Positions 1 to 64,000 of a stretch of 64,000 nucleotides of DNA are shown here, one piece after another (within the stretch, counting starts at the first letter, position 1; each line of letters starts with the position of its first letter). The position numbers and the translations under genes are program-made. The notes under the pieces were generated by a model, which ran no database searches, was not told the origin of the DNA, and saw only the letters and a program-made list of their open reading frames with translations. The DNA lies in contig CANGEV010000002.1 in assembly GCA_947452995.1 (NCBI GenBank), forward strand, positions 65,172 through 129,171, written 5' to 3'. Origin of the DNA: Chitinophagales bacterium. Lineage in GTDB: Bacteria; Bacteroidota; Bacteroidia; Chitinophagales; CAIODY01.

Positions 1-825
1 AACAATCGTAAGATTCTTGCAGGATTAGCTAATTTGATCGGAGCCGCAGAGCGATTGACCGACATGACTATCGCCATCGACAAGCTCGATAAAATTGAAT
101 GGAGCGGGGTGAAACAAGAGTTGGAGAAAGCAAATTTTACAAGCGAACAAATTGCAAAAATAGAAGCTTATCTCTCTATCAAAGGAACTTGGAAAGAACA
201 GATTGCTCAGTTACACACGATCGGACTTGCGTCAGATGAGCAAGTAGCGAAAGGCATTGCGGAGTTTGAAGAGGTGATGCGTTTATATCAAAGTATGTGC
301 GGCACGAATGATAGCATCGTGATGGATCTTACCTTAGCGCGCGGATTGAATTATTATACTGGTACAATCATAGAAGTGAAGGCTAAGGACGTGGCGATGG
401 GCAGTATCGGAGGCGGTGGTCGCTATGATGACTTGACAGGAATTTTTGGCTTTCCGAATATGAGTGGCGTAGGGATTTCTTTCGGACTAGATCGTATCTA
501 TGCGGTGATGGACGAATTGAATTTATTCCCGCAAGAAGTGGTGAGTGCTACAAAGGCCTTGCTGATTCAGTTTGGTGGGGTAGCAGAGCCAGTTTGTTTG
601 AATACCGTTCGTCAGTTACGAATGAATGGCATTGCAGCAGAAATTTATCCGAGTGCGGAGAAAATTAAAAAGCAAATGGAGTATGCCAACAAAAAGCAGA
701 TACCATTCGTTATTTTGATTGGAGATACAGAAGTTGCGCAAGAAAAAGTAATCTTAAAAAATATGCAGAGCGGCGATCAACAATTGTTGTCGTTAGCGGA
801 ATTAATACAAGCCCTAAAAAACTAA
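1..825 (+). CDS. hisS: Histidine--tRNA ligase, C-terminal part (cut by window start)
   Basis: Charges tRNA-His with histidine in the cytoplasm. The frame is open from base 1, so the N-terminus lies outside the window and 274 residues remain. The histidine-binding motif RGLNYYTG, a glycine-rich GGGGRYDDL segment and class II motif 3 (GISFGLDRIY) are visible in order. They are followed by a roughly 90-residue alpha/beta anticodon-binding domain ending in LIQALKN. The internal ATG offered by the ORF track is not the real start, because the upstream codons (NRKILAGLANLIG) are also HisS-like. The next gene starts 3 nt after the stop, so the two are probably co-transcribed. Confidence 0.96.
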   Translation, partial: NNRKILAGLANLIGAAERLTDMTIAIDKLDKIEWSGVKQELEKANFTSEQIAKIEAYLSIKGTWKEQIAQLHTIGLASDEQVAKGIAEFEEVMRLYQSMCGTNDSIVMDLTLARGLNYYTGTIIEVKAKDVAMGSIGGGGRYDDLTGIFGFPNMSGVGISFGLDRIYAVMDELNLFPQEVVSATKALLIQFGGVAEPVCLNTVRQLRMNGIAAEIYPSAEKIKKQMEYANKKQIPFVILIGDTEVAQEKVILKNMQSGDQQLLSLAELIQALKN

Positions 826-828
826 ACT

Positions 829-2130
829 ATGTTTAAGAATAAAAAAGTGAAATGGACGCTAATAATTATCGGAGCATTGGTAGTGCTTGGTATTGTTGGG
901 AAGGCCTGTGGATTTATTGGGGCGAAGAAAGAAATGCTCGTAGCCGTAGAAGCGCCATCTATGCGCGATATCACCCAAACGGTAAATGCCAGTGGTACCA
1001 TCTATCCTGAAGTTGAAATCAAGGTTTCTTCTGACGTTAGTGGTGAAATAACCGAATTGTTCATTCAAGAAGGCGATAGTGTTAAGACTGGTCAGTTATT
1101 GGCGAAAATCAAACCTGAAATTTATCAGAGTTATGTGGAGCGTTCGGATGCGGCTTTTCAATCTGCATTGGCTGCCATAGAAAGTGCGAAAGCAGGTTTG
1201 GATCAAGCTAATGCAGCTTTCGATAAGGCAAAGGCCGATTATGAACGTCAACAGAAGCTGTATAACGAACATATTATCTCTGTTCAAGATTGGAATGCGG
1301 CGCAGGCAAGTTATAAAAACGCAAAGGCACAGGTTTCGCAAGCGAACGAAAATGTAAAAAGCGCAAAATTTAATGCTAATAGTGCAAAGGCGAATGTGAA
1401 GGAGTCGCAGGGTAATTTATCGAAGACGATTATTGTTGCGCCGATGAGTGGTATTGTGTCGAAGTTGAATGTAGAGAAAGGTGAACGTGTGGTGGGAACA
1501 TCGCAGATGGCCGGCACAGAAATGCTTCGCGTAGCGGATTTTCGCACCTTTGAAGTACGCGTAAACGTGAATGAAAACGACGTGATTAAGATTCACGAAG
1601 GTGATAGCACCAATATTTCATTGGACGCTTATCCGGATCGTAAGTTCAAAGGGATTGTGACTAAAATTGCCAACTCCTCTTCTAACGCGAGCACGGATCA
1701 AGCAACGACTTTCGTCGTGCGTATTAAAATTTTACCGGCTTCTTATGCTGATTTATTAGCGGAACATCCAAAGGCTCGTCCTTTCCGCCCTGGTATGAAT
1801 GCCGCCGTAGAAATTCTCGTAAAAACAGTGAAGAATGTTCTGAGTGTGCCAATTCAATGTCTAACCCTCCGTGAAGACTCTATGCGCGCCAACTATCAAA
1901 AGAAAGCGGATGCACAGTTGACAGTAGTATTCGTTGTTAAAAACGGTAAGATTCAACAGAAGGTGGTGAAGGCAGGTATTCAGAACGAGCTTTTCTATGA
2001 AATCCAATCTGGCCTGACAAAAGAAGACCAAGTAGTCGTAGCACCTTATACTGCCGTGAGCCGTTTGTTGAAGGACGGTATGGTTGTAAAAGTAGTTCCG
2101 AAAGAACAACTTAGCGACAAAGGCGAATAA
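829..2130 (+). CDS. Efflux transporter periplasmic adaptor subunit (HlyD/MFP family)
   Basis: Periplasmic adaptor that would link an inner-membrane pump (RND or MacB-type ABC) to an outer-membrane TolC-like channel. An uncleaved N-terminal membrane segment (about residues 9-28) is followed by a lipoyl-like half (VSSDVSGEITELFIQEGD), a long Ala/Lys/Gln-rich coiled-coil hairpin (about 100-195), the second lipoyl half (APMSGIVSKLNVEKGERV), and a beta-barrel and membrane-proximal domain. The 433-residue length suits the family. No pump or channel gene lies next to it: hisS is upstream and an ABC-F gene downstream, so partners must be elsewhere. The substrate cannot be told. Confidence 0.9.
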   Translation: MFKNKKVKWTLIIIGALVVLGIVGKACGFIGAKKEMLVAVEAPSMRDITQTVNASGTIYPEVEIKVSSDVSGEITELFIQEGDSVKTGQLLAKIKPEIYQSYVERSDAAFQSALAAIESAKAGLDQANAAFDKAKADYERQQKLYNEHIISVQDWNAAQASYKNAKAQVSQANENVKSAKFNANSAKANVKESQGNLSKTIIVAPMSGIVSKLNVEKGERVVGTSQMAGTEMLRVADFRTFEVRVNVNENDVIKIHEGDSTNISLDAYPDRKFKGIVTKIANSSSNASTDQATTFVVRIKILPASYADLLAEHPKARPFRPGMNAAVEILVKTVKNVLSVPIQCLTLREDSMRANYQKKADAQLTVVFVVKNGKIQQKVVKAGIQNELFYEIQSGLTKEDQVVVAPYTAVSRLLKDGMVVKVVPKEQLSDKGE

Positions 2131-2145
2131 GCCGTAAGAAATCCT

Positions 2146-2153
2146 TATTTTCG
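2146..2153 (+). promoter_or_regulatory. Putative -7 element for the ABC-F/sirtuin pair
   Basis: TATTTTCG sits 17 nt before the ATG of the ABC-F gene and differs by one base from the Bacteroidota -7 consensus TAnnTTTG. No clear -33 TTTG is seen at the usual distance, so this is a weak call. Confidence 0.35.
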
Positions 2154-2169
2154 CGGACATTTTTAATTT

Positions 2170-4077
2170 ATGATCGCGGTAAACTCAGTTTCTGTGCTCT
2201 TTGGAGCCACAGTTTTATTTGAAGACATTAGTTTTGTAGTAAATCCTAAAGAGCGTGTAGGCTTGGTAGGAAAGAATGGGGCAGGGAAATCTACCCTCAT
2301 GAAAATCATGGCTGGTTGGGATAAAGCCACCTCAGGCTCTATCGATACGGCCAAAGCCACTACAGTAGCCTATTTGCCGCAGGACCTTTTGGTGGATCTC
2401 GATAAGACCGTTATCGATGAGACTCGCACCGCGTTCAAAGAATTGATTGAATTACAAGATCGCCTAGAGAAAATCTCCGCCGAACTAGAAACCATGGATC
2501 CGGCCGACGATAAATTCATGCCGATGTTAGAAGAGCAATCGGATATCATCGAGCGTATGACCAATCTAGGTGGTGATGATATTGACTCCCAAATTGTAAA
2601 GATTTTGGAAGGTTTGGGCTTCGAACAAAAAGACCTCAACCGTCCAACTCGTGAGCTTTCTGGAGGTTGGCGTATGCGTATCGAGCTCGCTAAAATCCTT
2701 TTGCGTTGTCCAGATGTAATCTTGCTGGATGAGCCTACCAACCACTTGGATATCGAGAGTATTCAATGGTTAGAGGGTTTCTTGCGTAACTATCCGGGCT
2801 GCGTAGTCCTTGTTTCGCATGATAAGACCTTCTTGGATATGGTTACGAACCGTACCATCGAAATCGCGAATCGTACCATCTATGATTTCAAATGTGCCTA
2901 TACACAATATGTGGGCGAACGCAAGATCCAACGTGATTTGCAGATGGCGACAAAGAAGAATCAAGAGAAAGAAATTGAGCAGACACAAGCCTTGATTGAT
3001 AAGTTTCGTGCGAAGGCGAATAAAGCATCTTTCGCACAGTCCTTGATCAAGCGTTTGGATAAAATGGAAGTGATTGACGTGGATGAAGATCAAATCGCAG
3101 CAATGAAGTTTCGTTTCCCGGATGCACCACGTAGCGGACTGAATGTAGTAGAGGCTTTGGGTATGACGAAGCGTTTCGGGGATCGTGTGATCTTGGATAA
3201 TATTAAGCTTTTGGTAGAACGCGGACAGAAGGTAGCTTTCGTAGGGAAGAATGGTATGGGTAAAACCACCATGGGTAAGATGATTGTAGGGGAAGAGAAT
3301 TTTGAAGGCGTATTAAATGTCGGAGCGAATGTATCTATCGGATACTATGCACAGCACCAGGCAGAGAAATTAAATCTTGATTATACTGTTCTTGAAACGA
3401 TTGAACGTGCGATGCGCCCAGGAACTGGTCAAAACGCGCGTACCTTACTAGGCGCCTTCTTGTTCAGCGGCGACAATGTTTATAAAAAGGTGAAAGTGCT
3501 TTCCGGAGGTGAAAAGAGCCGTCTTTCGCTTGCGAAGTTGTTGTTAGAAGAACATAATCTATTGATTCTGGATGAGCCTACCAACCACTTGGATATGATT
3601 AGTATCGACGTATTGAAAGAGGCGGTAACGCACTTCAACGGTACTTTGATTGTTATCTCACACGATCGTGACTTCCTTGCGGGGCTTACAGAAAAAGTGT
3701 TTGAGTTTAAAGACGGTGGTGTGAAAGAATATCTTGGGGACATCAATTATTTCTTGGAACAAAGACGTTTGAACTCTATTCGTGAATTTGAAATGTCGAA
3801 TACTAAAGGTTCTAAGAAAGAAAAGAACGAAGATACACGCAACAACGAAAAGCGCGATACTGATAAAGATGTGCAAAAGCGTAAAAAGCAAATCGATCAG
3901 TTGGAGCAGAAGATTCATGATAAAGAGAAGGAGAAGAGTGCTTTGGAGGTGAAAATGGCTACCGTTACTGACTTTAAAGGGGCGGAATGGCAGCAATTGC
4001 AATTCGACTACAATAAAATAAAAACGGATTTGTCGCGTATGATGGAGGAGTGGGAACAATTCCTAGCTGAAGAATGA
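2170..4077 (+). CDS. ABC-F family ATP-binding cassette protein
   Basis: Soluble ABC protein with two nucleotide-binding domains and no membrane segments. ABC-F proteins act on the ribosome, as translation factors or antibiotic-protection proteins. The first domain has Walker A GKNGAGKST, signature LSGGWRMR and Walker B VILLDEPTNHLD. The second has GKNGMGKTT, LSGGEKSR and LLILDEPTNHLD. Between them lies a charged helical linker (about residues 235-300), and the C-terminus is a Lys/Glu-rich coiled coil (about 555-635) of the Uup/YdiF kind. The stop overlaps the sirtuin start by 4 nt (ATGA), so translation is probably coupled. A housekeeping role is more likely than resistance, but the subfamily is not certain. 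Confidence 0.93.
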   Translation: MIAVNSVSVLFGATVLFEDISFVVNPKERVGLVGKNGAGKSTLMKIMAGWDKATSGSIDTAKATTVAYLPQDLLVDLDKTVIDETRTAFKELIELQDRLEKISAELETMDPADDKFMPMLEEQSDIIERMTNLGGDDIDSQIVKILEGLGFEQKDLNRPTRELSGGWRMRIELAKILLRCPDVILLDEPTNHLDIESIQWLEGFLRNYPGCVVLVSHDKTFLDMVTNRTIEIANRTIYDFKCAYTQYVGERKIQRDLQMATKKNQEKEIEQTQALIDKFRAKANKASFAQSLIKRLDKMEVIDVDEDQIAAMKFRFPDAPRSGLNVVEALGMTKRFGDRVILDNIKLLVERGQKVAFVGKNGMGKTTMGKMIVGEENFEGVLNVGANVSIGYYAQHQAEKLNLDYTVLETIERAMRPGTGQNARTLLGAFLFSGDNVYKKVKVLSGGEKSRLSLAKLLLEEHNLLILDEPTNHLDMISIDVLKEAVTHFNGTLIVISHDRDFLAGLTEKVFEFKDGGVKEYLGDINYFLEQRRLNSIREFEMSNTKGSKKEKNEDTRNNEKRDTDKDVQKRKKQIDQLEQKIHDKEKEKSALEVKMATVTDFKGAEWQQLQFDYNKIKTDLSRMMEEWEQFLAEE

Positions 4078-4766
4078 GTCGTAAAAAAATCGTCATATTA
4101 ACCGGAGCCGGGATTTCTGCCGAGAGCGGAATCAAAACCTTTCGGGATTCGGATGGTTTGTGGGAGAACTATAATGTGATGGATGTGGCTACAATCGAGG
4201 CTTACGAACGAAATCCTGAATTGGTGGTGAAGTTTTATAACGAACGTCGCCGGCAGGCCAATGCGGCGCAGCCCAATGCCGCGCATCTCGCCTTAAAAGA
4301 ACTAGAACAACAGCACGACGTACATATCATCACGCAAAATGTGGATGATTTACACGAACGCGCTGGCTCTAGCAATATTTTACATTTACACGGTCGTTTG
4401 AATAGTATTCGTACGCTGCATCCGACTAAGCCACACTATGCCGAAATAACAGCCGACTTAGTGCATGGGACCAAAGGTCCTGATGGATACGATTTTCGTC
4501 CCGATATCGTATGGTTTGGCGAAGATGTCCCGAATAAGTTCAGGGCCGAACAGTTGGTTTCCTCGGCAGATATCCTCGCTGTAATCGGCACATCCCTACA
4601 AGTATATCCGGCAGCGGGCTTGTTATATGCAAAACCTTATGATGCTGAATTAGTCGTGATCGACAAGCGCATTCCAGGTGTTGGCAGCTTTTCGAATACT
4701 CGAATCATAGAAGCTGCTGCTACCGAAGGCGTAAGTGCCTGGGTGAAGGAATTATTGGACCGATAA
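4074..4766 (+). CDS. Sir2-family NAD-dependent protein deacylase lacking zinc ligands
   Basis: Removes acyl groups from protein lysines using NAD. Visible motifs are the NAD loop GAGISAESGIKTFR, TQNVDDLHERAG, the catalytic-histidine motif LHLHGRL, and late motifs IVWFGEDVP and GTSLQVYPAAGL. The FYNERRRQ segment carries the Tyr-x-x-Arg pair that class III sirtuins (CobB/SIRT5 type) use to bind succinyl or malonyl groups. The small domain, where most sirtuins hold zinc with two Cys pairs, contains no cysteine at all. The 230-residue length is normal for bacterial sirtuins. It overlaps the ABC-F gene by 4 nt and ends 12 nt from a convergent small ORF. Confidence 0.93.
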   Translation: MSRKKIVILTGAGISAESGIKTFRDSDGLWENYNVMDVATIEAYERNPELVVKFYNERRRQANAAQPNAAHLALKELEQQHDVHIITQNVDDLHERAGSSNILHLHGRLNSIRTLHPTKPHYAEITADLVHGTKGPDGYDFRPDIVWFGEDVPNKFRAEQLVSSADILAVIGTSLQVYPAAGLLYAKPYDAELVVIDKRIPGVGSFSNTRIIEAAATEGVSAWVKELLDR

Positions 4767-4778
4767 TCTAGCCTCCAT

Positions 4779-5054
4779 TTATACTTGCTTCAAATTAGCT
4801 CTAGATTTTATTTTTTTTAGCAATATCGCAACGAGAAATAGAATGGTACTTGCAAGAAAAATTATTTCGTTATCTCTGTATGAAATGCCTAGAATTATTA
4901 TCCCTATCACTTCTTGCATGAATTTATTGTGAATTGTTGTTTCAAAGTGTAGCTCTGGTAGGATGTGTAGCATAAATAAATAGCTCACATAAATAGCAGA
5001 AATAATACCGAGTATTACCATCAAAAGGAGGTGAAGAGATTTTTTGATAGTCAT
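4779..5054 (-). CDS. Small hypothetical membrane protein
   Basis: I do not recognise this 91-residue protein. It has two or three hydrophobic stretches (roughly residues 7-30, 48-58 and 64-80) and a basic C-terminal tail (KKIKSRANLK), consistent with a small inner-membrane protein. A purine-rich GGAGGTG lies in the 5' coding region rather than at a ribosome-binding distance. Base composition is much richer in A+T than the neighbours, as is the adjoining intergenic stretch, which may indicate foreign or decaying DNA. It converges on the sirtuin gene with a 12-nt gap and no clear terminator. Confidence 0.5.
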   Translation of the reverse strand: MTIKKSLHLLLMVILGIISAIYVSYLFMLHILPELHFETTIHNKFMQEVIGIIILGISYRDNEIIFLASTILFLVAILLKKIKSRANLKQV

Positions 5055-5487
5055 ATAAAACCTTTTTAAGTTCAGTTTTTTTATTTTTATTAGAATTAGT
5101 TATTTGTTGTAGCAAATCTATTATTATAAATATTAATTCCGCGTTTTATTGATTCTGTGTCCTTTTCTTCATCAAAACCTGTTTTGGAGTGTTTTTTTTG
5201 TTTTAATCATTTATATTAAGATAGATTTGAAAAACTTAGGGGATGCATCAATTTGACAATTTATGATTATGATGTATGAAACTATTTTTTACCTCTGTTT
5301 TGAATTTTGGTCAGACATAAAATAGTTGATTTTTATTTTTCGTGTTAATTTATTGCATTTAAACCTGGTTTATGTAAATCTCTACCTCGTATTTATTAAG
5401 TCAATAATAAATATTGCAAAAAAGTAACTAGCAAGTTGTTTTTATACTACCTTGTGCCTTATCATTTAATTTTTTTAATTTTTAATC
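5055..5487. other. AT-rich intergenic stretch with RRM-gene promoter region
   Basis: This 433-bp gap holds no ORF that I can support on either strand. It is strongly A+T rich with many T-runs. Near its right end, TACCTTGT (5448-5455) resembles the Bacteroidota -7 box and would give the RRM gene a leader of roughly 25-30 nt. The rest may be a long regulatory leader or gene remnant; nothing in it is recognisable. Confidence 0.45.
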
Positions 5488-5790
5488 ATGAATTTATTCA
5501 TTGGAAACCTCGACTACAGAGCCGGGGAAGATCAATTGAGAGCACTTTTCGAACAAGTTGGAAATGTGACTTCAGTTAAAATTGTGACCGATCGTGAGAC
5601 TGGTCGCGCTAGAGGCTTCGCCTTCGTAGAAATGGCAGATGATGCTGCTGGCCAAAAAGCTGTTGACGGCTTGAACGGCGCTATGATCAACGATCGCCCT
5701 ATTTCAGTTAAAGAAGCTCGTCCTCGTGAAGAACGTCCGCGTAACAACTTCAACCGTGGTTTCGGTGGAGGTGGTCGTCGTGACTACTAA
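5488..5790 (+). CDS. RRM-domain RNA-binding protein with Gly/Arg tail
   Basis: Small cytoplasmic single-strand RNA-binding protein. One RNA recognition motif spans residues 1-80, with RNP2 LFIGNLDY at the start and RNP1 RGFAFVEM at about 42-49. A short Arg/Gly-rich tail (RGFGGGGRRDY) follows. Stand-alone RRM proteins of about 100 residues are typical of Bacteroidota and cyanobacteria; in Bacteroides such proteins have been proposed to act in place of Hfq-like chaperones. A strong terminator follows 18 nt after the stop, so it is probably monocistronic. The long A+T-rich upstream gap may carry regulation. Confidence 0.95.
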   Translation: MNLFIGNLDYRAGEDQLRALFEQVGNVTSVKIVTDRETGRARGFAFVEMADDAAGQKAVDGLNGAMINDRPISVKEARPREERPRNNFNRGFGGGGRRDY

Positions 5791-5808
5791 TATTAGGTTA
5801 CTTCTTTT

Positions 5809-5840
5809 AAAAGGGCTCAGCTTGCTGAGCCCTTTTTCTT
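5809..5840. terminator. Bidirectional terminator between RRM gene and mutY
   Basis: A 12-bp perfect stem (AAAAGGGCTCAG / CTGAGCCCTTTT) with loop CTTG is followed by a T-rich run on + and preceded by A's that serve the opposite strand. The last codons and stop of mutY lie inside the stem, so one hairpin can serve both convergent genes. Confidence 0.9.
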
Positions 5841-6872
5841 TTGTAAAAACGCAGCGATCGTCTTGGGATATCCATAACTAGCGGCCTGCTCCTTCGCTAT
5901 ACCATATTGTCCGACGAATGTATCCGGCATAGCGGCTCGATAAAAACGCATTTTTAATTTCTGATGCGATAATAATTGTGATTCTTCACCTATCAAAGCT
6001 AATTCGCCTCTGAAGCCTGTCCATCCCTGTGTTTTGAAAAAGCCTTTCCAGTCGTTATCTAACGCGAGACGGTCATCCGACAACTCCAACATCGGTAAGG
6101 TATAGAGCCCTTGCCAGATATCTTTGCCCCTCCGTTCCTGCACAATGATATGTGAATCACTTTCGAGCAGAATAAAATGCAAAAAACGTTGTTTCAACTT
6201 TATCTTTTTCTCCTTATAAGGCAAGGTTTGCACACGCTCCGTAAGGTAGGCGCTACATTCTTTGTTAAAAGGACAAGTTTCACATTTGGGCTGTTGTGGC
6301 GTGCAATGGGTCGCACCGAAGTTCATGATTGCCTGGTTGAAATCTCCTGGTAGCTTAGGATCTAAAAGCGTATCTGCCAAAGCCTGAAATTCTTTCTTGC
6401 CTTTCGTGCTATCAATCGCCGTTTCGATGCCATAGATTCTTCCCAATACCCGATAAACATTGCCATCTACAACGGCATGTGGTAGTCCAAAGGCAAACGA
6501 GGCAATGGCAGCCGCAGAGTAGGGGCCGATGCCTGTTAGACTTAAAATAGCTTCATATGTATTTGGGAAAACGCCTCCGAATTCATCTCGAATGGTTTGA
6601 GCAGCCTTGTGTAAATTTCGTGCCCGCGAATAGTAGCCGAGGCCTTGCCACAGCTGCATCACCCTTTCCGAAGGGGCATTGGCGAGATCGTTTACCGAAG
6701 GAAAGCTCTCTATGAATTTTAAATAATAAGGTAGCCCTTGTTCAAAACGCGTCTGTTGCAAGATGATCTCGCTCAGCCAAACCGCATAAGCGCCTTGACC
6801 ATGCCAAGGCATCGGTCGAGATGTGTTTTTAAACCAATCAAATAATTTCTTGCGAAACTTGACTGCTTCCAT
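5817..6872 (-). CDS. mutY: A/G-specific adenine DNA glycosylase
   Basis: Base-excision repair enzyme that removes adenine mispaired with 8-oxoguanine. The HhH-GPD domain fills residues 1-210 with the catalytic Glu in WLSEIILQQTR, helix-hairpin-helix LTGIGPYSA, and the catalytic Asp in VVDGNVYRVLGR. The iron-sulfur loop CTPQQPKCETCPFNKEC fits C-x6-C-x2-C-x5-C. The C-terminal part (about 225-350) is the NUDIX-like 8-oxoG recognition domain. Length (351) is normal. The start is 2 nt after the lipA stop, so lipA-mutY form an operon. The last codons are embedded in the terminator hairpin shared with the RRM gene. Confidence 0.96.
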   Translation of the reverse strand: MEAVKFRKKLFDWFKNTSRPMPWHGQGAYAVWLSEIILQQTRFEQGLPYYLKFIESFPSVNDLANAPSERVMQLWQGLGYYSRARNLHKAAQTIRDEFGGVFPNTYEAILSLTGIGPYSAAAIASFAFGLPHAVVDGNVYRVLGRIYGIETAIDSTKGKKEFQALADTLLDPKLPGDFNQAIMNFGATHCTPQQPKCETCPFNKECSAYLTERVQTLPYKEKKIKLKQRFLHFILLESDSHIIVQERRGKDIWQGLYTLPMLELSDDRLALDNDWKGFFKTQGWTGFRGELALIGEESQLLSHQKLKMRFYRAAMPDTFVGQYGIAKEQAASYGYPKTIAAFLQKKKGSAS

Positions 6873-6874
6873 CC

Positions 6875-7771
6875 TTAGGCTTCATCAAATAAATGACGTT
6901 CAGAATGATAGGAAGAACGAACCAATGGACCGCTCTCCACACATTTACAGCCAATAGACTGCGCAAATAATTTGTGCTCCGCAAACTCTGCTGGTGGCAC
7001 GAAACGCTCTACTGCAAGGTGTTTTGGCGTTGGTTGCAAGTATTGTCCAATGGTGATCACATCACAGCCATTCGCATGTAAATCACGGATCGTCTGTTGT
7101 ACTTCTTCTTTGGTTTCACCCAAGCCAAGCATAATGCCCGACTTTGTCCGCATTCCTTTTTCTTTCAAATATTTGATAACCTCCAAGCTACGTTGGTATT
7201 TCGCTTGAATACGCACTTGCTTTGTCAGGCGCTCTACCGTTTCTATATTATGTGAAACAACATTCGGATGTGCTTCGATCACTAAGTCGAGGGACTCTGT
7301 CTTTCCCATAAAGTCGGGAATCAAGGTCTCCATCGTCGTTGTAGGGTTTTGCTCGCGCACGGCTTTGATAGTTGCAGCCCAGATAGAAGCGCCTCCATCT
7401 TTCAATTCATCACGATTTACCGAAGTGATAACGGCATGTTTTACTTTCATCAAGAAGATCGCCTCCGCAACACGACGAGGTTCGTCCCAATCGAGCTCTG
7501 TCGGCTTTCCTGTAAATACGTTACAGAATCCGCAGCTACGGGTACAAATATTTCCAAGAATCATGAAAGTGGCAGTGCCTGCTCCCCAACATTCGCCCAT
7601 ATTCGGGCAATGACCGCTCTGACAAATCGTATGTAAGTTGTATTTGTCGACTAAGCTTCTTACATGCTGATAGTTCGTTCCCACAGGCAGTTTCACGCGC
7701 AACCATTCAGGTTTTGGGGTGCGTGGTTTGCTTTCTGTATTTTCTGTTATTGTTTCATTTACATCCGCCAT
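6875..7771 (-). CDS. lipA: Lipoyl synthase
   Basis: Radical SAM enzyme that inserts two sulfurs into protein-bound octanoyl chains to make lipoyl cofactors for 2-oxoacid dehydrogenases and the glycine cleavage system. The auxiliary cluster motif [12 protein letters not shown] (C-x4-C-x5-C) and the radical SAM motif CTRSCGFC (C-x3-C-x2-C) are both intact, and the C-terminal SSYHSE carries the conserved serine ligand. Length (298) is usual. It is the first gene of the lipA-mutY pair. A gap of 48 nt separates it from the upstream gene on the same strand. Confidence 0.97.
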
Positions 7772-7819
7772 CGTTCAAAAATTTACGCAAAGGTAGGAGG
7801 CCTAAAGAAATTCCCCTAA

Positions 7820-8620
7820 TTATTTTTTACCCCCAAACTGAAAGGACAGATAGATGCTCGTCCAGCTTTGATGATTAGGTCCACTAGCCATGAGTGGGGT
7901 CGGTAAGAAATAAGTATGGTTCTCTACGCCAAATTCAATAAGGTTGATACCGTCGGGTGCTCCGGAGTAGTCGACTTGAAAGCCGAAGCGTGCGCTGATA
8001 CCCGGTACAGGCTTGATGGCCCAGCCTTTCCAGAAGCCTGCGGCTCCGTAAATAAAGTTAGGATCAAGGAAATGGTCGGCCACTTTTTCGTTATAAGAAG
8101 TGGTTACCAAATTCGCACTCGTAATACCGGTATTGCTGTTGGAATCAGGATAAAATAAAATGAGTTGGTAGGGCTTCAAAAGTGCTAGAGAAGGGCCGGC
8201 TGCGTAGTTGAGCCAAAGGGATACGCCGTTTCTATTGGCCTTATAACCGAGGAGATGAGCATTGCCCCAACGTACATCGCACGTGTACATGGAGTATTGT
8301 TTGCCAAAGACATAGGATTTCGGGTTGCTAGTAATGCCGCCTGTGAATAAAGAGCTTGATTTGGTTTCTTTTTCGTGTTTTAGGCGACCGAATTCATATT
8401 CGATGAAACGACGCTTGCGTTCGGCGATTATGGTGCCGTATTGTCTGAAATACGACCAGCCATTGTTTTTGAAGCGGAAGCCTGCAGAGCGGTCGCTGGT
8501 ATAATAAAAGCCTACGTTTTCGCCATAGACAGGTTTTTTGGGGGGATCCGCTTTTTTTGCTTGGCCCCAAAGTGTCATGCTCCACGAAAGTGCTATCATT
8601 AAAAACAATATGCGACGCAT
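7820..8620 (-). CDS. Hypothetical secreted, possibly outer-membrane barrel protein
   Basis: I do not recognise a named family. The first 20 residues form a signal peptide (MRRILFLMIALSWSMTLWGQ). The mature part alternates polar and aromatic residues, is rich in Gly/Tyr/Phe/Trp, and ends in a barrel-like aromatic strand (IYLSFQFGGKK), which fits a small outer-membrane beta-barrel. A conserved-looking basic segment (AERKRRFIEYEFGRLKHEKE) follows the first strands. It is transcribed in the lipA direction and is divergent from the OsmC gene with a 51-nt gap. Confidence 0.7.
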   Translation of the reverse strand: MRRILFLMIALSWSMTLWGQAKKADPPKKPVYGENVGFYYTSDRSAGFRFKNNGWSYFRQYGTIIAERKRRFIEYEFGRLKHEKETKSSSLFTGGITSNPKSYVFGKQYSMYTCDVRWGNAHLLGYKANRNGVSLWLNYAAGPSLALLKPYQLILFYPDSNSNTGITSANLVTTSYNEKVADHFLDPNFIYGAAGFWKGWAIKPVPGISARFGFQVDYSGAPDGINLIEFGVENHTYFLPTPLMASGPNHQSWTSIYLSFQFGGKK

Positions 8621-8671
8621 AGCTCTAAGGTAAGGAAATTCTTAATAAATTAGAGGCGTAAAACCACGATT

Positions 8672-9118
8672 ATGACAGCACGCGTTGAATATAAAGGCGA
8701 TCTTCGCACAGAGTGTATTCACTTACTTTCCAAAAATGGAATCATTACGGATGCTCCACCAGATAATCAAGGCAAGGGAGAGTTTTTCTCGCCGACAGAT
8801 TTGACAGCGACCTCCTTAGGCGCTTGTATTTTGACCACCTTGGCGATTTTTGGCAAAAAGGAAAATCGTAAGTGGGACTTCACAGGCACTACTGTTAAAG
8901 TAGCGAAGGTGATGTACAACAATCCTCGTCGTATCGGAGAAATTTATTTGGATATTCAGTTTCCTGAAAACACCTGGACGGCTGCCGATCAAACGGTAAT
9001 TGAACGCGTAGGACGTACCTGCCCGGTACGTTATTCCTTGCACCCGGATATTAAAATTATCGAGACTTATTTGTTTGATCAGCCGGAGTTCAAACCGATG
9101 ACACCAAATAATGAATAA
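8672..9118 (+). CDS. OsmC family peroxiredoxin-like protein
   Basis: OsmC/Ohr proteins reduce organic hydroperoxides with a pair of cysteines. The two expected cysteines are present, one in the helix start LGACILTTLA (about residue 52) and one in RTCPVRYSLHPDI (about 114), together with the conserved PTDL before the first. The 148-residue length fits the YhfA-like OsmC subgroup. The substrate cannot be told from sequence. It is divergent from a secreted-protein gene and followed by a repeat-bearing gap before a convergent T9SS gene. Confidence 0.9.
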   Translation: MTARVEYKGDLRTECIHLLSKNGIITDAPPDNQGKGEFFSPTDLTATSLGACILTTLAIFGKKENRKWDFTGTTVKVAKVMYNNPRRIGEIYLDIQFPENTWTAADQTVIERVGRTCPVRYSLHPDIKIIETYLFDQPEFKPMTPNNE

Positions 9119-9208
9119 TGATCCCTCCCGACTCGTCGGGATCGTAGTTATTGGGAGTGAATAGTGAAAAGTGAATAGTTAAAGCCTTTCACTCTTCACC
9201 ATTCACTT
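9119..9208. repeat. Dispersed hairpin plus GTGAATA micro-repeats
   Basis: This convergent gap holds a perfect short hairpin TCCCGAC-TC-GTCGGGA (9126-9141). It is followed by GGGAGTGAATAGTGAAAAGTGAATAG and a second inverted repeat in which AAAGTGAAT (about 9168) pairs with ATTCACTTT (about 9201). Related elements occur at 25205, 28946/29138 and 37083. It could end transcription from both sides, although the first hairpin lacks a T-run. Confidence 0.7.
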
Positions 9209-10639
9209 TTAACTTTTTATAAACTTCTTCGTAAAGCTTCCTTCACTCGGGTTTTGTGCGCGGATGATATAGGTGCCAGAAGGCCAATTGCTACAATTTA
9301 CCTCTACTTGTGAAACTTTGTTATCTGAGAACATTAGTTCGCCGAGCATATTATAAATCTGCAAAGCAGAGGCTTGATTTAATTTAATAGTGAATTTGTC
9401 TTGGCTTGGGTTAGGGAAGATATTCGCGTCATTTGTGTTGCTGCTATTAATTCCTGTTGCCCAATTAAATTCAATGAAATCATCATACACAGATTTTGTT
9501 GAATTAATATAAGCCATTGATGAAAATGAGTCATAGAATTGCATGATCTTCTCAGTCATTGCTCCTTGAATGCTGTATTGGTATTTTGTTCCATTGTATA
9601 TAATCCAACTAGCAGATCCATCCCAACTATACGTTTCTGCTATGGTTTGATTATCATAAGAATCAAATTGCGTTATTGTCTTTGTGTCATTCGTCCATGA
9701 AGTTCCAGTATACAATTCAGAAATTGCTACATTGCTATTGTTTGTGCTGTATGTAATGTTGCAACGCGTGTCCCACAACCAATTGTTCATGGAGAGGTCA
9801 TATGAGTCCATATAATAGCTTTGAATTAAGGAATTGTCAATGTTCCCATTCCATTGGTACCAAACTAAATTATAAACTCTGTAGCTAGGATCCCAACCAC
9901 CACTGCTTGGTTCTGATATTATTAAACTGGCTAAAATATTTTGATTGGTATAGGTATAGTTGTCGAGTTCATAGGGAATCCACGTATTCGTGCTACCATC
10001 AAAATAATCCATTTGTTCCATAAGTTTTGATCCTTGCGCATTATAAGTAATATTTATAGAACGATCTGAAATCATAAAAGTAAGACTGGTAGCATCCCAC
10101 ATTGAATTGGTGATACTGCTTGGCCATCCTTGTGAATTATAGGTATAGGCATGTTGGTAAGCAGAGACAATAACCCAAGTGTTTGTTGTATTATCCCAAT
10201 ATTCAGACTGATCAAGCGTGGTATTTAAATGAATATCGTAGTTGATAGTTCTGTTGTAGTAGTTAATCCAAGTATTCGTTGTGTTATCCCAATATTGTGT
10301 TAAACTGGATGTCATTAATCCATTGCTACCGAATGTATTTGTTTGTAAGGCTATATTTACTCCGTTTTGATCCTTTTGTAGTTTAGACAATATATGCGCC
10401 TTATTGTCGTAAGTATAGAGTGCAGTATCGGAGAAAGTCCAATTGCTTGCTGTATCATTCCAATAGTAATTCATCTCACGTTTAGGCGTGAAAAGACTAG
10501 TTGCTTTACTTGCTTGTGCGCTGTTTTGTTTTGGAAGAAATTTTTCTTGTAATGATTTTTTGATATCGACTTTTGCAAAGGCGATATTGCAAAGGGTTGT
10601 TACTAAAAATAAGAAAGTAGTAGCAGTTGATTTATTCAT
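9209..10639 (-). CDS. T9SS-exported repeat protein with type A sorting domain
   Basis: Predicted secreted or surface protein. An N-terminal signal peptide (ending near NIAFA) is followed by about nine degenerate repeats of roughly 40 residues, each with a W-D-x-x-T-N-T-W core (YWDNTTNTWI, EYWDNTTNTWV, YFDGSTNTWI) and a Tyr/Thr-rich strand ending in TYN or NYD. The last 75 residues are a T9SS type A sorting domain (NIFPNPSQDKFTI through SGTYIIRA to FTKKFIKS), which directs export through the outer membrane. The function of the repeat part is unknown; it may be adhesive or structural. It lies 53 nt after lptE on the same strand and ends in a repeat-bearing convergent gap. Confidence 0.85.
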   Translation of the reverse strand: MNKSTATTFLFLVTTLCNIAFAKVDIKKSLQEKFLPKQNSAQASKATSLFTPKREMNYYWNDTASNWTFSDTALYTYDNKAHILSKLQKDQNGVNIALQTNTFGSNGLMTSSLTQYWDNTTNTWINYYNRTINYDIHLNTTLDQSEYWDNTTNTWVIVSAYQHAYTYNSQGWPSSITNSMWDATSLTFMISDRSINITYNAQGSKLMEQMDYFDGSTNTWIPYELDNYTYTNQNILASLIISEPSSGGWDPSYRVYNLVWYQWNGNIDNSLIQSYYMDSYDLSMNNWLWDTRCNITYSTNNSNVAISELYTGTSWTNDTKTITQFDSYDNQTIAETYSWDGSASWIIYNGTKYQYSIQGAMTEKIMQFYDSFSSMAYINSTKSVYDDFIEFNWATGINSSNTNDANIFPNPSQDKFTIKLNQASALQIYNMLGELMFSDNKVSQVEVNCSNWPSGTYIIRAQNPSEGSFTKKFIKS

Positions 10640-10692
10640 GATCTATTATTTTTTATTTTTATACAATTATTATGCCGAAAATGAGGTTGTAA

Positions 10693-11196
10693 TTACCAAT
10701 TCGCTACGGATCGATTGAAAATCTCATCTGCTATAAGCTTGCTGATCTGTGTACATAAGTCGTTCTCTACAGATGCAAGTGATTGTGAAGCGTCGTAGGT
10801 GCTTGTCTTTGTGATAGTTGTATTCCACGACTCTTTCGTGTTCACTCTATTCACATAATCTACCTTCACGCTAATGGAAAGTTGATTCGAAGCTGCTTGA
10901 TTGCCATTTCTACCGATAGCTATTATGCTGTAATCTGTAATGTTACCGCTGAATTCTAAATCTCCTCCTTTGTCAATAATCTGTAAACGGGTTTCACGCG
11001 TGAATTTATCTTTGAGTGTTTCAGTTAACAATTGGCTTAAAGCAGGATTCACCTTCATCGCGTTGTTAGGGATATACTTAATCGTAACCGTACGAATGTT
11101 CGGTGCAATCGATGCTCCGGTAAAGGAGTAGAAACCGCAAGAACTAATATGTGGAAGTGCCACTATAAAAAGTAAAACAAGTAATCTAGTCTTCAT
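10693..11196 (-). CDS. LptE-family LPS assembly lipoprotein
   Basis: Outer-membrane lipoprotein expected to plug and assist LptD in inserting lipopolysaccharide. The signal peptide ends in a lipobox (HISSC) followed by GFYSFTG, and the 167-residue length and alternating pattern (IAPNIRTVTIKYIPN, LTETLKDKFT) fit the Bacteroidota LptE family. Its start overlaps the 3' end of the sigma-54 activator gene by 11 nt, so the two are translationally linked. LptD is not in the window. Assignment rests on pattern and context because LptE sequences diverge strongly. Confidence 0.85.
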   Translation of the reverse strand: MKTRLLVLLFIVALPHISSCGFYSFTGASIAPNIRTVTIKYIPNNAMKVNPALSQLLTETLKDKFTRETRLQIIDKGGDLEFSGNITDYSIIAIGRNGNQAASNQLSISVKVDYVNRVNTKESWNTTITKTSTYDASQSLASVENDLCTQISKLIADEIFNRSVANW

Positions 11197-12433
11197 TGAT
11201 ATTATATTCTTTTACTTTTCTATATAAAGTCCGTTCTGAAATACCCAATTCTTGGGCGGCATTGCGTCGTCTGTTTTTATGCTTCTTTAAAGCTTTTTCA
11301 ATGAGTTCTTTTTCGCGCTCTGCCAAATTTAACGACTCATCGACAACTGGCGAAGTATGTACTACCAAAGTGTTCGGGTTATTCGTATTGATTGGGGCCG
11401 GTAAATTTGTGTTCAAATTGCTTGGATGAATATTAACCGCATTATTCGAAGGGTCGAAATAGTGGACTTCATTCAAGCTTGTATTGTTAATCATCGGCTG
11501 ACCTTGCAATATGTTCGCAAATGCTTGTTTAAGGTCGTTCACGTCTTTTTTCATGTCGAACAATACCTTGTACATCAGTTCACGTTCGTTTGCAAAATTT
11601 GCAGTACTGTTTTGATTTGTTTCTCCGAATGCAGCTGGTAAGGTGGTGTTACCTGTTTCTGGCAAAAATGCTTTAAGATCCAAGACGTTCAATTCTCGCT
11701 TTTCCGATAAGACTGAAATCTGTTCGGCCATGTTTTTTAGCTCGCGTATATTGCCGGGAAAAGGGTAGGCAAGTAATAAATTCTTCGCCCCTTCATCCAA
11801 GCTGATAGGATTGCTTCTATATTTCTCGGCGAAGCTGATACAGAACTTTCTAAATAATAATAGGATATCATCCTTCCGTTCACGCAAGGCTGGAACTTTT
11901 ATCGGAACGGTACTTAAACGATAGTACAGATCCTCTCTAAACTTCCCAAGGCTGATCATATCCTTCAAATTTACGTTCGTCGCTGCAATCACGCGCACTT
12001 CTGTCTTCTGAACTTTTGAAGAACCTACTTTGATAAATTCACCTGTCTCTAATACGCGCAGTAGACGTGCTTGCGTTCCTAAGGGCATTTCTGCAATTTC
12101 ATCCAAGAAAATAGTTCCACCGTTCACCGTTTCGAAATAACCCTTTCTTGCTTCTGTTGCTCCGGTGAAGGATCCTTTCTCGTGTCCAAATAGTTCTGAA
12201 TCAATAGTCCCTTCTGGAATCGCGCCACAATTGACAGCGATAAAGGGATTATGTTTTCGAGTAGAGAGTTGATGAATCACTTGTGAAAACACTTCCTTGC
12301 CGACACCACTTTCCCCTGTAATCAATACAGATAAATCCGTAGGAGCTACTTGCATAGCTACTTGTAAGGCATAATTTAATGCAGGTGTATTACCTAAAAT
12401 CCCAAATCGTTGTTTTAATGACTGCAATTCCAC
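11186..12433 (-). CDS. Sigma-54 interaction-domain transcriptional activator (Fis-type HTH)
   Basis: AAA+ activator that would remodel sigma-54 RNA polymerase. It begins almost at once with the ATPase (residues 12-245): Walker A GESGVGKEVF, the sigma-54 contact loop as GSFTGA (consensus GAFTGA), Walker B GGTIFLDEIAEMP and the arginine-finger region FREDLYYRL. A low-complexity Asn-rich linker (about 330-365) precedes a Fis-type HTH (RRNAAQELGISERTLYRKVKEY). There is no N-terminal receiver, PAS or GAF domain, so control must come from expression level or a partner. Start is GTG. It overlaps lptE by 11 nt, and its own targets are not visible here. Confidence 0.93.
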   Translation of the reverse strand: MELQSLKQRFGILGNTPALNYALQVAMQVAPTDLSVLITGESGVGKEVFSQVIHQLSTRKHNPFIAVNCGAIPEGTIDSELFGHEKGSFTGATEARKGYFETVNGGTIFLDEIAEMPLGTQARLLRVLETGEFIKVGSSKVQKTEVRVIAATNVNLKDMISLGKFREDLYYRLSTVPIKVPALRERKDDILLLFRKFCISFAEKYRSNPISLDEGAKNLLLAYPFPGNIRELKNMAEQISVLSEKRELNVLDLKAFLPETGNTTLPAAFGETNQNSTANFANERELMYKVLFDMKKDVNDLKQAFANILQGQPMINNTSLNEVHYFDPSNNAVNIHPSNLNTNLPAPINTNNPNTLVVHTSPVVDESLNLAEREKELIEKALKKHKNRRRNAAQELGISERTLYRKVKEYNINED

Positions 12434-12505
12434 TTTTCTTGATTTTATGTAAAATTAAGCTCTATCGCTGACATTTTGTCAGTTTAACATTTTCTTTTAT
12501 TTTGT

Positions 12506-12513
12506 TATATTCG
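12506..12513 (+). promoter_or_regulatory. Putative -7 element for the Asp-box T9SS gene
   Basis: TATATTCG lies 20 nt before the ATG at 12534 and matches TAnnTTTG at seven of eight positions. Upstream T-runs could serve as a weak -33 region. It would give a leader of about 10-15 nt. Confidence 0.4.
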
Positions 12514-12533
12514 TAGGATATAACCACTATAAA

Positions 12534-14120
12534 ATGAAAAAAATAACCTCTCTCTTTTTACTATGCTTCATTACGGTGAGTGCATGGGCGCAATGGACTT
12601 CGCAAGATAATGCCTTGCCTGGTACCAAGTCGATTATTGATATGCACGCAACGAGTGCAATGAACGTATGGGCTGCTGCCAATCCTCAACCTGGAGGAAC
12701 AGGTGCGGCATCCTTCGATTTTACGCATACAAATGATGGTGGATTAACATGGACTGCTGGAACGATCAACGGTACAGGTGCTTCTGCCTATAGCAATTCC
12801 AGTATCTTTGGTATTGATACGAATACTGCCTGGGTATGTATGTACAACCCGAATGGCGGTGGCGGCGGAGTTTATCAGACAGCCGATGGTGGTGCGAATT
12901 GGACCCGTCGTTGTACTAACGGATTCACCAATGCAAACAGCTTTCCTGATTTCATCTATTTCAAAGATGCCAATAATGGGATGGTAGTAGGCGATCCGGT
13001 AGGCACTGATTTCGAAATTTATACTACGTCAGATGCCGGTGCAACATGGACTTTAGTTCCTGGTTCTACTATGCCGAACGCTGGTGGCACAGAATATGGT
13101 TTGACCGCTAACTACTGCGCAATGGGCAATACGATTTGGTTTGGTACTACAACAGGTCGTGTATATCGTACTACTGATTTTGGTGCTACATGGACTGCTG
13201 CGAATACAGGTGCAAACTATATCACTTCCGTTGCTTTCAAGAATGCGTCTGAAGGATTGGCATTAGATTCGATGAGCAATCTCTACAAAACATTGGATGG
13301 AGGTGCTACGTGGACAAGCCTTGGTCAAACAGGCGATTATTATTCTTTTTTAATCCGTTATGTTCCAGGAACGACGAACACGTACATCGCTGCGGGTCGT
13401 GATTTGGCAACTTCAAGCATTGAAGGTTCTGCCTATTCAACCGATGGTGGTGTTACCTGGACGATGTTAGATAATGCGGTTTACCATAATGCATTTGCAA
13501 TTTGGGATGCGACGAATATTTGGAGTGGCGGCTACCGTGATGCAACACAGCCTGCGACTTTCCCGGGTATGTATTTCTACAGTGGAACACCTTTCGTTAC
13601 GGGTCCGCAGTTGAGTCTTTCCAATCCAAATGGCGGTGAGAACCTACAAGGCGGTTCAAACTACGCTATTAATTGGTCGAGCTATCAAGTTTCGAATGTA
13701 AAGATTGAGTATACGACTAATGGTGGTAATAATTGGAATGTGATTGCAAACAGCGTTCCTAACGTAAATATGTATACTTGGACTGTTCCGCAGATTAATT
13801 CTACGAATTGCAAAGTGCGTATTTCTGATGCAGCGAACAACACCTTAACAGCGATGAGTGCAGCTACGTTTAGCATCACTTCAAATGTTGGATTGAATGA
13901 ATTATCACTTGCTACTTTGAAGGTATTCCCGAGCATTTGTTCGACTACCTTAACAATTCAAAATGCGAAGTCAAAAGTTTGGACAATCCTTGCTGCTGAT
14001 GGTCGTGAAGTATTGAAAGGGGAGTTGACAAGCGCAAACACTATTGATGTGAGTGCTTTGGAATCGGCTGTTTATGTATTGCGTGTAGGAAATGAAAATA
14101 TCCGTTTTGTGAAGGAATAA
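12534..14120 (+). CDS. T9SS-exported Asp-box/BNR propeller protein
   Basis: Predicted secreted protein of 528 residues. A signal peptide (to SAWAQ) is followed by a beta-propeller-like region with at least six Asp-box motifs (S/T-x-D-x-G-x-T-W): NDGGLTW, ADGGANW, SDAGATW, TDFGATW, LDGGATW, TDGGVTW, as in YCF48/sialidase-like propellers. A roughly 90-residue Ig-like domain follows (SNPNGGENLQGGSNYAINW through CKVRISDAANN). The last 70 residues are a T9SS type A sorting domain (LKVFPSICSTTLTI to NIRFVKE). No sialidase catalytic residues can be assigned, so it is probably a binding or structural protein. It converges on rsgA with a 1-nt gap. Confidence 0.85.
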   Translation: MKKITSLFLLCFITVSAWAQWTSQDNALPGTKSIIDMHATSAMNVWAAANPQPGGTGAASFDFTHTNDGGLTWTAGTINGTGASAYSNSSIFGIDTNTAWVCMYNPNGGGGGVYQTADGGANWTRRCTNGFTNANSFPDFIYFKDANNGMVVGDPVGTDFEIYTTSDAGATWTLVPGSTMPNAGGTEYGLTANYCAMGNTIWFGTTTGRVYRTTDFGATWTAANTGANYITSVAFKNASEGLALDSMSNLYKTLDGGATWTSLGQTGDYYSFLIRYVPGTTNTYIAAGRDLATSSIEGSAYSTDGGVTWTMLDNAVYHNAFAIWDATNIWSGGYRDATQPATFPGMYFYSGTPFVTGPQLSLSNPNGGENLQGGSNYAINWSSYQVSNVKIEYTTNGGNNWNVIANSVPNVNMYTWTVPQINSTNCKVRISDAANNTLTAMSAATFSITSNVGLNELSLATLKVFPSICSTTLTIQNAKSKVWTILAADGREVLKGELTSANTIDVSALESAVYVLRVGNENIRFVKE

Positions 14121-14121
14121 G

Positions 14122-15069
14122 TTATTTCTTCTGCCAGAAAGTAAGCCCGCTTTCCAGTTCGTTCAGCATGCTGATATAACTGCCGAAGCGGGTTTCTGCT
14201 ATACGGCCGTCATTCACAGCTTCTTTTACAGCGCAGTCTGGCTCATTGACGTGTTTGCAATTATTGAATTTGCATTGCGACATTAAGGCACGCATTTCAG
14301 GGAAGTACTGAGCGATCTCATGACTTTCGATATCGTAGATGCCGAGTTCTTTTACGCCGGGCGTATCGATGACATAGCTATTTTCATCGTAGCTGAGGGC
14401 ATGACGTTCTGCGAAAGTAGTTGTATGTTGCCCTTTCTCATTATGATCGGAGACGGATTGAGTCTTTAATCTGAGTGAAGGAATCAAATGATTGATCAAG
14501 GCCGATTTCCCGACGCCACTATGTCCGCTTAATAGGGTTGTTTTTCCTTTTAAAATCGGCTCTAATACGTCGAGTCCTATTTGCTCTCTAACAGAGATAA
14601 TATGTACTTGGTAGCCGATTTGTTGATAGATATCTTCGGCTTCGGCGAGTTTATCGATGGCTTCTTCGTCGTATAGGTCGACTTTATTAAACACCAAAAT
14701 CACGGGCACGTGAAAGGCCTCTGCCATGGTCGTAAAACGATCGATGAAACCGAGTGGTACGCGTGGTTGTACGAGGCTTGTTACAAGTAAAGTTTGATCG
14801 ATATTTGCTGCGATGATTTGTCGATGGGCCTTTTTATGTGGGTCGGAGCGCGTGATTAAATTTTTACGCGGAAGAGGCTTGCTAATGGAGGCAAATTCAC
14901 CGTTTGGTTCCATCTCAAATTCAACCACATCACCCACCGCAATGGGGTTGGATGACTTACTATCCGATAGACGGAGTTTTCCTTTCAGACGGGCTTTTAC
15001 GGTGTTTTTATTTTCAGTGTGTAGTAAATACCAACTACCTGTCGACTTTATAACGATCCCTGTTTCCAT
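14122..15069 (-). CDS. rsgA: Small ribosomal subunit biogenesis GTPase RsgA
   Basis: Circularly permuted GTPase that checks late 30S subunit maturation. An N-terminal OB domain is followed by G4 (VFNKVDLY), then G1 (GHSGVGKSALINHL) and G3 (DTPGVKELG), the permuted order expected of the family. A C-terminal zinc knuckle (CKFNNCKHVNEPDC) closes it. Length (315) is normal. Its ATG overlaps the stop of the GGGP synthase gene by one base (TAATG), so translation is probably coupled. Confidence 0.96.
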   Translation of the reverse strand: METGIVIKSTGSWYLLHTENKNTVKARLKGKLRLSDSKSSNPIAVGDVVEFEMEPNGEFASISKPLPRKNLITRSDPHKKAHRQIIAANIDQTLLVTSLVQPRVPLGFIDRFTTMAEAFHVPVILVFNKVDLYDEEAIDKLAEAEDIYQQIGYQVHIISVREQIGLDVLEPILKGKTTLLSGHSGVGKSALINHLIPSLRLKTQSVSDHNEKGQHTTTFAERHALSYDENSYVIDTPGVKELGIYDIESHEIAQYFPEMRALMSQCKFNNCKHVNEPDCAVKEAVNDGRIAETRFGSYISMLNELESGLTFWQKK

Positions 15070-15812
15070 TAGGCATTCACTTGATGTATCGCTGCGGCAA
15101 TTTCGTTTAGTAGGCTCGGGTCTTTTTCAATCGCGTTGCCTACCACGATGATATCTGCACCTGCTTTGCAAGTTTCGATTGCTTGTGAAGTACTTCTTAT
15201 TCCACCACCAACGATGATGGGCGATTGTATGCTCGCTTTCACTTTTTGAATGAGTGCGCTGTTAACAGGTTCTTTAGCACCACTACCTGCATCTAAATAA
15301 AAAAGAGATAATCCGAGCATTTCCCCGGCCATTGCTGTGCAAGCGGCTATATCAGGCTTGTTTGCAGGGATAGGCAAGGTATTGCTTATATAAGAAACCG
15401 TAGTTGCAGCACCACCGTCGATGAGCATATAGCCGGTGGGCAAAACTTCTAAACCACTTTGCTTAACTATCGGAGCGGATTGTACGTGTTGGCCGATTAA
15501 TAGGTCAGGGTTTCTTCCACTTATCAATGAAAGAAAGAGTATTGCATCCGCTTCCTTGGTTACTTGCATGCCGTTGCCGGGGAATAGAATAACAGGGATA
15601 GAACAAGCACTTTTTATTTGCTTTGCCACAGCCTCCAAAACGTCCTTTGTGAGCAAACTTCCTCCTAAGAAAAATAAATCTACTTTGGCATCTACCGCGC
15701 GTTGAATCAACGCTGGTAAGGTATGTGAATCGATTTTGTCAGGATCGATTAACACGGCGAAAAGTTTTTGGCTGTTCGACTGTGCCTTCAGTATGTTTTG
15801 TTTGATAGTCAT
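15069..15812 (-). CDS. Geranylgeranylglyceryl phosphate synthase family protein (PcrB/GGGPS)
   Basis: TIM-barrel prenyltransferase that joins an isoprenoid diphosphate to sn-glycerol-1-phosphate, the first step of archaeal-type ether lipids. Motifs are LIDPDK near the N-terminus, FLGGS, FPGNGMQV, LYLDAGSGA-like FYLDAGSGAKEPV and the phosphate-binding IIVGGGIRS...GADIIVVGNAIE. Group II enzymes of this family are known from Bacteroidota, though their product there is unresolved. I chose the ATG at 15812; the track start is a TTG three codons upstream. It overlaps rsgA by one base. Confidence 0.92.
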   Translation of the reverse strand: MTIKQNILKAQSNSQKLFAVLIDPDKIDSHTLPALIQRAVDAKVDLFFLGGSLLTKDVLEAVAKQIKSACSIPVILFPGNGMQVTKEADAILFLSLISGRNPDLLIGQHVQSAPIVKQSGLEVLPTGYMLIDGGAATTVSYISNTLPIPANKPDIAACTAMAGEMLGLSLFYLDAGSGAKEPVNSALIQKVKASIQSPIIVGGGIRSTSQAIETCKAGADIIVVGNAIEKDPSLLNEIAAAIHQVNA

Positions 15813-15828
15813 TCTTTGCAATGCGTAA

Positions 15829-16722
15829 TTATTTCAATGGCTTTTCAATCACTTGAACTACATCGGCTTTATCCCCACTGCCGTGAACAAATGCTACTAA
15901 GTTTATATGATCAGCATTCCAAAGTGTTGGGATATTATCCATTTGGAAAACGTATACAGGAACGGAGCCTTTTTTTGTCTCATGCGTGATTAATGTACCT
16001 GTTGAATTGGTTAACATTTTACGTAGGATATTATGATGTTTAGCGTAAAATGTATCAATTTTATTGCTAACATATTGTGGATTGATGATGTCGTTCTCCA
16101 CAATCATAAAACTGATATATTGTGCGTCTGTAATATCAGCAGTGAAATGTAGTTCTATACGGCTTTTGATAGAGCGTGTGGAAGGGTTCCATGAATTACT
16201 CATTGTAATATTTACCGGAGTCGCGTTGTTAAGCACATTGTTTACTAGTCCTTCCCAAACAGCAGGAGGCGATTGGAAAGCCTTGGTTGCAGGCGGGAAA
16301 GTATGACGGTCGATTAAAGCTGTTGGCATTCCGCTATATGTGCCGAATAGTTTGTCGATATCTGTTGATTCTACAGTTTGAAAATTTTGTGCGTTCGCAA
16401 AATTATACGGATGCGTAAGCGGTTCTATGTTTTCATCCGCTACATGTAAGGTAACCCCAACCGTTCTGTTAGGATGATTTTGCAGAATTATTTCAGTAGC
16501 CTCGTGGCCCGTCCAGCAATTGGTACAACGAACACCTGAAAATTCTTCAATCAGAACTCGTTTAGGTTCGGCCGATTGCGGGATAGCGTCTACATAGTAA
16601 GAATCAAGTGCAATACCAGACTGTTTCACCAAATCAATTTTTGGTCCTTTCTCAGGTGTACACTGACTAAAAATACTGGCTACCGTAAGTAAGCCTAAAC
16701 TGAATAAATATATTTTTTTCAT
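15829..16722 (-). CDS. Omp28-related outer-membrane lipoprotein
   Basis: Surface or periplasmic lipoprotein with a thioredoxin-like domain. The signal peptide ends in FSQC (lipobox), followed by a linker and the segment VLIEEFSGVRCTNCWTGH, in which C-T-N-C takes the place of a thioredoxin CxxC. The rest (about residues 170-297) is beta-rich. This is the layout of Omp28-like proteins of Bacteroidota, whose role is not established. It lies 6 nt after the DUF6029 gene on the same strand, so they form a probable operon. Confidence 0.85.
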   Translation of the reverse strand: MKKIYLFSLGLLTVASIFSQCTPEKGPKIDLVKQSGIALDSYYVDAIPQSAEPKRVLIEEFSGVRCTNCWTGHEATEIILQNHPNRTVGVTLHVADENIEPLTHPYNFANAQNFQTVESTDIDKLFGTYSGMPTALIDRHTFPPATKAFQSPPAVWEGLVNNVLNNATPVNITMSNSWNPSTRSIKSRIELHFTADITDAQYISFMIVENDIINPQYVSNKIDTFYAKHHNILRKMLTNSTGTLITHETKKGSVPVYVFQMDNIPTLWNADHINLVAFVHGSGDKADVVQVIEKPLK

Positions 16723-16728
16723 ACTATG

Positions 16729-18360
16729 TTAGAAGGTAGTGTTTAAAGTAAATTTCAATCCGCTAAACGCTGGTTCGTAACGGCAGACGCCTCCGGTACA
16801 AACGACGCCATCCACTTGCTTAACAAAAGCTAAGGTCAAGCGTGTAGAGTGTTCTGTGAAGGACGTGAAGCAATTATAGTAGTGTGCTTGCGGATGTAAA
16901 TTGTCTGGATTTTGCTTCACATTATACATGTCCGACAAGGCAAATGACCAACGCGGGGCGATGTTGAATTCAATCAAGCCAAAGGCCCAAGAACCATAGT
17001 CTTGTTTGGTGTCTTGATATTGACCTTCGATGCGAATAGACCGTTTTTCTGAAAAGCGGTGTGTCCATTCTGCAAAAGGCGTATAAGCTACCATGAGCGG
17101 ATCGAGCGGGTGTCCGCGATAAATTGCTAAGCTATAATTCATGTATTGAAAACCTACATCAAAATGATCGTTTTTTAGTTTTTTGATTTCTACTTCACCA
17201 GAAATTTCTTGATAGATTTTTTCTCCGTTAGGTAATTCAATGTGCGTGAAATTCGCACTCGTTTTAATTCCTTTTGTTGGGGTGTAGAAAACATCTCCTT
17301 CATAGGCCATTTCACCTAACTCCTGTGTGGCAGGCATATAGCGGGCCGGAAGACGCAATGAATTTTGTTTTGCTAAAGGCGGTTGGAAGGAAATCATCCC
17401 CTTTAATAATTGCTCATTCGGGGACGTACGGAACACGAAATGATCTGTTTTCTTCCATTGGGCCGTAACGCCAAATCCTTTTACCGAGTAGTTTAGAGAG
17501 GTGAACATCACTGATCCAGGTACATTAATAAGCTTACCAAGACTATTATAAATTGCTTCACTTGTTTTACCTGCGTATTCACCATACCAACTGAAATTAC
17601 CCCAGTTCAAGGTATTGTAGAAGGAATATGCATAGGTGTTGTATTTTGGAATAAAGCGATCGATATAGTTTCCAGAGGAGTCGAGGGTTGTATATGAGTT
17701 GATAGTTGTAACGATAGCCGCCATACTATTGGCATCTAAGGTACGGTTGACGATAGATGCGCCAGGTGTCATTTGAACAGCACCGAAATCAAGAAAATAC
17801 TCTGCATTCGCACCTTTGATTACAGGATTATAGGTCGTAAATAAATTCTTTTGACGGCCGGTAAATGCTTTAATATAAAGGTTGTCGTGCAAGAACTTTC
17901 CTTTCACTTGAAAGCCAAAAGTGGAGTTGTCGATACCTAATCCGCGATCTTCATAAGAACGATAAACTATACCACTTCCAAATTGGTCATAAAAATAACC
18001 GCCGGTAATTGTAATGCCGTTGTTGAGCTCTTTTGAAGCGTTCCAAAAGCCAATTCCTTGCGCAGAGTAGTTTTGAGAGGGGTTATGTAGATTTGAGTTG
18101 TTAAACAAATCAAAGCGCACATTTGCGGTAAAGCCATTATTGGATGCATAGTTTAGGTTTAACCAACCTTCGCCGCCACTGCGTACGTTATCATACAGCG
18201 GATTACCAGCCGCTCCGATAGTAGAGTCGCGTTGATAAAAGTTTTGGTTGAGCTGAAAGCTGCCGCCGATATGTCCGCCACTCGGTAAAAGTTGGTTTTG
18301 TGCCTGCGAAGCTAAGGCGCAAAAGCCTAAAAATAGGGTTGATAGTATTCTAAAACGCAT
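16729..18360 (-). CDS. DUF6029-like outer-membrane beta-barrel protein
   Basis: Predicted outer-membrane protein of 543 residues with a signal peptide (to CALASQAQ) and strongly alternating aromatic strands throughout (GWLNLNYASNNGFTANVRFDLFNNS). It ends in a Phe (FTLNTTF), as outer-membrane barrels do for BAM recognition. Gene order next to an Omp28-like lipoprotein matches the family recorded as DUF6029 in Bacteroidota; that label is from memory. Substrate and function are unknown. A CTGGVC segment near the end contains two cysteines that could form a disulfide. Confidence 0.75.
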   Translation of the reverse strand: MRFRILSTLFLGFCALASQAQNQLLPSGGHIGGSFQLNQNFYQRDSTIGAAGNPLYDNVRSGGEGWLNLNYASNNGFTANVRFDLFNNSNLHNPSQNYSAQGIGFWNASKELNNGITITGGYFYDQFGSGIVYRSYEDRGLGIDNSTFGFQVKGKFLHDNLYIKAFTGRQKNLFTTYNPVIKGANAEYFLDFGAVQMTPGASIVNRTLDANSMAAIVTTINSYTTLDSSGNYIDRFIPKYNTYAYSFYNTLNWGNFSWYGEYAGKTSEAIYNSLGKLINVPGSVMFTSLNYSVKGFGVTAQWKKTDHFVFRTSPNEQLLKGMISFQPPLAKQNSLRLPARYMPATQELGEMAYEGDVFYTPTKGIKTSANFTHIELPNGEKIYQEISGEVEIKKLKNDHFDVGFQYMNYSLAIYRGHPLDPLMVAYTPFAEWTHRFSEKRSIRIEGQYQDTKQDYGSWAFGLIEFNIAPRWSFALSDMYNVKQNPDNLHPQAHYYNCFTSFTEHSTRLTLAFVKQVDGVVCTGGVCRYEPAFSGLKFTLNTTF

Positions 18361-18529
18361 TTTTATAAGGTATAAACATTCAAAAATACGAAAAATCAGG
18401 CGATTTTTGTAGGCTTTTATGTATTATCAAGCCGCTTTTGAGAAAATCATAAAAGCCTTGCTTTTCAAGGTATTTTGTCCTTGTTTTTTAGTTTTTTTTA
18501 AGGAACTTTTTAACTTTGTCCTCCTTGCC

Positions 18530-18537
18530 TAATTTTG
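18530..18537 (+). promoter_or_regulatory. -7 element for smc
   Basis: TAATTTTG matches TAnnTTTG fully and lies 26 nt before the GTG start of smc. A T-rich block (CTTTTT, around 18506-18511) stands about 19 nt upstream as a possible -33 region. Confidence 0.5.
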
Positions 18538-18562
18538 GCAAAAAGCTAAAATCATTCTCTCC

Positions 18563-21500
18563 GTGAAACTGACATCTCTTGAAGTAAAAGGATTCAAAAG
18601 CTTCGCCGACAAAACCGTCGTTCATTTCAATGAAAATATGACAGGTATTGTTGGTCCGAACGGTTGTGGTAAATCCAATGTCGTAGATGCAATCCGTTGG
18701 GTTATCGGCGAACAAAAAGCGCGAATGTTGCGATCCAACAAAATGGAGGATCTCATCTTCAACGGTTCCAAATCCCGTCACGCTAGTCAATTAGCCGAAG
18801 TGTCGCTTACCTTCGAGAACGACCAACAGCGCCTCGGAACAGAATTTAGCACTGTTCGAATTACCCGTATGTATTTCCGCGATGGCGAATCCGAATATCG
18901 TATCAACGATGTGCCTTGTCGATTAAAGGATATTCATAATCTCTTCTTAGATACAGGTGTAAGCTCCGATTCATACGCGATTATCGAGTTGAAGATGATT
19001 GAAGAAATTATCACCGATAAGGAAAATTCACGTCGTCATTTATTCGAACAAGCTGCCGGTATTTCAAAGTTCAAAGAGCGTAAGAAAGAAACGATTTCAA
19101 AATTAGAATCAACGCAAGGGGATCTAAATCGTGTGGAAGATTTATTGTTTGAAATTGAAGGGAATCTTAAAAACTTAGAGAACCAGGCGAAGAAAACGAA
19201 GAAATATTACGAGTTGAAGGAAGTCTATAAGCAAGATAGCATCGAGCTTGCAGCCTTTAACGTCGTTCAGTACAAAGAGCAATTTGAAGCGATTAATGGG
19301 CAGCAGGAGCAGGAGACAGAACGCCGCGCACAAATGGAAGTGGAATTGCAACAAATGGAAACCGCTTTACTGGCGGAGAAAAATGTATTAACCGAACAAG
19401 AGCGCGAAGTAGCCCAAAAGCAAAAAGACTTCAACGAACTTTTAACATTAATTGCAGGAAAGGAAGGGGAGAAAAAAGTAGCCGAAGAGAAAAGTAAATT
19501 CTTGCAAGAAAAACAAAGTACGCTCAGCGATCAGATAAAAACGAATCAAAGCACGCTCGCGGTATTAGAAGAGGAGGTGCAAAGAGCCAATACCCGTCGG
19601 GAGGAAATTCACGTTGTGCTTTCCACTGCGCAGGAATCTTTAGAAGAAGCTAAAGCAAAGCTAGATGGCGTTCGTGCCGAACACGATCAAAAGCGTAAAG
19701 CCCTTGCAGACGAAAATCAACGCAAGCAAATCGTCGATAAACAATATTTTGAGGTAGAGAAAGAAGTGGCCGTTAAAGATGCGCAGAAGAATAGCTTGAC
19801 CAATGAAATCAATCAAGGTACGCAATGGATGAGCACCACTGCCGAACAGAAGCTAGAGTTGGAGAAACAACTTTCACAGTTAACGGAAGAAGTTGCGGTA
19901 TTAGATGCAGCTTTTAAAGAAGCAGAGGCACAAGAACAAGGCTTACAGCAACAGGTTCGCCAAACACGCGATGAACTCGACAAACTACGTCAAGAACTTG
20001 CTTTGGTGGCACGTACACTCGATCAAAAGCAAAACGAATACAACCTTACGAAGAGTATGGTTGATAAATTGGAAGGCTTTCCAGACTCTATCAAATTCTT
20101 AAAACAACAAGCAGATTTTCCTAAAGATGCGCCGCTTTTGAGTGATATCATTGCTGTAAAAGAAGAATATAAGGCAGCTGTAGAAAATCTATTGGAACCG
20201 TATCTGAACTATTATGTAGTGAATGCCCTTGGCGACGCTATTCGTGCGGTGAACAGCTTGAGCGATGCTAAAAAAGGAAAGGCAAATTTCTTTATTTTAG
20301 AAGAGCTGAAAGATTTTAGAACCGATGGAAAGCTAATCAATAACGCATTCTCAGCCTTAAGTATCACTGAAGCAGATGCGCGCTATCAAAATCTGATTCA
20401 TTATTTATTAGGAAAAGTTTACTTCGTCGATGCCATTGAGGAAGCGCCAGTAAAGGAAAATCCTGACTGCTTATTTTTGACGACCAACGCGCAATATCAA
20501 CGGAGTCGCTTTTCATTAAGCGGAGGTAGCGTAGGATTGTTTGAAGGAAAGCGTTTGGGACGATTGAAGAACTTGGAAAAGTTAGCAGAGGAAATTGAGA
20601 TTTTACAAAAGGATGTTGCTGCGAAGGATACTGGCATTAAAGAGGCACAGGAGAAATTGGGTACGCTCAATCAAGCATTGCAAGGCTTCAATTTGAATGC
20701 ACAACGTAATGCGGTGAATCAAAAAAATAATGCGCTCATTACCGTAAAAACGAAATTGGAGAATGTCTCTTTACAGACAAAGACTAATGAAGAGCGTCAA
20801 GCTGTTTTGAAGGAGAAAATTGAAGCAGTAGAAGCCGATCAAAAGGTTCAATCAGAGAAGTTAGAAGCCTTACGCACAGAGCGTGATGCGTTTCAATTGC
20901 GTGTCGATGAGTTGACAATAGCCTATAATGATGCGAACGCTAAGTTGCAATCGGAGTCGGAAGCGTTTAACCAAACGAATATTAGTTTTATCCAACAGCA
21001 AAATCAATTGCAGACGATAGAGCAGGAGTTACAGTTTAAACAAAATCAAATCAAGAGTTTGCAGACACAGTCTGAAAACTATATGCAGCAGTTGGCTGGT
21101 GCTGATGTGGAGATTGCGCAATTGCTGAGCAATATTGAACTAGTTACGAAAGAATTGAATGCGATGTTTGAAGGTCGCGACGCGCAGCAAATCGCGTTAA
21201 GTGCCATTGAGCAGGCGTTTGCCGGTAATCGTGCGGTGATGGAGGAGAAGGAAAATCAATTCCGTTCTTTGCAGAAGAGTAAGGAGCTATTGGATCAGGT
21301 ATTGAATGATATCAAGGATAAGAATAATAATTTACGTCTGCAGATGAGTTCATTGCGCGAGCGTTTGAATCTCGAGTTCCAAATTGAAATCGAGACTTTA
21401 ATTGAGCGCGGACCGAATCCTGAATTGAATTTTGAGGAATTGCAAAAAGAGGTTGCTAAGAATAAGGAGCGTATTGATAAGTTTGGAGAAATCAATCCGA

Positions 21501-22087
21501 TGGCGGTAGAAGCCTTTGAAGAGATGAATACGCGTTATCAATTTATTATTGGCCAGAAGAATGATTTGGTGTCGGCTAAAACGGCGCTTGAACAAACCAT
21601 GGCGGAAATTGAGTCTTCAGCGAGTGAGAAGTTTATGGCAGCTTTCACGCAGATTAAAGCCAACTTTATCGATGTATTCCAAAAATTGTTCAACGAGGGC
21701 GATCAATGTGATTTGTATTTAGAGAATCCAAACGATGTTTTAGATAGTCGTATTGAGGTGGTTGCGAAGCCGAAGGGTAAGCGTCCGAGCACGATTACAC
21801 AGTTGTCGGGAGGGGAGAAGGCGCTTACAGCGATTGCTTTGTTGTTCTCTTTATATTTATTGAAACCCGCACCATTCTGCGTACTAGATGAGGTGGATGC
21901 ACCGTTGGATGATAATAACGTGGGCAAGTTCAATAATATGATCCGCGAGTTTAGTAATAAATCGCAGTTTATTATTGTAACGCACAATAAGAGCACGATG
22001 GCTAGCGTAGACGTAATCTATGGGGTTACGATGACGGAGCCGGGGGTTTCTCGTTTGGTGCCAGTAGATTTCCGGAGTTTGAATTAA
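18563..22087 (+). CDS. smc: Chromosome segregation ATPase SMC
   Basis: Core subunit of the SMC-ScpAB condensin that organises and separates chromosomes. The N-terminal Walker A (GPNGCGKSNVVDAIRWV) and C-terminal signature (LSGGEKAL) and Walker B (CVLDEVDAPLDD) are intact, and the ends form one ATPase head. Two long coiled coils (about residues 165-495 and 665-1010) flank the hinge (about 505-650, with FPDSIKFLKQ and SLSGGSVGLFEGKRLGR). Length (1174) is normal. The start is GTG; it is supported by the MKLTSLEVKGFKSF consensus beginning. ScpA and ScpB are not in the window. A strong terminator follows. Confidence 0.97.
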   Translation: MKLTSLEVKGFKSFADKTVVHFNENMTGIVGPNGCGKSNVVDAIRWVIGEQKARMLRSNKMEDLIFNGSKSRHASQLAEVSLTFENDQQRLGTEFSTVRITRMYFRDGESEYRINDVPCRLKDIHNLFLDTGVSSDSYAIIELKMIEEIITDKENSRRHLFEQAAGISKFKERKKETISKLESTQGDLNRVEDLLFEIEGNLKNLENQAKKTKKYYELKEVYKQDSIELAAFNVVQYKEQFEAINGQQEQETERRAQMEVELQQMETALLAEKNVLTEQEREVAQKQKDFNELLTLIAGKEGEKKVAEEKSKFLQEKQSTLSDQIKTNQSTLAVLEEEVQRANTRREEIHVVLSTAQESLEEAKAKLDGVRAEHDQKRKALADENQRKQIVDKQYFEVEKEVAVKDAQKNSLTNEINQGTQWMSTTAEQKLELEKQLSQLTEEVAVLDAAFKEAEAQEQGLQQQVRQTRDELDKLRQELALVARTLDQKQNEYNLTKSMVDKLEGFPDSIKFLKQQADFPKDAPLLSDIIAVKEEYKAAVENLLEPYLNYYVVNALGDAIRAVNSLSDAKKGKANFFILEELKDFRTDGKLINNAFSALSITEADARYQNLIHYLLGKVYFVDAIEEAPVKENPDCLFLTTNAQYQRSRFSLSGGSVGLFEGKRLGRLKNLEKLAEEIEILQKDVAAKDTGIKEAQEKLGTLNQALQGFNLNAQRNAVNQKNNALITVKTKLENVSLQTKTNEERQAVLKEKIEAVEADQKVQSEKLEALRTERDAFQLRVDELTIAYNDANAKLQSESEAFNQTNISFIQQQNQLQTIEQELQFKQNQIKSLQTQSENYMQQLAGADVEIAQLLSNIELVTKELNAMFEGRDAQQIALSAIEQAFAGNRAVMEEKENQFRSLQKSKELLDQVLNDIKDKNNNLRLQMSSLRERLNLEFQIEIETLIERGPNPELNFEELQKEVAKNKERIDKFGEINPMAVEAFEEMNTRYQFIIGQKNDLVSAKTALEQTMAEIESSASEKFMAAFTQIKANFIDVFQKLFNEGDQCDLYLENPNDVLDSRIEVVAKPKGKRPSTITQLSGGEKALTAIALLFSLYLLKPAPFCVLDEVDAPLDDNNVGKFNNMIREFSNKSQFIIVTHNKSTMASVDVIYGVTMTEPGVSRLVPVDFRSLN

Positions 22088-22109
22088 TTTTTTTAGGATG
22101 TTATAAGCA

Positions 22110-22155
22110 CAGAAAGCCCTCGAATCAATGATTCGAGGGCTTTCTGTTTGTTTTT
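22110..22155 (+). terminator. Rho-independent terminator after smc
   Basis: An almost perfect 18-bp inverted repeat (CAGAAAGCCCTCGAATCA / TGATTCGAGGGCTTTCTG) is followed by TTTGTTTTT. Its AAGCCCTCG/CGAGGGCTT core is the same as in the terminator at 51737. Confidence 0.93.
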
Positions 22156-22209
22156 ATCGATTTAGGGTCAAAAGATGAAAAAATAAGCCCCTTTTTCTAT
22201 TTTTCTGTG

Positions 22210-22217
22210 TACCTTTG
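22210..22217 (+). promoter_or_regulatory. -7 element for korAB
   Basis: TACCTTTG is a full match to TAnnTTTG, 82 nt upstream of the korA ATG. The -33 region is only T-rich (CTTTTTCTATTTTTC). The predicted leader of roughly 75-80 nt is longer than for most genes here. Confidence 0.55.
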
Positions 22218-22299
22218 CACGTCATTTTACAGGTGAGTTAGGTGAAAATGAACTACTTTCTCATTTGTTTGTTGTTAGAAAAATAGAAAACCAATTGAA

Positions 22300-24156
22300 A
22301 TGTCAGCCACTATTGAAAAATTAAGTGAAGTGGTCATCAAGTTTGCCGGTGACTCGGGAGACGGTATGCAATTGACCGGTGGTCAATTTACGAACGCTGC
22401 CGCATTGTATGGTAACGATTTAGCGACTTTCCCGGACTATCCGGCGGAAATCCGTGCTCCACAAGGTACTATTCCTGGGGTGTCTGGCTTCCAGTTGCAT
22501 TTTAGCTCGAACGAGGTATATACACCGGGCGACTATTGTGACGTGTTAGTAGCTATGAACGCTGCTGCATTGAAAGCTAACTTGAAGAATCTTAAAAAGG
22601 GTGGTATCATCATCGCGAACACTGATGGATATGATACTAAAAACCTTCGTCTTGCGAACTATCCTGATGGTGTTAATCCATTAGAAGATGGCTCTCTTGA
22701 TGGATATAAAGTCTATAAAATCGACGTTACCCGTCTGACACGTGAGTCTTTGGCTGAAGTGGCAGGATTGGGTATGAAAGAGAAGGATCGTTCTAAGAAC
22801 ATGTTCGTGTTGGGCTTCCTATATTGGATGTACAACCGTAATATGGACTTTACTATCAACTTCTTGAATGAGAAGTTTGGCAAGAAGCCAGATATTTTAG
22901 AGGCGAACTTGCGCGTATTGAAAGCTGGTTATAACTACGGCGATACTACTGAAACCTTCATGAATCGTTATGATGTACCGAAGGCGAAAGTAGAAGCAGG
23001 TACTTATCGTAGTATTATGGGTAACCAAGCGGTTGCAATCGGTTTTGTAGCTGCTGCACAACAAGCGAACTTACCTTTGTTCTTAGCTTCTTATCCTATC
23101 ACTCCTGCAACAGATATTTTGCACGACTTGTCGAAGTATAAAAACTTCGGCGTTGAGACGATGCAATGTGAAGATGAAATCGCTTCTATTTGTGCCGCAA
23201 TTGGTGCCTCATATGGTGGTCATCTTGCAATTACTACATCTTCTGGTCCTGGTATCGCTTTGAAAGGTGAAGCAATGGGCTTGGCTGTGATGATGGAATT
23301 ACCTTTGGTAGTGGTGAACATCCAACGTGGTGGACCGTCTACCGGTTTGCCAACAAAAACAGAACAAGCAGATTTGTTACAAGCTATTTACGGTCGTAAT
23401 GGGGAGTGCCCGATGATCGTTATTTCTTGTAGCACGCCTTCTGACTGTTTCGATGTTGCAATTGAAGCTTCTCGTTTGAGCTTGGAACATATGACACCAG
23501 TTATGTTGTTGAGTGATGGTTATATCGCGAATGGTGCAGAACCATGGAAGTTCCCTAAGGCAGCTGATTTACCGACGATCAACGTGAAGTTCAAGACTGG
23601 TTTGGAAGAAGGTGAAGAGAAATATTTGCCTTACAAGCGTAATGAAAAATTAGCACGTGCTTGGGTATTGCCTGGTACGCCTGATATGCAACACCGTTTG
23701 GGTGGTTTGGAGAAAGATTTCTTGACAGGTGCCGTTTCTTACGATGCGGAGAACCACGAAAGAATGGTGAAGGTTCGTCAAGCAAAAGTTGATAATGTAG
23801 CTGACTATATCCCTGCTCAAAAAATTGAGGTGGGTGCAGAAAAAGGTAAAGTACTTGTGCTTGGATGGGGATCTACTTATGGTTCTATCAAGTCGACTGT
23901 TTTGGAGTTAATCGCAGAAGGACATTCAGTGTCACATGCGCACGTACGTTATATGAACCCACTTCCGAAGAATTTAGGTGATTTGATTAAGCAATTCGAT
24001 CATGTATTGATTCCGGAAATTAACAACGGACAGTTTATCAAAATCGTTCGTGATAAGTTCTTGGTAGATGCTAAAGGCTATAACAAAATTCAAGGAACGC
24101 CAATTTCTAAGACAGAATTGAAATCGTTCATTATTGAAAATTACTTCTCTAAATAA
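22300..24156 (+). CDS. korA: 2-oxoacid:ferredoxin oxidoreductase, fused gamma-alpha subunit
   Basis: With KorB it makes succinyl-CoA from 2-oxoglutarate (or acts on a related 2-oxoacid) while reducing ferredoxin. The first about 190 residues are the gamma domain (KFAGDSGDGMQLTGGQF, LATFPDYPAEIRAPQGT). The alpha part starts near residue 230 with GNQAVAIGFVAAAQQA, then YPITPATDILHDL and the CoA/TPP-facing ISTSSGPG-like ITTSSGPGIALKGE. The fused form of about 618 residues is typical of aerobic Bacteroidota. korB starts 28 nt downstream. Substrate choice (2-oxoglutarate rather than pyruvate) is inferred from the two-gene form. Confidence 0.94.
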   Translation: MSATIEKLSEVVIKFAGDSGDGMQLTGGQFTNAAALYGNDLATFPDYPAEIRAPQGTIPGVSGFQLHFSSNEVYTPGDYCDVLVAMNAAALKANLKNLKKGGIIIANTDGYDTKNLRLANYPDGVNPLEDGSLDGYKVYKIDVTRLTRESLAEVAGLGMKEKDRSKNMFVLGFLYWMYNRNMDFTINFLNEKFGKKPDILEANLRVLKAGYNYGDTTETFMNRYDVPKAKVEAGTYRSIMGNQAVAIGFVAAAQQANLPLFLASYPITPATDILHDLSKYKNFGVETMQCEDEIASICAAIGASYGGHLAITTSSGPGIALKGEAMGLAVMMELPLVVVNIQRGGPSTGLPTKTEQADLLQAIYGRNGECPMIVISCSTPSDCFDVAIEASRLSLEHMTPVMLLSDGYIANGAEPWKFPKAADLPTINVKFKTGLEEGEEKYLPYKRNEKLARAWVLPGTPDMQHRLGGLEKDFLTGAVSYDAENHERMVKVRQAKVDNVADYIPAQKIEVGAEKGKVLVLGWGSTYGSIKSTVLELIAEGHSVSHAHVRYMNPLPKNLGDLIKQFDHVLIPEINNGQFIKIVRDKFLVDAKGYNKIQGTPISKTELKSFIIENYFSK

Positions 24157-24184
24157 TTGTCGAAACAGCGCAAAATAAATTAAC

Positions 24185-25204
24185 ATGAGTACAGCAGCAG
24201 TTTTAACAGCTAAAGATTTCGCTAACGAATTAGATATCCGTTGGTGTCCAGGATGTGGTGATTATTCCATCCTAAAACAAGTACAAACCGTTCTTCCACA
24301 AATTGGTGCTTCGATAGAAAACACTGTTTTTGTGAGTGGTATCGGTTGTTCTAGTCGTTTCCCATATTACATGAATACGTATGGATTGCATACCATTCAC
24401 GGTCGTGCAACCGCAGTAGCTTCAGGTTTGAAGGCTTCTCGCCCTGATTTAGATGTTTGGATAATCTCTGGTGACGGAGACTCTATGTCGATCGGTGCTG
24501 GCCATACTATCCACCTTTTGCGTCGTAACCTAAACGTAAATATGTTGGTATTCAACAACCAAATTTATGGTTTGACGAAAGGACAGTATTCTCCAACTTC
24601 GGAAGAAAATAAAGTTACAAAGTCGTCTCCAATGGGCTCTATTGATCACCCATTCAACCCAGCCGCTTTGGCTTTGGGTGCCGACGCTAGCTTTGTTGCT
24701 CGTTCGATGGATCGTGATCCTAAACATCTTCAAGAAATGTTGAAGCGTGCCTATAATCACAAAGGAACTTCTTTCTTGGAGATCTATCAAAACTGTAACA
24801 TCTTTAACGATGGTGCTTTTGAAATCTTTACAGAGAAGAGCTCTAAGAAAATGCAAACATTGTTCGTAGAACAAGGCAAACCATTAATCTTCGGCGAAAA
24901 CAATGAATTAGGTATTAAGTTAGATGGCTTCAAACCCGTTGTCGTTAACTTGAACGAAGGTCATTCAATCGACGAATTATGGATCCACGATGAGAAAGAC
25001 TTAAGCAAGGCTTCTATCTTGGTTCGTATGTTCGACAACCCAATGTTAGAAGGTGATCATTTACCACGTCCTTTTGGCGTGTTCTATGTAAACGAACGTC
25101 CTACCTACGAATCTGCGTTCCACAACCAAATCGCAAGCGCTAAAGGCAAAAAAGCTGAATTAGATGCTTTGATCGCTGGTAAAGAAACGTGGACTGTGGC
25201 TTAA
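24185..25204 (+). CDS. korB: 2-oxoacid:ferredoxin oxidoreductase, beta subunit
   Basis: Thiamine-diphosphate-binding subunit and partner of KorA. The cluster/TPP motif RWCPGCGDYSIL lies near the N-terminus, with the TPP/Mg motif ISGDGDSMSIGAGH and the following NNQIYGLTKGQYSPT around residues 96-140. The third cysteine of the usual 4Fe-4S set is plausible in the QNCNIFND segment. Length 339 is normal. It is the last gene of the operon, followed by a micro-repeat block and then a terminator. Confidence 0.95.
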   Translation: MSTAAVLTAKDFANELDIRWCPGCGDYSILKQVQTVLPQIGASIENTVFVSGIGCSSRFPYYMNTYGLHTIHGRATAVASGLKASRPDLDVWIISGDGDSMSIGAGHTIHLLRRNLNVNMLVFNNQIYGLTKGQYSPTSEENKVTKSSPMGSIDHPFNPAALALGADASFVARSMDRDPKHLQEMLKRAYNHKGTSFLEIYQNCNIFNDGAFEIFTEKSSKKMQTLFVEQGKPLIFGENNELGIKLDGFKPVVVNLNEGHSIDELWIHDEKDLSKASILVRMFDNPMLEGDHLPRPFGVFYVNERPTYESAFHNQIASAKGKKAELDALIAGKETWTVA

Positions 25205-25286
25205 TGAATGGTTAATGATGAATAGTGAATAGTGAATAGTGAATAGTGAATAACTGACTTCACTATAAAATATTCAATCAAATAAT
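25205..25286. repeat. GAATAGT tandem micro-repeat block
   Basis: Directly after korB the sequence has four tandem GAATAGT units and a partial fifth (about 25220-25252), preceded by GAATGGTTAATGATG. The same GTGAATAGTGAA wording occurs at 9157 and, on the other strand, at 29108-29137. No coding capacity is credible here. Confidence 0.75.
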
Positions 25287-25322
25287 AAAAATCCTCTTGC
25301 GGCTTCGTGAGAGGATTTTTTA
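25287..25322. terminator. Terminator between korB and the small membrane gene
   Basis: AAAAATCCTCT pairs with AGAGGATTTTT around loop TGCGGCTTCGTG, with T's after it on + and A's before it, so it could work in both directions. Confidence 0.85.
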
Positions 25323-25356
25323 TTAATTAAGAATTAAGAATTAAGAATTACGAATT
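25323..25356. repeat. AATTAAG tandem micro-repeat
   Basis: About three tandem copies of AATTAAG (25325-25349) lead into GAATTACGAATTC. An equivalent block follows queD at 37046. Confidence 0.65.
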
Positions 25357-25401
25357 CGGTTTCGATTTCGATAAGTTTCATAAACTTTAGAAGTTGATTC
25401 T

Positions 25402-25806
25402 TTAATTCTTCTTAAATAGCTTGCCATAAAGCCATACAAGGCCGAATAAGACAATTCCATACACGATGCTAATTACAGTAGACATGATAAACATCGTAAT
25501 TTTAAAGCCTTTTTCCATCGTAGCCTGATATAACAAATCCGGGCGATGTTGCAGGTAACTCGACCAGAACACATTGTGGATGATTAGCAAAGTAAAACCT
25601 TGACAAATACCCATCCAAAGGCTGTATAAGAAGATGCGGTCGTTCTTTAATTTGATTTGTGCATAAGCACTTAAAATAAGCGCTGGAAGCCATAACAAAC
25701 CTTCAGTTTGCGTGGTGAAGTGATTGGTCGTAGCCAAACCAATAAAGGCGCCAATTAATAAACTTAGAATACTGAGTGAACGGAAATGTGTTTGATTGTT
25801 TACCAT
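25402..25806 (-). CDS. Small four-helix membrane protein (DUF4199-like)
   Basis: Inner-membrane protein of 134 residues with four hydrophobic segments (about 11-28, 34-50, 62-82, 103-127). The pattern and a charged KNDR loop resemble Bacteroidota DUF4199 proteins, but this is a weak match by eye. The track start 29 codons upstream runs through the end of aroC; the real start is the ATG at 25806 inside the last aroC codons (ATGGTAA overlap, 7 nt), implying translational coupling with aroC. Function unknown. Confidence 0.7.
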   Translation of the reverse strand: MVNNQTHFRSLSILSLLIGAFIGLATTNHFTTQTEGLLWLPALILSAYAQIKLKNDRIFLYSLWMGICQGFTLLIIHNVFWSSYLQHRPDLLYQATMEKGFKITMFIMSTVISIVYGIVLFGLVWLYGKLFKKN

Positions 25807-26906
25807 TTTGAAAGTCTGTTTTGAAGATATGCGTCTAATAAGGTTAAAGCTAAATGAGCCTCTACAATAGGAACTGCACGTGGTACCGGACAAGCATCAT
25901 GACGGCCTTCAATTTTTAATTCTTCTAGGCTGCCGTTTTCATTCAGCAACGCTTGAGCGGTGCGAATGCTCGCGATTGGCTTAAATGCGACCTTTCCGTA
26001 GATAGGCATGCCATTACTAACGCCACCTTGTATACCTCCAGAAAAATTACTTTTGGTTTGTACGCCCTTCTCCGTAAGGCTTTCGAAGCTGTCATTGTGT
26101 TCGCTGCCGTGCATTTCGCTGCCTGCAAAGCCACTGCCAAATTCAAAACCATGAACAGCGTTGATGCTGGTCATGGCATGCGCTAACTGTGCTGAAAGTT
26201 TGTTAGCCAAGGGTTCTCCGAGTCCGGCAGGCATTCCTGCAGCGTAAAAGTTAATCGTGCCTCCGATGGTATCTCCCTTAGCTGCGGCCGTTTCAATCGC
26301 GGCAAGCATAGCTTCTTGTGCGGTGGTATCAGGGCAAGGGATTTTTGCATGTAGCCAGTCTGTTTTCTTCAGCATGGCTAAAGCACTAGCTTCGTCTTGT
26401 GCCCACTGCATTGGCATTTCAAAGTTGGAATGTCCGATAGTAGATACATAAGCGAAGCAATGAATATTTTTTTCTGCCAATAATTGTTTGGCAATCGCAC
26501 CAGCTGCGACGAGGGGCGCCGTAAGGCGTGCCGAGGAGCGTCCGCCACCTGCTACCTCCCGCAAGCCGTATTTCGCGGTATAGGTATAATCGGCATGACT
26601 CGGTCGAAATGCATGTTGTAAGGATGAATAATCTTTCTCTCTCGTGTCATTGTTTCGAATGATAAAAGCTATAGGAGAGCCCAGTGTGCACTTATCTTTT
26701 AGTCCGGAAAGAAATTCAATTTGATCGTTTTCGTTTCTTGCTGTACCAATAGCACTCCCTCCAGGACGGCGTCTGGATAACATTTCTTGGATTTCATCGA
26801 TTTTGATGTGGAAGCCCGCAGGACAGCCATCAATCACAGCGCCGATTGCCGGGCCGTGTGATTCTCCGAAAAGGGTGACACGAAATTGTTGTCCAAAACT
26901 ATTCAT
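25800..26906 (-). CDS. aroC: Chorismate synthase
   Basis: Last step of the shikimate pathway, converting 5-enolpyruvylshikimate 3-phosphate to chorismate with reduced FMN. Signature motifs are LFGESHGPAIGAVIDGCPAG at the N-terminus, RRPGGSAIGTARNENDQ, RPSHADYTYTAKYG, the RGSSSAR-like GGGRSSARLTAPLVAAGA, and FKPIASIRTAQ near the end. Length 368 is normal. No other shikimate gene is adjacent. The following small membrane gene overlaps by 7 nt. Confidence 0.97.
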   Translation of the reverse strand: MNSFGQQFRVTLFGESHGPAIGAVIDGCPAGFHIKIDEIQEMLSRRRPGGSAIGTARNENDQIEFLSGLKDKCTLGSPIAFIIRNNDTREKDYSSLQHAFRPSHADYTYTAKYGLREVAGGGRSSARLTAPLVAAGAIAKQLLAEKNIHCFAYVSTIGHSNFEMPMQWAQDEASALAMLKKTDWLHAKIPCPDTTAQEAMLAAIETAAAKGDTIGGTINFYAAGMPAGLGEPLANKLSAQLAHAMTSINAVHGFEFGSGFAGSEMHGSEHNDSFESLTEKGVQTKSNFSGGIQGGVSNGMPIYGKVAFKPIASIRTAQALLNENGSLEELKIEGRHDACPVPRAVPIVEAHLALTLLDAYLQNRLSKW

Positions 26907-26973
26907 TGCAACAAAGGTAAGACGAAGCGCTCATTTTTTGCTTTTTTAATCCGTTTTACCACGTTTTTTGCCG

Positions 26974-26981
26974 TATTTTTG
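26974..26981 (+). promoter_or_regulatory. Putative -7 element for the M23/bactofilin/purN operon
   Basis: TATTTTTG is a full match to TAnnTTTG and falls inside the track's proposed reading frame for the M23 gene, which argues for a start further downstream. No good -33 box stands at the expected distance. Confidence 0.4.
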
Positions 26982-26997
26982 TAGCTTACAGTTGAAA

Positions 26998-27879
26998 GTG
27001 AAAAATCCATTCAAAAATAAACGTATTTGGGCGCAACTCAAGCATAAGTATCGCTTGATGATTGTCGATGATCAGACCTATGAAGAAGCTGCTTCATTGC
27101 GTCTGTCCTTGCTTAATTTGTTTATTGTTATGAGCTCCTTGACGGTATTGCTCGTTACCTTAACAGTCTTATTGGTGGTTTTTACCCCGCTTAAAGAGTA
27201 TATCCCAGGATATGGAGAAGGCGGTGGTCGACAACAAGTGGTTGAATTGGTCGAACGTGCGGATTCTTTACAGGAGATGGTAGATGCGCACAATCACTAT
27301 ATTGAAAATTTGAATAAGATTTTGAATGATAAAGTGAGTACCGAAGTGCCAGATGCCCCTTCAAAAGCGGATGTCAAGAATTTTGATACCATTCGTTTAG
27401 GGACTAAATCTGATGCCGAACTCGAACTCCGCAAGCAAGTCGAAACACAAGATAAATTCGCCGTGGCCAAAGGTGCGCGCGACGTAAAGCATGTCGGTAG
27501 TATCAATGATTTCTATTTCTTCTGCCCCGTGAAAGGTACGATTACAAGCCTTTTCAACCCCGTTGCGAATCATTTTGGCATCGACGTGGTAACGGCCAAA
27601 GACGAAGCGATTAAGGCTGTTCTTGCCGGAAAGGTGATCTTCGCTGATTGGACGTTAGAAACAGGCTATACCATTAGCATTCAGCATGGCAGCAATCTCA
27701 TTTCTACTTATAAACATTGCTCTATATTATTTAAAAAAGTTGGTAATTTTGTAACCGCTGGCGAAGTGATTGGCGTCGTTGGCAATACAGGTGAACTCAC
27801 CAATGGGCCGCATCTGCATTTGGAACTGTGGTATAATGGAATAGCTGTCAATCCGAAAGCATTTATTAATTTTAATTAA
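26998..27879 (+). CDS. M23 family peptidoglycan metallopeptidase
   Basis: Membrane-anchored zinc endopeptidase expected to cut peptide cross-links in peptidoglycan. An N-terminal cytoplasmic basic stretch precedes one membrane helix (about residues 40-65), a periplasmic coiled region (QQVVELVERADSLQEMVDAHN) and the LytM domain (about 185-293). Both zinc motifs are intact: HFGID (H-x3-D) and HLHLE (H-x-H). The track's TTG at 26968 lies on a -7-like box, so I prefer GTG 26998 (TTG 26992 is also possible). It is 11 nt upstream of a bactofilin gene, a pairing known from cell-shape systems such as Csd1-CcmA and LmdC. Confidence 0.9.
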   Translation: MKNPFKNKRIWAQLKHKYRLMIVDDQTYEEAASLRLSLLNLFIVMSSLTVLLVTLTVLLVVFTPLKEYIPGYGEGGGRQQVVELVERADSLQEMVDAHNHYIENLNKILNDKVSTEVPDAPSKADVKNFDTIRLGTKSDAELELRKQVETQDKFAVAKGARDVKHVGSINDFYFFCPVKGTITSLFNPVANHFGIDVVTAKDEAIKAVLAGKVIFADWTLETGYTISIQHGSNLISTYKHCSILFKKVGNFVTAGEVIGVVGNTGELTNGPHLHLELWYNGIAVNPKAFINFN

Positions 27880-27890
27880 ACTTATTTATC

Positions 27891-28316
27891 ATGTCAGTAT
27901 TCGAATCAAAATCAAAAGTAACAACGGTAATGCCTACGGCAATCAACCAAGGTACGCGTATTGAAGGTGATATGACAAGTGATGGCGATATCCGTTTGGA
28001 TGGCTTTATGTCAGGTAATATGCAGTCGAAAGCCAAAGTGGTAATCGGTGCAGCTGGTTCTATAGATGGAAACATCGCTTGTTACAGCGCCGATATTTCT
28101 GGTCAGGTTACCGGCAATATCGAAGCGAAAGATATTTTGTTTTTAAAGTCATCTGCTGTCGTTAACGGCAATATCAGTGTAGGGAAATTAGTAATTGAAA
28201 GCGGTGCAAAATTTAATGGTAATTGTACCATGACTGCACATACTGTTTCATTAAATGCCACTAGTACAAATAGTGCTGCCGAATTAAGTGCAAAACAAAA
28301 GAAAGGCGTAGTTTAA
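27891..28316 (+). CDS. Bactofilin (polymer-forming cytoskeletal protein)
   Basis: Self-assembling beta-helical scaffold protein that recruits cell-wall enzymes to defined places. The DUF583 core (about residues 15-115) shows repeating short strands: GTRIEGDMTSDGDIRLDGFMSG, KVVIGAAGSIDGNI, DISGQVTGNIEAKD, AVVNGNISVGKLVIESGAKFNG. Flexible N- and C-terminal tails flank it. Length 141 is typical. It follows the M23 peptidase by 11 nt and precedes purN by 11 nt. The partner is very likely the upstream M23 enzyme. Confidence 0.94.
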   Translation: MSVFESKSKVTTVMPTAINQGTRIEGDMTSDGDIRLDGFMSGNMQSKAKVVIGAAGSIDGNIACYSADISGQVTGNIEAKDILFLKSSAVVNGNISVGKLVIESGAKFNGNCTMTAHTVSLNATSTNSAAELSAKQKKGVV

Positions 28317-28327
28317 TTTAATTGGTG

Positions 28328-28918
28328 ATGACGGAACAGCCGCAGCGCATAGTGATTTTTGCAAGTGGGAGAGGCTCGAATGCTGCTGCCATCTGTGCCT
28401 ATTTTCACGCCTACGATCATATTAATGTTGCTGGGATTTTTACGAATAAAGCTGATGCAGGTGTTATTGAAGTAGCGAATAAATTTCGTGTTCCGCATTA
28501 TGTGTTTAATCGCGAGGAATGGCGTTCACCGTTATTTAATATTCAGAATTATATTGCTGAAAAAGTAGATTTGATTGTGCTAGCCGGTTTTTTGTGGCAG
28601 GTGCCTGATTCATTCTTGCAAAATCATGACGCACCCGTTATTAATATTCATCCGAGCTTATTGCCGAAGTACGGTGGTAAAGGGATGTATGGCATGCATG
28701 TGCACGAGGCGGTGAAGGCGGCAGGTGAAACAGAAACAGGGATCACCATTCATAAAGTAACCACGCAATACGACGAAGGTCCTGTCTTATTTCAGGCTAA
28801 ATGTGCGATTGCCCCTACAGACGACGTCGATACTATTCGAAAGAAAGTACAAGGCCTAGAGTATATTCATTTCCCGAAGGTGATTGAGTTTTTGCTTACT
28901 GCGTTAAGGATTGGTTAA
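28328..28918 (+). CDS. purN: Phosphoribosylglycinamide formyltransferase
   Basis: Third step of purine synthesis, adding a formyl group from 10-formyl-THF to GAR. GRGSNA near the N-terminus binds phosphate, and the catalytic Asn-His pair sits in INIHPSLLPKYGG with the catalytic Asp in YDEGPVLFQ. Length 196 is normal. The track start is a TTG; ATG 28328 two codons later is the natural start. The stop codon opens directly into the purine-rich repeat tract. Confidence 0.95.
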   Translation: MTEQPQRIVIFASGRGSNAAAICAYFHAYDHINVAGIFTNKADAGVIEVANKFRVPHYVFNREEWRSPLFNIQNYIAEKVDLIVLAGFLWQVPDSFLQNHDAPVINIHPSLLPKYGGKGMYGMHVHEAVKAAGETETGITIHKVTTQYDEGPVLFQAKCAIAPTDDVDTIRKKVQGLEYIHFPKVIEFLLTALRIG

Positions 28919-29105
28919 AAGGGAAAAGGGAAAGGGAAAAGGGGATCCCGATGCGAAGCTATCGGGAGGGAAAAGGGGAAAAGGGGAAAAGGGAAAAGGG
29001 AAAGGGAAAGGGGAAAAGGGAAAAGGGAAAAGGGAAAAGGGAAAAGGGAAAGGGAAAAGGGAAAAGGGAAAAGGGAAAAGGGAAAAGGGAAAAGGGAAAA
29101 GGGAA
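28917..29105. repeat. GGGAAAA purine tract with embedded hairpin
   Basis: Low-complexity DNA built of GGGAAAA/GGGAAA units. From 28964 to 29105 the + strand has 142 nt without a single pyrimidine and about twenty G-runs of three or more separated by three or four A's. This meets the usual G-quadruplex consensus many times and could also form a triplex. A hairpin TCCCGAT...ATCGGGA (28946-28967) interrupts the left part. Open frames of 60-109 codons on both strands here are consequences of the repeat and not genes. Confidence 0.9.
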
Positions 29106-29163
29106 TCACCATTCACTATTAACCATTCACTATTCACTCCCGATTGCATCGGGATCACCATTA
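29106..29163. repeat. ATTCACTATT micro-repeats and TCCCGAT hairpin
   Basis: Reverse-strand copies of the GTGAATAGTGAA motif (ATTCACTATTAACCATTCACTATT) run into a perfect hairpin TCCCGAT-TGC-ATCGGGA (29138-29154). Read on the - strand it aligns over about 25 nt with the element at 37081, differing at two bases. Confidence 0.75.
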
Positions 29164-31635
29164 TCACATTTCCTCCATCGATGGGCCACCTTCCATACGG
29201 CCTCTGCCAGGACGTTTGCCGGCCATCTCATTCGACATAGTACCAAAACGATAAATGGCAGTTAACATGACTATGCCTCGGTCGCGACGACGAATAGCGT
29301 GTTGGTAGAAGTTTGGTCCAGACGTTGTCATCTCCATACGCATCTGGCTCAACGCATCCATTACACTTAAGGTGAGGTTCAAACGATTTTTAAATAAGTC
29401 ATTTTTCCATCCTCCTGAAATTACAAGTGTAGAGGCAAATTGCCCTTGCGCAATCACAGTAGGTGCTTGGTAGAAAACAGAAGCTTGTAATGCACTGAAC
29501 TTCGCCAGACGATAGTTGGTATTGAAACGACCCGACCAAGAAACAAAATTATTTTGCAAGTCGGCTTCGATGTTATTTGCGTTGATCTTCGATTCATACA
29601 CATTCACGTTCAACATCGCGTCCCACTTCTTGCTGAATGTCACATTGCCCGTCGCCTCTAAGCCGTAGTTATCGCTAGAATAGGCGTTTAGAAAAGAGAT
29701 AAGCGAAGTTCCGTCAGCTAATACACTTCTATAACGAATTTGTAAATTATTGCTATGACGGTAATACAGACTTGCATTGATACTATATTTTTCAAGTGTC
29801 CTTTGATAGCCTAATTCAATGGAATGCACCAATTCCGGCTTCAAGCCAGGATTACCTTGACGTTTGTTTTGTGGATCACTAATATCAAGAAACGGATTTT
29901 GACTTTGTGGATTTGCACGGTTGATACGTCGACTATAGCTCAATTGTATTTGATCTTTTTTACTAAGTGGCTGACGAATAATCGCTGTAGGGAAGAGGTT
30001 GAGATAACGGTTCTTTTGGAAGAAGCCAGTATTCGTTAGGTAGATATCTTGAAGCGTATATTCACCGCGTAAGCCCAACTGATAGGCGAAGGTTTTGTAG
30101 AGCCCCGACTTCGTTAGATAAGCCGCTGAGATTTGCTCCGTAAACACGAAATGGTTGCTGATAGCTGTGTTCATATATGCACCATCCATATTTATATCAG
30201 GATAAAGAAGGCCTAAATAATCTGCATCGCTATGACGACGTACCACACGTCCCCCTAATTCATATTTTCCGAATTCACCATTGGGAACAGTATAGTCGAT
30301 TTGCGCATTGATCATCTGTACATGGCCCATGCTGCGAATGCCACTGTGTGCAAACTGCTGGCTCATGGAATCTTGCTGCATATAATCCTGGCGGCCATCG
30401 CGCGACATATCCGAAAAGGTTATATCGGCGTTGAGTTCTTCTTTCGGCGTTGGGAATTTTTTACGTAAGTTGAAGTTGATGTCCGCATTTTGGTTGTCGT
30501 TGACCTGATCATTCGCCCTAAAAATGCTGTTGGTATATTGTTTGTCGGCACTCAAATAACGATAAATAATGCGTTCTGGTTGTAATTCCTTCTCCAGGTT
30601 TAGATTTATACGTGTGCCAATCGTAGTGTATTTATCAAGGGTGTATTCTGCGCCTGCACCAAGCAAATGATTTTTGTTTTCAGATGGACTTTTTGATGTC
30701 TGGAGCATATAGTACATGCTATCTCTCAAATACGTCTCGCGGTAGCTAGAACCGCTTCCACGACGGTGTTCGTCTTTTCCAGTATAACTACCATAGAAGT
30801 TCCATTTTTTGTTGCGGTAGCTCATATTTACTCCGCCTGTATATTTGTCGATTGTACCAGCAGAGGCCGTTGCTTGTCCATTAAACCCTTGCAACTTGTT
30901 TTTCTTCATCACGATATTGATAATCCCCGACATCCCTTCAGCAGAGTATTTGGCGCTTGGATTCGTGATCACTTCGATGCTTTCAATGGAGGCTGCAGGA
31001 ATGCTGGAAAGCACACTTTTTTTGTCGCTTCCCAAGATGCTGCTCGGACGGCCATCGATGAGAATCGTGACATTGTCGTTACCGCGTAAGGAGATTTTTC
31101 CATCAATGTCGACATTGACGCCAGGCACCTGACGGAGCACATCGTTACCTGTACCGCCTGCTGAAACGAGGTTACGTTCGTTGTTGTAAACACGTTTGTC
31201 GAGGTTTTGAACGAGCATTTGTTTCTCCGCCGTGATCTGCGCTTGGCGTAAGCTGTTTTGATTTTTACTGATTAAAATACTGTCAAAGCTTTTATTGGGT
31301 GCGTTGGGTACTAATAAGAAGGCTTCCGAGATAAAAGGGTTATAACCTACATAACTCACTTTCAAGGTCATTTTGCCCACAGGAATTTGTGCAATAGAAA
31401 AATTGCCTTTTTCATCACTTACACCACCCGCCACGACTTTGTTTTCGCGAGCCGAGATTACTTCAATAACAGCATAGGCTAAAAGCTCTTTACTTTCTTT
31501 ATCGTAAATTTTGCCGTTTACGGAGCCGATGCTAGGGCGAACGCCTCCTGGAGGCATATTGCCTTGCATCTGTTGGGCAAAAGCAGTATTAAAAACGAGA
31601 CTTAGAAAAATAATAACAGGGGCTAGGTTTTTCAT
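29164..31635 (-). CDS. TonB-dependent outer-membrane receptor family protein
   Basis: Outer-membrane protein of 823 residues, predicted to import or bind a substrate with energy from TonB. After a signal peptide (to AFAQ) comes a carboxypeptidase-regulatory-like beta-sandwich (about 37-115, VNGKIYDKESKELLAYAVIEV), then a plug domain (about 125-235, NVTILIDGRPSSIL, IESIEVITNPSAKYSAEG) and a long barrel. It is the group often labelled outer membrane beta-barrel family. The C-terminus is unusual in ending after the last strands with a Gly/Met/Arg-rich tail (RPGRGRMEGGPSMEEM). The substrate is unknown and no SusD-type partner is adjacent. Confidence 0.9.
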   Translation of the reverse strand: MKNLAPVIIFLSLVFNTAFAQQMQGNMPPGGVRPSIGSVNGKIYDKESKELLAYAVIEVISARENKVVAGGVSDEKGNFSIAQIPVGKMTLKVSYVGYNPFISEAFLLVPNAPNKSFDSILISKNQNSLRQAQITAEKQMLVQNLDKRVYNNERNLVSAGGTGNDVLRQVPGVNVDIDGKISLRGNDNVTILIDGRPSSILGSDKKSVLSSIPAASIESIEVITNPSAKYSAEGMSGIINIVMKKNKLQGFNGQATASAGTIDKYTGGVNMSYRNKKWNFYGSYTGKDEHRRGSGSSYRETYLRDSMYYMLQTSKSPSENKNHLLGAGAEYTLDKYTTIGTRINLNLEKELQPERIIYRYLSADKQYTNSIFRANDQVNDNQNADINFNLRKKFPTPKEELNADITFSDMSRDGRQDYMQQDSMSQQFAHSGIRSMGHVQMINAQIDYTVPNGEFGKYELGGRVVRRHSDADYLGLLYPDINMDGAYMNTAISNHFVFTEQISAAYLTKSGLYKTFAYQLGLRGEYTLQDIYLTNTGFFQKNRYLNLFPTAIIRQPLSKKDQIQLSYSRRINRANPQSQNPFLDISDPQNKRQGNPGLKPELVHSIELGYQRTLEKYSINASLYYRHSNNLQIRYRSVLADGTSLISFLNAYSSDNYGLEATGNVTFSKKWDAMLNVNVYESKINANNIEADLQNNFVSWSGRFNTNYRLAKFSALQASVFYQAPTVIAQGQFASTLVISGGWKNDLFKNRLNLTLSVMDALSQMRMEMTTSGPNFYQHAIRRRDRGIVMLTAIYRFGTMSNEMAGKRPGRGRMEGGPSMEEM

Positions 31636-31967
31636 AAAAAAAGAGTGGTCCCAAAGTTCGGAAAAATTAGCGTTCGATTGCCTTTTTAACTAAATAATTG
31701 ATAAATAATGGAGGGGAGGGGTAATAATTTGTGCTAGACGCGCGTTGTTTTAAAGATGCACGAATTAATTCGTGCATCTTTAGGGGCGGGACGCGGTATT
31801 TTACAATGCTAATTTCAAGCAATATCAAACGATTCGCATGCGTAAATAGAATTATCTGACATCTTGTCTGCGTTTTTTTTGATTTATTATAGGTTTTTGG
31901 CCAAAAAGTGTTGTTCAGAAATTCAATTGAGTGATAAAGCCAAATGGAATAATTGTTGTTGACGTAA
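31636..31967. other. AT-rich divergent gap with a long palindrome
   Basis: The 332-bp gap between the divergent TonB receptor and an orphan ORF holds no supported gene. It contains a perfect 32-bp palindrome (separate entry), a G-rich GGGGCGGGACGCGG segment just after it, and otherwise A+T-rich DNA with stops in all frames. Promoters for one or both neighbours must lie here, but I see no clean TTTG/TAnnTTTG pair. Confidence 0.5.
31751..31782. promoter_or_regulatory. Perfect 32-bp palindrome, possible operator
   Basis: TAAAGATGCACGAATT is followed directly by its reverse complement with no loop. There is no T-run on either side suited to termination, and no gene ends here, so binding by a dimeric regulator is more likely than termination. 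Function is inferred. Confidence 0.6.
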
Positions 31968-32507
31968 ATTAAAATATATCAATATAAAAAAAATAAATTA
32001 AAAACTTTTGCTGTTGGAGCCTTAACTTATGCTGGTTTAAAATCTGTTTCGAGAAGTGTAGATCCTTACACCAGAACCTTTGCTGGGTTTATAGTTTCTG
32101 GTGCTTTAGCTCTTTCTGTAAATCCAAACCACCGATTATTAGGATGCGTAGTAGGTGTCGCTGCTTCACTGCAAATTTTCGATACCTTTAAAGGTGGGCG
32201 CTTGGTAGTAAATAATTTCAATCGTAAAATTTATATTCTTGATGAAAAATTGGGTGTTTCTGAACTCTTGCCAGGTCAATTGCCGAGTAACTTTATTCAT
32301 GGATTAACCTTTGAAGGTATGAAAGGTGTTTTTAAGGTCTCTGATGGAGTTTATATAAGGATGAATGAAAATGGCATGGTTGACTATCCTTTTGGGTTAA
32401 GTAAAATGGTCAATTTGTGTGTACGTGATGCTGGTTACAAGAATTATAATTGGATTAGAATGCAGCAGGATTCACGTTGGAGGGAGCTGTATTCAAAATC
32501 TATATAG
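31968..32507 (+). CDS. Orphan ORF without a canonical start (unknown or decayed gene)
   Basis: I do not recognise this protein. The track gives 101 residues from a TTG at 32202, but the same frame stays open back to 31968 (179 codons) and reads like real protein. A basic start (YKKNKLKTFAVGALTYAGL) is followed by two hydrophobic segments (TFAGFIVSGALALSV and LLGCVVGVAASLQIF) and then a soluble part with GVYIRMNENGMVDYPFG. No ATG or GTG exists in that upstream frame, only ATA, ATT or TTA codons. Either a non-standard start is used, or an upstream start was lost by mutation, for example in the nearby A8 run. It is A+T-richer than its neighbours. Confidence 0.5.
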   Translation: MKIYQYKKNKLKTFAVGALTYAGLKSVSRSVDPYTRTFAGFIVSGALALSVNPNHRLLGCVVGVAASLQIFDTFKGGRLVVNNFNRKIYILDEKLGVSELLPGQLPSNFIHGLTFEGMKGVFKVSDGVYIRMNENGMVDYPFGLSKMVNLCVRDAGYKNYNWIRMQQDSRWRELYSKSI

Positions 32508-32581
32508 ATTAAGAAATCAAGCGAATTTGTCCTCCTTTCAGTGAATCCTTTTGTGTATCTTAGCAAGGTAAAACAATCAAT

Positions 32582-34114
32582 ATGGATATCGCAAATTTCT
32601 TGACCGAATTAGGTATTAAAAGTGAAAATAGCGGCGTTAGTACTGGCCGCGAATGGATGACAGGAAAAGGAGGGCTTTTGAGCTCTTATTCTCCAACGGA
32701 TGGTAAGCTTATTGCTACCTGCACTGCTGCATCTACCGACGAGTATGAAGCTGCCATCGCAAAAGCAGAAGAAGCGTTTAAAATTTGGCGTAATGTACCA
32801 GCACCAAAGCGTGGTGAAATCGTTCGTCAAATGGGCGACGCGTTCCGCAAACATAAAGCGGCTCTAGGTGCACTCGTTTCTTATGAAATGGGGAAGTCGT
32901 ATCAAGAGGGTTTGGGAGAAGTTCAAGAAATTATTGATATCTGTGATTTCGCAGTTGGTTTAAGCCGTCAGCTTTATGGCTTAACGATGCATTCAGAACG
33001 TCCGAATCATCGTATGTACGAGCAATGGCATGCAATCGGGATTGTAGGTATTATCTCTGCTTTCAATTTCCCTGTTGCCGTATGGTCGTGGAACAGTATG
33101 TTGGCGTGGGTATGTGGTGATGTGTGTATTTGGAAGCCAAGTGAAAAAACGCCTTTATGTTCGATTGCCTGTCAAAATATTATTCAAGAAGTTTTAGCAA
33201 ATAATAATTTACCAGAGGGATTGAGTGTGATTGTCAATGGTGGTCGTGAAATCGGAGAACGTCTTGCGGCAGATACGCGCATTCCTTTAGTCTCTGCAAC
33301 AGGTTCTACGCGTATGGGTAAAGCAGTTGCGTCGAAAGTAGCAGAACGCCTTGGTCGTAGCTTGCTTGAACTAGGTGGTAATAACGCCATCATCGTGAGC
33401 GAACATGCCGATTTAAAAATGGTATTGACGGGTGCTGTATTCGGAGCCGTAGGTACTGCTGGTCAGCGTTGCACCACAACACGTCGTATCATCGTGCATG
33501 AAAGTATCTTTGAAAAAACAAAACAAGTATTAGCCTCTGCTTATGCGCAGATCGTTATCGGTAACCCATTGGATGAAAAGAATCATATGGGACCATTAAT
33601 CGATAAAGATGCGGTAGCGATGTATAACAGTGCAATTGAAAAGGCCAAAGCAGAAGGTGCGAAAGTGATAGTAGAAGGTGGCGTATTGAGCGGTGCCGGC
33701 TACGAAAGCGGTTGCTACGTGAAGCCTTGTATCATGGAAGTAGAAAACCATTATGCCATCGTGCAACACGAAACCTTCGCTCCGATATTGTATGTCATGA
33801 AGTATAATACGATAGAAGAAGCCATCGGGATGCAGAATAATGTACCGCAAGGATTGTCATCTGCCATCTTCACTGGCAACTTACGCGAGGCGGAATTGTT
33901 CTTGAGCGTGAATGGTAGCGACTGTGGTATTGCGAATGTGAATATCGGAACAAGTGGTGCGGAAATTGGCGGTGCTTTCGGCGGTGAGAAAGAAACGGGA
34001 GGTGGGCGTGAAAGTGGCTCTGACGCGTGGAAAGCATATATGCGTCGTCAAACCAATACGATCAACTACGGTACACAATTACCGTTGGCACAAGGTATTA
34101 AATTCGACTTCTAA
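32582..34114 (+). CDS. ALDH7-type aldehyde dehydrogenase (aminoadipate-semialdehyde dehydrogenase-like)
   Basis: NAD-dependent aldehyde dehydrogenase of the antiquitin group, which oxidises alpha-aminoadipate semialdehyde (piperideine-6-carboxylate) in lysine breakdown. The catalytic Cys is in TAGQRCTTTRR (about residue 300) and the general-base Glu in LELGGNNA; SAFNFPVAVWSWN and the nucleotide-binding SATGSTRMGK are in place. Length 510 is usual. The substrate is inferred from family resemblance, and no other lysine-degradation gene is adjacent. The next gene starts directly after its stop codon. Confidence 0.92.
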   Translation: MDIANFLTELGIKSENSGVSTGREWMTGKGGLLSSYSPTDGKLIATCTAASTDEYEAAIAKAEEAFKIWRNVPAPKRGEIVRQMGDAFRKHKAALGALVSYEMGKSYQEGLGEVQEIIDICDFAVGLSRQLYGLTMHSERPNHRMYEQWHAIGIVGIISAFNFPVAVWSWNSMLAWVCGDVCIWKPSEKTPLCSIACQNIIQEVLANNNLPEGLSVIVNGGREIGERLAADTRIPLVSATGSTRMGKAVASKVAERLGRSLLELGGNNAIIVSEHADLKMVLTGAVFGAVGTAGQRCTTTRRIIVHESIFEKTKQVLASAYAQIVIGNPLDEKNHMGPLIDKDAVAMYNSAIEKAKAEGAKVIVEGGVLSGAGYESGCYVKPCIMEVENHYAIVQHETFAPILYVMKYNTIEEAIGMQNNVPQGLSSAIFTGNLREAELFLSVNGSDCGIANVNIGTSGAEIGGAFGGEKETGGGRESGSDAWKAYMRRQTNTINYGTQLPLAQGIKFDF

Positions 34115-34483
34115 TTGGACGCGAAAAGAGCATATAACGAAGCACTGGCGCAGCAATGGATCGCAGCCTTTAATGAACACCATATCGAGCATTTGCTCGC
34201 ATTGTATCATGAAGATGCCGTACATTTCTCGCCGCGCCTATTAGCTACACAGCCGGAGACGAATGGCCAAATCAGCGGCCATAGCGCCTTCCGCGCCTGG
34301 TGGCAAGGGGCCTTCGACCGTATGCCCGATTTGAGCTATTCTTTAAAAACGCTTATCGCAAATGAGGATAAAGTTTTTTTAGAATATATTCGTCGAACAC
34401 AGGGAGAACCAGATCTTTTGGTAGGAGAACTCTTGGAGATAGCCGGAGATAAAATAATTCGTTCACGCGTTTTGAAATACTAA
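34115..34483 (+). CDS. NTF2-like (SnoaL-type) small protein
   Basis: 122-residue protein with the cone-shaped NTF2-like pattern: AYNEALAQQWIAAFNEHHIEHLLALYHEDAVHFSPR at the N-terminus, then GHSAFRAWWQGAFDRMPDLSY and a beta-rich end. Members are enzymes or ligand-binding proteins, and no specific role can be assigned. The only start in this frame is a TTG that abuts the ALDH stop codon, so translation probably depends on re-initiation. It lies 4 nt upstream of coaBC. Confidence 0.8.
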   Translation: MDAKRAYNEALAQQWIAAFNEHHIEHLLALYHEDAVHFSPRLLATQPETNGQISGHSAFRAWWQGAFDRMPDLSYSLKTLIANEDKVFLEYIRRTQGEPDLLVGELLEIAGDKIIRSRVLKY

Positions 34484-34487
34484 AGTC

Positions 34488-35681
34488 ATGTCGTTGAAAG
34501 GAAAGAAAATCATTGTCGGAATTACAGGAAGCATCGCCGCATATAAAATGGCTATTACTGTCCGTTTGATGGTGAAGGCCGGTGCGGAGGTAAAAGTGAT
34601 TATGACCGACGCTGCAACGCGTTTCATTACGCCACTTACCTTGTCGACTTTGAGTAAGAGTCCGGTATTGAGTGCTTTGAGTGAAGATGCGCAATGGTCG
34701 AATCATGTGGAGCTTGGTCTTTGGGCCGACGCTTTTCTTATCGCTCCTGCTAGCGCGAATAGCCTTTCAAAGCTCGCCAACGGCGCTTGCGATAACTTAT
34801 TGACGGCGGTTTATTTGTCGGCGCGTTGCCCCGTATTCGTCGCTCCTGCGATGGATGTCGATATGTGGCATCACCCTTCAACGCAACGCAATATCCAGAC
34901 CTTACAAAACGATAAAGTGCGTATCATTCCTGTAGGCAAGGGCGAGTTGGCGAGTGGATTAAGTGGGGAAGGTCGAATGGCCGAACCAGAGGAGCTTTTG
35001 CAGTACTTAGCTAATTACTTTACAAAGGGACCATTACATGGTAAACGTGTATTGATCAATGCAGGGCCTACGCAAGAGGCGATTGATCCGGTACGCTATA
35101 TCAGTAATCATAGCACAGGCAAAATGGGCATCGCCTTGGCGGAAGCAGCAGCTAGTATGGGGGCGAAGGTAAGCTTAGTATTAGGACCTACTTCGCAGCA
35201 AGTGAAAACGAATGCAATCGAGTTGGTACGTGTACAAAGTGCTTCCGAAATGTATGCGGTGATGATGAAGCAATATACCAAGGCTGATTTGATCATCTGC
35301 TCGGCAGCCGTAGCCGACTATACCCTTAAACAGGTTGCGTCCCAAAAAATCAAGAAGACGGATAGCTTGGGCATCGCTTTGGTGAAGACGAAAGATATCT
35401 TGGCGGAGTTGGGAAAGAAAATTTCGCGTAAGCAATACTTGGTTGGCTTTGCCTTAGAAACGAATGATGAAGAACATTATGCCAAGGATAAATTGAAACG
35501 TAAGAATGCAAATCTGATAATTTTAAATTCTTTACAAGACCCACAAGCGGGCTTCGGCCATGATACTAACGCTGTTACGCTGTTTGAAAAAAGTGGCGAA
35601 ACGAAAAAGCTAGCCTTGAAAACGAAAGTGGAAATCGCCGAGGAAATTCTTCAATATATCTCCACCAAAATGAAGAAGTAA
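34488..35681 (+). CDS. coaBC: Bifunctional phosphopantothenoylcysteine decarboxylase/phosphopantothenate--cysteine ligase
   Basis: Two consecutive steps of coenzyme A synthesis. The CoaC flavoprotein domain (about 1-180) has GSIAAYKMAI, the catalytic His in NHVELGLWADA and PAMDVDMW, where most bacteria have PxMNxxMW. The substrate-flap motif reads ELASGLSGEGRM, with Ser where the E. coli enzyme has its catalytic Cys (ACGD). The CoaB ligase domain (about 185-397) has NAGPTQEAIDPVRYISNHSTGKMG and ADLIICSAAVADY. Length 397 is normal. Its last base is the first base of the DUF4835 ATG. Confidence 0.95.
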   Translation: MSLKGKKIIVGITGSIAAYKMAITVRLMVKAGAEVKVIMTDAATRFITPLTLSTLSKSPVLSALSEDAQWSNHVELGLWADAFLIAPASANSLSKLANGACDNLLTAVYLSARCPVFVAPAMDVDMWHHPSTQRNIQTLQNDKVRIIPVGKGELASGLSGEGRMAEPEELLQYLANYFTKGPLHGKRVLINAGPTQEAIDPVRYISNHSTGKMGIALAEAAASMGAKVSLVLGPTSQQVKTNAIELVRVQSASEMYAVMMKQYTKADLIICSAAVADYTLKQVASQKIKKTDSLGIALVKTKDILAELGKKISRKQYLVGFALETNDEEHYAKDKLKRKNANLIILNSLQDPQAGFGHDTNAVTLFEKSGETKKLALKTKVEIAEEILQYISTKMKK

Positions 35682-36592
35682 TGAAAGTACGTATCGTATT
35701 ATTGTTAATGTTTGTGTTTTCTTGCTGCAGCATTTTGGCCGATGCGCAAGAGCTGAAATGTATGGTAAAAGTCAATACACCGAAGCTGCAATCGACCGAC
35801 CCGAGGGTGTTTCAGACCTTGCAGAAGTCGGTTTTTGAATTTATGAACAACCGTAAATGGACGGACGACGCTTTTGATCTAGCAGAGAAAATTGAGTGTA
35901 GCATGTTGATTACGGTCACAGAGGAATTGGGGAGTGATAATTATAAATTTCAAGTGACCATTCAGTCGTCTCGTCCGGTACATAATTCCTCTTATACGAC
36001 TACGCTATTTAACTTTAGTGATAAGGATTGGAAGGTGAATTATGTAGAATATCAACCACTCGAATACGAGGATAGCAAGTATACGTCTAACCTGACCTCA
36101 ATGTTGGCCTTCTATGCCTACATGATCATCGGTTTGGACTATGATTCTTTCTCAGCGAAGGGTGGGCAGGCGTATTTCGACAAGGCTAAGAATATTGTCA
36201 ATATCATGCAGAATGTGGATGAGGATGGATGGAAGCCTTTTGAGAAAAATTTGAAGAATCGTTATTGGGTGAACGAGAATATCATCAATCAACGTTTCGA
36301 GTCGTTTCGCATGTTGATGTACAATTATCATCGCTTAGGGCTTGATATGATGTACACGAACGAAGCCTTAGGAAGAGCGACGATTTTAAATTGTTTAAAG
36401 CAAATAGAAAAAATGTACGAAGACAGTCCGAATGCTGTATGGCTGAGTATTTTCTTCGCCTCGAAGTCGGATGAGCTGGCCAATATTTTTGCAGGCGGCA
36501 CACCGCAAGAAAAACAACAATCTTATCAAATATTAACCCGCTGCGATCCGATGAACTCGAATCGATATAAGCGAATTACCGGAGCACACTAA
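35681..36592 (+). CDS. DUF4835 family secreted protein (PorD-like)
   Basis: Periplasmic or outer-membrane-associated protein of 303 residues with a signal peptide (to LADAQ). The pattern ELKCMVKVNTPKLQSTDPRVFQTLQ, FMNNRKWTDD and later LTSMLAFYAYMIIGLDYDSFS is that of the DUF4835 family, found beside coaBC throughout Bacteroidota. Recent annotations connect the family with the type IX secretion system under the name PorD; I give this from memory. It overlaps coaBC and queD by one base each (ATG starts on the upstream stop), so the three are translated as a coupled set. Confidence 0.88.
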   Translation: MKVRIVLLLMFVFSCCSILADAQELKCMVKVNTPKLQSTDPRVFQTLQKSVFEFMNNRKWTDDAFDLAEKIECSMLITVTEELGSDNYKFQVTIQSSRPVHNSSYTTTLFNFSDKDWKVNYVEYQPLEYEDSKYTSNLTSMLAFYAYMIIGLDYDSFSAKGGQAYFDKAKNIVNIMQNVDEDGWKPFEKNLKNRYWVNENIINQRFESFRMLMYNYHRLGLDMMYTNEALGRATILNCLKQIEKMYEDSPNAVWLSIFFASKSDELANIFAGGTPQEKQQSYQILTRCDPMNSNRYKRITGAH

Positions 36593-37047
36593 TGATGCAA
36601 GATACAGTACGCGTAACGAAGAAATTTACTATCGACATGGCGCATGCCTTATATGGCTATGATGGCCCTTGTAAGAATATTCATGGACATACCTATCATT
36701 TATCTGTGACGGTGATCGGCAAGGTGGATCAGTCGAATGATAGTCCGAAGCAGGGGATGGTAGTAGATTTTACGGATTTGAAGCGCATCGTGAATGAGCG
36801 TGTGGTAGATGTTTTCGACCATGCCTTGGTGCTGAATGAGCACGCGCCTTATACAAAGAATGATTTGATTCGCAACGAATTCGAGAAGGTGATTTTAACG
36901 GACTATCAGCCCTCTTGTGAGAATTTGTTATTAGAGTTCAAAAACCGTATTCAAGGGGTTTTGCCAGCGAATATAGCGCTGTTTTGCATCCGTTTGGATG
37001 AAACACCTAGCTCTTATGCGGAGTGGGTGAGGACGGATAATTTATAA
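36592..37047 (+). CDS. queD: 6-pyruvoyl-tetrahydropterin synthase/6-carboxytetrahydropterin synthase family
   Basis: Most likely QueD, which makes 6-carboxytetrahydropterin for queuosine (7-deazaguanine) synthesis; a PTPS role is the alternative. The catalytic Cys and zinc histidines form GPCKNIHGHTYHL with an upstream MAHALYGY histidine. FDHALVLNE supplies the Asp-His pair, PSCENLLLEF the cofactor-binding stretch and the ETPSSYAEW Glu lies at the C-terminus. Length 151 is somewhat above E. coli QueD. Two ATG codons stand in tandem at the start, the first overlapping the DUF4835 stop. No other queuosine genes are nearby. Confidence 0.9.
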   Translation: MMQDTVRVTKKFTIDMAHALYGYDGPCKNIHGHTYHLSVTVIGKVDQSNDSPKQGMVVDFTDLKRIVNERVVDVFDHALVLNEHAPYTKNDLIRNEFEKVILTDYQPSCENLLLEFKNRIQGVLPANIALFCIRLDETPSSYAEWVRTDNL

Positions 37048-37150
37048 TTAAGAATTAAGAATTAGGAATTATGCGGGAATGATCCCGATGTAATCGGGAG
37101 TGAAAAGGGAATGGAGCATGAGCTTGTCGAAGGCGAAGGCTTGAAGGTCA
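37046..37150. repeat. AATTAAG micro-repeat and TCCCGAT hairpin element
   Basis: AATTAAGAATTAAGAATTAGG directly follows queD, then a perfect hairpin TCCCGAT-GTA-ATCGGGA (37083-37099) with GTGAAAAGGGAATGG behind it. That tail resembles both the GTGAATA and GGGAAAA repeats elsewhere. A GAGCTTGTCGAAGG segment follows, similar to intergenic repeats seen in many bacterial genomes. Confidence 0.75.
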
Positions 37151-37352
37151 TTTTGTAATAAAGCCCTGCTTATAAGCAGGGCGACATGCTAATAGAAATA
37201 AATTTGCGGGACATGAATACAAACCCTGCTGTAAGGCAGGGTGACATTTTAATTTTTTCAACGCTGGCAACAACAATTTTGAAGCGGTGTTCTAAGACGC
37301 AAAGTGGAGAAGACCCAAAAGACTTGAATTTTACCCTCTTTCGAGGCTTAAA
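37151..37352. repeat. Two CCCTGC palindromes 60 bp apart
   Basis: A perfect 20-bp palindrome (37163-37182, half-site GCCCTGCTTA) and a 7-bp-stem hairpin ACCCTGC-TGTAAG-GCAGGGT (37223-37242) are spaced exactly 60 bp start to start, and each is followed by GACAT. The remaining about 110 bp before the hutU terminator shows no gene or motif that I recognise. Confidence 0.7.
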
Positions 37353-37388
37353 ATAAAAAAGCGCGTGCTCCGGTAGAAACACACGCTT
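37353..37388 (-). terminator. Terminator of hutU
   Basis: Read on -, AAGCGTGTG pairs with CACGCGCTT (one G-U pair) around a 12-nt loop and is followed by TTTTATTTT, 20 nt past the hutU stop. Confidence 0.8.
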
Positions 37389-37407
37389 CAATCGTATTGT
37401 TATCCGC

Positions 37408-39072
37408 TTATTTTTTACCGATCACGAGGTCGTGTGCAGCAGCCGTTTCGGAAGCTAGTTCATAGCCCGCATCATGATGACGGATAACGCCCATCGCTGG
37501 GTCGTTATGTAATACACGACGTAAGCGACGATCAGCAGCTTCAGTTCCATCCGCTACGATAACCATTCCAGCATGCAAGCTATAGCCCATTCCTACGCCA
37601 CCACCGTGGTGGAAAGAAACCCAGCTAGCACCGCCTGCTGTATTGATTAAAGCATTCAAAATCGGCCAGTCACCAACGGCATCCGAACCATCCTTCATCG
37701 CCTCTGTTTCACGGTTAGGTGAAGCAACAGAACCGGTATCTAAATGGTCGCGACCAATAACAATCGGAGCTTTCACTTTTCCAGTGCGCACTAATTCATT
37801 GAACAATAAACCAGCCTTCTCACGATCGCCCATTCCCAACCAGCAAATACGTGCTGGCAAGCCTTGGAAGGCAATTTTTTCTCTTGCCATCGTCAGCCAA
37901 CGATGTAAGCCTTTGTTTTCAGGGAATAACTCCATCAAGGCTTTGTCGGTGGTATAAATATCTTCCGGATCTCCGCTCAGCGCTACCCAACGGAACGGCC
38001 CTTTTCCTTCGCAGAACAAAGGACGGATATAAGCTGGAACGAAGCCTGGGAAGTCGAACGCATTTTTGATGCCGCGTTTGTCTTTTGCCTGTCCACGTAA
38101 GTTATTGCCGTAGTCGAAAGTGATAGCTCCACGTTTTTGTAATTCTAACATCAAATTAACGTGATGTGCCATGGTGTCCCAGCTCTTCTCCCGATAAGCT
38201 TCTGGATTGTTTTCACGGAATTTATTGGCTTCTTCCACCGACATATGTTCTGGGAAATAACCAATCAACTCATCATGTGCAGATGTTTGATCTGTAAGAG
38301 TATCTACTTTGATATTATTGTCTACAAGGTATTGCAATAAATCAACCGCATTTGCAACCACACCAATAGAAATCGCTTCTCCTTTTTCTTTCGCTTCCAA
38401 CGCCCATTTCACGCCTTCTTCGATACTGTGTGTCATCTTGTCGATATAACGCGTATCAATACGCTTTTGAATGCGCCAAGCCTCCACATCAGCAGCCAAA
38501 CACACACCTTCGTTCATCGTAATCGCTAAAGGCTGAGCGCCACCCATTCCACCTAATCCTGCTGTTACGTTCAATGTTCCTTTCAAAGTGCCATTGAAGT
38601 GTTTATTCGCTAAGCTTAAATAGGTTTCGTAGGTTCCTTGCACAATACCTTGCGAGCCGATATAAATCCAAGAGCCTGCCGTCATTTGTCCGTACATCAT
38701 CAAGCCCTTCTTTTCCAATTCGGTAAAATGATCCCAATTCGCCCAATTGCCAACAAGATTGGAGTTCGCAATCAAAACGCGTGGCGCATCGGGATGTGAA
38801 CGTAAGATGCCCACTGGCTTTCCGCTCTGTACCAATAAGGTTTGGTCTTCTTCCAAATTGCGTAAAGAAGCTAATATATTATCAAAAGATTCCCAGTCGC
38901 GGGCTGCCTTCCCACGGCCACCGTAGACGATGAGGTCTTCCGGACGTTCTGCCACTTCCGGATCCAAATTATTTTGAATCATACGGTAGGCTGCCTCTGC
39001 CACCCAATTCTTACAGGTTAAGGTATTGCCTGTTGGCGCTTTAATCGTTCTTTTGCCCGTAGGGAAACTCAT
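37408..39072 (-). CDS. hutU: Urocanate hydratase
   Basis: Second step of histidine degradation, turning urocanate into imidazolonepropionate with tightly bound NAD. Family motifs are present: [45 protein letters not shown], and the active-site region [18 protein letters not shown] with [20 protein letters not shown] near the end. The track start is 42 codons too long: the extra N-terminus is basic and hydrophobic, runs into the divergent promoter region and is unlike the family. ATG 39072 ([16 protein letters not shown]) gives the usual 554 residues. No hutH, hutI or hutG is next to it. Confidence 0.96.
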
Positions 39073-39090
39073 AATCGAAATTTTAGATTG

Positions 39091-39098
39091 CAAAAATA
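39091..39098 (-). promoter_or_regulatory. -7 element for hutU
   Basis: On the - strand, TATTTTTG (full TAnnTTTG match) stands 18 nt before the ATG at 39072, supporting that start over the longer frame. A -33 box is not clear. Confidence 0.5.
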
Positions 39099-39141
39099 CA
39101 TAAACAAGTGGGTAGCTGAAAAGTTTTTCCAAGCCTTTTTG

Positions 39142-39149
39142 TATCTTGT
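39142..39149 (+). promoter_or_regulatory. -7-like element very close to the GH2 start
   Basis: TATCTTGT (one mismatch to TAnnTTTG) ends only 5 nt before the ATG of the GH2 gene. If used, transcription would begin at or next to the start codon, giving a leaderless message. Confidence 0.35.
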
Positions 39150-39154
39150 AGATT

Positions 39155-41245
39155 ATGAAGCGTCGCTTGTTTTTCTTTTTCTTTCTCCTCCTAATCACGC
39201 TACACGCTGAGGCGCAAGACGGCTACCGGGAGCAGTCTTTGGGCAGTGGCGCCCCGAAAGTCGCTTGGTCATTCGCAGCCCTCGACGGAGCACACGCTCA
39301 GCAGGCCACCGTGCCGGGCAATGTCTATACCGACCTCCTGCAGGCACAACAGATTGACGATCCTTTCTTAGCCGACAATGCCGCCAAACTTCATTGGGTC
39401 GACACCACTACCTGGCTTTATACCTGCCGCTTCACCGTGGATAGCCTCCTGCTTCAAAAGCAACATCAAGCCATCGTGTTTGAAGGCCTCGACACCTACT
39501 GTGAAGTCTATCTCAACGATCATCTCGTGCATATTTGTGATAATATGTTTCGTACCTATTCCTTCGATTTAAGCGCTGCTTTGTTGCCGGGAGAGAACGT
39601 CCTAAGGATTAAATTTTATCCGGCTGAAACCATCGCGCGAAAGCGGCAGCAATATTTCGAAAAGGCGAATCAGTATGCCTTGCCAGAAGGGGAGCGTGTC
39701 TACCTACGGAAGGCGCAATATCAGTTTGGCTGGGACTTCGCACCACGGCTATTAGGTGTCGGGGTATGGCGGCCGGTCTATCTCCAAGCGTGGGATGATT
39801 TTAGGCTCGAAAATCTCTATGTCGAAACGAAGCAAATCGACTCGGTTGCGCATATGACCTTACATTTCACCGCTAATATTTCTGTAGATAGCTTTGAACG
39901 TAATACGCTTTTGTTCGTGCGTCGGCAGGGGGATGCGAGCAGTATCGTTCCGGTACGCAGCTTTTTGCTTCGCCTACAGAAAGGTCGCTCCGATCATACG
40001 CTCGACTTCAATATCCAAAACCCCGCGCTGTGGTGGCCCAACGAGCAAGGCGAACAGGCGATGTATGAGCTGTTGTGGCTAGATGCCAAAAACAAGAAAC
40101 AAGCCTATCTCGGCAACCTAGGGCATTGTAACTTCGGAGTGCGTAATGTAGCACTCGTGCAGCAGGCCGATTCATTGCAAAAGGGTAGCAGTTTTTACTT
40201 TGTGGTGAATGGTAAGCCGATTTATATGAAAGGCGCCAACTATGTGCCGATGGATGTCTTCCCTTCGCGGGTAAGGTCGGAAGATCGGCGGAAACTATTG
40301 CTGGCCGCGAAAGAGGCTCATATGAGTATGATCCGCATTTGGGGTGGTGGAATCTATGAATCCGATGATTTTTATTCGCTCTGTGATAGCCTAGGGATAA
40401 TGGTTTGGCAAGATTTTATGTATGCTTGTGCTATGTATCCTAAAATGATGAAACGTCCGAATTTAAGTTATGTAGATGTCTTTCATAGTGAAGAGGAATA
40501 CGAGTGGTATGATAACTTCGTCCGCATCGAAAAGCATCCTTGTCTGGCGCTCTGGTGCGGCAACAATGAGGTGGAAGAGGGTTGGTGGAATTGGGGATGG
40601 CAACGTAGTTTGAAGTATTCTGCTCATGACAGTGCCGCTGTCTGGCAGGCCTATCAAGAACGCTTTCATGAGGCCATTCCGAGTTTTTTAGCGGCGCAAC
40701 AGTCGATGGTTCCTTATGTTTCTTCCTCGCCGCAGATAGGCTGGGGGCATGCGGAATCTCTAACGCAAGGCGATAGTCATTATTGGGGTGTTTGGTGGGG
40801 GATGGAATCGTACGAAACCTATGCGCAGAAAGTACCGCGCTTTGCCAGCGAATTTGGGATGCAGAGCTGGCCTTGCTATAGCTCTATGCAAAAGTGCTTG
40901 CCAGATACAGCCCGTTCGCTTTTGAATAAAGCATTTGTCTTTCATCAAAAGCATCCAACCGGACAAGCCAATTTAGACGGCTATTTGAAAAGGTATCAGC
41001 TGTCGTATACTTCGTTTAAAGACTATCTGCTCGCAACACAAATCTTGCAGGCCGATGCCATGAAGACGGCACTGGAAGCACAACGCAAGGCTTCACCACA
41101 ATGTATGGGCAGTTTGATGTGGCAACTGAATGATTGTTGGCCTGGTGCAAGCTGGAGCCTCATCGATTATTACGGCGAAAAGAAAAAAGCCTATTATCGT
41201 GCGCAAGAATGCTTTGTGAAAAAATATCAAACTCCGCCACGATAA
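39155..41245 (+). CDS. Glycoside hydrolase family 2 beta-mannosidase-like protein, short form
   Basis: Secreted exo-glycosidase, most like beta-mannosidases. After a signal peptide ([21 protein letters not shown]) come the sugar-binding jelly-roll domain (about 30-190), an Ig-like domain (about 200-320) and a TIM barrel (about 335-690). The acid/base Glu lies in [13 protein letters not shown] and the nucleophile Glu in [12 protein letters not shown], both as in GH2 beta-mannosidases. At 696 residues it lacks the C-terminal beta domains of typical enzymes of about 850; the stop is clean and no frameshifted remainder follows. The substrate is inferred. It is divergent from hutU. Confidence 0.9.
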
Positions 41246-41282
41246 GCGATTATTTACTTATACTTGCTTTAGCGTTTGAACT

Positions 41283-42158
41283 ATGTTAGAAAATTTCGGA
41301 TTTAATTTAAGAAGTATGATCAGCCGTTTGATAGCTGTGAATATTGCTGTCTTTTTGCTGTATCGTATCGTTTTGGCCATTGTGGGTATGTCGGCTATCG
41401 CTAGTGCAGTAGCCTTTTGGGAGAATTTCTCTCTTCAATATATCCTGCTCAGCTCTAGCTGGCAGCATGTTTTAAGCCATCCATGGACACTCTTCACGCA
41501 TGCCTTTTTTCATCGCGATCTATGGCATCTGTTGATGAATGTGCTCTGCCTCTATGGCTTTGGGCGTATTACGGAGGACCTAGTAGGCTATAAGAAAATT
41601 TTACCGATCTATCTTTTCGGTGCATTAGGTGGGGCTTTGTTGTTTTTAATCGCCTTCAGTATCGTGCCTAGCTTCCGTCAGATGCCCGGTGTCGCTTTCG
41701 GCGCCTCCGGCGCTGTGATGGCAATCATGGCTGCCGCAGTTACCTTCGCACCACATTATGAGGTGAGTCTGCTCTTCCTCGGTAGAATACGTTTATTATG
41801 GGTGGTCTTCGGTATGGGAATCGTCGACTTTATCAATATCCCCATGCAGAACGCAGGTGGGCATATCGCCCATATCGGCGGCGCTTTGATGGGGTGGCTG
41901 TATGCCTATCAATTGCAAAAGGGACGCGACCTTGCACAGCCTTTGTATGTGGTATTTGATTTTGTTGCAACACTTTTTAAGCCGAAGCCCACCAAGCAAA
42001 CGCCTGTCTACAGACGCATGCAGGCTGACAAAGAAGTGAAAGAGAAAGTGCATGAGGAGAAAGTGAATGTGATCCTGGAGAAAATTTCAAAGTCGGGCTA
42101 CGAGAGTTTAAGCAAAGAAGAAAAAGATTTTCTGTTTAGTATCAGCAATAAAAAGTAA
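41283..42158 (+). CDS. Rhomboid family intramembrane serine protease
   Basis: Cleaves membrane-spanning substrates within the bilayer. It has an N-terminal helix, then HAFFHRDLWHLLMNVLCLYGFG (loop 1 with the conserved HxxxN), the catalytic Ser in FGASGAVMAIM (GxSG) and the catalytic His in GGHIAHIGGALMGW. About six membrane helices fill residues 15-210. A soluble basic tail (about 225-291) ends in the ESLSKEEKDFLFSISNK motif found on many Bacteroidota rhomboids. It lies 37 nt after the GH2 gene and 8 nt before the EEP gene, so the last two are co-transcribed. Confidence 0.93.
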   Translation: MLENFGFNLRSMISRLIAVNIAVFLLYRIVLAIVGMSAIASAVAFWENFSLQYILLSSSWQHVLSHPWTLFTHAFFHRDLWHLLMNVLCLYGFGRITEDLVGYKKILPIYLFGALGGALLFLIAFSIVPSFRQMPGVAFGASGAVMAIMAAAVTFAPHYEVSLLFLGRIRLLWVVFGMGIVDFINIPMQNAGGHIAHIGGALMGWLYAYQLQKGRDLAQPLYVVFDFVATLFKPKPTKQTPVYRRMQADKEVKEKVHEEKVNVILEKISKSGYESLSKEEKDFLFSISNKK

Positions 42159-42166
42159 AGCGCCAA

Positions 42167-43282
42167 ATGGGAAATATACCTACCAAAACGAGTTGGATAC
42201 GGCGTTTGAGCGTATTGTTCAATCTTTTTCTGTTTATACTTTTAGTATTGACTTATCTGAACGCGTTCTTGAGTCCGAAGATTTTTTGGGTCATCGGCTT
42301 TCTGTCTTTGGCATTTCCTTATCTCTACTTGCTTAATTTCTTGGCCTTTATTTATTGGTTGGTACGTTGGAAGTCTTGGGTCTTTCTTTCCGGAATCGCC
42401 TTACTGGTCGGTATTCCTTTTGTGCTGCGTACCTTCTCCTTCGGCTTCAGCGTCGGCGACGGCAAAGCATCCTATCAGATGATCAAAGTGATGTCGTACA
42501 ATGTGCGCATCTTTGATTTGTATGAATGGGATAAGAAAGGCGATAATGAACGTAATATCATGAAACTCATTCAAAAGGAAAATCCAGATATTATTTGCTT
42601 TCAAGAATATTATAATACGTCGTCCGACATTCAGCCGAGTTATCATACCATGCTAGAACTCACGAAGGTCTTAGGCTATCCCTATCATTATTTTCAGATT
42701 ACCACCAAACTCCGCAAGACAGACGAATGGGGCATTGCTATCTTCTCCAAATTCCCTATTGTCGATTCTGGTCAGATCGACCTCGGTAAGACGCATAACT
42801 CCGCATCCTTTGCGGATGTGTTGATTCATAACAAACGCTATCGGGTGTTTAATATGCATCTGCAAAGTATCAAGTTGGCCGAACGTGAATATGCGTTTTT
42901 GGATAATGTAAAAATGGAGAATGAACGCGACTTCTCTGCCTCTAAAAATATTTTGCGCAAGATCAAACGCGCCTTCCTACGGAGAAGTGGACAGGCCGAT
43001 AAAGTGGCTGCCGCTATTGCCGCATCACCTTATGCAGTGATCGTTTGTGGAGATATGAATGATACACCGGCATCCTATACTTATACCGCAATTGGTAATA
43101 ATTTAACCGATGTGTTTCTACAGTCTGGCTTTGGCTTCGGAAAGAGTTATACCGGCTTGGTACCTACTTTAAGGATCGATTATATGTTCGTTTCTCCTAA
43201 AATAAAAAGCTGCTCTACCTATTTGGTAAAGCAGCCTTTCTCGGATCATTATCCTTTGATTTCAATTCTTGATCTGAATTAG
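42167..43282 (+). CDS. Membrane-anchored endonuclease/exonuclease/phosphatase family protein
   Basis: Three hydrophobic helices (about residues 15-35, 40-65, 72-92) anchor an EEP catalytic domain (about 105-371). Metal and catalytic motifs are VMSYNVRIFD, FQEYY (metal-binding Glu), NMHLQS, CGDMNDTPAS and a terminal SDHYPLI with the catalytic Asp-His. The domain would face the periplasm or the cytoplasm; this cannot be settled by eye. Substrates in this family range from DNA to phosphoinositides. Its stop overlaps the stop of the convergent S9 peptidase gene by 3 nt. Confidence 0.9.
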   Translation: MGNIPTKTSWIRRLSVLFNLFLFILLVLTYLNAFLSPKIFWVIGFLSLAFPYLYLLNFLAFIYWLVRWKSWVFLSGIALLVGIPFVLRTFSFGFSVGDGKASYQMIKVMSYNVRIFDLYEWDKKGDNERNIMKLIQKENPDIICFQEYYNTSSDIQPSYHTMLELTKVLGYPYHYFQITTKLRKTDEWGIAIFSKFPIVDSGQIDLGKTHNSASFADVLIHNKRYRVFNMHLQSIKLAEREYAFLDNVKMENERDFSASKNILRKIKRAFLRRSGQADKVAAAIAASPYAVIVCGDMNDTPASYTYTAIGNNLTDVFLQSGFGFGKSYTGLVPTLRIDYMFVSPKIKSCSTYLVKQPFSDHYPLISILDLN

Positions 43283-45399
43283 TAACTCATCCCTAGATTA
43301 TAGAAAACGAAGCTCCACACGTCAGTATCTTCGTCGATCTGTTTGCTCAAAGGCTTACCAGCACCATGTCCGGCGCTTTTGTCGATACGTATCAAGGTTG
43401 GATTTTTTCCTGTATTGTTCTTTTGTAAGGTAGCCGCGAATTTGAAGCTATGTGCCGGAACAACGCGGTCGTCGTGATCTCCGGTAGTCACTAAGGTCGC
43501 TGGATAGGCTACCTTGCGTACATTGTGCAATGGTGAATACTTGATTAAATAGTTGAATGCGTCTTTAGAATCGCTATTTCCATATTCTACGCTCCAGCCC
43601 CAGCCAACTGTAAATTTATGATAACGCAACATATCCAACACCCCAACACCTGGTAAAGCAACTTTGAACAAATCAGGTCGCTGCGTCATACAAGCGCCGA
43701 TTAATAGGCCTCCATTACTTCTACCGCTGATCGCCAATTTGTTTTTAGAAGTATACTTGTTATTGATTAACCACTCTGCGGCAGTGATGAAATCATTAAA
43801 AACTTGTTGCTTGTTTTCCAACATACCTCCGCGGTGCCAAGTCTCGCCGTATTCATTCCCTCCACGGATATTCGGCATCGCATAAATTCCTCCATTTTCC
43901 AAAAAGAGCATACGCGAAGCTGAATAACTAGGGGTTAAGTTGATACTAAAACCACCATAAGAGTAGAGTAGACATGGGTTATTGCCATTGAGTTTTATTC
44001 CTTTCTTATGAACGATGAACATCGGTACTTTGGCCCCATCTGTTGAGGTATAAAATATCTGCTCCGTTACATAATCTTCAGGGTTATAGCATAGTTGCGG
44101 TGCTTTATACAAGGTGCTTTTACCGTCTTCACACATAAAATGAAAAATACTGGCTGGTGAAGTAAAGGTGTTAAAAGTATAATAGAATTCATTGTCCGTA
44201 CGTTCTCCTCCGAAGGAGCCTATTGTTCCTATTCCTGGCAGGTCGATGCTACGCGTTAGTTTACCATCGTAGTCGTACTCATTTACCAAGGCCTTTGCAT
44301 CCTGTAAGTAATGCGTGTAAAAATGATTCGCAGAAAGTCCAATACCATCCAAAACCATTTTTTGCTCAGGGACTATAATGGTCCAAGCTTCCGGATTTAC
44401 ATTATTGATATTCATGCGAACAAAATGTTTGTTCGGCGCATGATCATTCGTTAACACATATATTTCATCGCCTTTCGTATCTATCACGCTGTACTCATTT
44501 TTAAAACCTTCGAATAATAATTTCCACTCATTACCATCCATCTCTTTATACCACAACTCCGTACCATAGGTTCCTTCACTGATATCTAAGAAAAGAAATC
44601 GCTCTTCGTCGGTCGTATAAACGGAGTAGTAACGATGCGCATGTGTATTATCTTCATACACCACCTGATCTTCACTTTGCGGCGTACCCATGGTGTGGTA
44701 ATATACTTTTTGGAATACGCTTTCGTTGCTATACATTTTCTTCTCATCAGGCTTCGGATAGCCGCTGTAGAAGAAGCCATTGCCATGCCAGGTGGTGCCT
44801 CCAAATTTTACCCAACGGATGGTATCTGCCAAAACGCGACCACTGGCAAGGTCCTTTACATAAATCGTTTGCCAGTCGCTACCTGCAGCCGCAAGCGTAT
44901 AGGTCATTAAGGTGTTTTCTTTATTGAATTGCATGCCACCTAATGAAACCGTGCCATCCTTCGCATATTGATTTGGATCGATGAAAATCTCATCTGCAAT
45001 TTTTTTCGTCTCTGCGTTTTCTGGGTTTAAATTTTGACGGTAGATAACAGCTTGATTTTGCAGGCCGTCGTTTTTAGAATAGTAGAAGTAGTTTCCTTTC
45101 TTGAAGGGCGAGCCTATTTTGGTATAGTTTTGTAATTCCGTAAGACGGGATTTAATCTTGGCTTTATATGGAATCTGGCTGAGATAGGCTTGTGTAACGG
45201 AGTTCTCTTCATCTACCCATTGCGTCACTGCCTTTGCTGTATCATTTTCTAACCAACGATATGGATCGCTTACCTGGCGACCAAAATAATTATCTATCTG
45301 CTTTACTGTATCCGTTTTCGGATAGTGAATGGATTGTGCTTTGCTAAGTGAAATACTGCTTAACAACAAGCTTGCTAGTATATATAAATTTGTTCTCAT
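43279..45399 (-). CDS. Prolyl oligopeptidase family serine peptidase (S9)
   Basis: Exported peptidase that cuts short peptides after proline. ATG 45399 gives a clean signal peptide (MRTNLYILASLLLSSISLSKAQS); the track start ten codons earlier only adds a tail overlapping the upstream gene. The N-terminal seven-bladed propeller (about 75-420) is followed by the alpha/beta hydrolase domain with nucleophile Ser in SGRSNGGLL, Asp in GDHDDRVVP and His in SAGHGAGKP. Length 706 is normal. It begins 2 nt after the stop of the flavin reductase gene, so they form an operon with lnt. Confidence 0.95.
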   Translation of the reverse strand: MRTNLYILASLLLSSISLSKAQSIHYPKTDTVKQIDNYFGRQVSDPYRWLENDTAKAVTQWVDEENSVTQAYLSQIPYKAKIKSRLTELQNYTKIGSPFKKGNYFYYSKNDGLQNQAVIYRQNLNPENAETKKIADEIFIDPNQYAKDGTVSLGGMQFNKENTLMTYTLAAAGSDWQTIYVKDLASGRVLADTIRWVKFGGTTWHGNGFFYSGYPKPDEKKMYSNESVFQKVYYHTMGTPQSEDQVVYEDNTHAHRYYSVYTTDEERFLFLDISEGTYGTELWYKEMDGNEWKLLFEGFKNEYSVIDTKGDEIYVLTNDHAPNKHFVRMNINNVNPEAWTIIVPEQKMVLDGIGLSANHFYTHYLQDAKALVNEYDYDGKLTRSIDLPGIGTIGSFGGERTDNEFYYTFNTFTSPASIFHFMCEDGKSTLYKAPQLCYNPEDYVTEQIFYTSTDGAKVPMFIVHKKGIKLNGNNPCLLYSYGGFSINLTPSYSASRMLFLENGGIYAMPNIRGGNEYGETWHRGGMLENKQQVFNDFITAAEWLINNKYTSKNKLAISGRSNGGLLIGACMTQRPDLFKVALPGVGVLDMLRYHKFTVGWGWSVEYGNSDSKDAFNYLIKYSPLHNVRKVAYPATLVTTGDHDDRVVPAHSFKFAATLQKNNTGKNPTLIRIDKSAGHGAGKPLSKQIDEDTDVWSFVFYNLGMSY

Positions 45400-45401
45400 G
45401 C

Positions 45402-46277
45402 TTAAAATTTGAATTGTAAAACTTGCCAAGCGTCTTCTACGCGCTTGTTCTCCAATAACTCATGTGCTAGTTTGTGAAGGTGTTCTTCCAAATGTTCTTT
45501 AGCATACTGTTTTGTTAGGCTTACCACGAGTGCTTCAATAGTCGTACTATCTGCTTCTGGCATACTCGTCACATTGGCCAATTGACCGAGGTCGTTTCCT
45601 GTAAGGTAACGACTGTTTCGAATAGCCGCCGGTAACTGGTCGAAGCCGATACCGCATTTTTCATTTGGCTTGGGAATCGTGAAAAGCGCATCACCACTGG
45701 CTCTGCAATACCAATCGCCGCCCATACGTGCGACGAGGTCGATTTTGTTTGCGTCAATTCTTCCATCTTCACCCAACACCGCGTCATTTACATGCATTAA
45801 TACGATTTCGCATATGATTAAATTCCCGGCACCGCCTTCCATACCCGTTTCAATGATATCTTTTACGATACATTCAAATTGAACAGGCGACTCCGCAACA
45901 CGAAACGGTTTTACCTTCTCACTCGCAAGAGGAGTAAAGCCAGCCTTAACAAACTCACTGGTACCTGCAGGATATTCGCAACTGGCTAAGCTCATTTGCT
46001 GGACCATTTTATAATCTACCACATTGATGACCACTTCACTGTTCAAACGTACATTTTCTAAGGTATGTTTAATCGTGTTGTCGCGAACACGTCGTGCCGG
46101 ACTGAATACCAAGGTGGCAGGATTGCTACCGAAGGCGTTGAAGAAGGAGTAGGGGGCAAGGTTCATATTGCCTTCGCCGTCGATAGTACTTGCAAAAGCA
46201 ATCGGACGAGGAGCAATGGCACTCAACATATAGCCATGTAATTTAGCCGTGGCTACTTCTTTAGGATCTATGATCAT
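45402..46277 (-). CDS. Flavin reductase-like FMN-binding protein
   Basis: FMN-binding split-barrel protein of 291 residues that would reduce flavin with NAD(P)H or bind it for another enzyme. The pattern YMLSAIAPRPIAFASTIDGEGNMNLAPYSFFNAFGSNPATLVFSPAR followed by DTIKHTLENVRLNSEVVINVV is characteristic of the family. Its C-terminal extension (about 210-291) is typical of the Bacteroidota form. The track start is 24 codons too long and lies within lnt; ATG 46277 overlaps the lnt stop by 4 nt (ATGA). Confidence 0.9.
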   Translation of the reverse strand: MIIDPKEVATAKLHGYMLSAIAPRPIAFASTIDGEGNMNLAPYSFFNAFGSNPATLVFSPARRVRDNTIKHTLENVRLNSEVVINVVDYKMVQQMSLASCEYPAGTSEFVKAGFTPLASEKVKPFRVAESPVQFECIVKDIIETGMEGGAGNLIICEIVLMHVNDAVLGEDGRIDANKIDLVARMGGDWYCRASGDALFTIPKPNEKCGIGFDQLPAAIRNSRYLTGNDLGQLANVTSMPEADSTTIEALVVSLTKQYAKEHLEEHLHKLAHELLENKRVEDAWQVLQFKF

Positions 46278-47857
46278 ATCAGTCGTTTTATTAATTGTTC
46301 TCCGATTAATACCAATAATAAGATGGCGGCCAAGGCCACGAATTCCCATTCGAAGGTATCGCCATATTTGACAAAAATGGTTTCATCTTTAAAAAGTGGT
46401 ATTTCACTCTCGAGCGCACCTTCTTTCCACCAGCCCAGTTGATCGGTTATTTCACCTGTTGGTAAGATAAAGGCACTAATGCCGGTGTTCGCACTTCTCG
46501 CGATGCTACGATGACATTCAATTGCTCGAAGGGAAGCATAATGCAAATGTTGCCGATGTCCTTCTGTATTATCCCACCAACCGTCATTCGTCATAATTGC
46601 GATCATATTAGCTCCGTTACGTATGAAGGGGGTTAGATAAGATCCGAACACAGATTCATAACATATGGCGGGTGCAATACCGATTTGGTCTTTCCAAATT
46701 ACCGTGCGCTCTTCTTGTGTACCAAGATTCTGCACGCTACCGCCCATATCAATCATTGTTTTACCCAATAGCGGCACGACGATGCCAGGGTAGGGAATAC
46801 GTTCGACACCCGGCACTAATTTCGACTTATCATAACGTTGTAATGGCGTAAATGATTTGATATAAACAGCGCTATTAAAAAAGTCATAATAACTATCTCC
46901 ATTACCATAATGTGTGCTGGTGACAGTTTTCGGATAATGATATACTTCCATTATCGTGGCGCCTGTCAAAAGGCCCATATTCGGACGCTGGGCAGCAAAA
47001 TCATAGAGCAAATTAATTTGTTGTGTTCCAGTAGTATGGCCCCATTCTAATGAGTTGGGTAGTGCAGTCTCCGGCCAAATACATAAGGAGCTCCGTTCAT
47101 CCGTATGATGCGTGCTTAAGTCGATAAACTTCTTCAAAATCTTGTCGCCATTGCCTGCGTCAAATTTTTCATTGTAAGGATCTATATTCGGTTGTATGAC
47201 CGTCACGCGAATCTTCTCTGCTGTAGCATCGTTTTTTATTTTTTTCTCGAGTAAATGCCAGGAGATTGTCAATGGAAAGGCTAGTACCGCCAGGAAGGAG
47301 AAAAACCAAATGCGTTGCGTTGAGCCTTTGCTAAAGAAAATTTGTAACAGAATAAGATTCGAAAGTAAAATCCATAGTGAGCCTCCTATATGCCCAGTAA
47401 TAGAGTACCACTGTACCATCTGCGGATACATGGCCATGCCGTTACCAAGCGTTAGCCAAGGCCAGGTAAGCTCCCACGTAAGATGAATCTTTTCAAACGC
47501 TAGCCAAAAGATAATCCAGGAAACCCATCCGGCTACTTGCCCCCAGAAGCGCCTTATCAAGCGTGCCATGCTGAATGGAATACTCATCAATAAGCTGTTC
47601 AGCATGATTGCTGCAACGCCGCCGGCCACACTAGCCTTACAAACCCACCACGTACAAGCAGCATTCCAAAGTAATAATCCCCAATAACGCCAAATAAATC
47701 TGCCCAAGCCGTTTAATGATAATTCCTCAATCAAAAGAAAAGGGATCCAACCTACGAACAAAAAGCAAACAGCCGGTGAAGTAGGCCAGCCTATAAATAG
47801 AAGTCCTGCACCTAAAGTAGCTAATAGAAATGCCGTTAAGGAAGTCGATTTAATCAC
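46274..47857 (-). CDS. lnt: Apolipoprotein N-acyltransferase
   Basis: Inner-membrane enzyme that adds the third acyl chain to lipoproteins. An N-terminal block of about six membrane helices (residues 5-205) precedes a nitrilase-type periplasmic domain (about 220-490) and a last helix. The catalytic triad is visible as Glu in WPETALP, Lys in YDKSKLVPGVERIPYP and Cys in AICYESVFG. Length 527 is normal. The start is GTG. It is the first gene of the lnt, flavin reductase-like and S9 operon. The lipoproteins in this window (LptE, Omp28-like, DUF4270) are potential clients. Confidence 0.95.
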   Translation of the reverse strand: MIKSTSLTAFLLATLGAGLLFIGWPTSPAVCFLFVGWIPFLLIEELSLNGLGRFIWRYWGLLLWNAACTWWVCKASVAGGVAAIMLNSLLMSIPFSMARLIRRFWGQVAGWVSWIIFWLAFEKIHLTWELTWPWLTLGNGMAMYPQMVQWYSITGHIGGSLWILLSNLILLQIFFSKGSTQRIWFFSFLAVLAFPLTISWHLLEKKIKNDATAEKIRVTVIQPNIDPYNEKFDAGNGDKILKKFIDLSTHHTDERSSLCIWPETALPNSLEWGHTTGTQQINLLYDFAAQRPNMGLLTGATIMEVYHYPKTVTSTHYGNGDSYYDFFNSAVYIKSFTPLQRYDKSKLVPGVERIPYPGIVVPLLGKTMIDMGGSVQNLGTQEERTVIWKDQIGIAPAICYESVFGSYLTPFIRNGANMIAIMTNDGWWDNTEGHRQHLHYASLRAIECHRSIARSANTGISAFILPTGEITDQLGWWKEGALESEIPLFKDETIFVKYGDTFEWEFVALAAILLLVLIGEQLIKRLI

Positions 47858-47952
47858 GCTATCTGGAAATTTCTCTAAAATTAAAAATTTATCTCTGCTT
47901 CTACTTCAAAAGAAGCACAATCTTCAGTATTTTGTATCCAATTATTTGTACT

Positions 47953-50900
47953 ATGAAAACCACCTCTAAAAATTTACTGGCAATATTTTTTATAACGTTA
48001 TTGTCGGTTGTTTCACTTCAAGCGCAAACATTAAAAGAAGCTTGGACCCTTTACAACAAAAACAAGAATCAAGAAGCGAAAGCGGCATTCGAAGCATGTG
48101 CGAAAGATGCGGCTACAAAGGCGGAAGCAGAACTAGCACTTGCCTTCTTAGAAGATGATGATGATCACGAAGATTTGGCCTTTCAGCACTTCACCCGTTT
48201 CTATGACGCTTCTGAAAATCCATTTCCATACTTATACGCTTTGTGGTGGACAGGCCTTGTAATGGATGGTGCAAAGAAACTCGATGCGCCGCATATGGCC
48301 TTCTTGCAAAAAATCATGAAAGACTCTCGTGCAAACGGTACCATCAAAGCCCTTTGCCAAAGTCAATTGGGGTATCATTATGCAAAACTCGGCAACTTCA
48401 AACAGTCGTATGCGGAGTTCGGTAAAATAGGTGCATTGGAAAATTGGCAAGTACTTGGTACGTTTGATAATACCTCTGGAAACGGCTTTAACAAAGACTT
48501 TGGCGTGCTTAACGCAGGCAATCAAAGTGAAACGAAATTCAAAAATAAAGTAGGCGCTACCATTAAATGGTTCGACGCAAAAAATATTCGTAAAGATAAA
48601 TGGTTTGATTTTTCATTCTATTTGGGCGTAAGCAATTCCATAATGTATGCCCAAACCTTCGTTGAAAGCCCTTCGGTACAAGAGGTATGGCTACGTGCAG
48701 GTTGTGGCGGTACTTTCCGTGTTTGGGTGAATGATAAATTGGTAATCTCAGAAGCGGAAGAACGCGACTGCGACGTCGATGTATTCAACTATAAAATCAA
48801 GTTGAATGAAGGTGCTAACCGTATCCTAGTGCAAATTGGCGAAAGTGAAAACGATAATGCCAATTTTATGATTCGTTTGACTGATGAAAATGGTAACCCT
48901 GCTAATCTGAAAAGTTCTACAACTTATCAAACTTATGCGAAAGGGACGTCTAAAGGAAAACAAGAAGCGTTCTTCGCAGAAGCATACTTCGATAAGTTAG
49001 TTGAAAAGGATCCGAATAATATCATGAACGTATTGATGCAAGCTCGCATCTATCTTCGCGACGAACGTATGTTCGAAGTGCGTAAAGCATTGAAACACGC
49101 TATGGAATTGGCTCCTAATAATGCGCACGTCATTATGCGTATGATGAACGCCTATAACCGCGATGGTAATCAAACAGATTACTCTAAGTTGGAAGAGAAG
49201 TTAAAAACGAAGACGCCAGATAATATGCAAAGTCTAAAACTTCGTTATAGTGATGCTAACAATAAAGAAGATTATGTAGAAGTAGAAAAGTTGATTGATC
49301 GCATGGAAGAACTGTATGGCGTTTCTGAAGCGACCATTTTGAAACGTATAAATTTATTGTTGTCTCAAAAGAAAGTAGACGACGCAATCAAGTTAATCAA
49401 TAGCGCCTATTCTAAATATCCTGAAAATAGTGATCTAGTAGCCTATAAATACAAAGTGGTTCAAAATGTAAGTAAGAGCAACAAAAAGGCAAATGCGGTC
49501 TTGGTGAAGTATTTCAAAACGAATTATGACGATGATGTTTTAACAACTATCGCAGGGAATTATTTTGATATGGGTAATATTGCGGATGGTATGAAATTAT
49601 ACCAACTCCGGGTGCAAAATGAGCCGTATAAAGTAGATTTCTACGATGATCTAGCATCGATTTATTACAATCGACAGGATTATAAAACTGCCTTAGAATG
49701 GCAGCAAAAGACTATTGAACAAGCCCCTTACGCAAGCGGTTTGTGGAATTCAATGGGACGTATTTACGAAGCTCAAAATGAAAAGGAAGAAGCTATTAAA
49801 GCCTACAAAAAGGCAATCTACTTCGATCCTACCGATTACGATGCTCGTAAAAAATTACGCGAACTACAAGAGAAAAAAGAAATGTTCGCCAACTTCGATT
49901 CTACTAACATCGATGATTTGATTAAAACAGCTCCGAAAGCGGAAGACTATCCAGAAGATAATTCGGTGGTGCTCCTAAACGAAACTCAATTCATTTTCTA
50001 TCCAGAAGGTGCTTCTGAAGAGCGTAACGAAATTCTTATCAAAATCCTTAAGCCAGCTGGCGTTGAAGATTGGAAGGAATACTCCGTAAGCTATAACTCC
50101 TATGGCCAAAATATGAACTTCGATAAAGCAGAAGTAATCAAAGCCAATGGCGATAAGACAGAAGCTGAACGAAACGATAGCTATTGCGTGTTCACCGGAT
50201 TAGAAGTAGGCGACGTTATTCACCTTTCTTATAAAGTTCAGAATTTTCAAACGACTAAACTGTCGCAGCAATTCTTTGATAAGTTTGGCTTTAACTACCG
50301 CTTCCCTTGTAAATTATCGCGTTATTCTATGCTTGTGCCGAATAAGAAAGACTTTAACTGGCGTGTTAATAATTCAGAAATGAAACCTGTAGTATCGGAT
50401 GTAGATAATTACAAACGCTATGTATGGGAAATGCGAGATATGCCAGCTATGAAAGTGGAACCGTACATGCCGCCTGCCGCAGATTGTGGAATCACATTGG
50501 AATACTCTTCAATGCCTGATTGGAAGTACGTTGCCAATTGGTATTCTGATCTTTCTTCTTCGAAAGCTAAAAGCGATTTCGAAATCAAAGAAGCTGTTGC
50601 AGAAATATTTAATGACAAAGGAACAAACCTAACTGATTTGCAAAAAGTAAAAGTGATTTATGATTATATCGAAAAGAATATGAATTATAGCAACGTTTCA
50701 TTCTTGCACTCAGCTCAAATTCCTCAACGCGCTAGCCGTACGCTAAATACTAAATTAGGCGACTGTAAAGACCTTGCAACACTATTTGTAGCAATGTGTA
50801 ACGAGGTAAAAGTAAAAGCTAGTTTGATGTTGGTAGATACGCGTGATAACGGAGATCATGATATGATTCTCCCATCTACAGCATTCAATCATTGTATTGC

Positions 50901-51717
50901 AACTGTAATGTGTGAAGGAAAAGAATATATCGTCGAATTAACGGATAATAAATTATCCTTCTCAACAATACCTGATAACGAACGTAACTCATTAGTATTG
51001 CGTATCCCGCGCGAAGTAATCACCAATGATTCTATTCAAGTTAATCTTGAAAAAATGAGCTCTCCTAATCGTGCATTGAATACTATCACGCGCGTTTCTA
51101 ACATTTCTTTCAAAGAAAATGATCTAATTGTAAATCGTACCACCTATCGCTCTGGCGACTTTGCCTCTGCTGCTCGCTCTGCTTATGGCGCTAGTGGTAA
51201 AGAACAACAGGATAAAGACATGACGCAAACACTAAGCAGTGACTTTAAAAATGTCTTGAAGTTGAACAAGCTTGAGTTTAGTGATTTGAAAGAATTACTC
51301 GATACTGTTACGTATACTTACAACTTCACGGTTAAAAATGAAGTGAATGAAGTAGCAGGATTACATATCTTGAAAATGCCTTGGAGCGATTGTATCACTT
51401 CTTTAGATTTCGTTTCATTGGAAAAAAGAAACTATGATTTGTTGCTATGGAAATATGCGGGCAGTGAACAATACTATGAAAAAATGTTAGTAGAAGTGCC
51501 TGCAGGATTGAAGTTCGCAGAAGTTCCTAAAAACACGAGTGTAGAAAACGACTTCGTTAGCTATTCTATTACGTATAAAATGGTAGGAGCTAAAATGGAA
51601 GTGGTTCGTAAGCTCCGTTATAAAAAGGATATCATTACACCTGCCGAATATCAAGCGTTTAAAGATACAATGAACAAAATTTCTTCAAGTGATAACAAAC
51701 AATTAGGGTTCAAATAA
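47953..51717 (+). CDS. DUF3857 and transglutaminase-domain protein with TPR region
   Basis: Large exported protein of 1254 residues. ATG 47953 gives a signal peptide (MKTTSKNLLAIFFITLLSVVSLQAQ); the track's TTG seven codons upstream is not needed. The N-terminal half (about 30-640) carries TPR-like helical repeats around a small beta domain (about 165-300). A DUF3857 domain (about 660-830) follows. A transglutaminase-like domain (about 870-1000) then has the Cys of LGDCKDLATLF, His of AFNHCIATV and Asp of VELTDNKL, so the triad is complete. The function of DUF3857/transglutaminase proteins in Bacteroidota is not established. It is divergent from lnt and monocistronic. Confidence 0.9.
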   Translation: MKTTSKNLLAIFFITLLSVVSLQAQTLKEAWTLYNKNKNQEAKAAFEACAKDAATKAEAELALAFLEDDDDHEDLAFQHFTRFYDASENPFPYLYALWWTGLVMDGAKKLDAPHMAFLQKIMKDSRANGTIKALCQSQLGYHYAKLGNFKQSYAEFGKIGALENWQVLGTFDNTSGNGFNKDFGVLNAGNQSETKFKNKVGATIKWFDAKNIRKDKWFDFSFYLGVSNSIMYAQTFVESPSVQEVWLRAGCGGTFRVWVNDKLVISEAEERDCDVDVFNYKIKLNEGANRILVQIGESENDNANFMIRLTDENGNPANLKSSTTYQTYAKGTSKGKQEAFFAEAYFDKLVEKDPNNIMNVLMQARIYLRDERMFEVRKALKHAMELAPNNAHVIMRMMNAYNRDGNQTDYSKLEEKLKTKTPDNMQSLKLRYSDANNKEDYVEVEKLIDRMEELYGVSEATILKRINLLLSQKKVDDAIKLINSAYSKYPENSDLVAYKYKVVQNVSKSNKKANAVLVKYFKTNYDDDVLTTIAGNYFDMGNIADGMKLYQLRVQNEPYKVDFYDDLASIYYNRQDYKTALEWQQKTIEQAPYASGLWNSMGRIYEAQNEKEEAIKAYKKAIYFDPTDYDARKKLRELQEKKEMFANFDSTNIDDLIKTAPKAEDYPEDNSVVLLNETQFIFYPEGASEERNEILIKILKPAGVEDWKEYSVSYNSYGQNMNFDKAEVIKANGDKTEAERNDSYCVFTGLEVGDVIHLSYKVQNFQTTKLSQQFFDKFGFNYRFPCKLSRYSMLVPNKKDFNWRVNNSEMKPVVSDVDNYKRYVWEMRDMPAMKVEPYMPPAADCGITLEYSSMPDWKYVANWYSDLSSSKAKSDFEIKEAVAEIFNDKGTNLTDLQKVKVIYDYIEKNMNYSNVSFLHSAQIPQRASRTLNTKLGDCKDLATLFVAMCNEVKVKASLMLVDTRDNGDHDMILPSTAFNHCIATVMCEGKEYIVELTDNKLSFSTIPDNERNSLVLRIPREVITNDSIQVNLEKMSSPNRALNTITRVSNISFKENDLIVNRTTYRSGDFASAARSAYGASGKEQQDKDMTQTLSSDFKNVLKLNKLEFSDLKELLDTVTYTYNFTVKNEVNEVAGLHILKMPWSDCITSLDFVSLEKRNYDLLLWKYAGSEQYYEKMLVEVPAGLKFAEVPKNTSVENDFVSYSITYKMVGAKMEVVRKLRYKKDIITPAEYQAFKDTMNKISSSDNKQLGFK

Positions 51718-51736
51718 CCGAATAGTCAATCACATA

Positions 51737-51774
51737 AAAAAAGCCCTCGTTGATTACTCAGCGAGGGCTTTTTT
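51737..51774. terminator. Bidirectional terminator between the DUF3857 gene and rho
   Basis: A 13-bp stem AAAAAAGCCCTCG / CGAGGGCTTTTTT with a 12-nt loop lies between two convergent stops (20 nt after one, 17 nt after the other). A-runs and T-runs on both sides suit both directions. Confidence 0.92.
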
Positions 51775-51790
51775 ATGTTGCTTAAAAGGA

Positions 51791-53551
51791 TTAACCATTC
51801 ATCGTCGTCAAGAACTCTTCGTTGCTCTTCGTACCTTTCATATGGCGCAATAACATCTCCATACTTTCTTCTGGACGCATTTCAGCAAGGTGATTTCTTA
51901 AGATCCACATTTTTTGTAAAGTCTCTCTGTCTAATAACAAATCCTCTCTACGTGTACTACTCGCCACCGCATCCATCGCAGGGAACAATCGACGATTTGC
52001 CAACTTACGATCCAACTGCAATTCCATATTACCTGTACCTTTGAATTCTTCAAAGATTACTTCATCCATTTTAGAACCCGTTTCAATCAAAGCTGTTGCA
52101 ATAATCGTAAGAGATCCACCATTTTCAATTTTACGGGCTGCACCAAAGAATTGTTTCGGCTTTAACAAAGCCGTTGCTTCCACACCACCACTCAATACCT
52201 TACCTGAAGCTGGTGCTACGGTATTATGTGCACGTGCCAAACGTGTGATACTGTCTAATAGGATTACCACATCATGACCGCATTCTACCATTCGTTTTGC
52301 TTTATTCAAAACCATCGTAGATACTTTCACGTGCTTATCAGCAGGCTCATCAAACGTAGACGCAATTACTTCTGCTTTTACGCTACGTTCCATATCAGTT
52401 ACCTCTTCCGGACGTTCATCAATCAATAATACAATTAAATAAACTTCAGGATGATTCGCTGCAATTGCATTCGCAACTTCTTTCAATAACATCGTTTTAC
52501 CAACCTTCGGCTGCGCAACGATCAAACCACGTTGTCCTTTACCTATTGGTGTAAACAAATCCATCAAACGAGTAGAATAGGAATCTGATTTATAAACCAA
52601 GTTCAATTTCTCATTAGGAAATAATGGTGTTAAAAAATCGAATGGTACGCGGTCACGTACAGCATCTGTCGTACGGCCGTTCACCGATTCTACTTTCGTT
52701 AAGGCATAATATTTTTCACCTTCTTTGGGAGGTCGAATAGATCCTATAACGGTATCCCCAGTCTTCAAACCATACATTTTGATTTGTCCTGGAGAAACAT
52801 AAATATCGTCCGGAGAATTTAAATAGTTATAGTCAGCACTTCTCAAGAAGCCAAAACCTTCTTGTACAATTTCTAAAACCCCTTCTCCGTTAATGATTCC
52901 TTCCAACTCAATCATCATATTATATTTTGACGGAGCCGGTGGAGGAGGAGGTGTTCTGCGGAATTCAGGACGTGGACCTGCAGGATGTTCAGCAGGTGCT
53001 TGTGCGCCCTCTTGTTGACTACCTTCTGTTGCTGCTGTAGCTTGGGGCATAGCATTTTCAGGATTTGCATTCGGGTGCTGATGCTGATGCGCAGGACGAT
53101 TATCTCTATCTCTTGGATGTTGTGGTCGACGACCGTCTTGTGGGCGATGTCTGTTGTCGTGCTGACGAGGGCCGCGCTCTGTAGTCGGCATTGGTGCAGT
53201 CTTGAATTCAGCAACGATCGAAGGAGGGGTATTGCCCTCTGGTTTTACTTCAGGCGTCGACGCTATCTCAAGGGGTAATTCGCCTTCTTTTGGCGCTACT
53301 TTGCGAGAACGAGGTTGCTTAGGCTTTTCTTCTTTATTGTCTGTGGTTGGACGGCCTTTCGGACGAACAACTGGAGCTGGCTCTTCACCTTTAGCTATTG
53401 CTTCCTTGCTACCTATAATCGCTTGCTGATCTAAAATTTGATATATCAATTGCTCTTTGCTAAGACGATTGAAATTCTTCATGCCCATTTTCGTGGCAAC
53501 GTCTTTTAACTCCGGCAATAGGAGTTCGTTTAATTGTAAAATGTCGTACAT
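51791..53551 (-). CDS. rho: Transcription termination factor Rho with long disordered insert
   Basis: Hexameric RNA helicase that ends transcription. A Rho N-terminal helical motif (residues 1-45, [18 protein letters not shown]) is followed by a low-complexity insert (about 50-205) rich in Pro, Gln, His, Arg and Asn. The cold-shock RNA-binding domain (about 212-285, [17 protein letters not shown]) and ATPase follow, with Walker [12 protein letters not shown], Walker [17 protein letters not shown] and Q/R-loop regions [13 protein letters not shown] and [11 protein letters not shown]. Length 586 exceeds E. coli Rho (419) mainly because of the insert, a feature common in Bacteroidota. A good promoter stands about 90 nt upstream. 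Confidence 0.97.
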
Positions 53552-53639
53552 AAAAAGTTAAATAACAATTTCAGGAATTGTCAGTCGAGTAAAAATGATT
53601 TGGAAAAAATGTGAGCTAGAATAAGCCCTTTATACTTAA

Positions 53640-53670
53640 CAAAGATAAGCCTTTTCTCCTATTTTCCAAC
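53640..53670 (-). promoter_or_regulatory. Promoter for rho
   Basis: On the - strand GTTG is followed by a 19-nt spacer and TATCTTTG, which fits the Bacteroidota -33/-7 pattern (TTTG-N19-TAnnTTTG) with one mismatch in the -33 box. It predicts a rho leader of about 80 nt, which could hold autoregulatory signals. Confidence 0.7.
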
Positions 53671-53676
53671 CGTAAA

Positions 53677-54435
53677 CTATTTTTTTACGGAATAGTGGGA
53701 ACCCGCCTGTGTAGTAGGCGTTATTACTAAGTCGTTTATGCAATAATGACCAGGTAAATTAGCACAATAAAAAATAGTTTCGGCTACGTCTGCACCTGTT
53801 AGGGGTTGAAAGCCCTCATAGACCTTCTTTGCACGTGCTTCGTCCCCTTTAAAGCGTACCAAGGAAAACTCTGTTTCAGCCGCACCCGGATGTATCGCTG
53901 TAACCTTAATACCATGTTGCAACATGTCGATGCGCATTGATTCACTCAACGCATTCACTGCATGCTTCGTGCCACAGTAAACGTTTCCATTTGCATAAAC
54001 ATACTTGCCGGCAATAGAACCTATATTAAAAATATGACCACTATTCTTTGCAATCATTAAAGGCGCTATAGCCCTTGTCATGTAAAGCAACCCCTTGATG
54101 TTTGTGTCAATCATCGCCTCCCAATCATCGATATCACCATCTTGAATCGCGCTTAATCCTGCAGCTAGTCCTGCATTATTCACGAGAATATCTATCGATC
54201 TCCAAGCTGCTGGTAAGCCATCTACAAATGCTTTTACCTCATTACGACTTCGAATATCAAAAGCAGCCCAATGAATTTCTATACCATGTGTTTGACGTAG
54301 TTGTTCAGCGAGTTGAATGAGTCGCTCTTCACGACGGCCTGTGATTATCAAACGATAGCCGTTGGCTGCAAATTTTTTTGCAGTCGCTTCACCAATACCT
54401 GCCGTAGCACCTGTAATTAATATAGTTTTATTCAT
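53677..54435 (-). CDS. Short-chain dehydrogenase/reductase
   Basis: NAD(P)-dependent oxidoreductase with a Rossmann fold. The cofactor motif GATAGIGEATAKKFA is at the N-terminus, followed by ITGRREERL (favouring NADPH), LVNNAGLAAGL, and the catalytic Ser (IGSIAGKY) with Tyr and Lys in YCGTKHAV. It most resembles YdfG-type reductases of small 3-hydroxy acids such as serine, but the substrate is uncertain. Length 252 is normal. Its ATG overlaps the purF stop by one base (TAATG), so translation is coupled. Confidence 0.93.
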   Translation of the reverse strand: MNKTILITGATAGIGEATAKKFAANGYRLIITGRREERLIQLAEQLRQTHGIEIHWAAFDIRSRNEVKAFVDGLPAAWRSIDILVNNAGLAAGLSAIQDGDIDDWEAMIDTNIKGLLYMTRAIAPLMIAKNSGHIFNIGSIAGKYVYANGNVYCGTKHAVNALSESMRIDMLQHGIKVTAIHPGAAETEFSLVRFKGDEARAKKVYEGFQPLTGADVAETIFYCANLPGHYCINDLVITPTTQAGSHYSVKK

Positions 54436-56336
54436 TAATATGCTCTTTCGTTTTTGCCTTCCATAAAATTAATGAAAGCTTTATTTACTACCTTATTACC
54501 TCCCGGTGTAGGGTAGTCGCCTGTGAAATACCAATCTCCTAAATGATTTGGACATGCACGGTGTAAATCTTCAATAGTTTGATAAATGATTTTTACGCTT
54601 GCCTTACAATCGGCAGGCGTTAGGATGCGCGATATTTCTTCACTTATTTCCTCTGCACTGAATAGCTTGTATAAACGCTTCACTTCATTTTTAACGTCCT
54701 CCTTCGCTAAATTCTCTTGTGCCTTACAGTCTTTATATACCTCATCCAATAAACCCGTATTTCCACTTTTATCCAATAAACTTAACATCGCTCTGAATGC
54801 TACAAAATCGCCAAGTTTGCTCATGTCAATACCATAACAATCCGGATAGCGAATCTGTGGTGCCGACGAAACAATCACAATTTTTCTTGGTCCTAAACGA
54901 TCCAACATTTTAATGATACTCTCTTTTAAGGTAGTACCTCTAACAATCGAATCATCAATTACAACCATCGTGTCCTCACCAGAACGAATACTTCCATAAG
55001 TGATATCGTAAACGTGCTGCACCATTTCATTACGCGCATTGTCTTGCGTGATGAAAGTGCGAAGTTTAGCATCCTTAATTGCAATCTTCTCCACTCTCGG
55101 ACGCATACTCAATAAATGATCTAACTTCGATTCATCTAAATGGTATTGATGCTTTTTAATGTGCTCCCTCTTCCAAGTATTGATATAATCTTCAATACCT
55201 TTAATGAGCCCGTAAAAGGAAACCTCTGCTGTATTTGGGATATAACTAAAAACAGTATTCTTAAAATCAAATTCTACTTCTCTTAATACTGATTCAGCCA
55301 AATGAGTCCCTAGTTTCTTGCGCTCATCATAAATTTCAATATCACTGCCGCGCGAAAAATAAATACGCTCGAAAGAACATGCCTTTTTCTCCTTCGCTTC
55401 ACAATAGGCCGCTTCTACTACAGTGCCATCCTTACTCACCATCAAAGCATGCCCAGGCTTCAACTCCTTGATCTGCCCTTCTTTTAAATTGAAAACGGTT
55501 TGTATTGCCGGACGTTCACTTGCGGCAACAACAATTTCTTCGTCTTCGTAATAAAACGCTGGTCGGATACCCGCTGCATCACGCATCACAAATGCGTCGC
55601 CATGACCTAAAATTCCCATGATGGCGTATCCTCCGTCAAACCATTGCGCACTTTGCTTTAAAATATTCATCATCTGAATATGATCTCCAACTTCTTTGGC
55701 TGCCTGTTGCGGTGCCATACCTTTCAATACCAATTGCTCGTATGATTTGTCAACCTCCTCCTCTAAAAAATTACCTAATGTTTCTAGAACAGCAGTCGTA
55801 TCAAAACGATCTTTAAAATAAGTTGAACTCTGTTCTAAATTACTAAAAACTTCATCTGTATTTGTAAGGTTGAAATTACCTGCTGTGATTAAGTTTTTAC
55901 TTAACCAACCATTCGTTTTTACAAATGGATGACAACGATCAAGCCCATTGCCACCGTGCGTACCATAACGTAAATGCCCCATCAAAACTTCCCCTAAAAA
56001 AGGTACATGGTTTTTCATCCACTCGGCATCCTGTGCAAGCGCTGGATTTGATTGTTCTACCTTCGCTACATCTTGATGGACGCGCTCAAATAACTCCGCA
56101 ATCGCTTGCTTGCTGTTGCTCTTGTTTATGTTGTAAAATGGCTGACCACTGCGTAAATTTAATTTTACTGTTGCCATTCCCGCACCGTCTTGTCCGCGGT
56201 TATGTTGCTTCTCCATTAAGAGATACAACTTGTTGAGGCCATATAAGGCCGTACCGTATTTTTCTTGATAATAAGAAAGTGGCTTTAACAAACGAATGAA
56301 AGCTATACCGCATTCATGCTTAATCGGATCTGACAA
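54435..56336 (-). CDS. purF: Amidophosphoribosyltransferase, long Bacteroidota form
   Basis: First committed step of purine synthesis, moving glutamine ammonia to PRPP. The N-terminal Ntn glutaminase has its nucleophile Cys at position 9 (IKHECGIAF) after a short propeptide, with EKQHNRGQDGAGMA and GHLRYGTHGG. The phosphoribosyltransferase half has the PRPP motif MVVIDDSIVRGTTLKESI. At 633 residues it is longer than E. coli PurF (505), with insertions typical of the Bacteroidota paralogue; many of these genomes carry two PurF-like genes, so this copy may not be the only one. Start is TTG, with no in-frame ATG upstream. Confidence 0.9.
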   Translation of the reverse strand: MSDPIKHECGIAFIRLLKPLSYYQEKYGTALYGLNKLYLLMEKQHNRGQDGAGMATVKLNLRSGQPFYNINKSNSKQAIAELFERVHQDVAKVEQSNPALAQDAEWMKNHVPFLGEVLMGHLRYGTHGGNGLDRCHPFVKTNGWLSKNLITAGNFNLTNTDEVFSNLEQSSTYFKDRFDTTAVLETLGNFLEEEVDKSYEQLVLKGMAPQQAAKEVGDHIQMMNILKQSAQWFDGGYAIMGILGHGDAFVMRDAAGIRPAFYYEDEEIVVAASERPAIQTVFNLKEGQIKELKPGHALMVSKDGTVVEAAYCEAKEKKACSFERIYFSRGSDIEIYDERKKLGTHLAESVLREVEFDFKNTVFSYIPNTAEVSFYGLIKGIEDYINTWKREHIKKHQYHLDESKLDHLLSMRPRVEKIAIKDAKLRTFITQDNARNEMVQHVYDITYGSIRSGEDTMVVIDDSIVRGTTLKESIIKMLDRLGPRKIVIVSSAPQIRYPDCYGIDMSKLGDFVAFRAMLSLLDKSGNTGLLDEVYKDCKAQENLAKEDVKNEVKRLYKLFSAEEISEEISRILTPADCKASVKIIYQTIEDLHRACPNHLGDWYFTGDYPTPGGNKVVNKAFINFMEGKNERAY

Positions 56337-56453
56337 GGTCTGAAAATTGAAATGTTTTCAAAAAAATCGCATCACAAAGATACCATATCCCAATGATTTC
56401 AAAGGGCCTTCTGGTTTTTTCTTCTTAACAATTTAATGCCTGTGTGGAAAACC

Positions 56454-56490
56454 AAAAAAAAATCCCCCTTTTTCAAGGAGGATTTTTTTT
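56454..56490 (-). terminator. Terminator after the TlpA-like gene
   Basis: AAATCCCCCTT pairs with AAGGAGGATTT (one mismatch) around a TTTC loop, with A/T runs on both sides. It starts at the stop codon of the TlpA-like gene and lies upstream of purF, separating the two units. Confidence 0.8.
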
Positions 56491-57976
56491 ATTTCTTCTG
56501 CTGCGCTTCCATTTTGGTCTTTTTATCAAACCAGTCTTCGATTTGATTCACGCCTAATTGCTTGGCAACAATCTTATGGGTAGCAGAATCAATCACAAAT
56601 AATTTCGGCGTGGCATAGGCATCAAAAACAGTTCTAAAATCATAGTAATTGTTCATGTCACGTAAATTCAACCATGGGTTTGGATGCTCTCTCAAGTATT
56701 TTCTCCAACTTTTCATCGTAGGATCATCCTTATTCGTCATACGCTCCTCCGTGATGGTAACTACATCAAAATCGTACTTCTTGTGAATCTTTTCATACAC
56801 CTCTAACAATTCTGGTGTCTCCTTCTGGCAATGTCCACAAGTGCTATTCCACACCCATACGATCGTGTATTTATGCTTCATCTCCTGATGGAAATAATGG
56901 TTGTTTGCACTACTGTCTTGTAAAATCATATTAATCACAGGATGACCAATTATAGTATTTTCAACAATCGTAACACGATCACAAATCTTTTTCAACTTCG
57001 CAGAATCAACCCAATAAGCACCGCCATTACAATAGTATTCTCTCCCCATATGCGCAAAGACTGCATCAAAGCCCATGATTTTTGAATTCTCATATTTGTT
57101 GGTCAAATACCAAACCATCCATTTATACATTTCCTTATTCGCTTTCGCCTTGCCAACTAAATAATCGCAGCCATTGATTAATGAATCAGGATGTTGAACG
57201 GTCAACTGTTCCAAATACTTTTCTGTCTTAGCATGGTAAATCGGTGTATAAAGTAAACGTTCATCACTAAAATCGAATGCATCAAAAAAGTGATTGCGGA
57301 AATAATAAAATTCATTCATAGAATCACGTCTGCCGTTAGCTAAACGTGGAAAATCAGGAACCACCGGCTCCGGCATAGCCTTAAAGATAGAAGCTAAAAG
57401 AACTTCTGGATGTTCTTTCGTAAACTGAACACGGTAGTTTCTAAGCAGACTATCCACTTCAGTCATACGCTTCACTACTCGAGCACTGTCCGCAGGCATT
57501 TTACGTACCCCAGGAAATTGTCTGTTCAACATCTCCATCTCTGTACCCATGCGCGTTGAAAATTTTAAATAATCTAAAAACAAGGAATTGTCAGTCGAGT
57601 TCGTCACTTTCATATGACCAACAAAATCACTGGTATCCGTTTCAATACTGAAATCTTGGTTCTTGCCCACCATCATCTCAAAATACTTCATCGTTGGCGT
57701 AACCACGATATAAATACCTTCTGGCAGATGCTCCTTTCCGTTGAATACGAAAGTCTCACCACGACGAACTTTACAAGTATCTTTAATGTACTTTTTATCG
57801 CCATAGTAATTGCCAAGATATAATACGGTATCTCTAAAATTATTGAGCTTCACACTAATGTGATAGCCTGTTTTCAGGTCTTCCTTCTTGATGGAACCCT
57901 TACTCTTTTCGCCTGCATATACGAATGTACTCGCTAACGCAAAAAAGGTCAGTAGTTGCAAAAATTTTGTTTTCAT
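56489..57976 (-). CDS. TlpA/thioredoxin-like exported protein with DUF4369-type N-terminus
   Basis: Periplasmic thiol-disulfide protein of 495 residues. A signal peptide (to STFVYAG) is followed by a beta domain (about 35-135) like DUF4369, a helical DUF5106-like middle (about 140-340) and a thioredoxin-fold domain (about 345-480). The redox motif is WNSTCGHCQKETPELLEVY (CxxC as CGHC). It probably reduces or reshuffles disulfides of exported proteins; the partner is unknown. It lies upstream of purF behind a terminator and 78 nt after recO on the same strand. Confidence 0.9.
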   Translation of the reverse strand: MKTKFLQLLTFFALASTFVYAGEKSKGSIKKEDLKTGYHISVKLNNFRDTVLYLGNYYGDKKYIKDTCKVRRGETFVFNGKEHLPEGIYIVVTPTMKYFEMMVGKNQDFSIETDTSDFVGHMKVTNSTDNSLFLDYLKFSTRMGTEMEMLNRQFPGVRKMPADSARVVKRMTEVDSLLRNYRVQFTKEHPEVLLASIFKAMPEPVVPDFPRLANGRRDSMNEFYYFRNHFFDAFDFSDERLLYTPIYHAKTEKYLEQLTVQHPDSLINGCDYLVGKAKANKEMYKWMVWYLTNKYENSKIMGFDAVFAHMGREYYCNGGAYWVDSAKLKKICDRVTIVENTIIGHPVINMILQDSSANNHYFHQEMKHKYTIVWVWNSTCGHCQKETPELLEVYEKIHKKYDFDVVTITEERMTNKDDPTMKSWRKYLREHPNPWLNLRDMNNYYDFRTVFDAYATPKLFVIDSATHKIVAKQLGVNQIEDWFDKKTKMEAQQKK

Positions 57977-58054
57977 TTCTAAAGCTATAAAAGGTTATTC
58001 AGCAAATTTAATAGTATTCTCAAATATCGCAAGTACTTAACACGTGATTAACAG

Positions 58055-58759
58055 CTAAAAAAGTCCTTGCAAAACTTGTGGCGTTTTCAATGTTCCAAAG
58101 CCCGCAATATGCAATTGATAGTAGCGTTCCAATAAAGTTAAAATTTTTCTCCGCTCTTGCATGTTCCATTTTCCAGGACTATCTAGCCATAATTTCTTGA
58201 ATGCAATCAAATCGCCCCCCACTAAAAATTCAGAATAAGCAGGCAATTCTGTACTATAAACGCCTTGCCGAAGGTCGAAGCACACACAATGGTCTATTTG
58301 CTCACCTTGTGGACCAAAACCTAAATACTGACTTAATTCGAACATAAATTGAATAGGGTAGGTACCCGTCTCACAATCTTCTCGATCCAAATGTAATAAA
58401 GCCTGCTTGATATATTGATATAAGGTCTGGTCCTCCAAATCCTCTGTTAGCGACTTTTGAAGTAGCTCGCAAATGAAAAATGTGATGGTTTGACGAATAG
58501 GCTCGAATGGAATACGTTCATAAAGCTGTAAAGTCTTTAGTTCTTTGATACGTTCGAGGTTTACATTCGCACGCTTATAAACAATCAAATCTAATAGACT
58601 AAGTGGCTGTAATAACGTCTTAGTAGTGCTTTTAGCACTTCTTACGCCATTTACAATATAACTCTGCTTGCCAAATTTTTCTGTAAAAATCGTGCATATC
58701 ACACTGGTCTCCCGATATGGTATATTTCTAATAACTATCCCCTCTGTTTGATGTAACAT
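58055..58759 (-). CDS. recO: DNA repair protein RecO
   Basis: Loads RecA on single-stranded DNA with RecR and anneals strands in the RecF pathway. An OB-fold N-terminus (TEGIVIRNIPYRETSVICTIFTEKFGKQSYIVNGVRS) and a helical C-terminal domain fit the family; length 234 is usual. The region that holds four zinc cysteines in some RecO proteins has only C-V-C (HCVCFDLRQGVYS), so a full zinc site is not evident. It is divergent from the GH3 gene with a 99-nt gap. Confidence 0.92.
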   Translation of the reverse strand: MLHQTEGIVIRNIPYRETSVICTIFTEKFGKQSYIVNGVRSAKSTTKTLLQPLSLLDLIVYKRANVNLERIKELKTLQLYERIPFEPIRQTITFFICELLQKSLTEDLEDQTLYQYIKQALLHLDREDCETGTYPIQFMFELSQYLGFGPQGEQIDHCVCFDLRQGVYSTELPAYSEFLVGGDLIAFKKLWLDSPGKWNMQERRKILTLLERYYQLHIAGFGTLKTPQVLQGLF

Positions 58760-58858
58760 ACCTCCTGTCCTGATTAAACATTCTTTGGTTGAAAAGCTCC
58801 GACTCCCTTTCTTTTATTTTTAAGGCTTTGCTCGGAACTTAACACGGTAAATTTAAGT

Positions 58859-61800
58859 ATGAAAAATAGCATTTCTCGAATTAGTTTTTTAGCACTTTGC
58901 TTTATTGTAATTTTTAGTCTTTTTCAAGCGAATGCCAAAACGCGTAGAAAGGCTAAACACAAAAAAGTAAAGTCTAAGACTACACAAAGTGTCAATTGGA
59001 CTCCCAACAGATTGAATACTGTATTCAAAACTTCGGGAGATACTGCCGTTTGGGTAGAAGCTCAATTGGCAGCAATGAGCGATACAGAGCGCGTCGCACA
59101 GTTAATCATGATGCCCGTTTATACGAATAAAGACTCCGTACTTTCTCGTCAAATTATCAACTGGGTAAAACAATATAATCTGGGTGGTGTGATTATGATG
59201 CAAGGATCACCATATCGGCATGTTATGCTGATTAATCGAATGAATCAAAATGCTAAAACACCACTGTTCGTAAGCGTCGATGGAGAATGGGGTTTAGCCA
59301 TGCGGCTCGATTCTGTACATGCCTTCCCTCGTCAAATGACCCTAGGTGCAATTGCACCAGATACCGATGGAAACGGAGGTTTACATGAATATGCTATCGA
59401 ACAAATGGGCGCTGCCGTAGCCTTGCAATGCCGAAGAATTGGGATCAATATCAACTTCGCTCCCGTAGTAGATGTCAATAACAATAAATTCAACCCCGTT
59501 ATTTATGATCGTTCTTTTGGGGATGATTGGAAGCTCGTTTCCCGCAAGGGAATTACCTATATGAAAGGCTTGCAATCAAATAATGTAATGGCCTGCGCAA
59601 AGCACTTTCCTGGTCATGGCGACACCGAAACAGACTCGCACTATGGCTTACCTAAACTAAACTTCACTAAATCAAGGTTGGATTCTTTAGAACTGAAACC
59701 TTTCAAAGAAATGTTCGAAGCAGGTGTGCAATCTGTGATGGTTGCGCACCTCGCTGTACCTATACTAGATTCCACAAATACACCCGCGTCCTTATCTGCT
59801 AATGTTGTGACCGACTTGCTCAAAAACGAACTTAAATTCAATGGCCTTTCTTTCACGGATGCATTAAATATGAAAGGTGCTGCACAAGGCTTGAACGGTG
59901 CGCAAGTGGCACTTAAATCATTATTAGCAGGAAATGATATTCTGTTGTTTGTTTCGGATGTCCCTGCTAGTATAGATACAATTTTGAATGCACGAGATCG
60001 TGGTTTAATCACACAAAATGAGATCGATAATCGCGTTCGTAAAATTCTTTATTATAAGTATAAGCTCGGATTAAATCACTGGCAAGAAATCGATCCAAAC
60101 CATGTTACAGAAGATTTGAACCAATCGGATGATTTGATTCAAAGTCTGTATGATCATGCAGCAACCAGTTTTCAAGCGCATAATTTACAACACTGGAATT
60201 ATCAAACTTCTGATACCTTGTTTTGGTACGTCGCCGGACAAGATACCATGAGTGCATTTTTAAAATTGGCCGCTACCGAAACAAGCAGGCCTATCCGATT
60301 TTTTTGTTACAAAAGTCAGATGCCGGATTCTATTTTTAACTACCTGTTGCCACGCAAAAATCAGTTGATAATAGATGCGCATTTGATCAATCGCTTTGCC
60401 GCTAAGAATTTCGGATTTTCAATTTCTTTTATTCAGCAATTGAAAGACCTACAGTCTTCGCAAAATCAAATTCATCTTTTCGTATTCGGCTCCCCATACT
60501 TCGTTGGTCCTTTTGAAGAGTTGCAAAACCTCACGATACTTTACCAGGATAATGCGTTTACAGCGAACACCGCCTTCAAAATCTGGCAGTCATCCCTTGA
60601 AGTGAATGGTCGAATGCCAATTGCTGCGAACAATCGCTTTTTAGCTGGGCGTGGGAATCATATTTTCCCTGTTGTAACGGAAGATCCTAATGGAAGGAAT
60701 ATTGTTAGAACGCCCAATTATTTTTCACATGAAATTAGTGAAAAGTATCTCGTCACTATCGACTCAGTTATTGCAAGAAGTATTATCGAAAAGGCCTTCC
60801 CAGGTTGTCAAATGGTCGTTTATAAAGATGATAAATTAATCTACCGTAAATCATTCGGTACTGCCACTTTCGAATCCGCTCAGAAGGTGCAAAACGACTA
60901 TTTATACGACCTTGCTTCCATTACAAAAGTTGCGGCTACCACGCTCTGTGCGATGAAATTGTATGAGGAAGGTCGATTAGATTTGGATGCCAGAATCAGC
61001 GAGTATTTGCCGCAAGCTAAGCATACCAATAAGAAGAAAATTCAAGTGCACGACTTGCTATTACATCAAGCTGGATTACCTCCCTTTGTGCCCTTCCATT
61101 TAAAATGGACGAACCAAGACGGATCTTGGAATCCTGATATGCTTTCAAATACGGCTTCTAAGAAATTCCCAAATAAAGTCGCTGACAATTGCTTCTCGGC
61201 ATACGACGTGCCTGACAGCATCTGGAAAATCATTTATGAGTGCCCGCTCAAAACAAAAGGTAAATATGTTTATAGCGACTTCGACATGTATTTTATGCGC
61301 GCAATCTGTGCTGCAATTCTAGATACCATAAGTCCTGAAGAGTATGTTCGTAAGAGTTTTTATCAGCCCTTGCACCTCAATAGCATTACCTATAATCCTT
61401 TGCAGAAAGGGATTGCTAAAATGAATATAATGCCTACCGAAGAGGATCAACGTTTTCGTCATCAGCTGATTCGAGGATATGTACATGATCAAGGTGCTGC
61501 CTTATGTGGCGGAGTTCAAGGACATGCCGGACTCTTTGCCAATGCTTCTGATCTCGCCAAATTATTCGCTATGCTAGAACAAAACGGACAGTGGGAGGGC
61601 GTACAATACTTTAAACCTTCTACCATTCGTTTGTTTACCTCCAAACAGTCGAAAGTCTCCCGCAGAGGATTAGGATTCGATAAACAATCGCCTCAAAGAA
61701 TCAGCGATTCTCCTACATGCCCAAGTGCGAGCATCGCCACATTCGGTCATACTGGTTTTACCGGCACCAGTGTTTGGGCAGATCCAGTAAGTGGCCTTAC

Positions 61801-61921
61801 TTTTGTATTCCTAAGTAATCGTGTTTGCCCAAATGCCAACAACAAGAAAATTATCGAATTAGGCGTTCGAACAAGCCTTCAAGAGATTTTTTATCAGGCA
61901 ATTCATGAAGAAAATCACTAA
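58859..61921 (+). CDS. GH3 beta-N-acetylhexosaminidase fused to a class C beta-lactamase-like hydrolase
   Basis: Exported two-enzyme protein of 1020 residues, probably acting on peptidoglycan fragments. A signal peptide (to FQANA) and basic linker precede the GH3 domain (about 60-400) with the NagZ signature KHFPGHGDTETDSH and nucleophile Asp in SFTDALNMKGA. A GH3 C-terminal-like region (about 450-600) follows, then a serine-hydrolase domain (about 630-1015). This has the SxxK motif SITK (about 689), YSD in place of Y-x-N (about 806) and HTG (about 963). Such fusions occur in other Bacteroidota. The second domain may be a peptidase or esterase rather than a true beta-lactamase. Confidence 0.92.
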   Translation: MKNSISRISFLALCFIVIFSLFQANAKTRRKAKHKKVKSKTTQSVNWTPNRLNTVFKTSGDTAVWVEAQLAAMSDTERVAQLIMMPVYTNKDSVLSRQIINWVKQYNLGGVIMMQGSPYRHVMLINRMNQNAKTPLFVSVDGEWGLAMRLDSVHAFPRQMTLGAIAPDTDGNGGLHEYAIEQMGAAVALQCRRIGININFAPVVDVNNNKFNPVIYDRSFGDDWKLVSRKGITYMKGLQSNNVMACAKHFPGHGDTETDSHYGLPKLNFTKSRLDSLELKPFKEMFEAGVQSVMVAHLAVPILDSTNTPASLSANVVTDLLKNELKFNGLSFTDALNMKGAAQGLNGAQVALKSLLAGNDILLFVSDVPASIDTILNARDRGLITQNEIDNRVRKILYYKYKLGLNHWQEIDPNHVTEDLNQSDDLIQSLYDHAATSFQAHNLQHWNYQTSDTLFWYVAGQDTMSAFLKLAATETSRPIRFFCYKSQMPDSIFNYLLPRKNQLIIDAHLINRFAAKNFGFSISFIQQLKDLQSSQNQIHLFVFGSPYFVGPFEELQNLTILYQDNAFTANTAFKIWQSSLEVNGRMPIAANNRFLAGRGNHIFPVVTEDPNGRNIVRTPNYFSHEISEKYLVTIDSVIARSIIEKAFPGCQMVVYKDDKLIYRKSFGTATFESAQKVQNDYLYDLASITKVAATTLCAMKLYEEGRLDLDARISEYLPQAKHTNKKKIQVHDLLLHQAGLPPFVPFHLKWTNQDGSWNPDMLSNTASKKFPNKVADNCFSAYDVPDSIWKIIYECPLKTKGKYVYSDFDMYFMRAICAAILDTISPEEYVRKSFYQPLHLNSITYNPLQKGIAKMNIMPTEEDQRFRHQLIRGYVHDQGAALCGGVQGHAGLFANASDLAKLFAMLEQNGQWEGVQYFKPSTIRLFTSKQSKVSRRGLGFDKQSPQRISDSPTCPSASIATFGHTGFTGTSVWADPVSGLTFVFLSNRVCPNANNKKIIELGVRTSLQEIFYQAIHEENH

Positions 61922-61977
61922 AAATGGTTAAAAAGCCTTTAATTCTTGCCTGTTTAAGCTTTTTCCGCCCCTAGGTG

Positions 61978-62011
61978 TTTGTAAAATCGTGCTTTTTTTT
62001 TATTATCTTTG
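61978..62011 (+). promoter_or_regulatory. Promoter for the starch-synthase-like gene
   Basis: TTTG (61978-61981), a 22-nt spacer and TATCTTTG (62004-62011) match the Bacteroidota promoter pattern, though the spacer is slightly long. Predicted leader about 40 nt. Confidence 0.65.
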
Positions 62012-62055
62012 CAGACCTTTTATAATAGGCTCTTAGGGCTCGTTAATTATTAATT

Positions 62056-62871
62056 ATGCACAAAAAAAGAATGTTGATCATTTCTCAAGAGATTAATCCT
62101 TATTTGGATTATTCGAACATGGGGAAAATTGTCAACGACCTTTGTAAAAATCTTCAAAATCAAGAGGCTGAGTTACGTATTCTTATGCCTCGTTTTGGTA
62201 ATATTAACGAAAGACGCCATCGCTTACATGAAGTAGTTCGATTAAGTGGTATCAACATCACAATGGGTGATGACGATATGCCTTTATTGATCAAAGTAGC
62301 TAGTATTCCCGGTGTACGAATTCAAGTTTATTTTTTAGATAACGAAGAGTTTTTCAAACGTAAAAATGATCTTCGCGACGATAAAGGTAAATTCTATGAT
62401 GACAATGCAGAACGTATGATATTTTTCTGTAAAGGTGCCATGGAAATCGTTAAAAAATTCGCGTGGCCTCCTGATGTAGTGCACTGCCACGGTTGGATGA
62501 CTAGTTTGATTCCGTTCTACTTGAAAACAGCCTACAAAAAAGAACCTGTTTTCGCAAAATCGAAAGTTGTTTATTCCTTGTATGACAATGAATTTAAGGA
62601 AACACTCAACAAGTCTTTCGCTGAATTAGCGATGTTGGAGAATGTGAAACCAAGCGAGTTCGATTTGTTCAAAAAGGGAACGCATGATTCTTTAATGGAA
62701 GGTGCAATCGCCTTTGCTGACGGTATTGTAGCTGGTTCTGCAAATGTAGAAACAAAATTATTGGAGTTTGCAAAGTCTAAGAAAAAGTCAGTGATTCCTT
62801 TCAATGGTATGGAAGAAGGATACCTGGACGCCTACAATGAATTCTACAAGAAAATGTTGGGAGCTAAGTAA
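62056..62871 (+). CDS. Glycogen/starch synthase-like N-terminal domain protein
   Basis: Corresponds to only the first Rossmann domain of GT5 glycogen/starch synthases (271 residues versus about 480). Family features include MLIISQEINPYLDYSNMGKIVNDL, RILMPRFGNINERRHRLHE, NDDAERMIFFCKGAME-like and PDVVHCHGWMTSLIPFYLK. The ADP-glucose-binding K-x-G-G-L near the start is replaced by SNMGKI, and the C-terminal nucleotide-sugar-binding domain is absent, so normal glycogen synthase activity is unlikely. The stop codon is clean. It precedes a DUF4270 lipoprotein by 14 nt, a gene order I recall from other Bacteroidota. The real role is unknown. Confidence 0.85.
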   Translation: MHKKRMLIISQEINPYLDYSNMGKIVNDLCKNLQNQEAELRILMPRFGNINERRHRLHEVVRLSGINITMGDDDMPLLIKVASIPGVRIQVYFLDNEEFFKRKNDLRDDKGKFYDDNAERMIFFCKGAMEIVKKFAWPPDVVHCHGWMTSLIPFYLKTAYKKEPVFAKSKVVYSLYDNEFKETLNKSFAELAMLENVKPSEFDLFKKGTHDSLMEGAIAFADGIVAGSANVETKLLEFAKSKKKSVIPFNGMEEGYLDAYNEFYKKMLGAK

Positions 62872-62885
62872 GCACATTAACCAAA

Positions 62886-64000
62886 ATGAGAAATAATATT
62901 CGTCATATTACCTTGCTTGCGCTTGTCATTACAACTGCCTTTTTATCGGCCTGTAAAGACAATCCTTATCTGTCCACCAGTACGATTCATCCGCATTCGA
63001 TGTTAGGTGCGAATGAAACCGATACGTTTACCGTTCGAACGACTACACTTCGCAGTGATTCGGTACTCGCCTCTGGCTTGTCGGCCTATAGCTTCGGACA
63101 AATTTCTTCCACACAGTTCGGAACAACCAAAGCAAGCGTTTATGCGCAATTTGATTTAATTGCAGATCAAATGAGTAGTTTTGGAACAGTCGATTCTGTC
63201 TTTTTTGTAGCCCAATACGCTAGCCTAATTGGCGATACAGGTACTCAAATGAATATAACACTGCAAGCGATTAATCCTTCTGGAAAGAAAATTGTCGCAG
63301 GAAAAAGCTATTTCTCAAATGAGACGTTCGACTTGCAAGCAAATACACTAGCAAATCAAACCATAAGTTGTCGGCCTAAGGATAGTGTTATAATCAATGG
63401 AAAGAAATTAGTACCACACATTCGTGTGCAAATTACGGATCAAAGCTTCCTTGCCTTATTGCAGGCTCAAACAGCCGCAACAGGCTTTTATAATAACACA
63501 GCTTTTCATAATGTTTGTAATGGTATTTATGTAGATGTTACTTCCATAAACGGCAACGCCATTATAAAGATGAACAACAGCTCTGGTGCTTATACAGGAC
63601 TGCTCGTTTATCACCATACAGGAACTGGAAAAGATACCAGCTCCTTGCTTAAAATGGGATACGGTTCTGTTGCGCATTTTAACCATGACTATACGAATGC
63701 AACGGTTGCGCAACATATCAATCAATTAAACGATAGCGTTGCTTATCTAGCAGGTTTTGGCGGCTTAATTACAAAAATTGATTTTCCGTATTTGTCCAAA
63801 TTGAATCACGTCATTGTTAACAGAGCACGATTGGTTGTGGAAGACTTGAACCCTTCTAATACAAAGTTTCCTGCGCCTGCTAACCTATATTTATATCGTA
63901 AAGATTCGATAGCGCAAGCCTTAGAAGATGTTTTACTTGGTTCTCCGTTTGGGGACCTATCTAATAGCGCTTACTTTGGCGGAAATAGAGCGACAAGTGG
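62886..64000 (+). CDS. DUF4270 lipoprotein, partial (runs off window end)
   Basis: This gene is not in the ORF track because its stop lies beyond base 64000. From ATG 62886 the frame stays open for 371 codons. A signal peptide with lipobox (TTAFLSAC) is followed by KDNPYLSTSTIHP and a beta-rich body. The GFGGLITKIDFPYLSKLNHVIVNRARLVVE stretch is typical of DUF4270 proteins. It is probably anchored in the outer membrane; function is unknown. It lies 14 nt after the starch-synthase-like gene and is probably co-transcribed with it. Confidence 0.88.
   Translation, partial: MRNNIRHITLLALVITTAFLSACKDNPYLSTSTIHPHSMLGANETDTFTVRTTTLRSDSVLASGLSAYSFGQISSTQFGTTKASVYAQFDLIADQMSSFGTVDSVFFVAQYASLIGDTGTQMNITLQAINPSGKKIVAGKSYFSNETFDLQANTLANQTISCRPKDSVIINGKKLVPHIRVQITDQSFLALLQAQTAATGFYNNTAFHNVCNGIYVDVTSINGNAIIKMNNSSGAYTGLLVYHHTGTGKDTSSLLKMGYGSVAHFNHDYTNATVAQHINQLNDSVAYLAGFGGLITKIDFPYLSKLNHVIVNRARLVVEDLNPSNTKFPAPANLYLYRKDSIAQALEDVLLGSPFGDLSNSAYFGGNRATS

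Follow-up and report, generated by a model that had tools for sequence, protein, structure and literature searches.

A fast-turnover heptamer satellite with inserted palindromes as the probable occupant of gene ends in a Chitinophagales genome

TCCCGAT hairpins and GTGAATA-like repeats occupy the longer convergent gaps of this Chitinophagales DNA, which raises the question whether they form a conserved 3'-end device or are elements tolerated where genes end. The window (the whole stretch analyzed, 64 kb) belongs to a genome of 2.54 Mb in 36 contigs. Genes were called with our own hexamer-based caller, which ignores RNA genes and yields convergent gaps of 26, 90, 1, 197, 245, 360, −4, and 73 bp in the window. 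All four hairpins reported in the earlier note, at 9126-9141, 28946-28967, 29138-29154, and 37083-37099, are exact, compared with 0.01 expected by chance per window, and the copies at 37081 and, on the reverse strand, at 29130-29157 do match over 27 nt, including the tail, apart from two positions. The GAATAGT repeats noted near 25220 were confirmed as an array. Allowing one mismatch, the 12-mer GTGAAWAGTGAA has 13 matches in the window versus 1.1 expected. An Rfam search of the window gave no match, tRNA was the sole match in six element-bearing regions, and literature searches for the repeat sequences themselves returned none. The elements of the window are the following.

9126 to 9141, plus strand: TCCCGACTCGTCGGGA palindrome lying within an outer TCCC...GGGA hairpin (ATGATCCC[...]TCGTAGTTATTGGGAGTGA)
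9157 to 9184, plus strand: RKKAADR heptamer array
9186 to 9213, minus strand: RKKAADR array, reaching into the 3' end of the gene on the right
25204 to 25252, plus strand: heptamer array ATGAATG..GTGAATA, beginning at the stop codon of the left gene
25287 to 25320, unstranded: ordinary bidirectional intrinsic terminator AAAAATCCTCTTGCGGCTTCGTGAGAGGATTTTT, in a gap that also holds arrays
25325 to 25356, plus strand: AATTAAG-dialect array, a type common in the sister species
28914 to 29100, plus strand: GGGAAAA-dialect array, beginning at the stop codon of the left gene
28946 to 28967, plus strand: 22-nt palindrome TCCCGATGCGAAGCTATCGGGA, flanked by GGGA on both sides
29110 to 29137, minus strand: GTGAATA/GTTAATA array, facing the left array of the same gap
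29138 to 29154, minus strand: 17-nt palindrome TCCCGATGCAATCGGGA (G-strand reading), flanked by GTGA on both sides
37046 to 37071, plus strand: AATTAAG-dialect array, adjoining the stop codon of the left gene
37083 to 37099, plus strand: palindrome TCCCGATGTAATCGGGA, flanked by ATGA and GTGA
37163 to 37182, unstranded: GCCCTGCTTATAAGCAGGGC, related to palindromes beside a RAYT-like gene on contig C32 and of a different family from TCCCGA
37223 to 37242, unstranded: ACCCTGCTGTAAGGCAGGGT, second CCCTGC-family palindrome of the 37048-37407 gap

The repeats beside the hairpins are more varied than the GTGAATA motif that alone had been recognized before. GTGAATA, GGGAAAA, GTTAAAA, and AATTAAG arrays all fit one degenerate unit, RKKAADR, which carries no C on that strand. 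We define an array as at least three exact RKKAADR units, with four required in the main set from G002, the nearest sister species (nucleotide identity roughly 77-80% over the region of the window). These tandem 7-bp units lie in non-coding DNA and exceed chance, as expected of heptanucleotide long simple sequence repeats. Genes flanking array gaps encode a mixture of housekeeping and surface proteins (OsmC, a TPP enzyme, a formyl transferase, a TonB-type barrel, PTPS, urocanase, and a protein with a T9SS sorting domain, which suits a member of Bacteroidota).

Array direction follows the gene edges. Plus arrays stand at the left gene and minus arrays at the right gene, both reading into the gap. 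All array blocks no more than 20 bp from a gene boundary read inward, 23/23 in the own genome and 27/27 in G002, whose flanks were mostly selected for carrying arrays, and the rule (50/50 blocks in two species) holds at 3' boundaries as well as at the few 5' boundaries. Restricted to non-overlapping arrays 0-20 bp from a gene, the counts are 10/10 and 14/14, respectively, and the polarity weakens as distance from the gene grows. Facing arrays are present in just a minority of gaps; where both orientations occur, the order is plus then minus in nearly all cases. GC skew amounts to +0.40/+0.26 in array gaps versus −0.09/+0.06 in array-free convergent gaps. A general GC skew of 3' ends is thereby rejected as the source of polarity, and a transcription-strand bias toward purine-rich mRNA is insufficient, since arrays at 5' edges also read inward and are hence antisense. 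The polarity is therefore tied to gene edges and not to transcription direction. Packaging of all arrays into one inverted-repeat element was likewise rejected, as most single-sided gaps have no opposite array. Separately, heptamer arrays at several contig ends (L061:46-145, L067:42-141, L076:38-129, the L069 start, and the L072 end) are bordered by one and the same element that resembles an insertion sequence (ends TGTCCACTTTTTTCAGGACA / TGTCCTGAAAAAAAGTAGACAGT), and it looks as though arrays were its preferred surroundings.

Genome-wide counts support the earlier expectation that such elements concentrate between gene ends. Strict palindromes (TCCCGAT-N0-12-ATCGGGA) number 35, with none in the reversed-pattern control, and loose ones (TCCCGA-N2-16-TCGGGA) 51, with three in the control, well beyond the ten or so copies below which the proposal would have lapsed. 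All element counts are lower bounds because several contigs start or end inside arrays. Own-genome stretches that had not been picked for matches, 815 kb in all, give the following shares of element-bearing gaps among those longer than 80 bp: 7/24 for convergent gaps, 3/107 for same-strand gaps, and 0/80 for divergent gaps (convergent versus the remaining 3/187, p=1e-5). Leaving out the window, the enrichment is 3/20 versus 3/172 (p=0.016). The preference for convergent gaps is real, unlike the even distribution over orientations that would have told against the proposal. That every convergent gap longer than about 80 bp carries such elements, as had been stated, is true within the window (9119, 25205, 28919, and 37048, with no other gap doing so) but fails genome-wide, where 7/24 do. 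The statement is also partly circular because an insert itself lengthens its gap: the orthologue of the 245-bp gap 28919-29163 measures about 18 bp in G002, a near-empty site.

Comparison with G002 points to turnover of the arrays. Among 177 matched gaps, 160 hold elements in neither species, 11 in both, four in the own genome only (all convergent), and two in G002 only, counts that include palindromes and regions partly chosen for arrays and are thus not an unbiased rate. Gaps with arrays in both species usually have them in the same orientation but in different dialects, GTGAATA/GGGAAAA/GTTAAAA in the own genome versus ATTAAGA/ATGAATA in G002. In some own-genome arrays the outermost units are still AATTAAG (e.g., L074 near 3130, and 37046 in the window), perhaps a remnant of an older dialect kept at the array edge. 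Long composite blocks are also common to distant gaps, with 191 bp at 95.8% identity between C1 and C26 and 104 bp at 95% between C14 and C22.

The palindromes constitute a second layer. Hairpin and GTGAATA tail had been taken for a single family, a view that does not survive comparison across genomes: lag-7 identity around the hairpins of this genome is 0.50, compared with 0.25-0.35 at other lags, whereas around 44 hairpins of other genomes it is 0.28, which equals background. Hairpin and heptamer are thus separable. Elsewhere in the order the palindrome, commonly TCCCGATAGCTATCGGGA, is dispersed without heptamers, and some copies are found in truncated tRNA copies or within the loop of a larger hairpin; in G002 no exact TCCCGAT hairpin was found, although heptamer arrays are present. 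Short, present in tens of copies, and located nearly always in gaps, TCCCGA hairpins are REP-like dispersed palindromes in the general sense. Those inside arrays of this genome point one way with respect to the G strand, and in nearly all of these cases RKGA (mostly GTGA) stands on both flanks, giving the register RKGA-hairpin-RKGA. Identical 4-mers, such as the target-site duplication of a MITE or insertion sequence would leave, flank the hairpin at 26 of the 41 sites examined, a number to which co-amplification within arrays can contribute. Two origins of the flanking RKGA are compatible with these data: an insertion that duplicated 4 bp, or amplification of hairpin and array together in register. 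Palindromes also occur nested within palindromes (9126 in the window). The G-strand of the 22-nt palindrome (28946 and other 22-nt copies) contains GCGAAGC, a sequence known to form an unusually stable DNA mini-hairpin. A third dispersed hairpin, CGTTTCGTG(T)CTTCACGAAACG, has about 14 copies in the sampled DNA, often adjoining arrays (L062:5104, L055, L064:1207, L051:5063, L053:4959), and is found in the sister genome too.

How the palindromes spread was considered with respect to two kinds of mobile element. The earlier note had suggested that a REP-associated transposase elsewhere in the genome would point to mobilization. Two Y1_Tnp genes do exist, and the short, extragenic palindromes at gene ends would suit a RAYT/TnpA-REP enzyme, but the palindromes neighboring these genes are of another sequence. 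The RAYT-like gene at C32:14239 lies beside five tandem ACCCTGCCATGCGGCAGGGT palindromes (L077:6685-6939) and the second, C6:110897 (L078:4802), near TGCACGAATTAATTCGTGCA; genome-wide palindrome searches listed no TCCCGA hairpin beside either gene, and the GTAG tag is absent. Mobilization of the TCCCGA hairpin as a REP by such a transposase is disfavored and appears very improbable. Relatives of ACCCTGCCATGCGGCAGGGT are themselves dispersed, two of them in the 37048-37407 gap (37163 and 37223), and TGCACGAATTAATTCGTGCA is a dispersed hairpin, terminator-like in places, with a relative at 31751 in the window. A second candidate is a GIY-YIG-linked element targeting tRNA genes, which would have moved the palindrome or left it as a scar, the array copies being secondary landings. 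Across the order, 48/399 genomes and 25/165 genera have truncated tRNA copies in which a TCCCG...CGGGA hairpin stands for the anticodon arm (loci L117, L121, L124, L125, L138, and L290-L309), with an intact tRNA gene adjoining at 19/20 loci examined; no description of them was found in the literature searched. The hairpin loop sometimes retains the anticodon (e.g., TAC for Val). At two contig ends of the own genome (L074:16931-17369 on C29 and L052:1-790 on C2), degenerate copies in tandem come after an intact tRNA-Asn, with TCCCGCATGTGCGGGA replacing the anticodon arm and TCCCGAAGTATCGGGA a T-arm segment, and a small GIY-YIG ORF (C2:282-491) sits among them. Such small ORFs adjoin several truncated copies, and UvrC-type GIY-YIG genes have no hairpin of this kind nearby. 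However, a GIY-YIG-like ORF accompanies only 5/20 truncated-tRNA loci, one small gene in the own genome stands against 35 hairpins, and G002 has one gene and no TCCCGAT hairpin. Moreover, other palindromes occupy the same tRNA positions in other genomes. This origin is unlikely.

We regard the elements of the window as a fast-turnover intergenic satellite tolerated at gene ends, into which palindromes have probably been inserted, and not as a conserved terminator family, with a probability of about 0.55. Heptamer arrays at gene edges, reading inward, would form the first layer and carry the dispersed TCCCGA...TCGGGA palindromes as the second. Arrays may grow and shrink by slippage of seven-base units, and blocks could spread between gaps via ectopic recombination or gene conversion. 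Palindromes would insert at RKGA, perhaps duplicating 4 bp there, and copies would persist chiefly in promoter-free DNA between gene ends, where the filler may partly have displaced normal transcription terminators. Judged from the DNA alone, this model is the most likely one, being consistent with the polarity, the convergent enrichment, the dialect change, the near-empty site, the blocks shared between gaps, the single orientation and RKGA flanks of hairpins in arrays, the independence of the hairpin elsewhere, and the scarcity of terminators in array gaps of this genome. No dedicated transposase was identified. Several observations speak against the model. Passive slippage alone does not explain why the C-free strand reads inward, nor does it give a reason why units that vary at five positions keep RKKAADR. 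Many orthologous gaps keep arrays in both species, which neutral DNA need not do, and the depletion of terminators described below hints at a function, though it is not significant in G002.

One possible function is that of a 3'-end device, in which facing C-free/G-free arrays and hairpins would be selected to stop transcripts in both directions, by structure or by Rho loading on the pyrimidine-rich half, or to protect mRNA ends. Position at gene ends and sense polarity at 3' edges agree with such a device, as do the terminator counts. In a simple scan for a stem plus T run, intrinsic terminators were present in 9/22 array or hairpin gaps versus 41/49 other gaps of the own genome (p=5e-4), with 13/22 of the former showing no stem and T run on either strand, and the L061 gap has a hairpin in this genome where its G002 counterpart has a real terminator. 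Folds are also more stable in array gaps than in shuffled sequence (median z −4.3). A function through stronger RNA folding was nevertheless rejected, as convergent gaps free of arrays do no worse (z −5.4). The TCCCGA hairpins lack a T run, RKGA arrays coming next, and thus do not qualify as intrinsic terminators; the depletion is not significant in the array gaps of G002 (8/16 versus 14/22). Arrays in front of genes have the same inward polarity, the 25205 gap holds an ordinary terminator alongside its arrays, and array sequence is not conserved between the sister species. The depletion seen here gives the terminator role proposed in the earlier note indirect support; we consider a selected device doubtful, the weaker rival, and think it more likely that a tolerated satellite has displaced terminators. 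The inward polarity itself could alternatively stem from 3'-end addition at intergenic breaks, with a C-free repeat added to both 3' ends before these are joined. Under such telomere-like healing every gene edge would gain an inward array, the dialect would be set per genome, and old terminators would be lost. It would account for inward polarity at both gene edges regardless of gene direction, the plus-then-minus order, arrays lying directly at stop codons, disappearance of the original terminator, and degenerate, genome-specific units. Against it, most gaps have an array on one side only, with no hidden partner opposite, and no enzyme is known to perform such end addition in bacteria. This scenario is very improbable. 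End addition by a reverse transcriptase was rejected, as RVT_1 genes (one in the own genome, one in G001, none in G002) do not follow the arrays.

The tolerated satellite remains our preferred reading, and the locus bears on heptamer repeats generally. Any model of how such repeats originate must accommodate strict gene-edge polarity in two species whose dialects differ. With sister genomes that differ in dialect at the same gaps, slippage, gene conversion, and insertion can readily be tested. The system also keeps palindrome insertion apart from array growth and raises the question whether repeats are able to displace terminators.

In many bacterial genomes no long simple repeat is commoner than the heptamer. 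The cyanobacterial STRR repeats are, like the arrays here, dispersed tandem heptamers in non-coding DNA, and differ from them in unit sequence and lineage. TAACTGA intergenic heptanucleotide repeats have been described in Beggiatoaceae, Cyanobacteria, and five Bacteroidetes (PMC4679880), which cites the long simple sequence repeats of Mrazek et al. With these the present arrays share a seven-base unit, intergenic position, strain specificity, changes in steps of 7, contigs ending inside arrays, and genome-dependent dialects. The repeats of PMC4679880, however, have a fixed unit and in Beggiatoaceae lie mostly just upstream of start codons, whereas the arrays here have a degenerate C-free unit, lie mostly at 3' ends, face inward, and carry palindromes in register. 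The palindromes resemble REP/BIME palindromes with their RAYT (GTAG REPs, PMC3733652) in being short, extragenic, near gene ends, and present in tandem copies, but the TCCCGA hairpins have neither a GTAG tag nor a RAYT that they flank. They also resemble the CGTC-tagged REPs (PMC3733652), palindromes found in Bacteroidetes and others without a dedicated transposase, from which they differ in having no CGTC tag, in their TCCCGA(T) stem, and in their position inside heptamer arrays.

Follow-up and report, generated by a model that had tools for sequence, protein, structure and literature searches.

Bacterial genes can lose their start codons, and start-loss pseudogenes that arose by a one-base deletion retain an intact body and the marks of past purifying selection, have a sister orthologue with a normal start, and carry a single small lesion at the start itself. 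A different class of gene starts without AUG by design. The AUU start of infC and pcnB in E. coli is rare, conserved and used for control, and initiation on AUA or AUU is weak in that organism. An intermediate situation is represented by the lambda cI gene, which with a one-base deletion is functional in E. coli from a non-natural start codon (PMC6397469). In Bacteroidetes, AUG is a key start signal; initiation there is tuned by sequence context (A at -3) and low structure without Shine-Dalgarno (SD) pairing, and stray AUGs are avoided in the vicinity of starts (PMC6847099).

The start-less gene described here lies in the window, by which we mean the whole 64,000-nucleotide stretch of Chitinophagales DNA that was analysed. 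It resembles the start-loss pseudogenes in all of the respects listed above and differs from them in that its body bears no further lesion, which suggests that the event was very young or an error, and in that the gene is known from assembled sequence alone. As in infC and pcnB, an in-frame near-cognate codon is the sole candidate start; here, however, the relatives have ATG, and ATT and ATA are simply what stands upstream. The gene is like the frame-shifted cI gene in that one base is deleted ahead of a frame that is otherwise intact, but the host here is a different one with SD-less initiation.

Results

An open frame with the probable remains of a start codon

The open frame (Table 1) follows directly upon TAA at 31965-31967. 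Its coding part runs from 31968 to 32504, and it closes with TAG at 32505-32507. Our reading of 31968-32507 bears out the statement of the initial annotation that no ATG, GTG or TTG occurs before codon 79, which is the first TTG, at 32202; the first in-frame ATG stands at 32319, and there is a CTG at 32169. Ahead of the gene body the near-cognate candidates are ATT at 31968 and ATA at 31974. A weak start at this ATA is possible, and would lengthen the ancestral N-terminus by a few residues. The run of eight A residues (A8) to which the initial annotation had drawn attention is present.

Table 1. Positions of the start-less gene, its candidate start signals and its surroundings within the window
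Feature	Position	Strand	Remarks
TonB-dependent-receptor-like gene	29164..31635	-	divergent conserved neighbour; name read from the sequence by eye
Perfect 32-bp palindrome	31751..31782	.	dispersed hairpin element with 16 sites in this genome; lies outside the gene
TGGAATAA leader motif	31945..31952	+	shared with the sister, 31 nt ahead of the start in both
Start-less gene, open frame	31968..32507	+	179 codons plus TAG; has an orthologue and homologues
ATA	31974..31976	+	sole in-frame near-cognate start with A at -3; AAA just before
Probable place of the lost ATG	31984..31986	+	from DNA alignment with L002; homologue ATG aligns here
A8 run	31986..31993	+	beside the lost base
Aldehyde-dehydrogenase-like gene	32582..34114	+	downstream conserved neighbour; name read from the sequence by eye

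Among 100 genomes chosen as relatives, a match was found in four, the window's own genome counted. A genome of the same genus (G002) carries an orthologue with 69-70% amino-acid identity at the same place (G002:C81, JAPJNH010000149.1, 'Chitinophagales bacterium isolate MAG22'), which is flanked by the same divergent and downstream neighbours and aligns with the start-less frame over its full length. Over 173 codons (NG86), pS between the two is 0.62 (dS about 1.3) and pN 0.16, with a dN/dS of 0.136, and the differences at codon positions 1, 2 and 3 number 32, 20 and 84. The syntenic full-length orthologue and these two patterns of divergence show that the frame is a real coding frame and not a product of chance. 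Unique replacements are of the same order on the window and sister branches, with no consistent excess on the window branch: they are commoner on the window side with most outgroups and on the sister side with four. A few residues that are otherwise conserved have been replaced in the window but are retained in the sister, such as D111 (now H) and N119 (now K). Constraint has thus been kept through most of the divergence, and any recent relaxation was at most slight.

Further homologues of the gene sit in other Bacteroidota, and scanning named prokaryote genomes yielded 20 homologue loci. Every homologue with a complete N-terminus has an ATG directly ahead of a Lys/Asn-rich leader, and this ATG aligns to 31984-31986 of the window; the N-truncated homologues are L026 and L007, a paralogue of the window gene. 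The initial annotation had proposed a homologue search with inspection of the starts, and had named homologues beginning at the position of 32202 as a result that would count against a start-less gene. None of the 20 loci starts there, and the ATG that those with a complete N-terminus carry at the position matching 31984 supports the broken-gene reading.

At this position the window retains the first two bases, AT (31984-31985), which run at once into the A8 run. When the window DNA is aligned with that of the sister, the leader is ungapped over the 31 nt from TGGAATAA, a motif also common to several of the cassette homologues described below, to the sister's ATG. One single-base gap falls exactly at the ATG/A8 junction, or may equivalently be placed within the A run, and there is no other gap in this part of the alignment. 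The other refuting result named in the initial annotation was an indel that would join the frame to a normal ATG, and this gap is such an indel. Slippage on the A8 run, whether ribosomal or transcriptional, was rejected because no ATG, GTG or TTG opens into the run in any of the three frames, so that slippage cannot restore a standard start. The ATG was most likely lost through a one-base deletion, or through a one-base error of assembly; a substitution combined with a loss inside the A run would produce the same letters. The locus therefore has three of the features that define a start-loss pseudogene, namely an orthologue with a normal start, a lesion that removes the start, and no alternative standard start for the full frame. 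Between the two readings of the initial annotation, a gene started by AUA or AUU and a recently broken gene, the one-base gap and the homologue ATG speak for the second, and nothing was found to support the first.

The gene's surroundings and its dispensability

In a third member of the genus (G001) the flanking genes are about 170 bp apart, with neither the gene nor the palindrome between them. The window's own genome (G000) has two paralogues on contig C4, one of which (L007) is missing roughly the first 20 codons. Because the G001 flanks are without the gene and one paralogue is without its N-terminus, the gene is dispensable in the genus, and the same two observations make a real loss at the window locus credible. 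The C4 paralogues are distant ones, arranged as a tandem pair (L007 and L008, G000:C4:151987-153073) whose second member is undamaged; in the sister species one intact copy stands alone (G002:C112). At the far side of the receptor gene, low-complexity short repeats (translated GKGKREKGKGKREK...) occupy 28904-29170, between the ends of the purN-like and receptor genes.

The initial annotation had also remarked that the start-less frame follows a 32-bp palindrome. The palindrome is there, but it is of a dispersed kind, and nothing visible ties it to the start codon. Matching of its core with up to two mismatches gave 16 sites in the window's genome, as against two in the sister species, one of them at this very place. 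Apart from the window site, those in the window's genome are on contigs C2, C4, C6, C8, C9, C10, C13, C14, C17 and C18. The core GAATTAATTC is fixed, changes in the arms are compensated (e.g. CTGCACG...CGTGCAG and ATGCAGG...CCTGCAT), and the nearest long frames are convergent at about half of the sites examined. Such convergence is what a bidirectional terminator-like or REP-like element should show; the dispersal, the compensated arms and the convergent frames do not support a gene-specific operator.

The protein and its family

An AlphaFold2 model built on 19 family members was confident (mean pLDDT 87, pTM 0.75). It predicts three helices in residues 2-69 of the modelled chain, of which the first is less confidently modelled, and a small beta domain accompanied by C-terminal helices. 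A membrane-attached accessory protein is our best guess, in view of the hydrophobic helices and of the gene's patchy distribution. Searches of the PDB by sequence and by fold gave no significant match to the protein, its model matched no viral fold, and PHROGs, NCBIfam and PADLOC returned nothing significant; for the gene there was no relative in viral contigs and no match in plasmids. Rfam had no match over 31600-32600, and no site of the Bacteroidota promoter pattern lay near the gene; across the window this pattern barely exceeded chance. The helical N-terminal part shows a weak likeness to the Tim17/Tim22/Tim23 family (PF02466), membership of which we rejected: the score was 16.9 bits against a gathering cut-off of 32.7, and one of the 19 members matches.

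Many of the homologues in freshwater Bacteroidota MAGs lie between GTTATGCCCA on the upstream side and TGGGCATAACAGC on the downstream side, behind which comes an imperfect palindrome. These bounded units (in L010-L022, e.g. L013:4613-5560 and L022:4870-5560) have the appearance of gene cassettes that carry attC-type sites. In L013, one unit next to the homologue resembles, as read by eye, a HigB/XRE toxin-antitoxin pair.

Discussion

Our preferred explanation, to which we give a probability of about 0.62, is that the frame belongs, as an accessory gene, to an uncharacterised Bacteroidota family, and that deletion of a single base where its ATG adjoined the A run has recently abolished this start codon. 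One deletion at this point would both remove the ATG and shift the frame of the gene relative to the upstream sequence. Since Bacteroidota ribosomes do not rely on SD pairing and the AUG carries much of the signal, its loss should largely silence the frame, and we infer that the mRNA would yield little or no full-length protein. A recent loss would also account for the gene body still looking intact. Both the reality of the loss in the organism and the loss of expression are here deduced from the sequence.

The organism may instead have a normal ATG, with the base having been lost in calling or assembly beside the A8 run. We regard this as unlikely, yet it deserves serious weight: a one-base loss adjoining a homopolymer is a classic type of error, the run is one of just two A runs of at least eight in the 64 kb window, the rest of the gene is under normal constraint, and with a single genome of the species compared one local error could have occurred. 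Against it, the genome, which is in 36 contigs, has an estimated completeness of 99.96% and contamination of 0.02%, and the signs of dispensability in the genus are independent of the lesion. Moreover, a comparison of the window with the G002 contigs C81 and C148, which covered about 57 kb of sister sequence, showed no other frame break in 41 gene matches. The start-codon exceptions among these 41 were a gene cut by the window edge and a receptor gene, whose mechanically called first ATG is further upstream in the sister; start differences in two other window genes were apparent only, each having its own ATG nearby. The lack of other breaks favours, at the level of these comparisons, a real mutation over a generally poor assembly.

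A working gene that starts from AUA (31974) or AUU (31968), either by leaky rescue or under tight control in the manner of infC and pcnB, is improbable. The ATA is in frame, would add only a short tail, and is preceded by AAA, which supplies the A at -3 that is favourable in Bacteroidetes (PMC6847099), and there is a precedent in E. coli, where a gene with one base deleted was rescued by a non-natural start (PMC6397469). What a regulated AUU or AUA start should show, however, is conservation of the rare codon among orthologues, and the orthologue and homologues use ATG at this place, which argues against a conserved regulated start. The known weakness of AUA and AUU in E. coli tells against this too, and SD-less Bacteroidetes have no SD to compensate. 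It is similarly improbable that the deletion is real and that SD-less Bacteroidota ribosomes still translate the gene from AUA 31974 or another non-standard codon, a natural rescue by the A-rich leader. Finally, the true start might be TTG 32202, the first standard start codon, so that the C-terminal domain alone (101 amino acids) is made. This we consider extremely improbable, given that the 78 codons upstream are conserved in homologues (with D32, P33, T35 and R36 invariant) and encode the three predicted helices, and that no homologue starts at that position.

Loss of the ATG by a real deletion is thus the reading that we carry forward, and the window gene is mostly a clean worked case of start-codon loss. 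Mechanical ORF calling takes TTG 32202 as the start and returns a shortened 101-residue protein; comparison puts the ancestral start at 31984, its ATG lost. The family to which the gene belongs is itself uncharacterised, combining three predicted helices with a small beta domain, and its members are often found in cassette-like units. If the deletion is true, the locus would constitute a natural experiment on the tolerance of SD-less Bacteroidota ribosomes to loss of the AUG.
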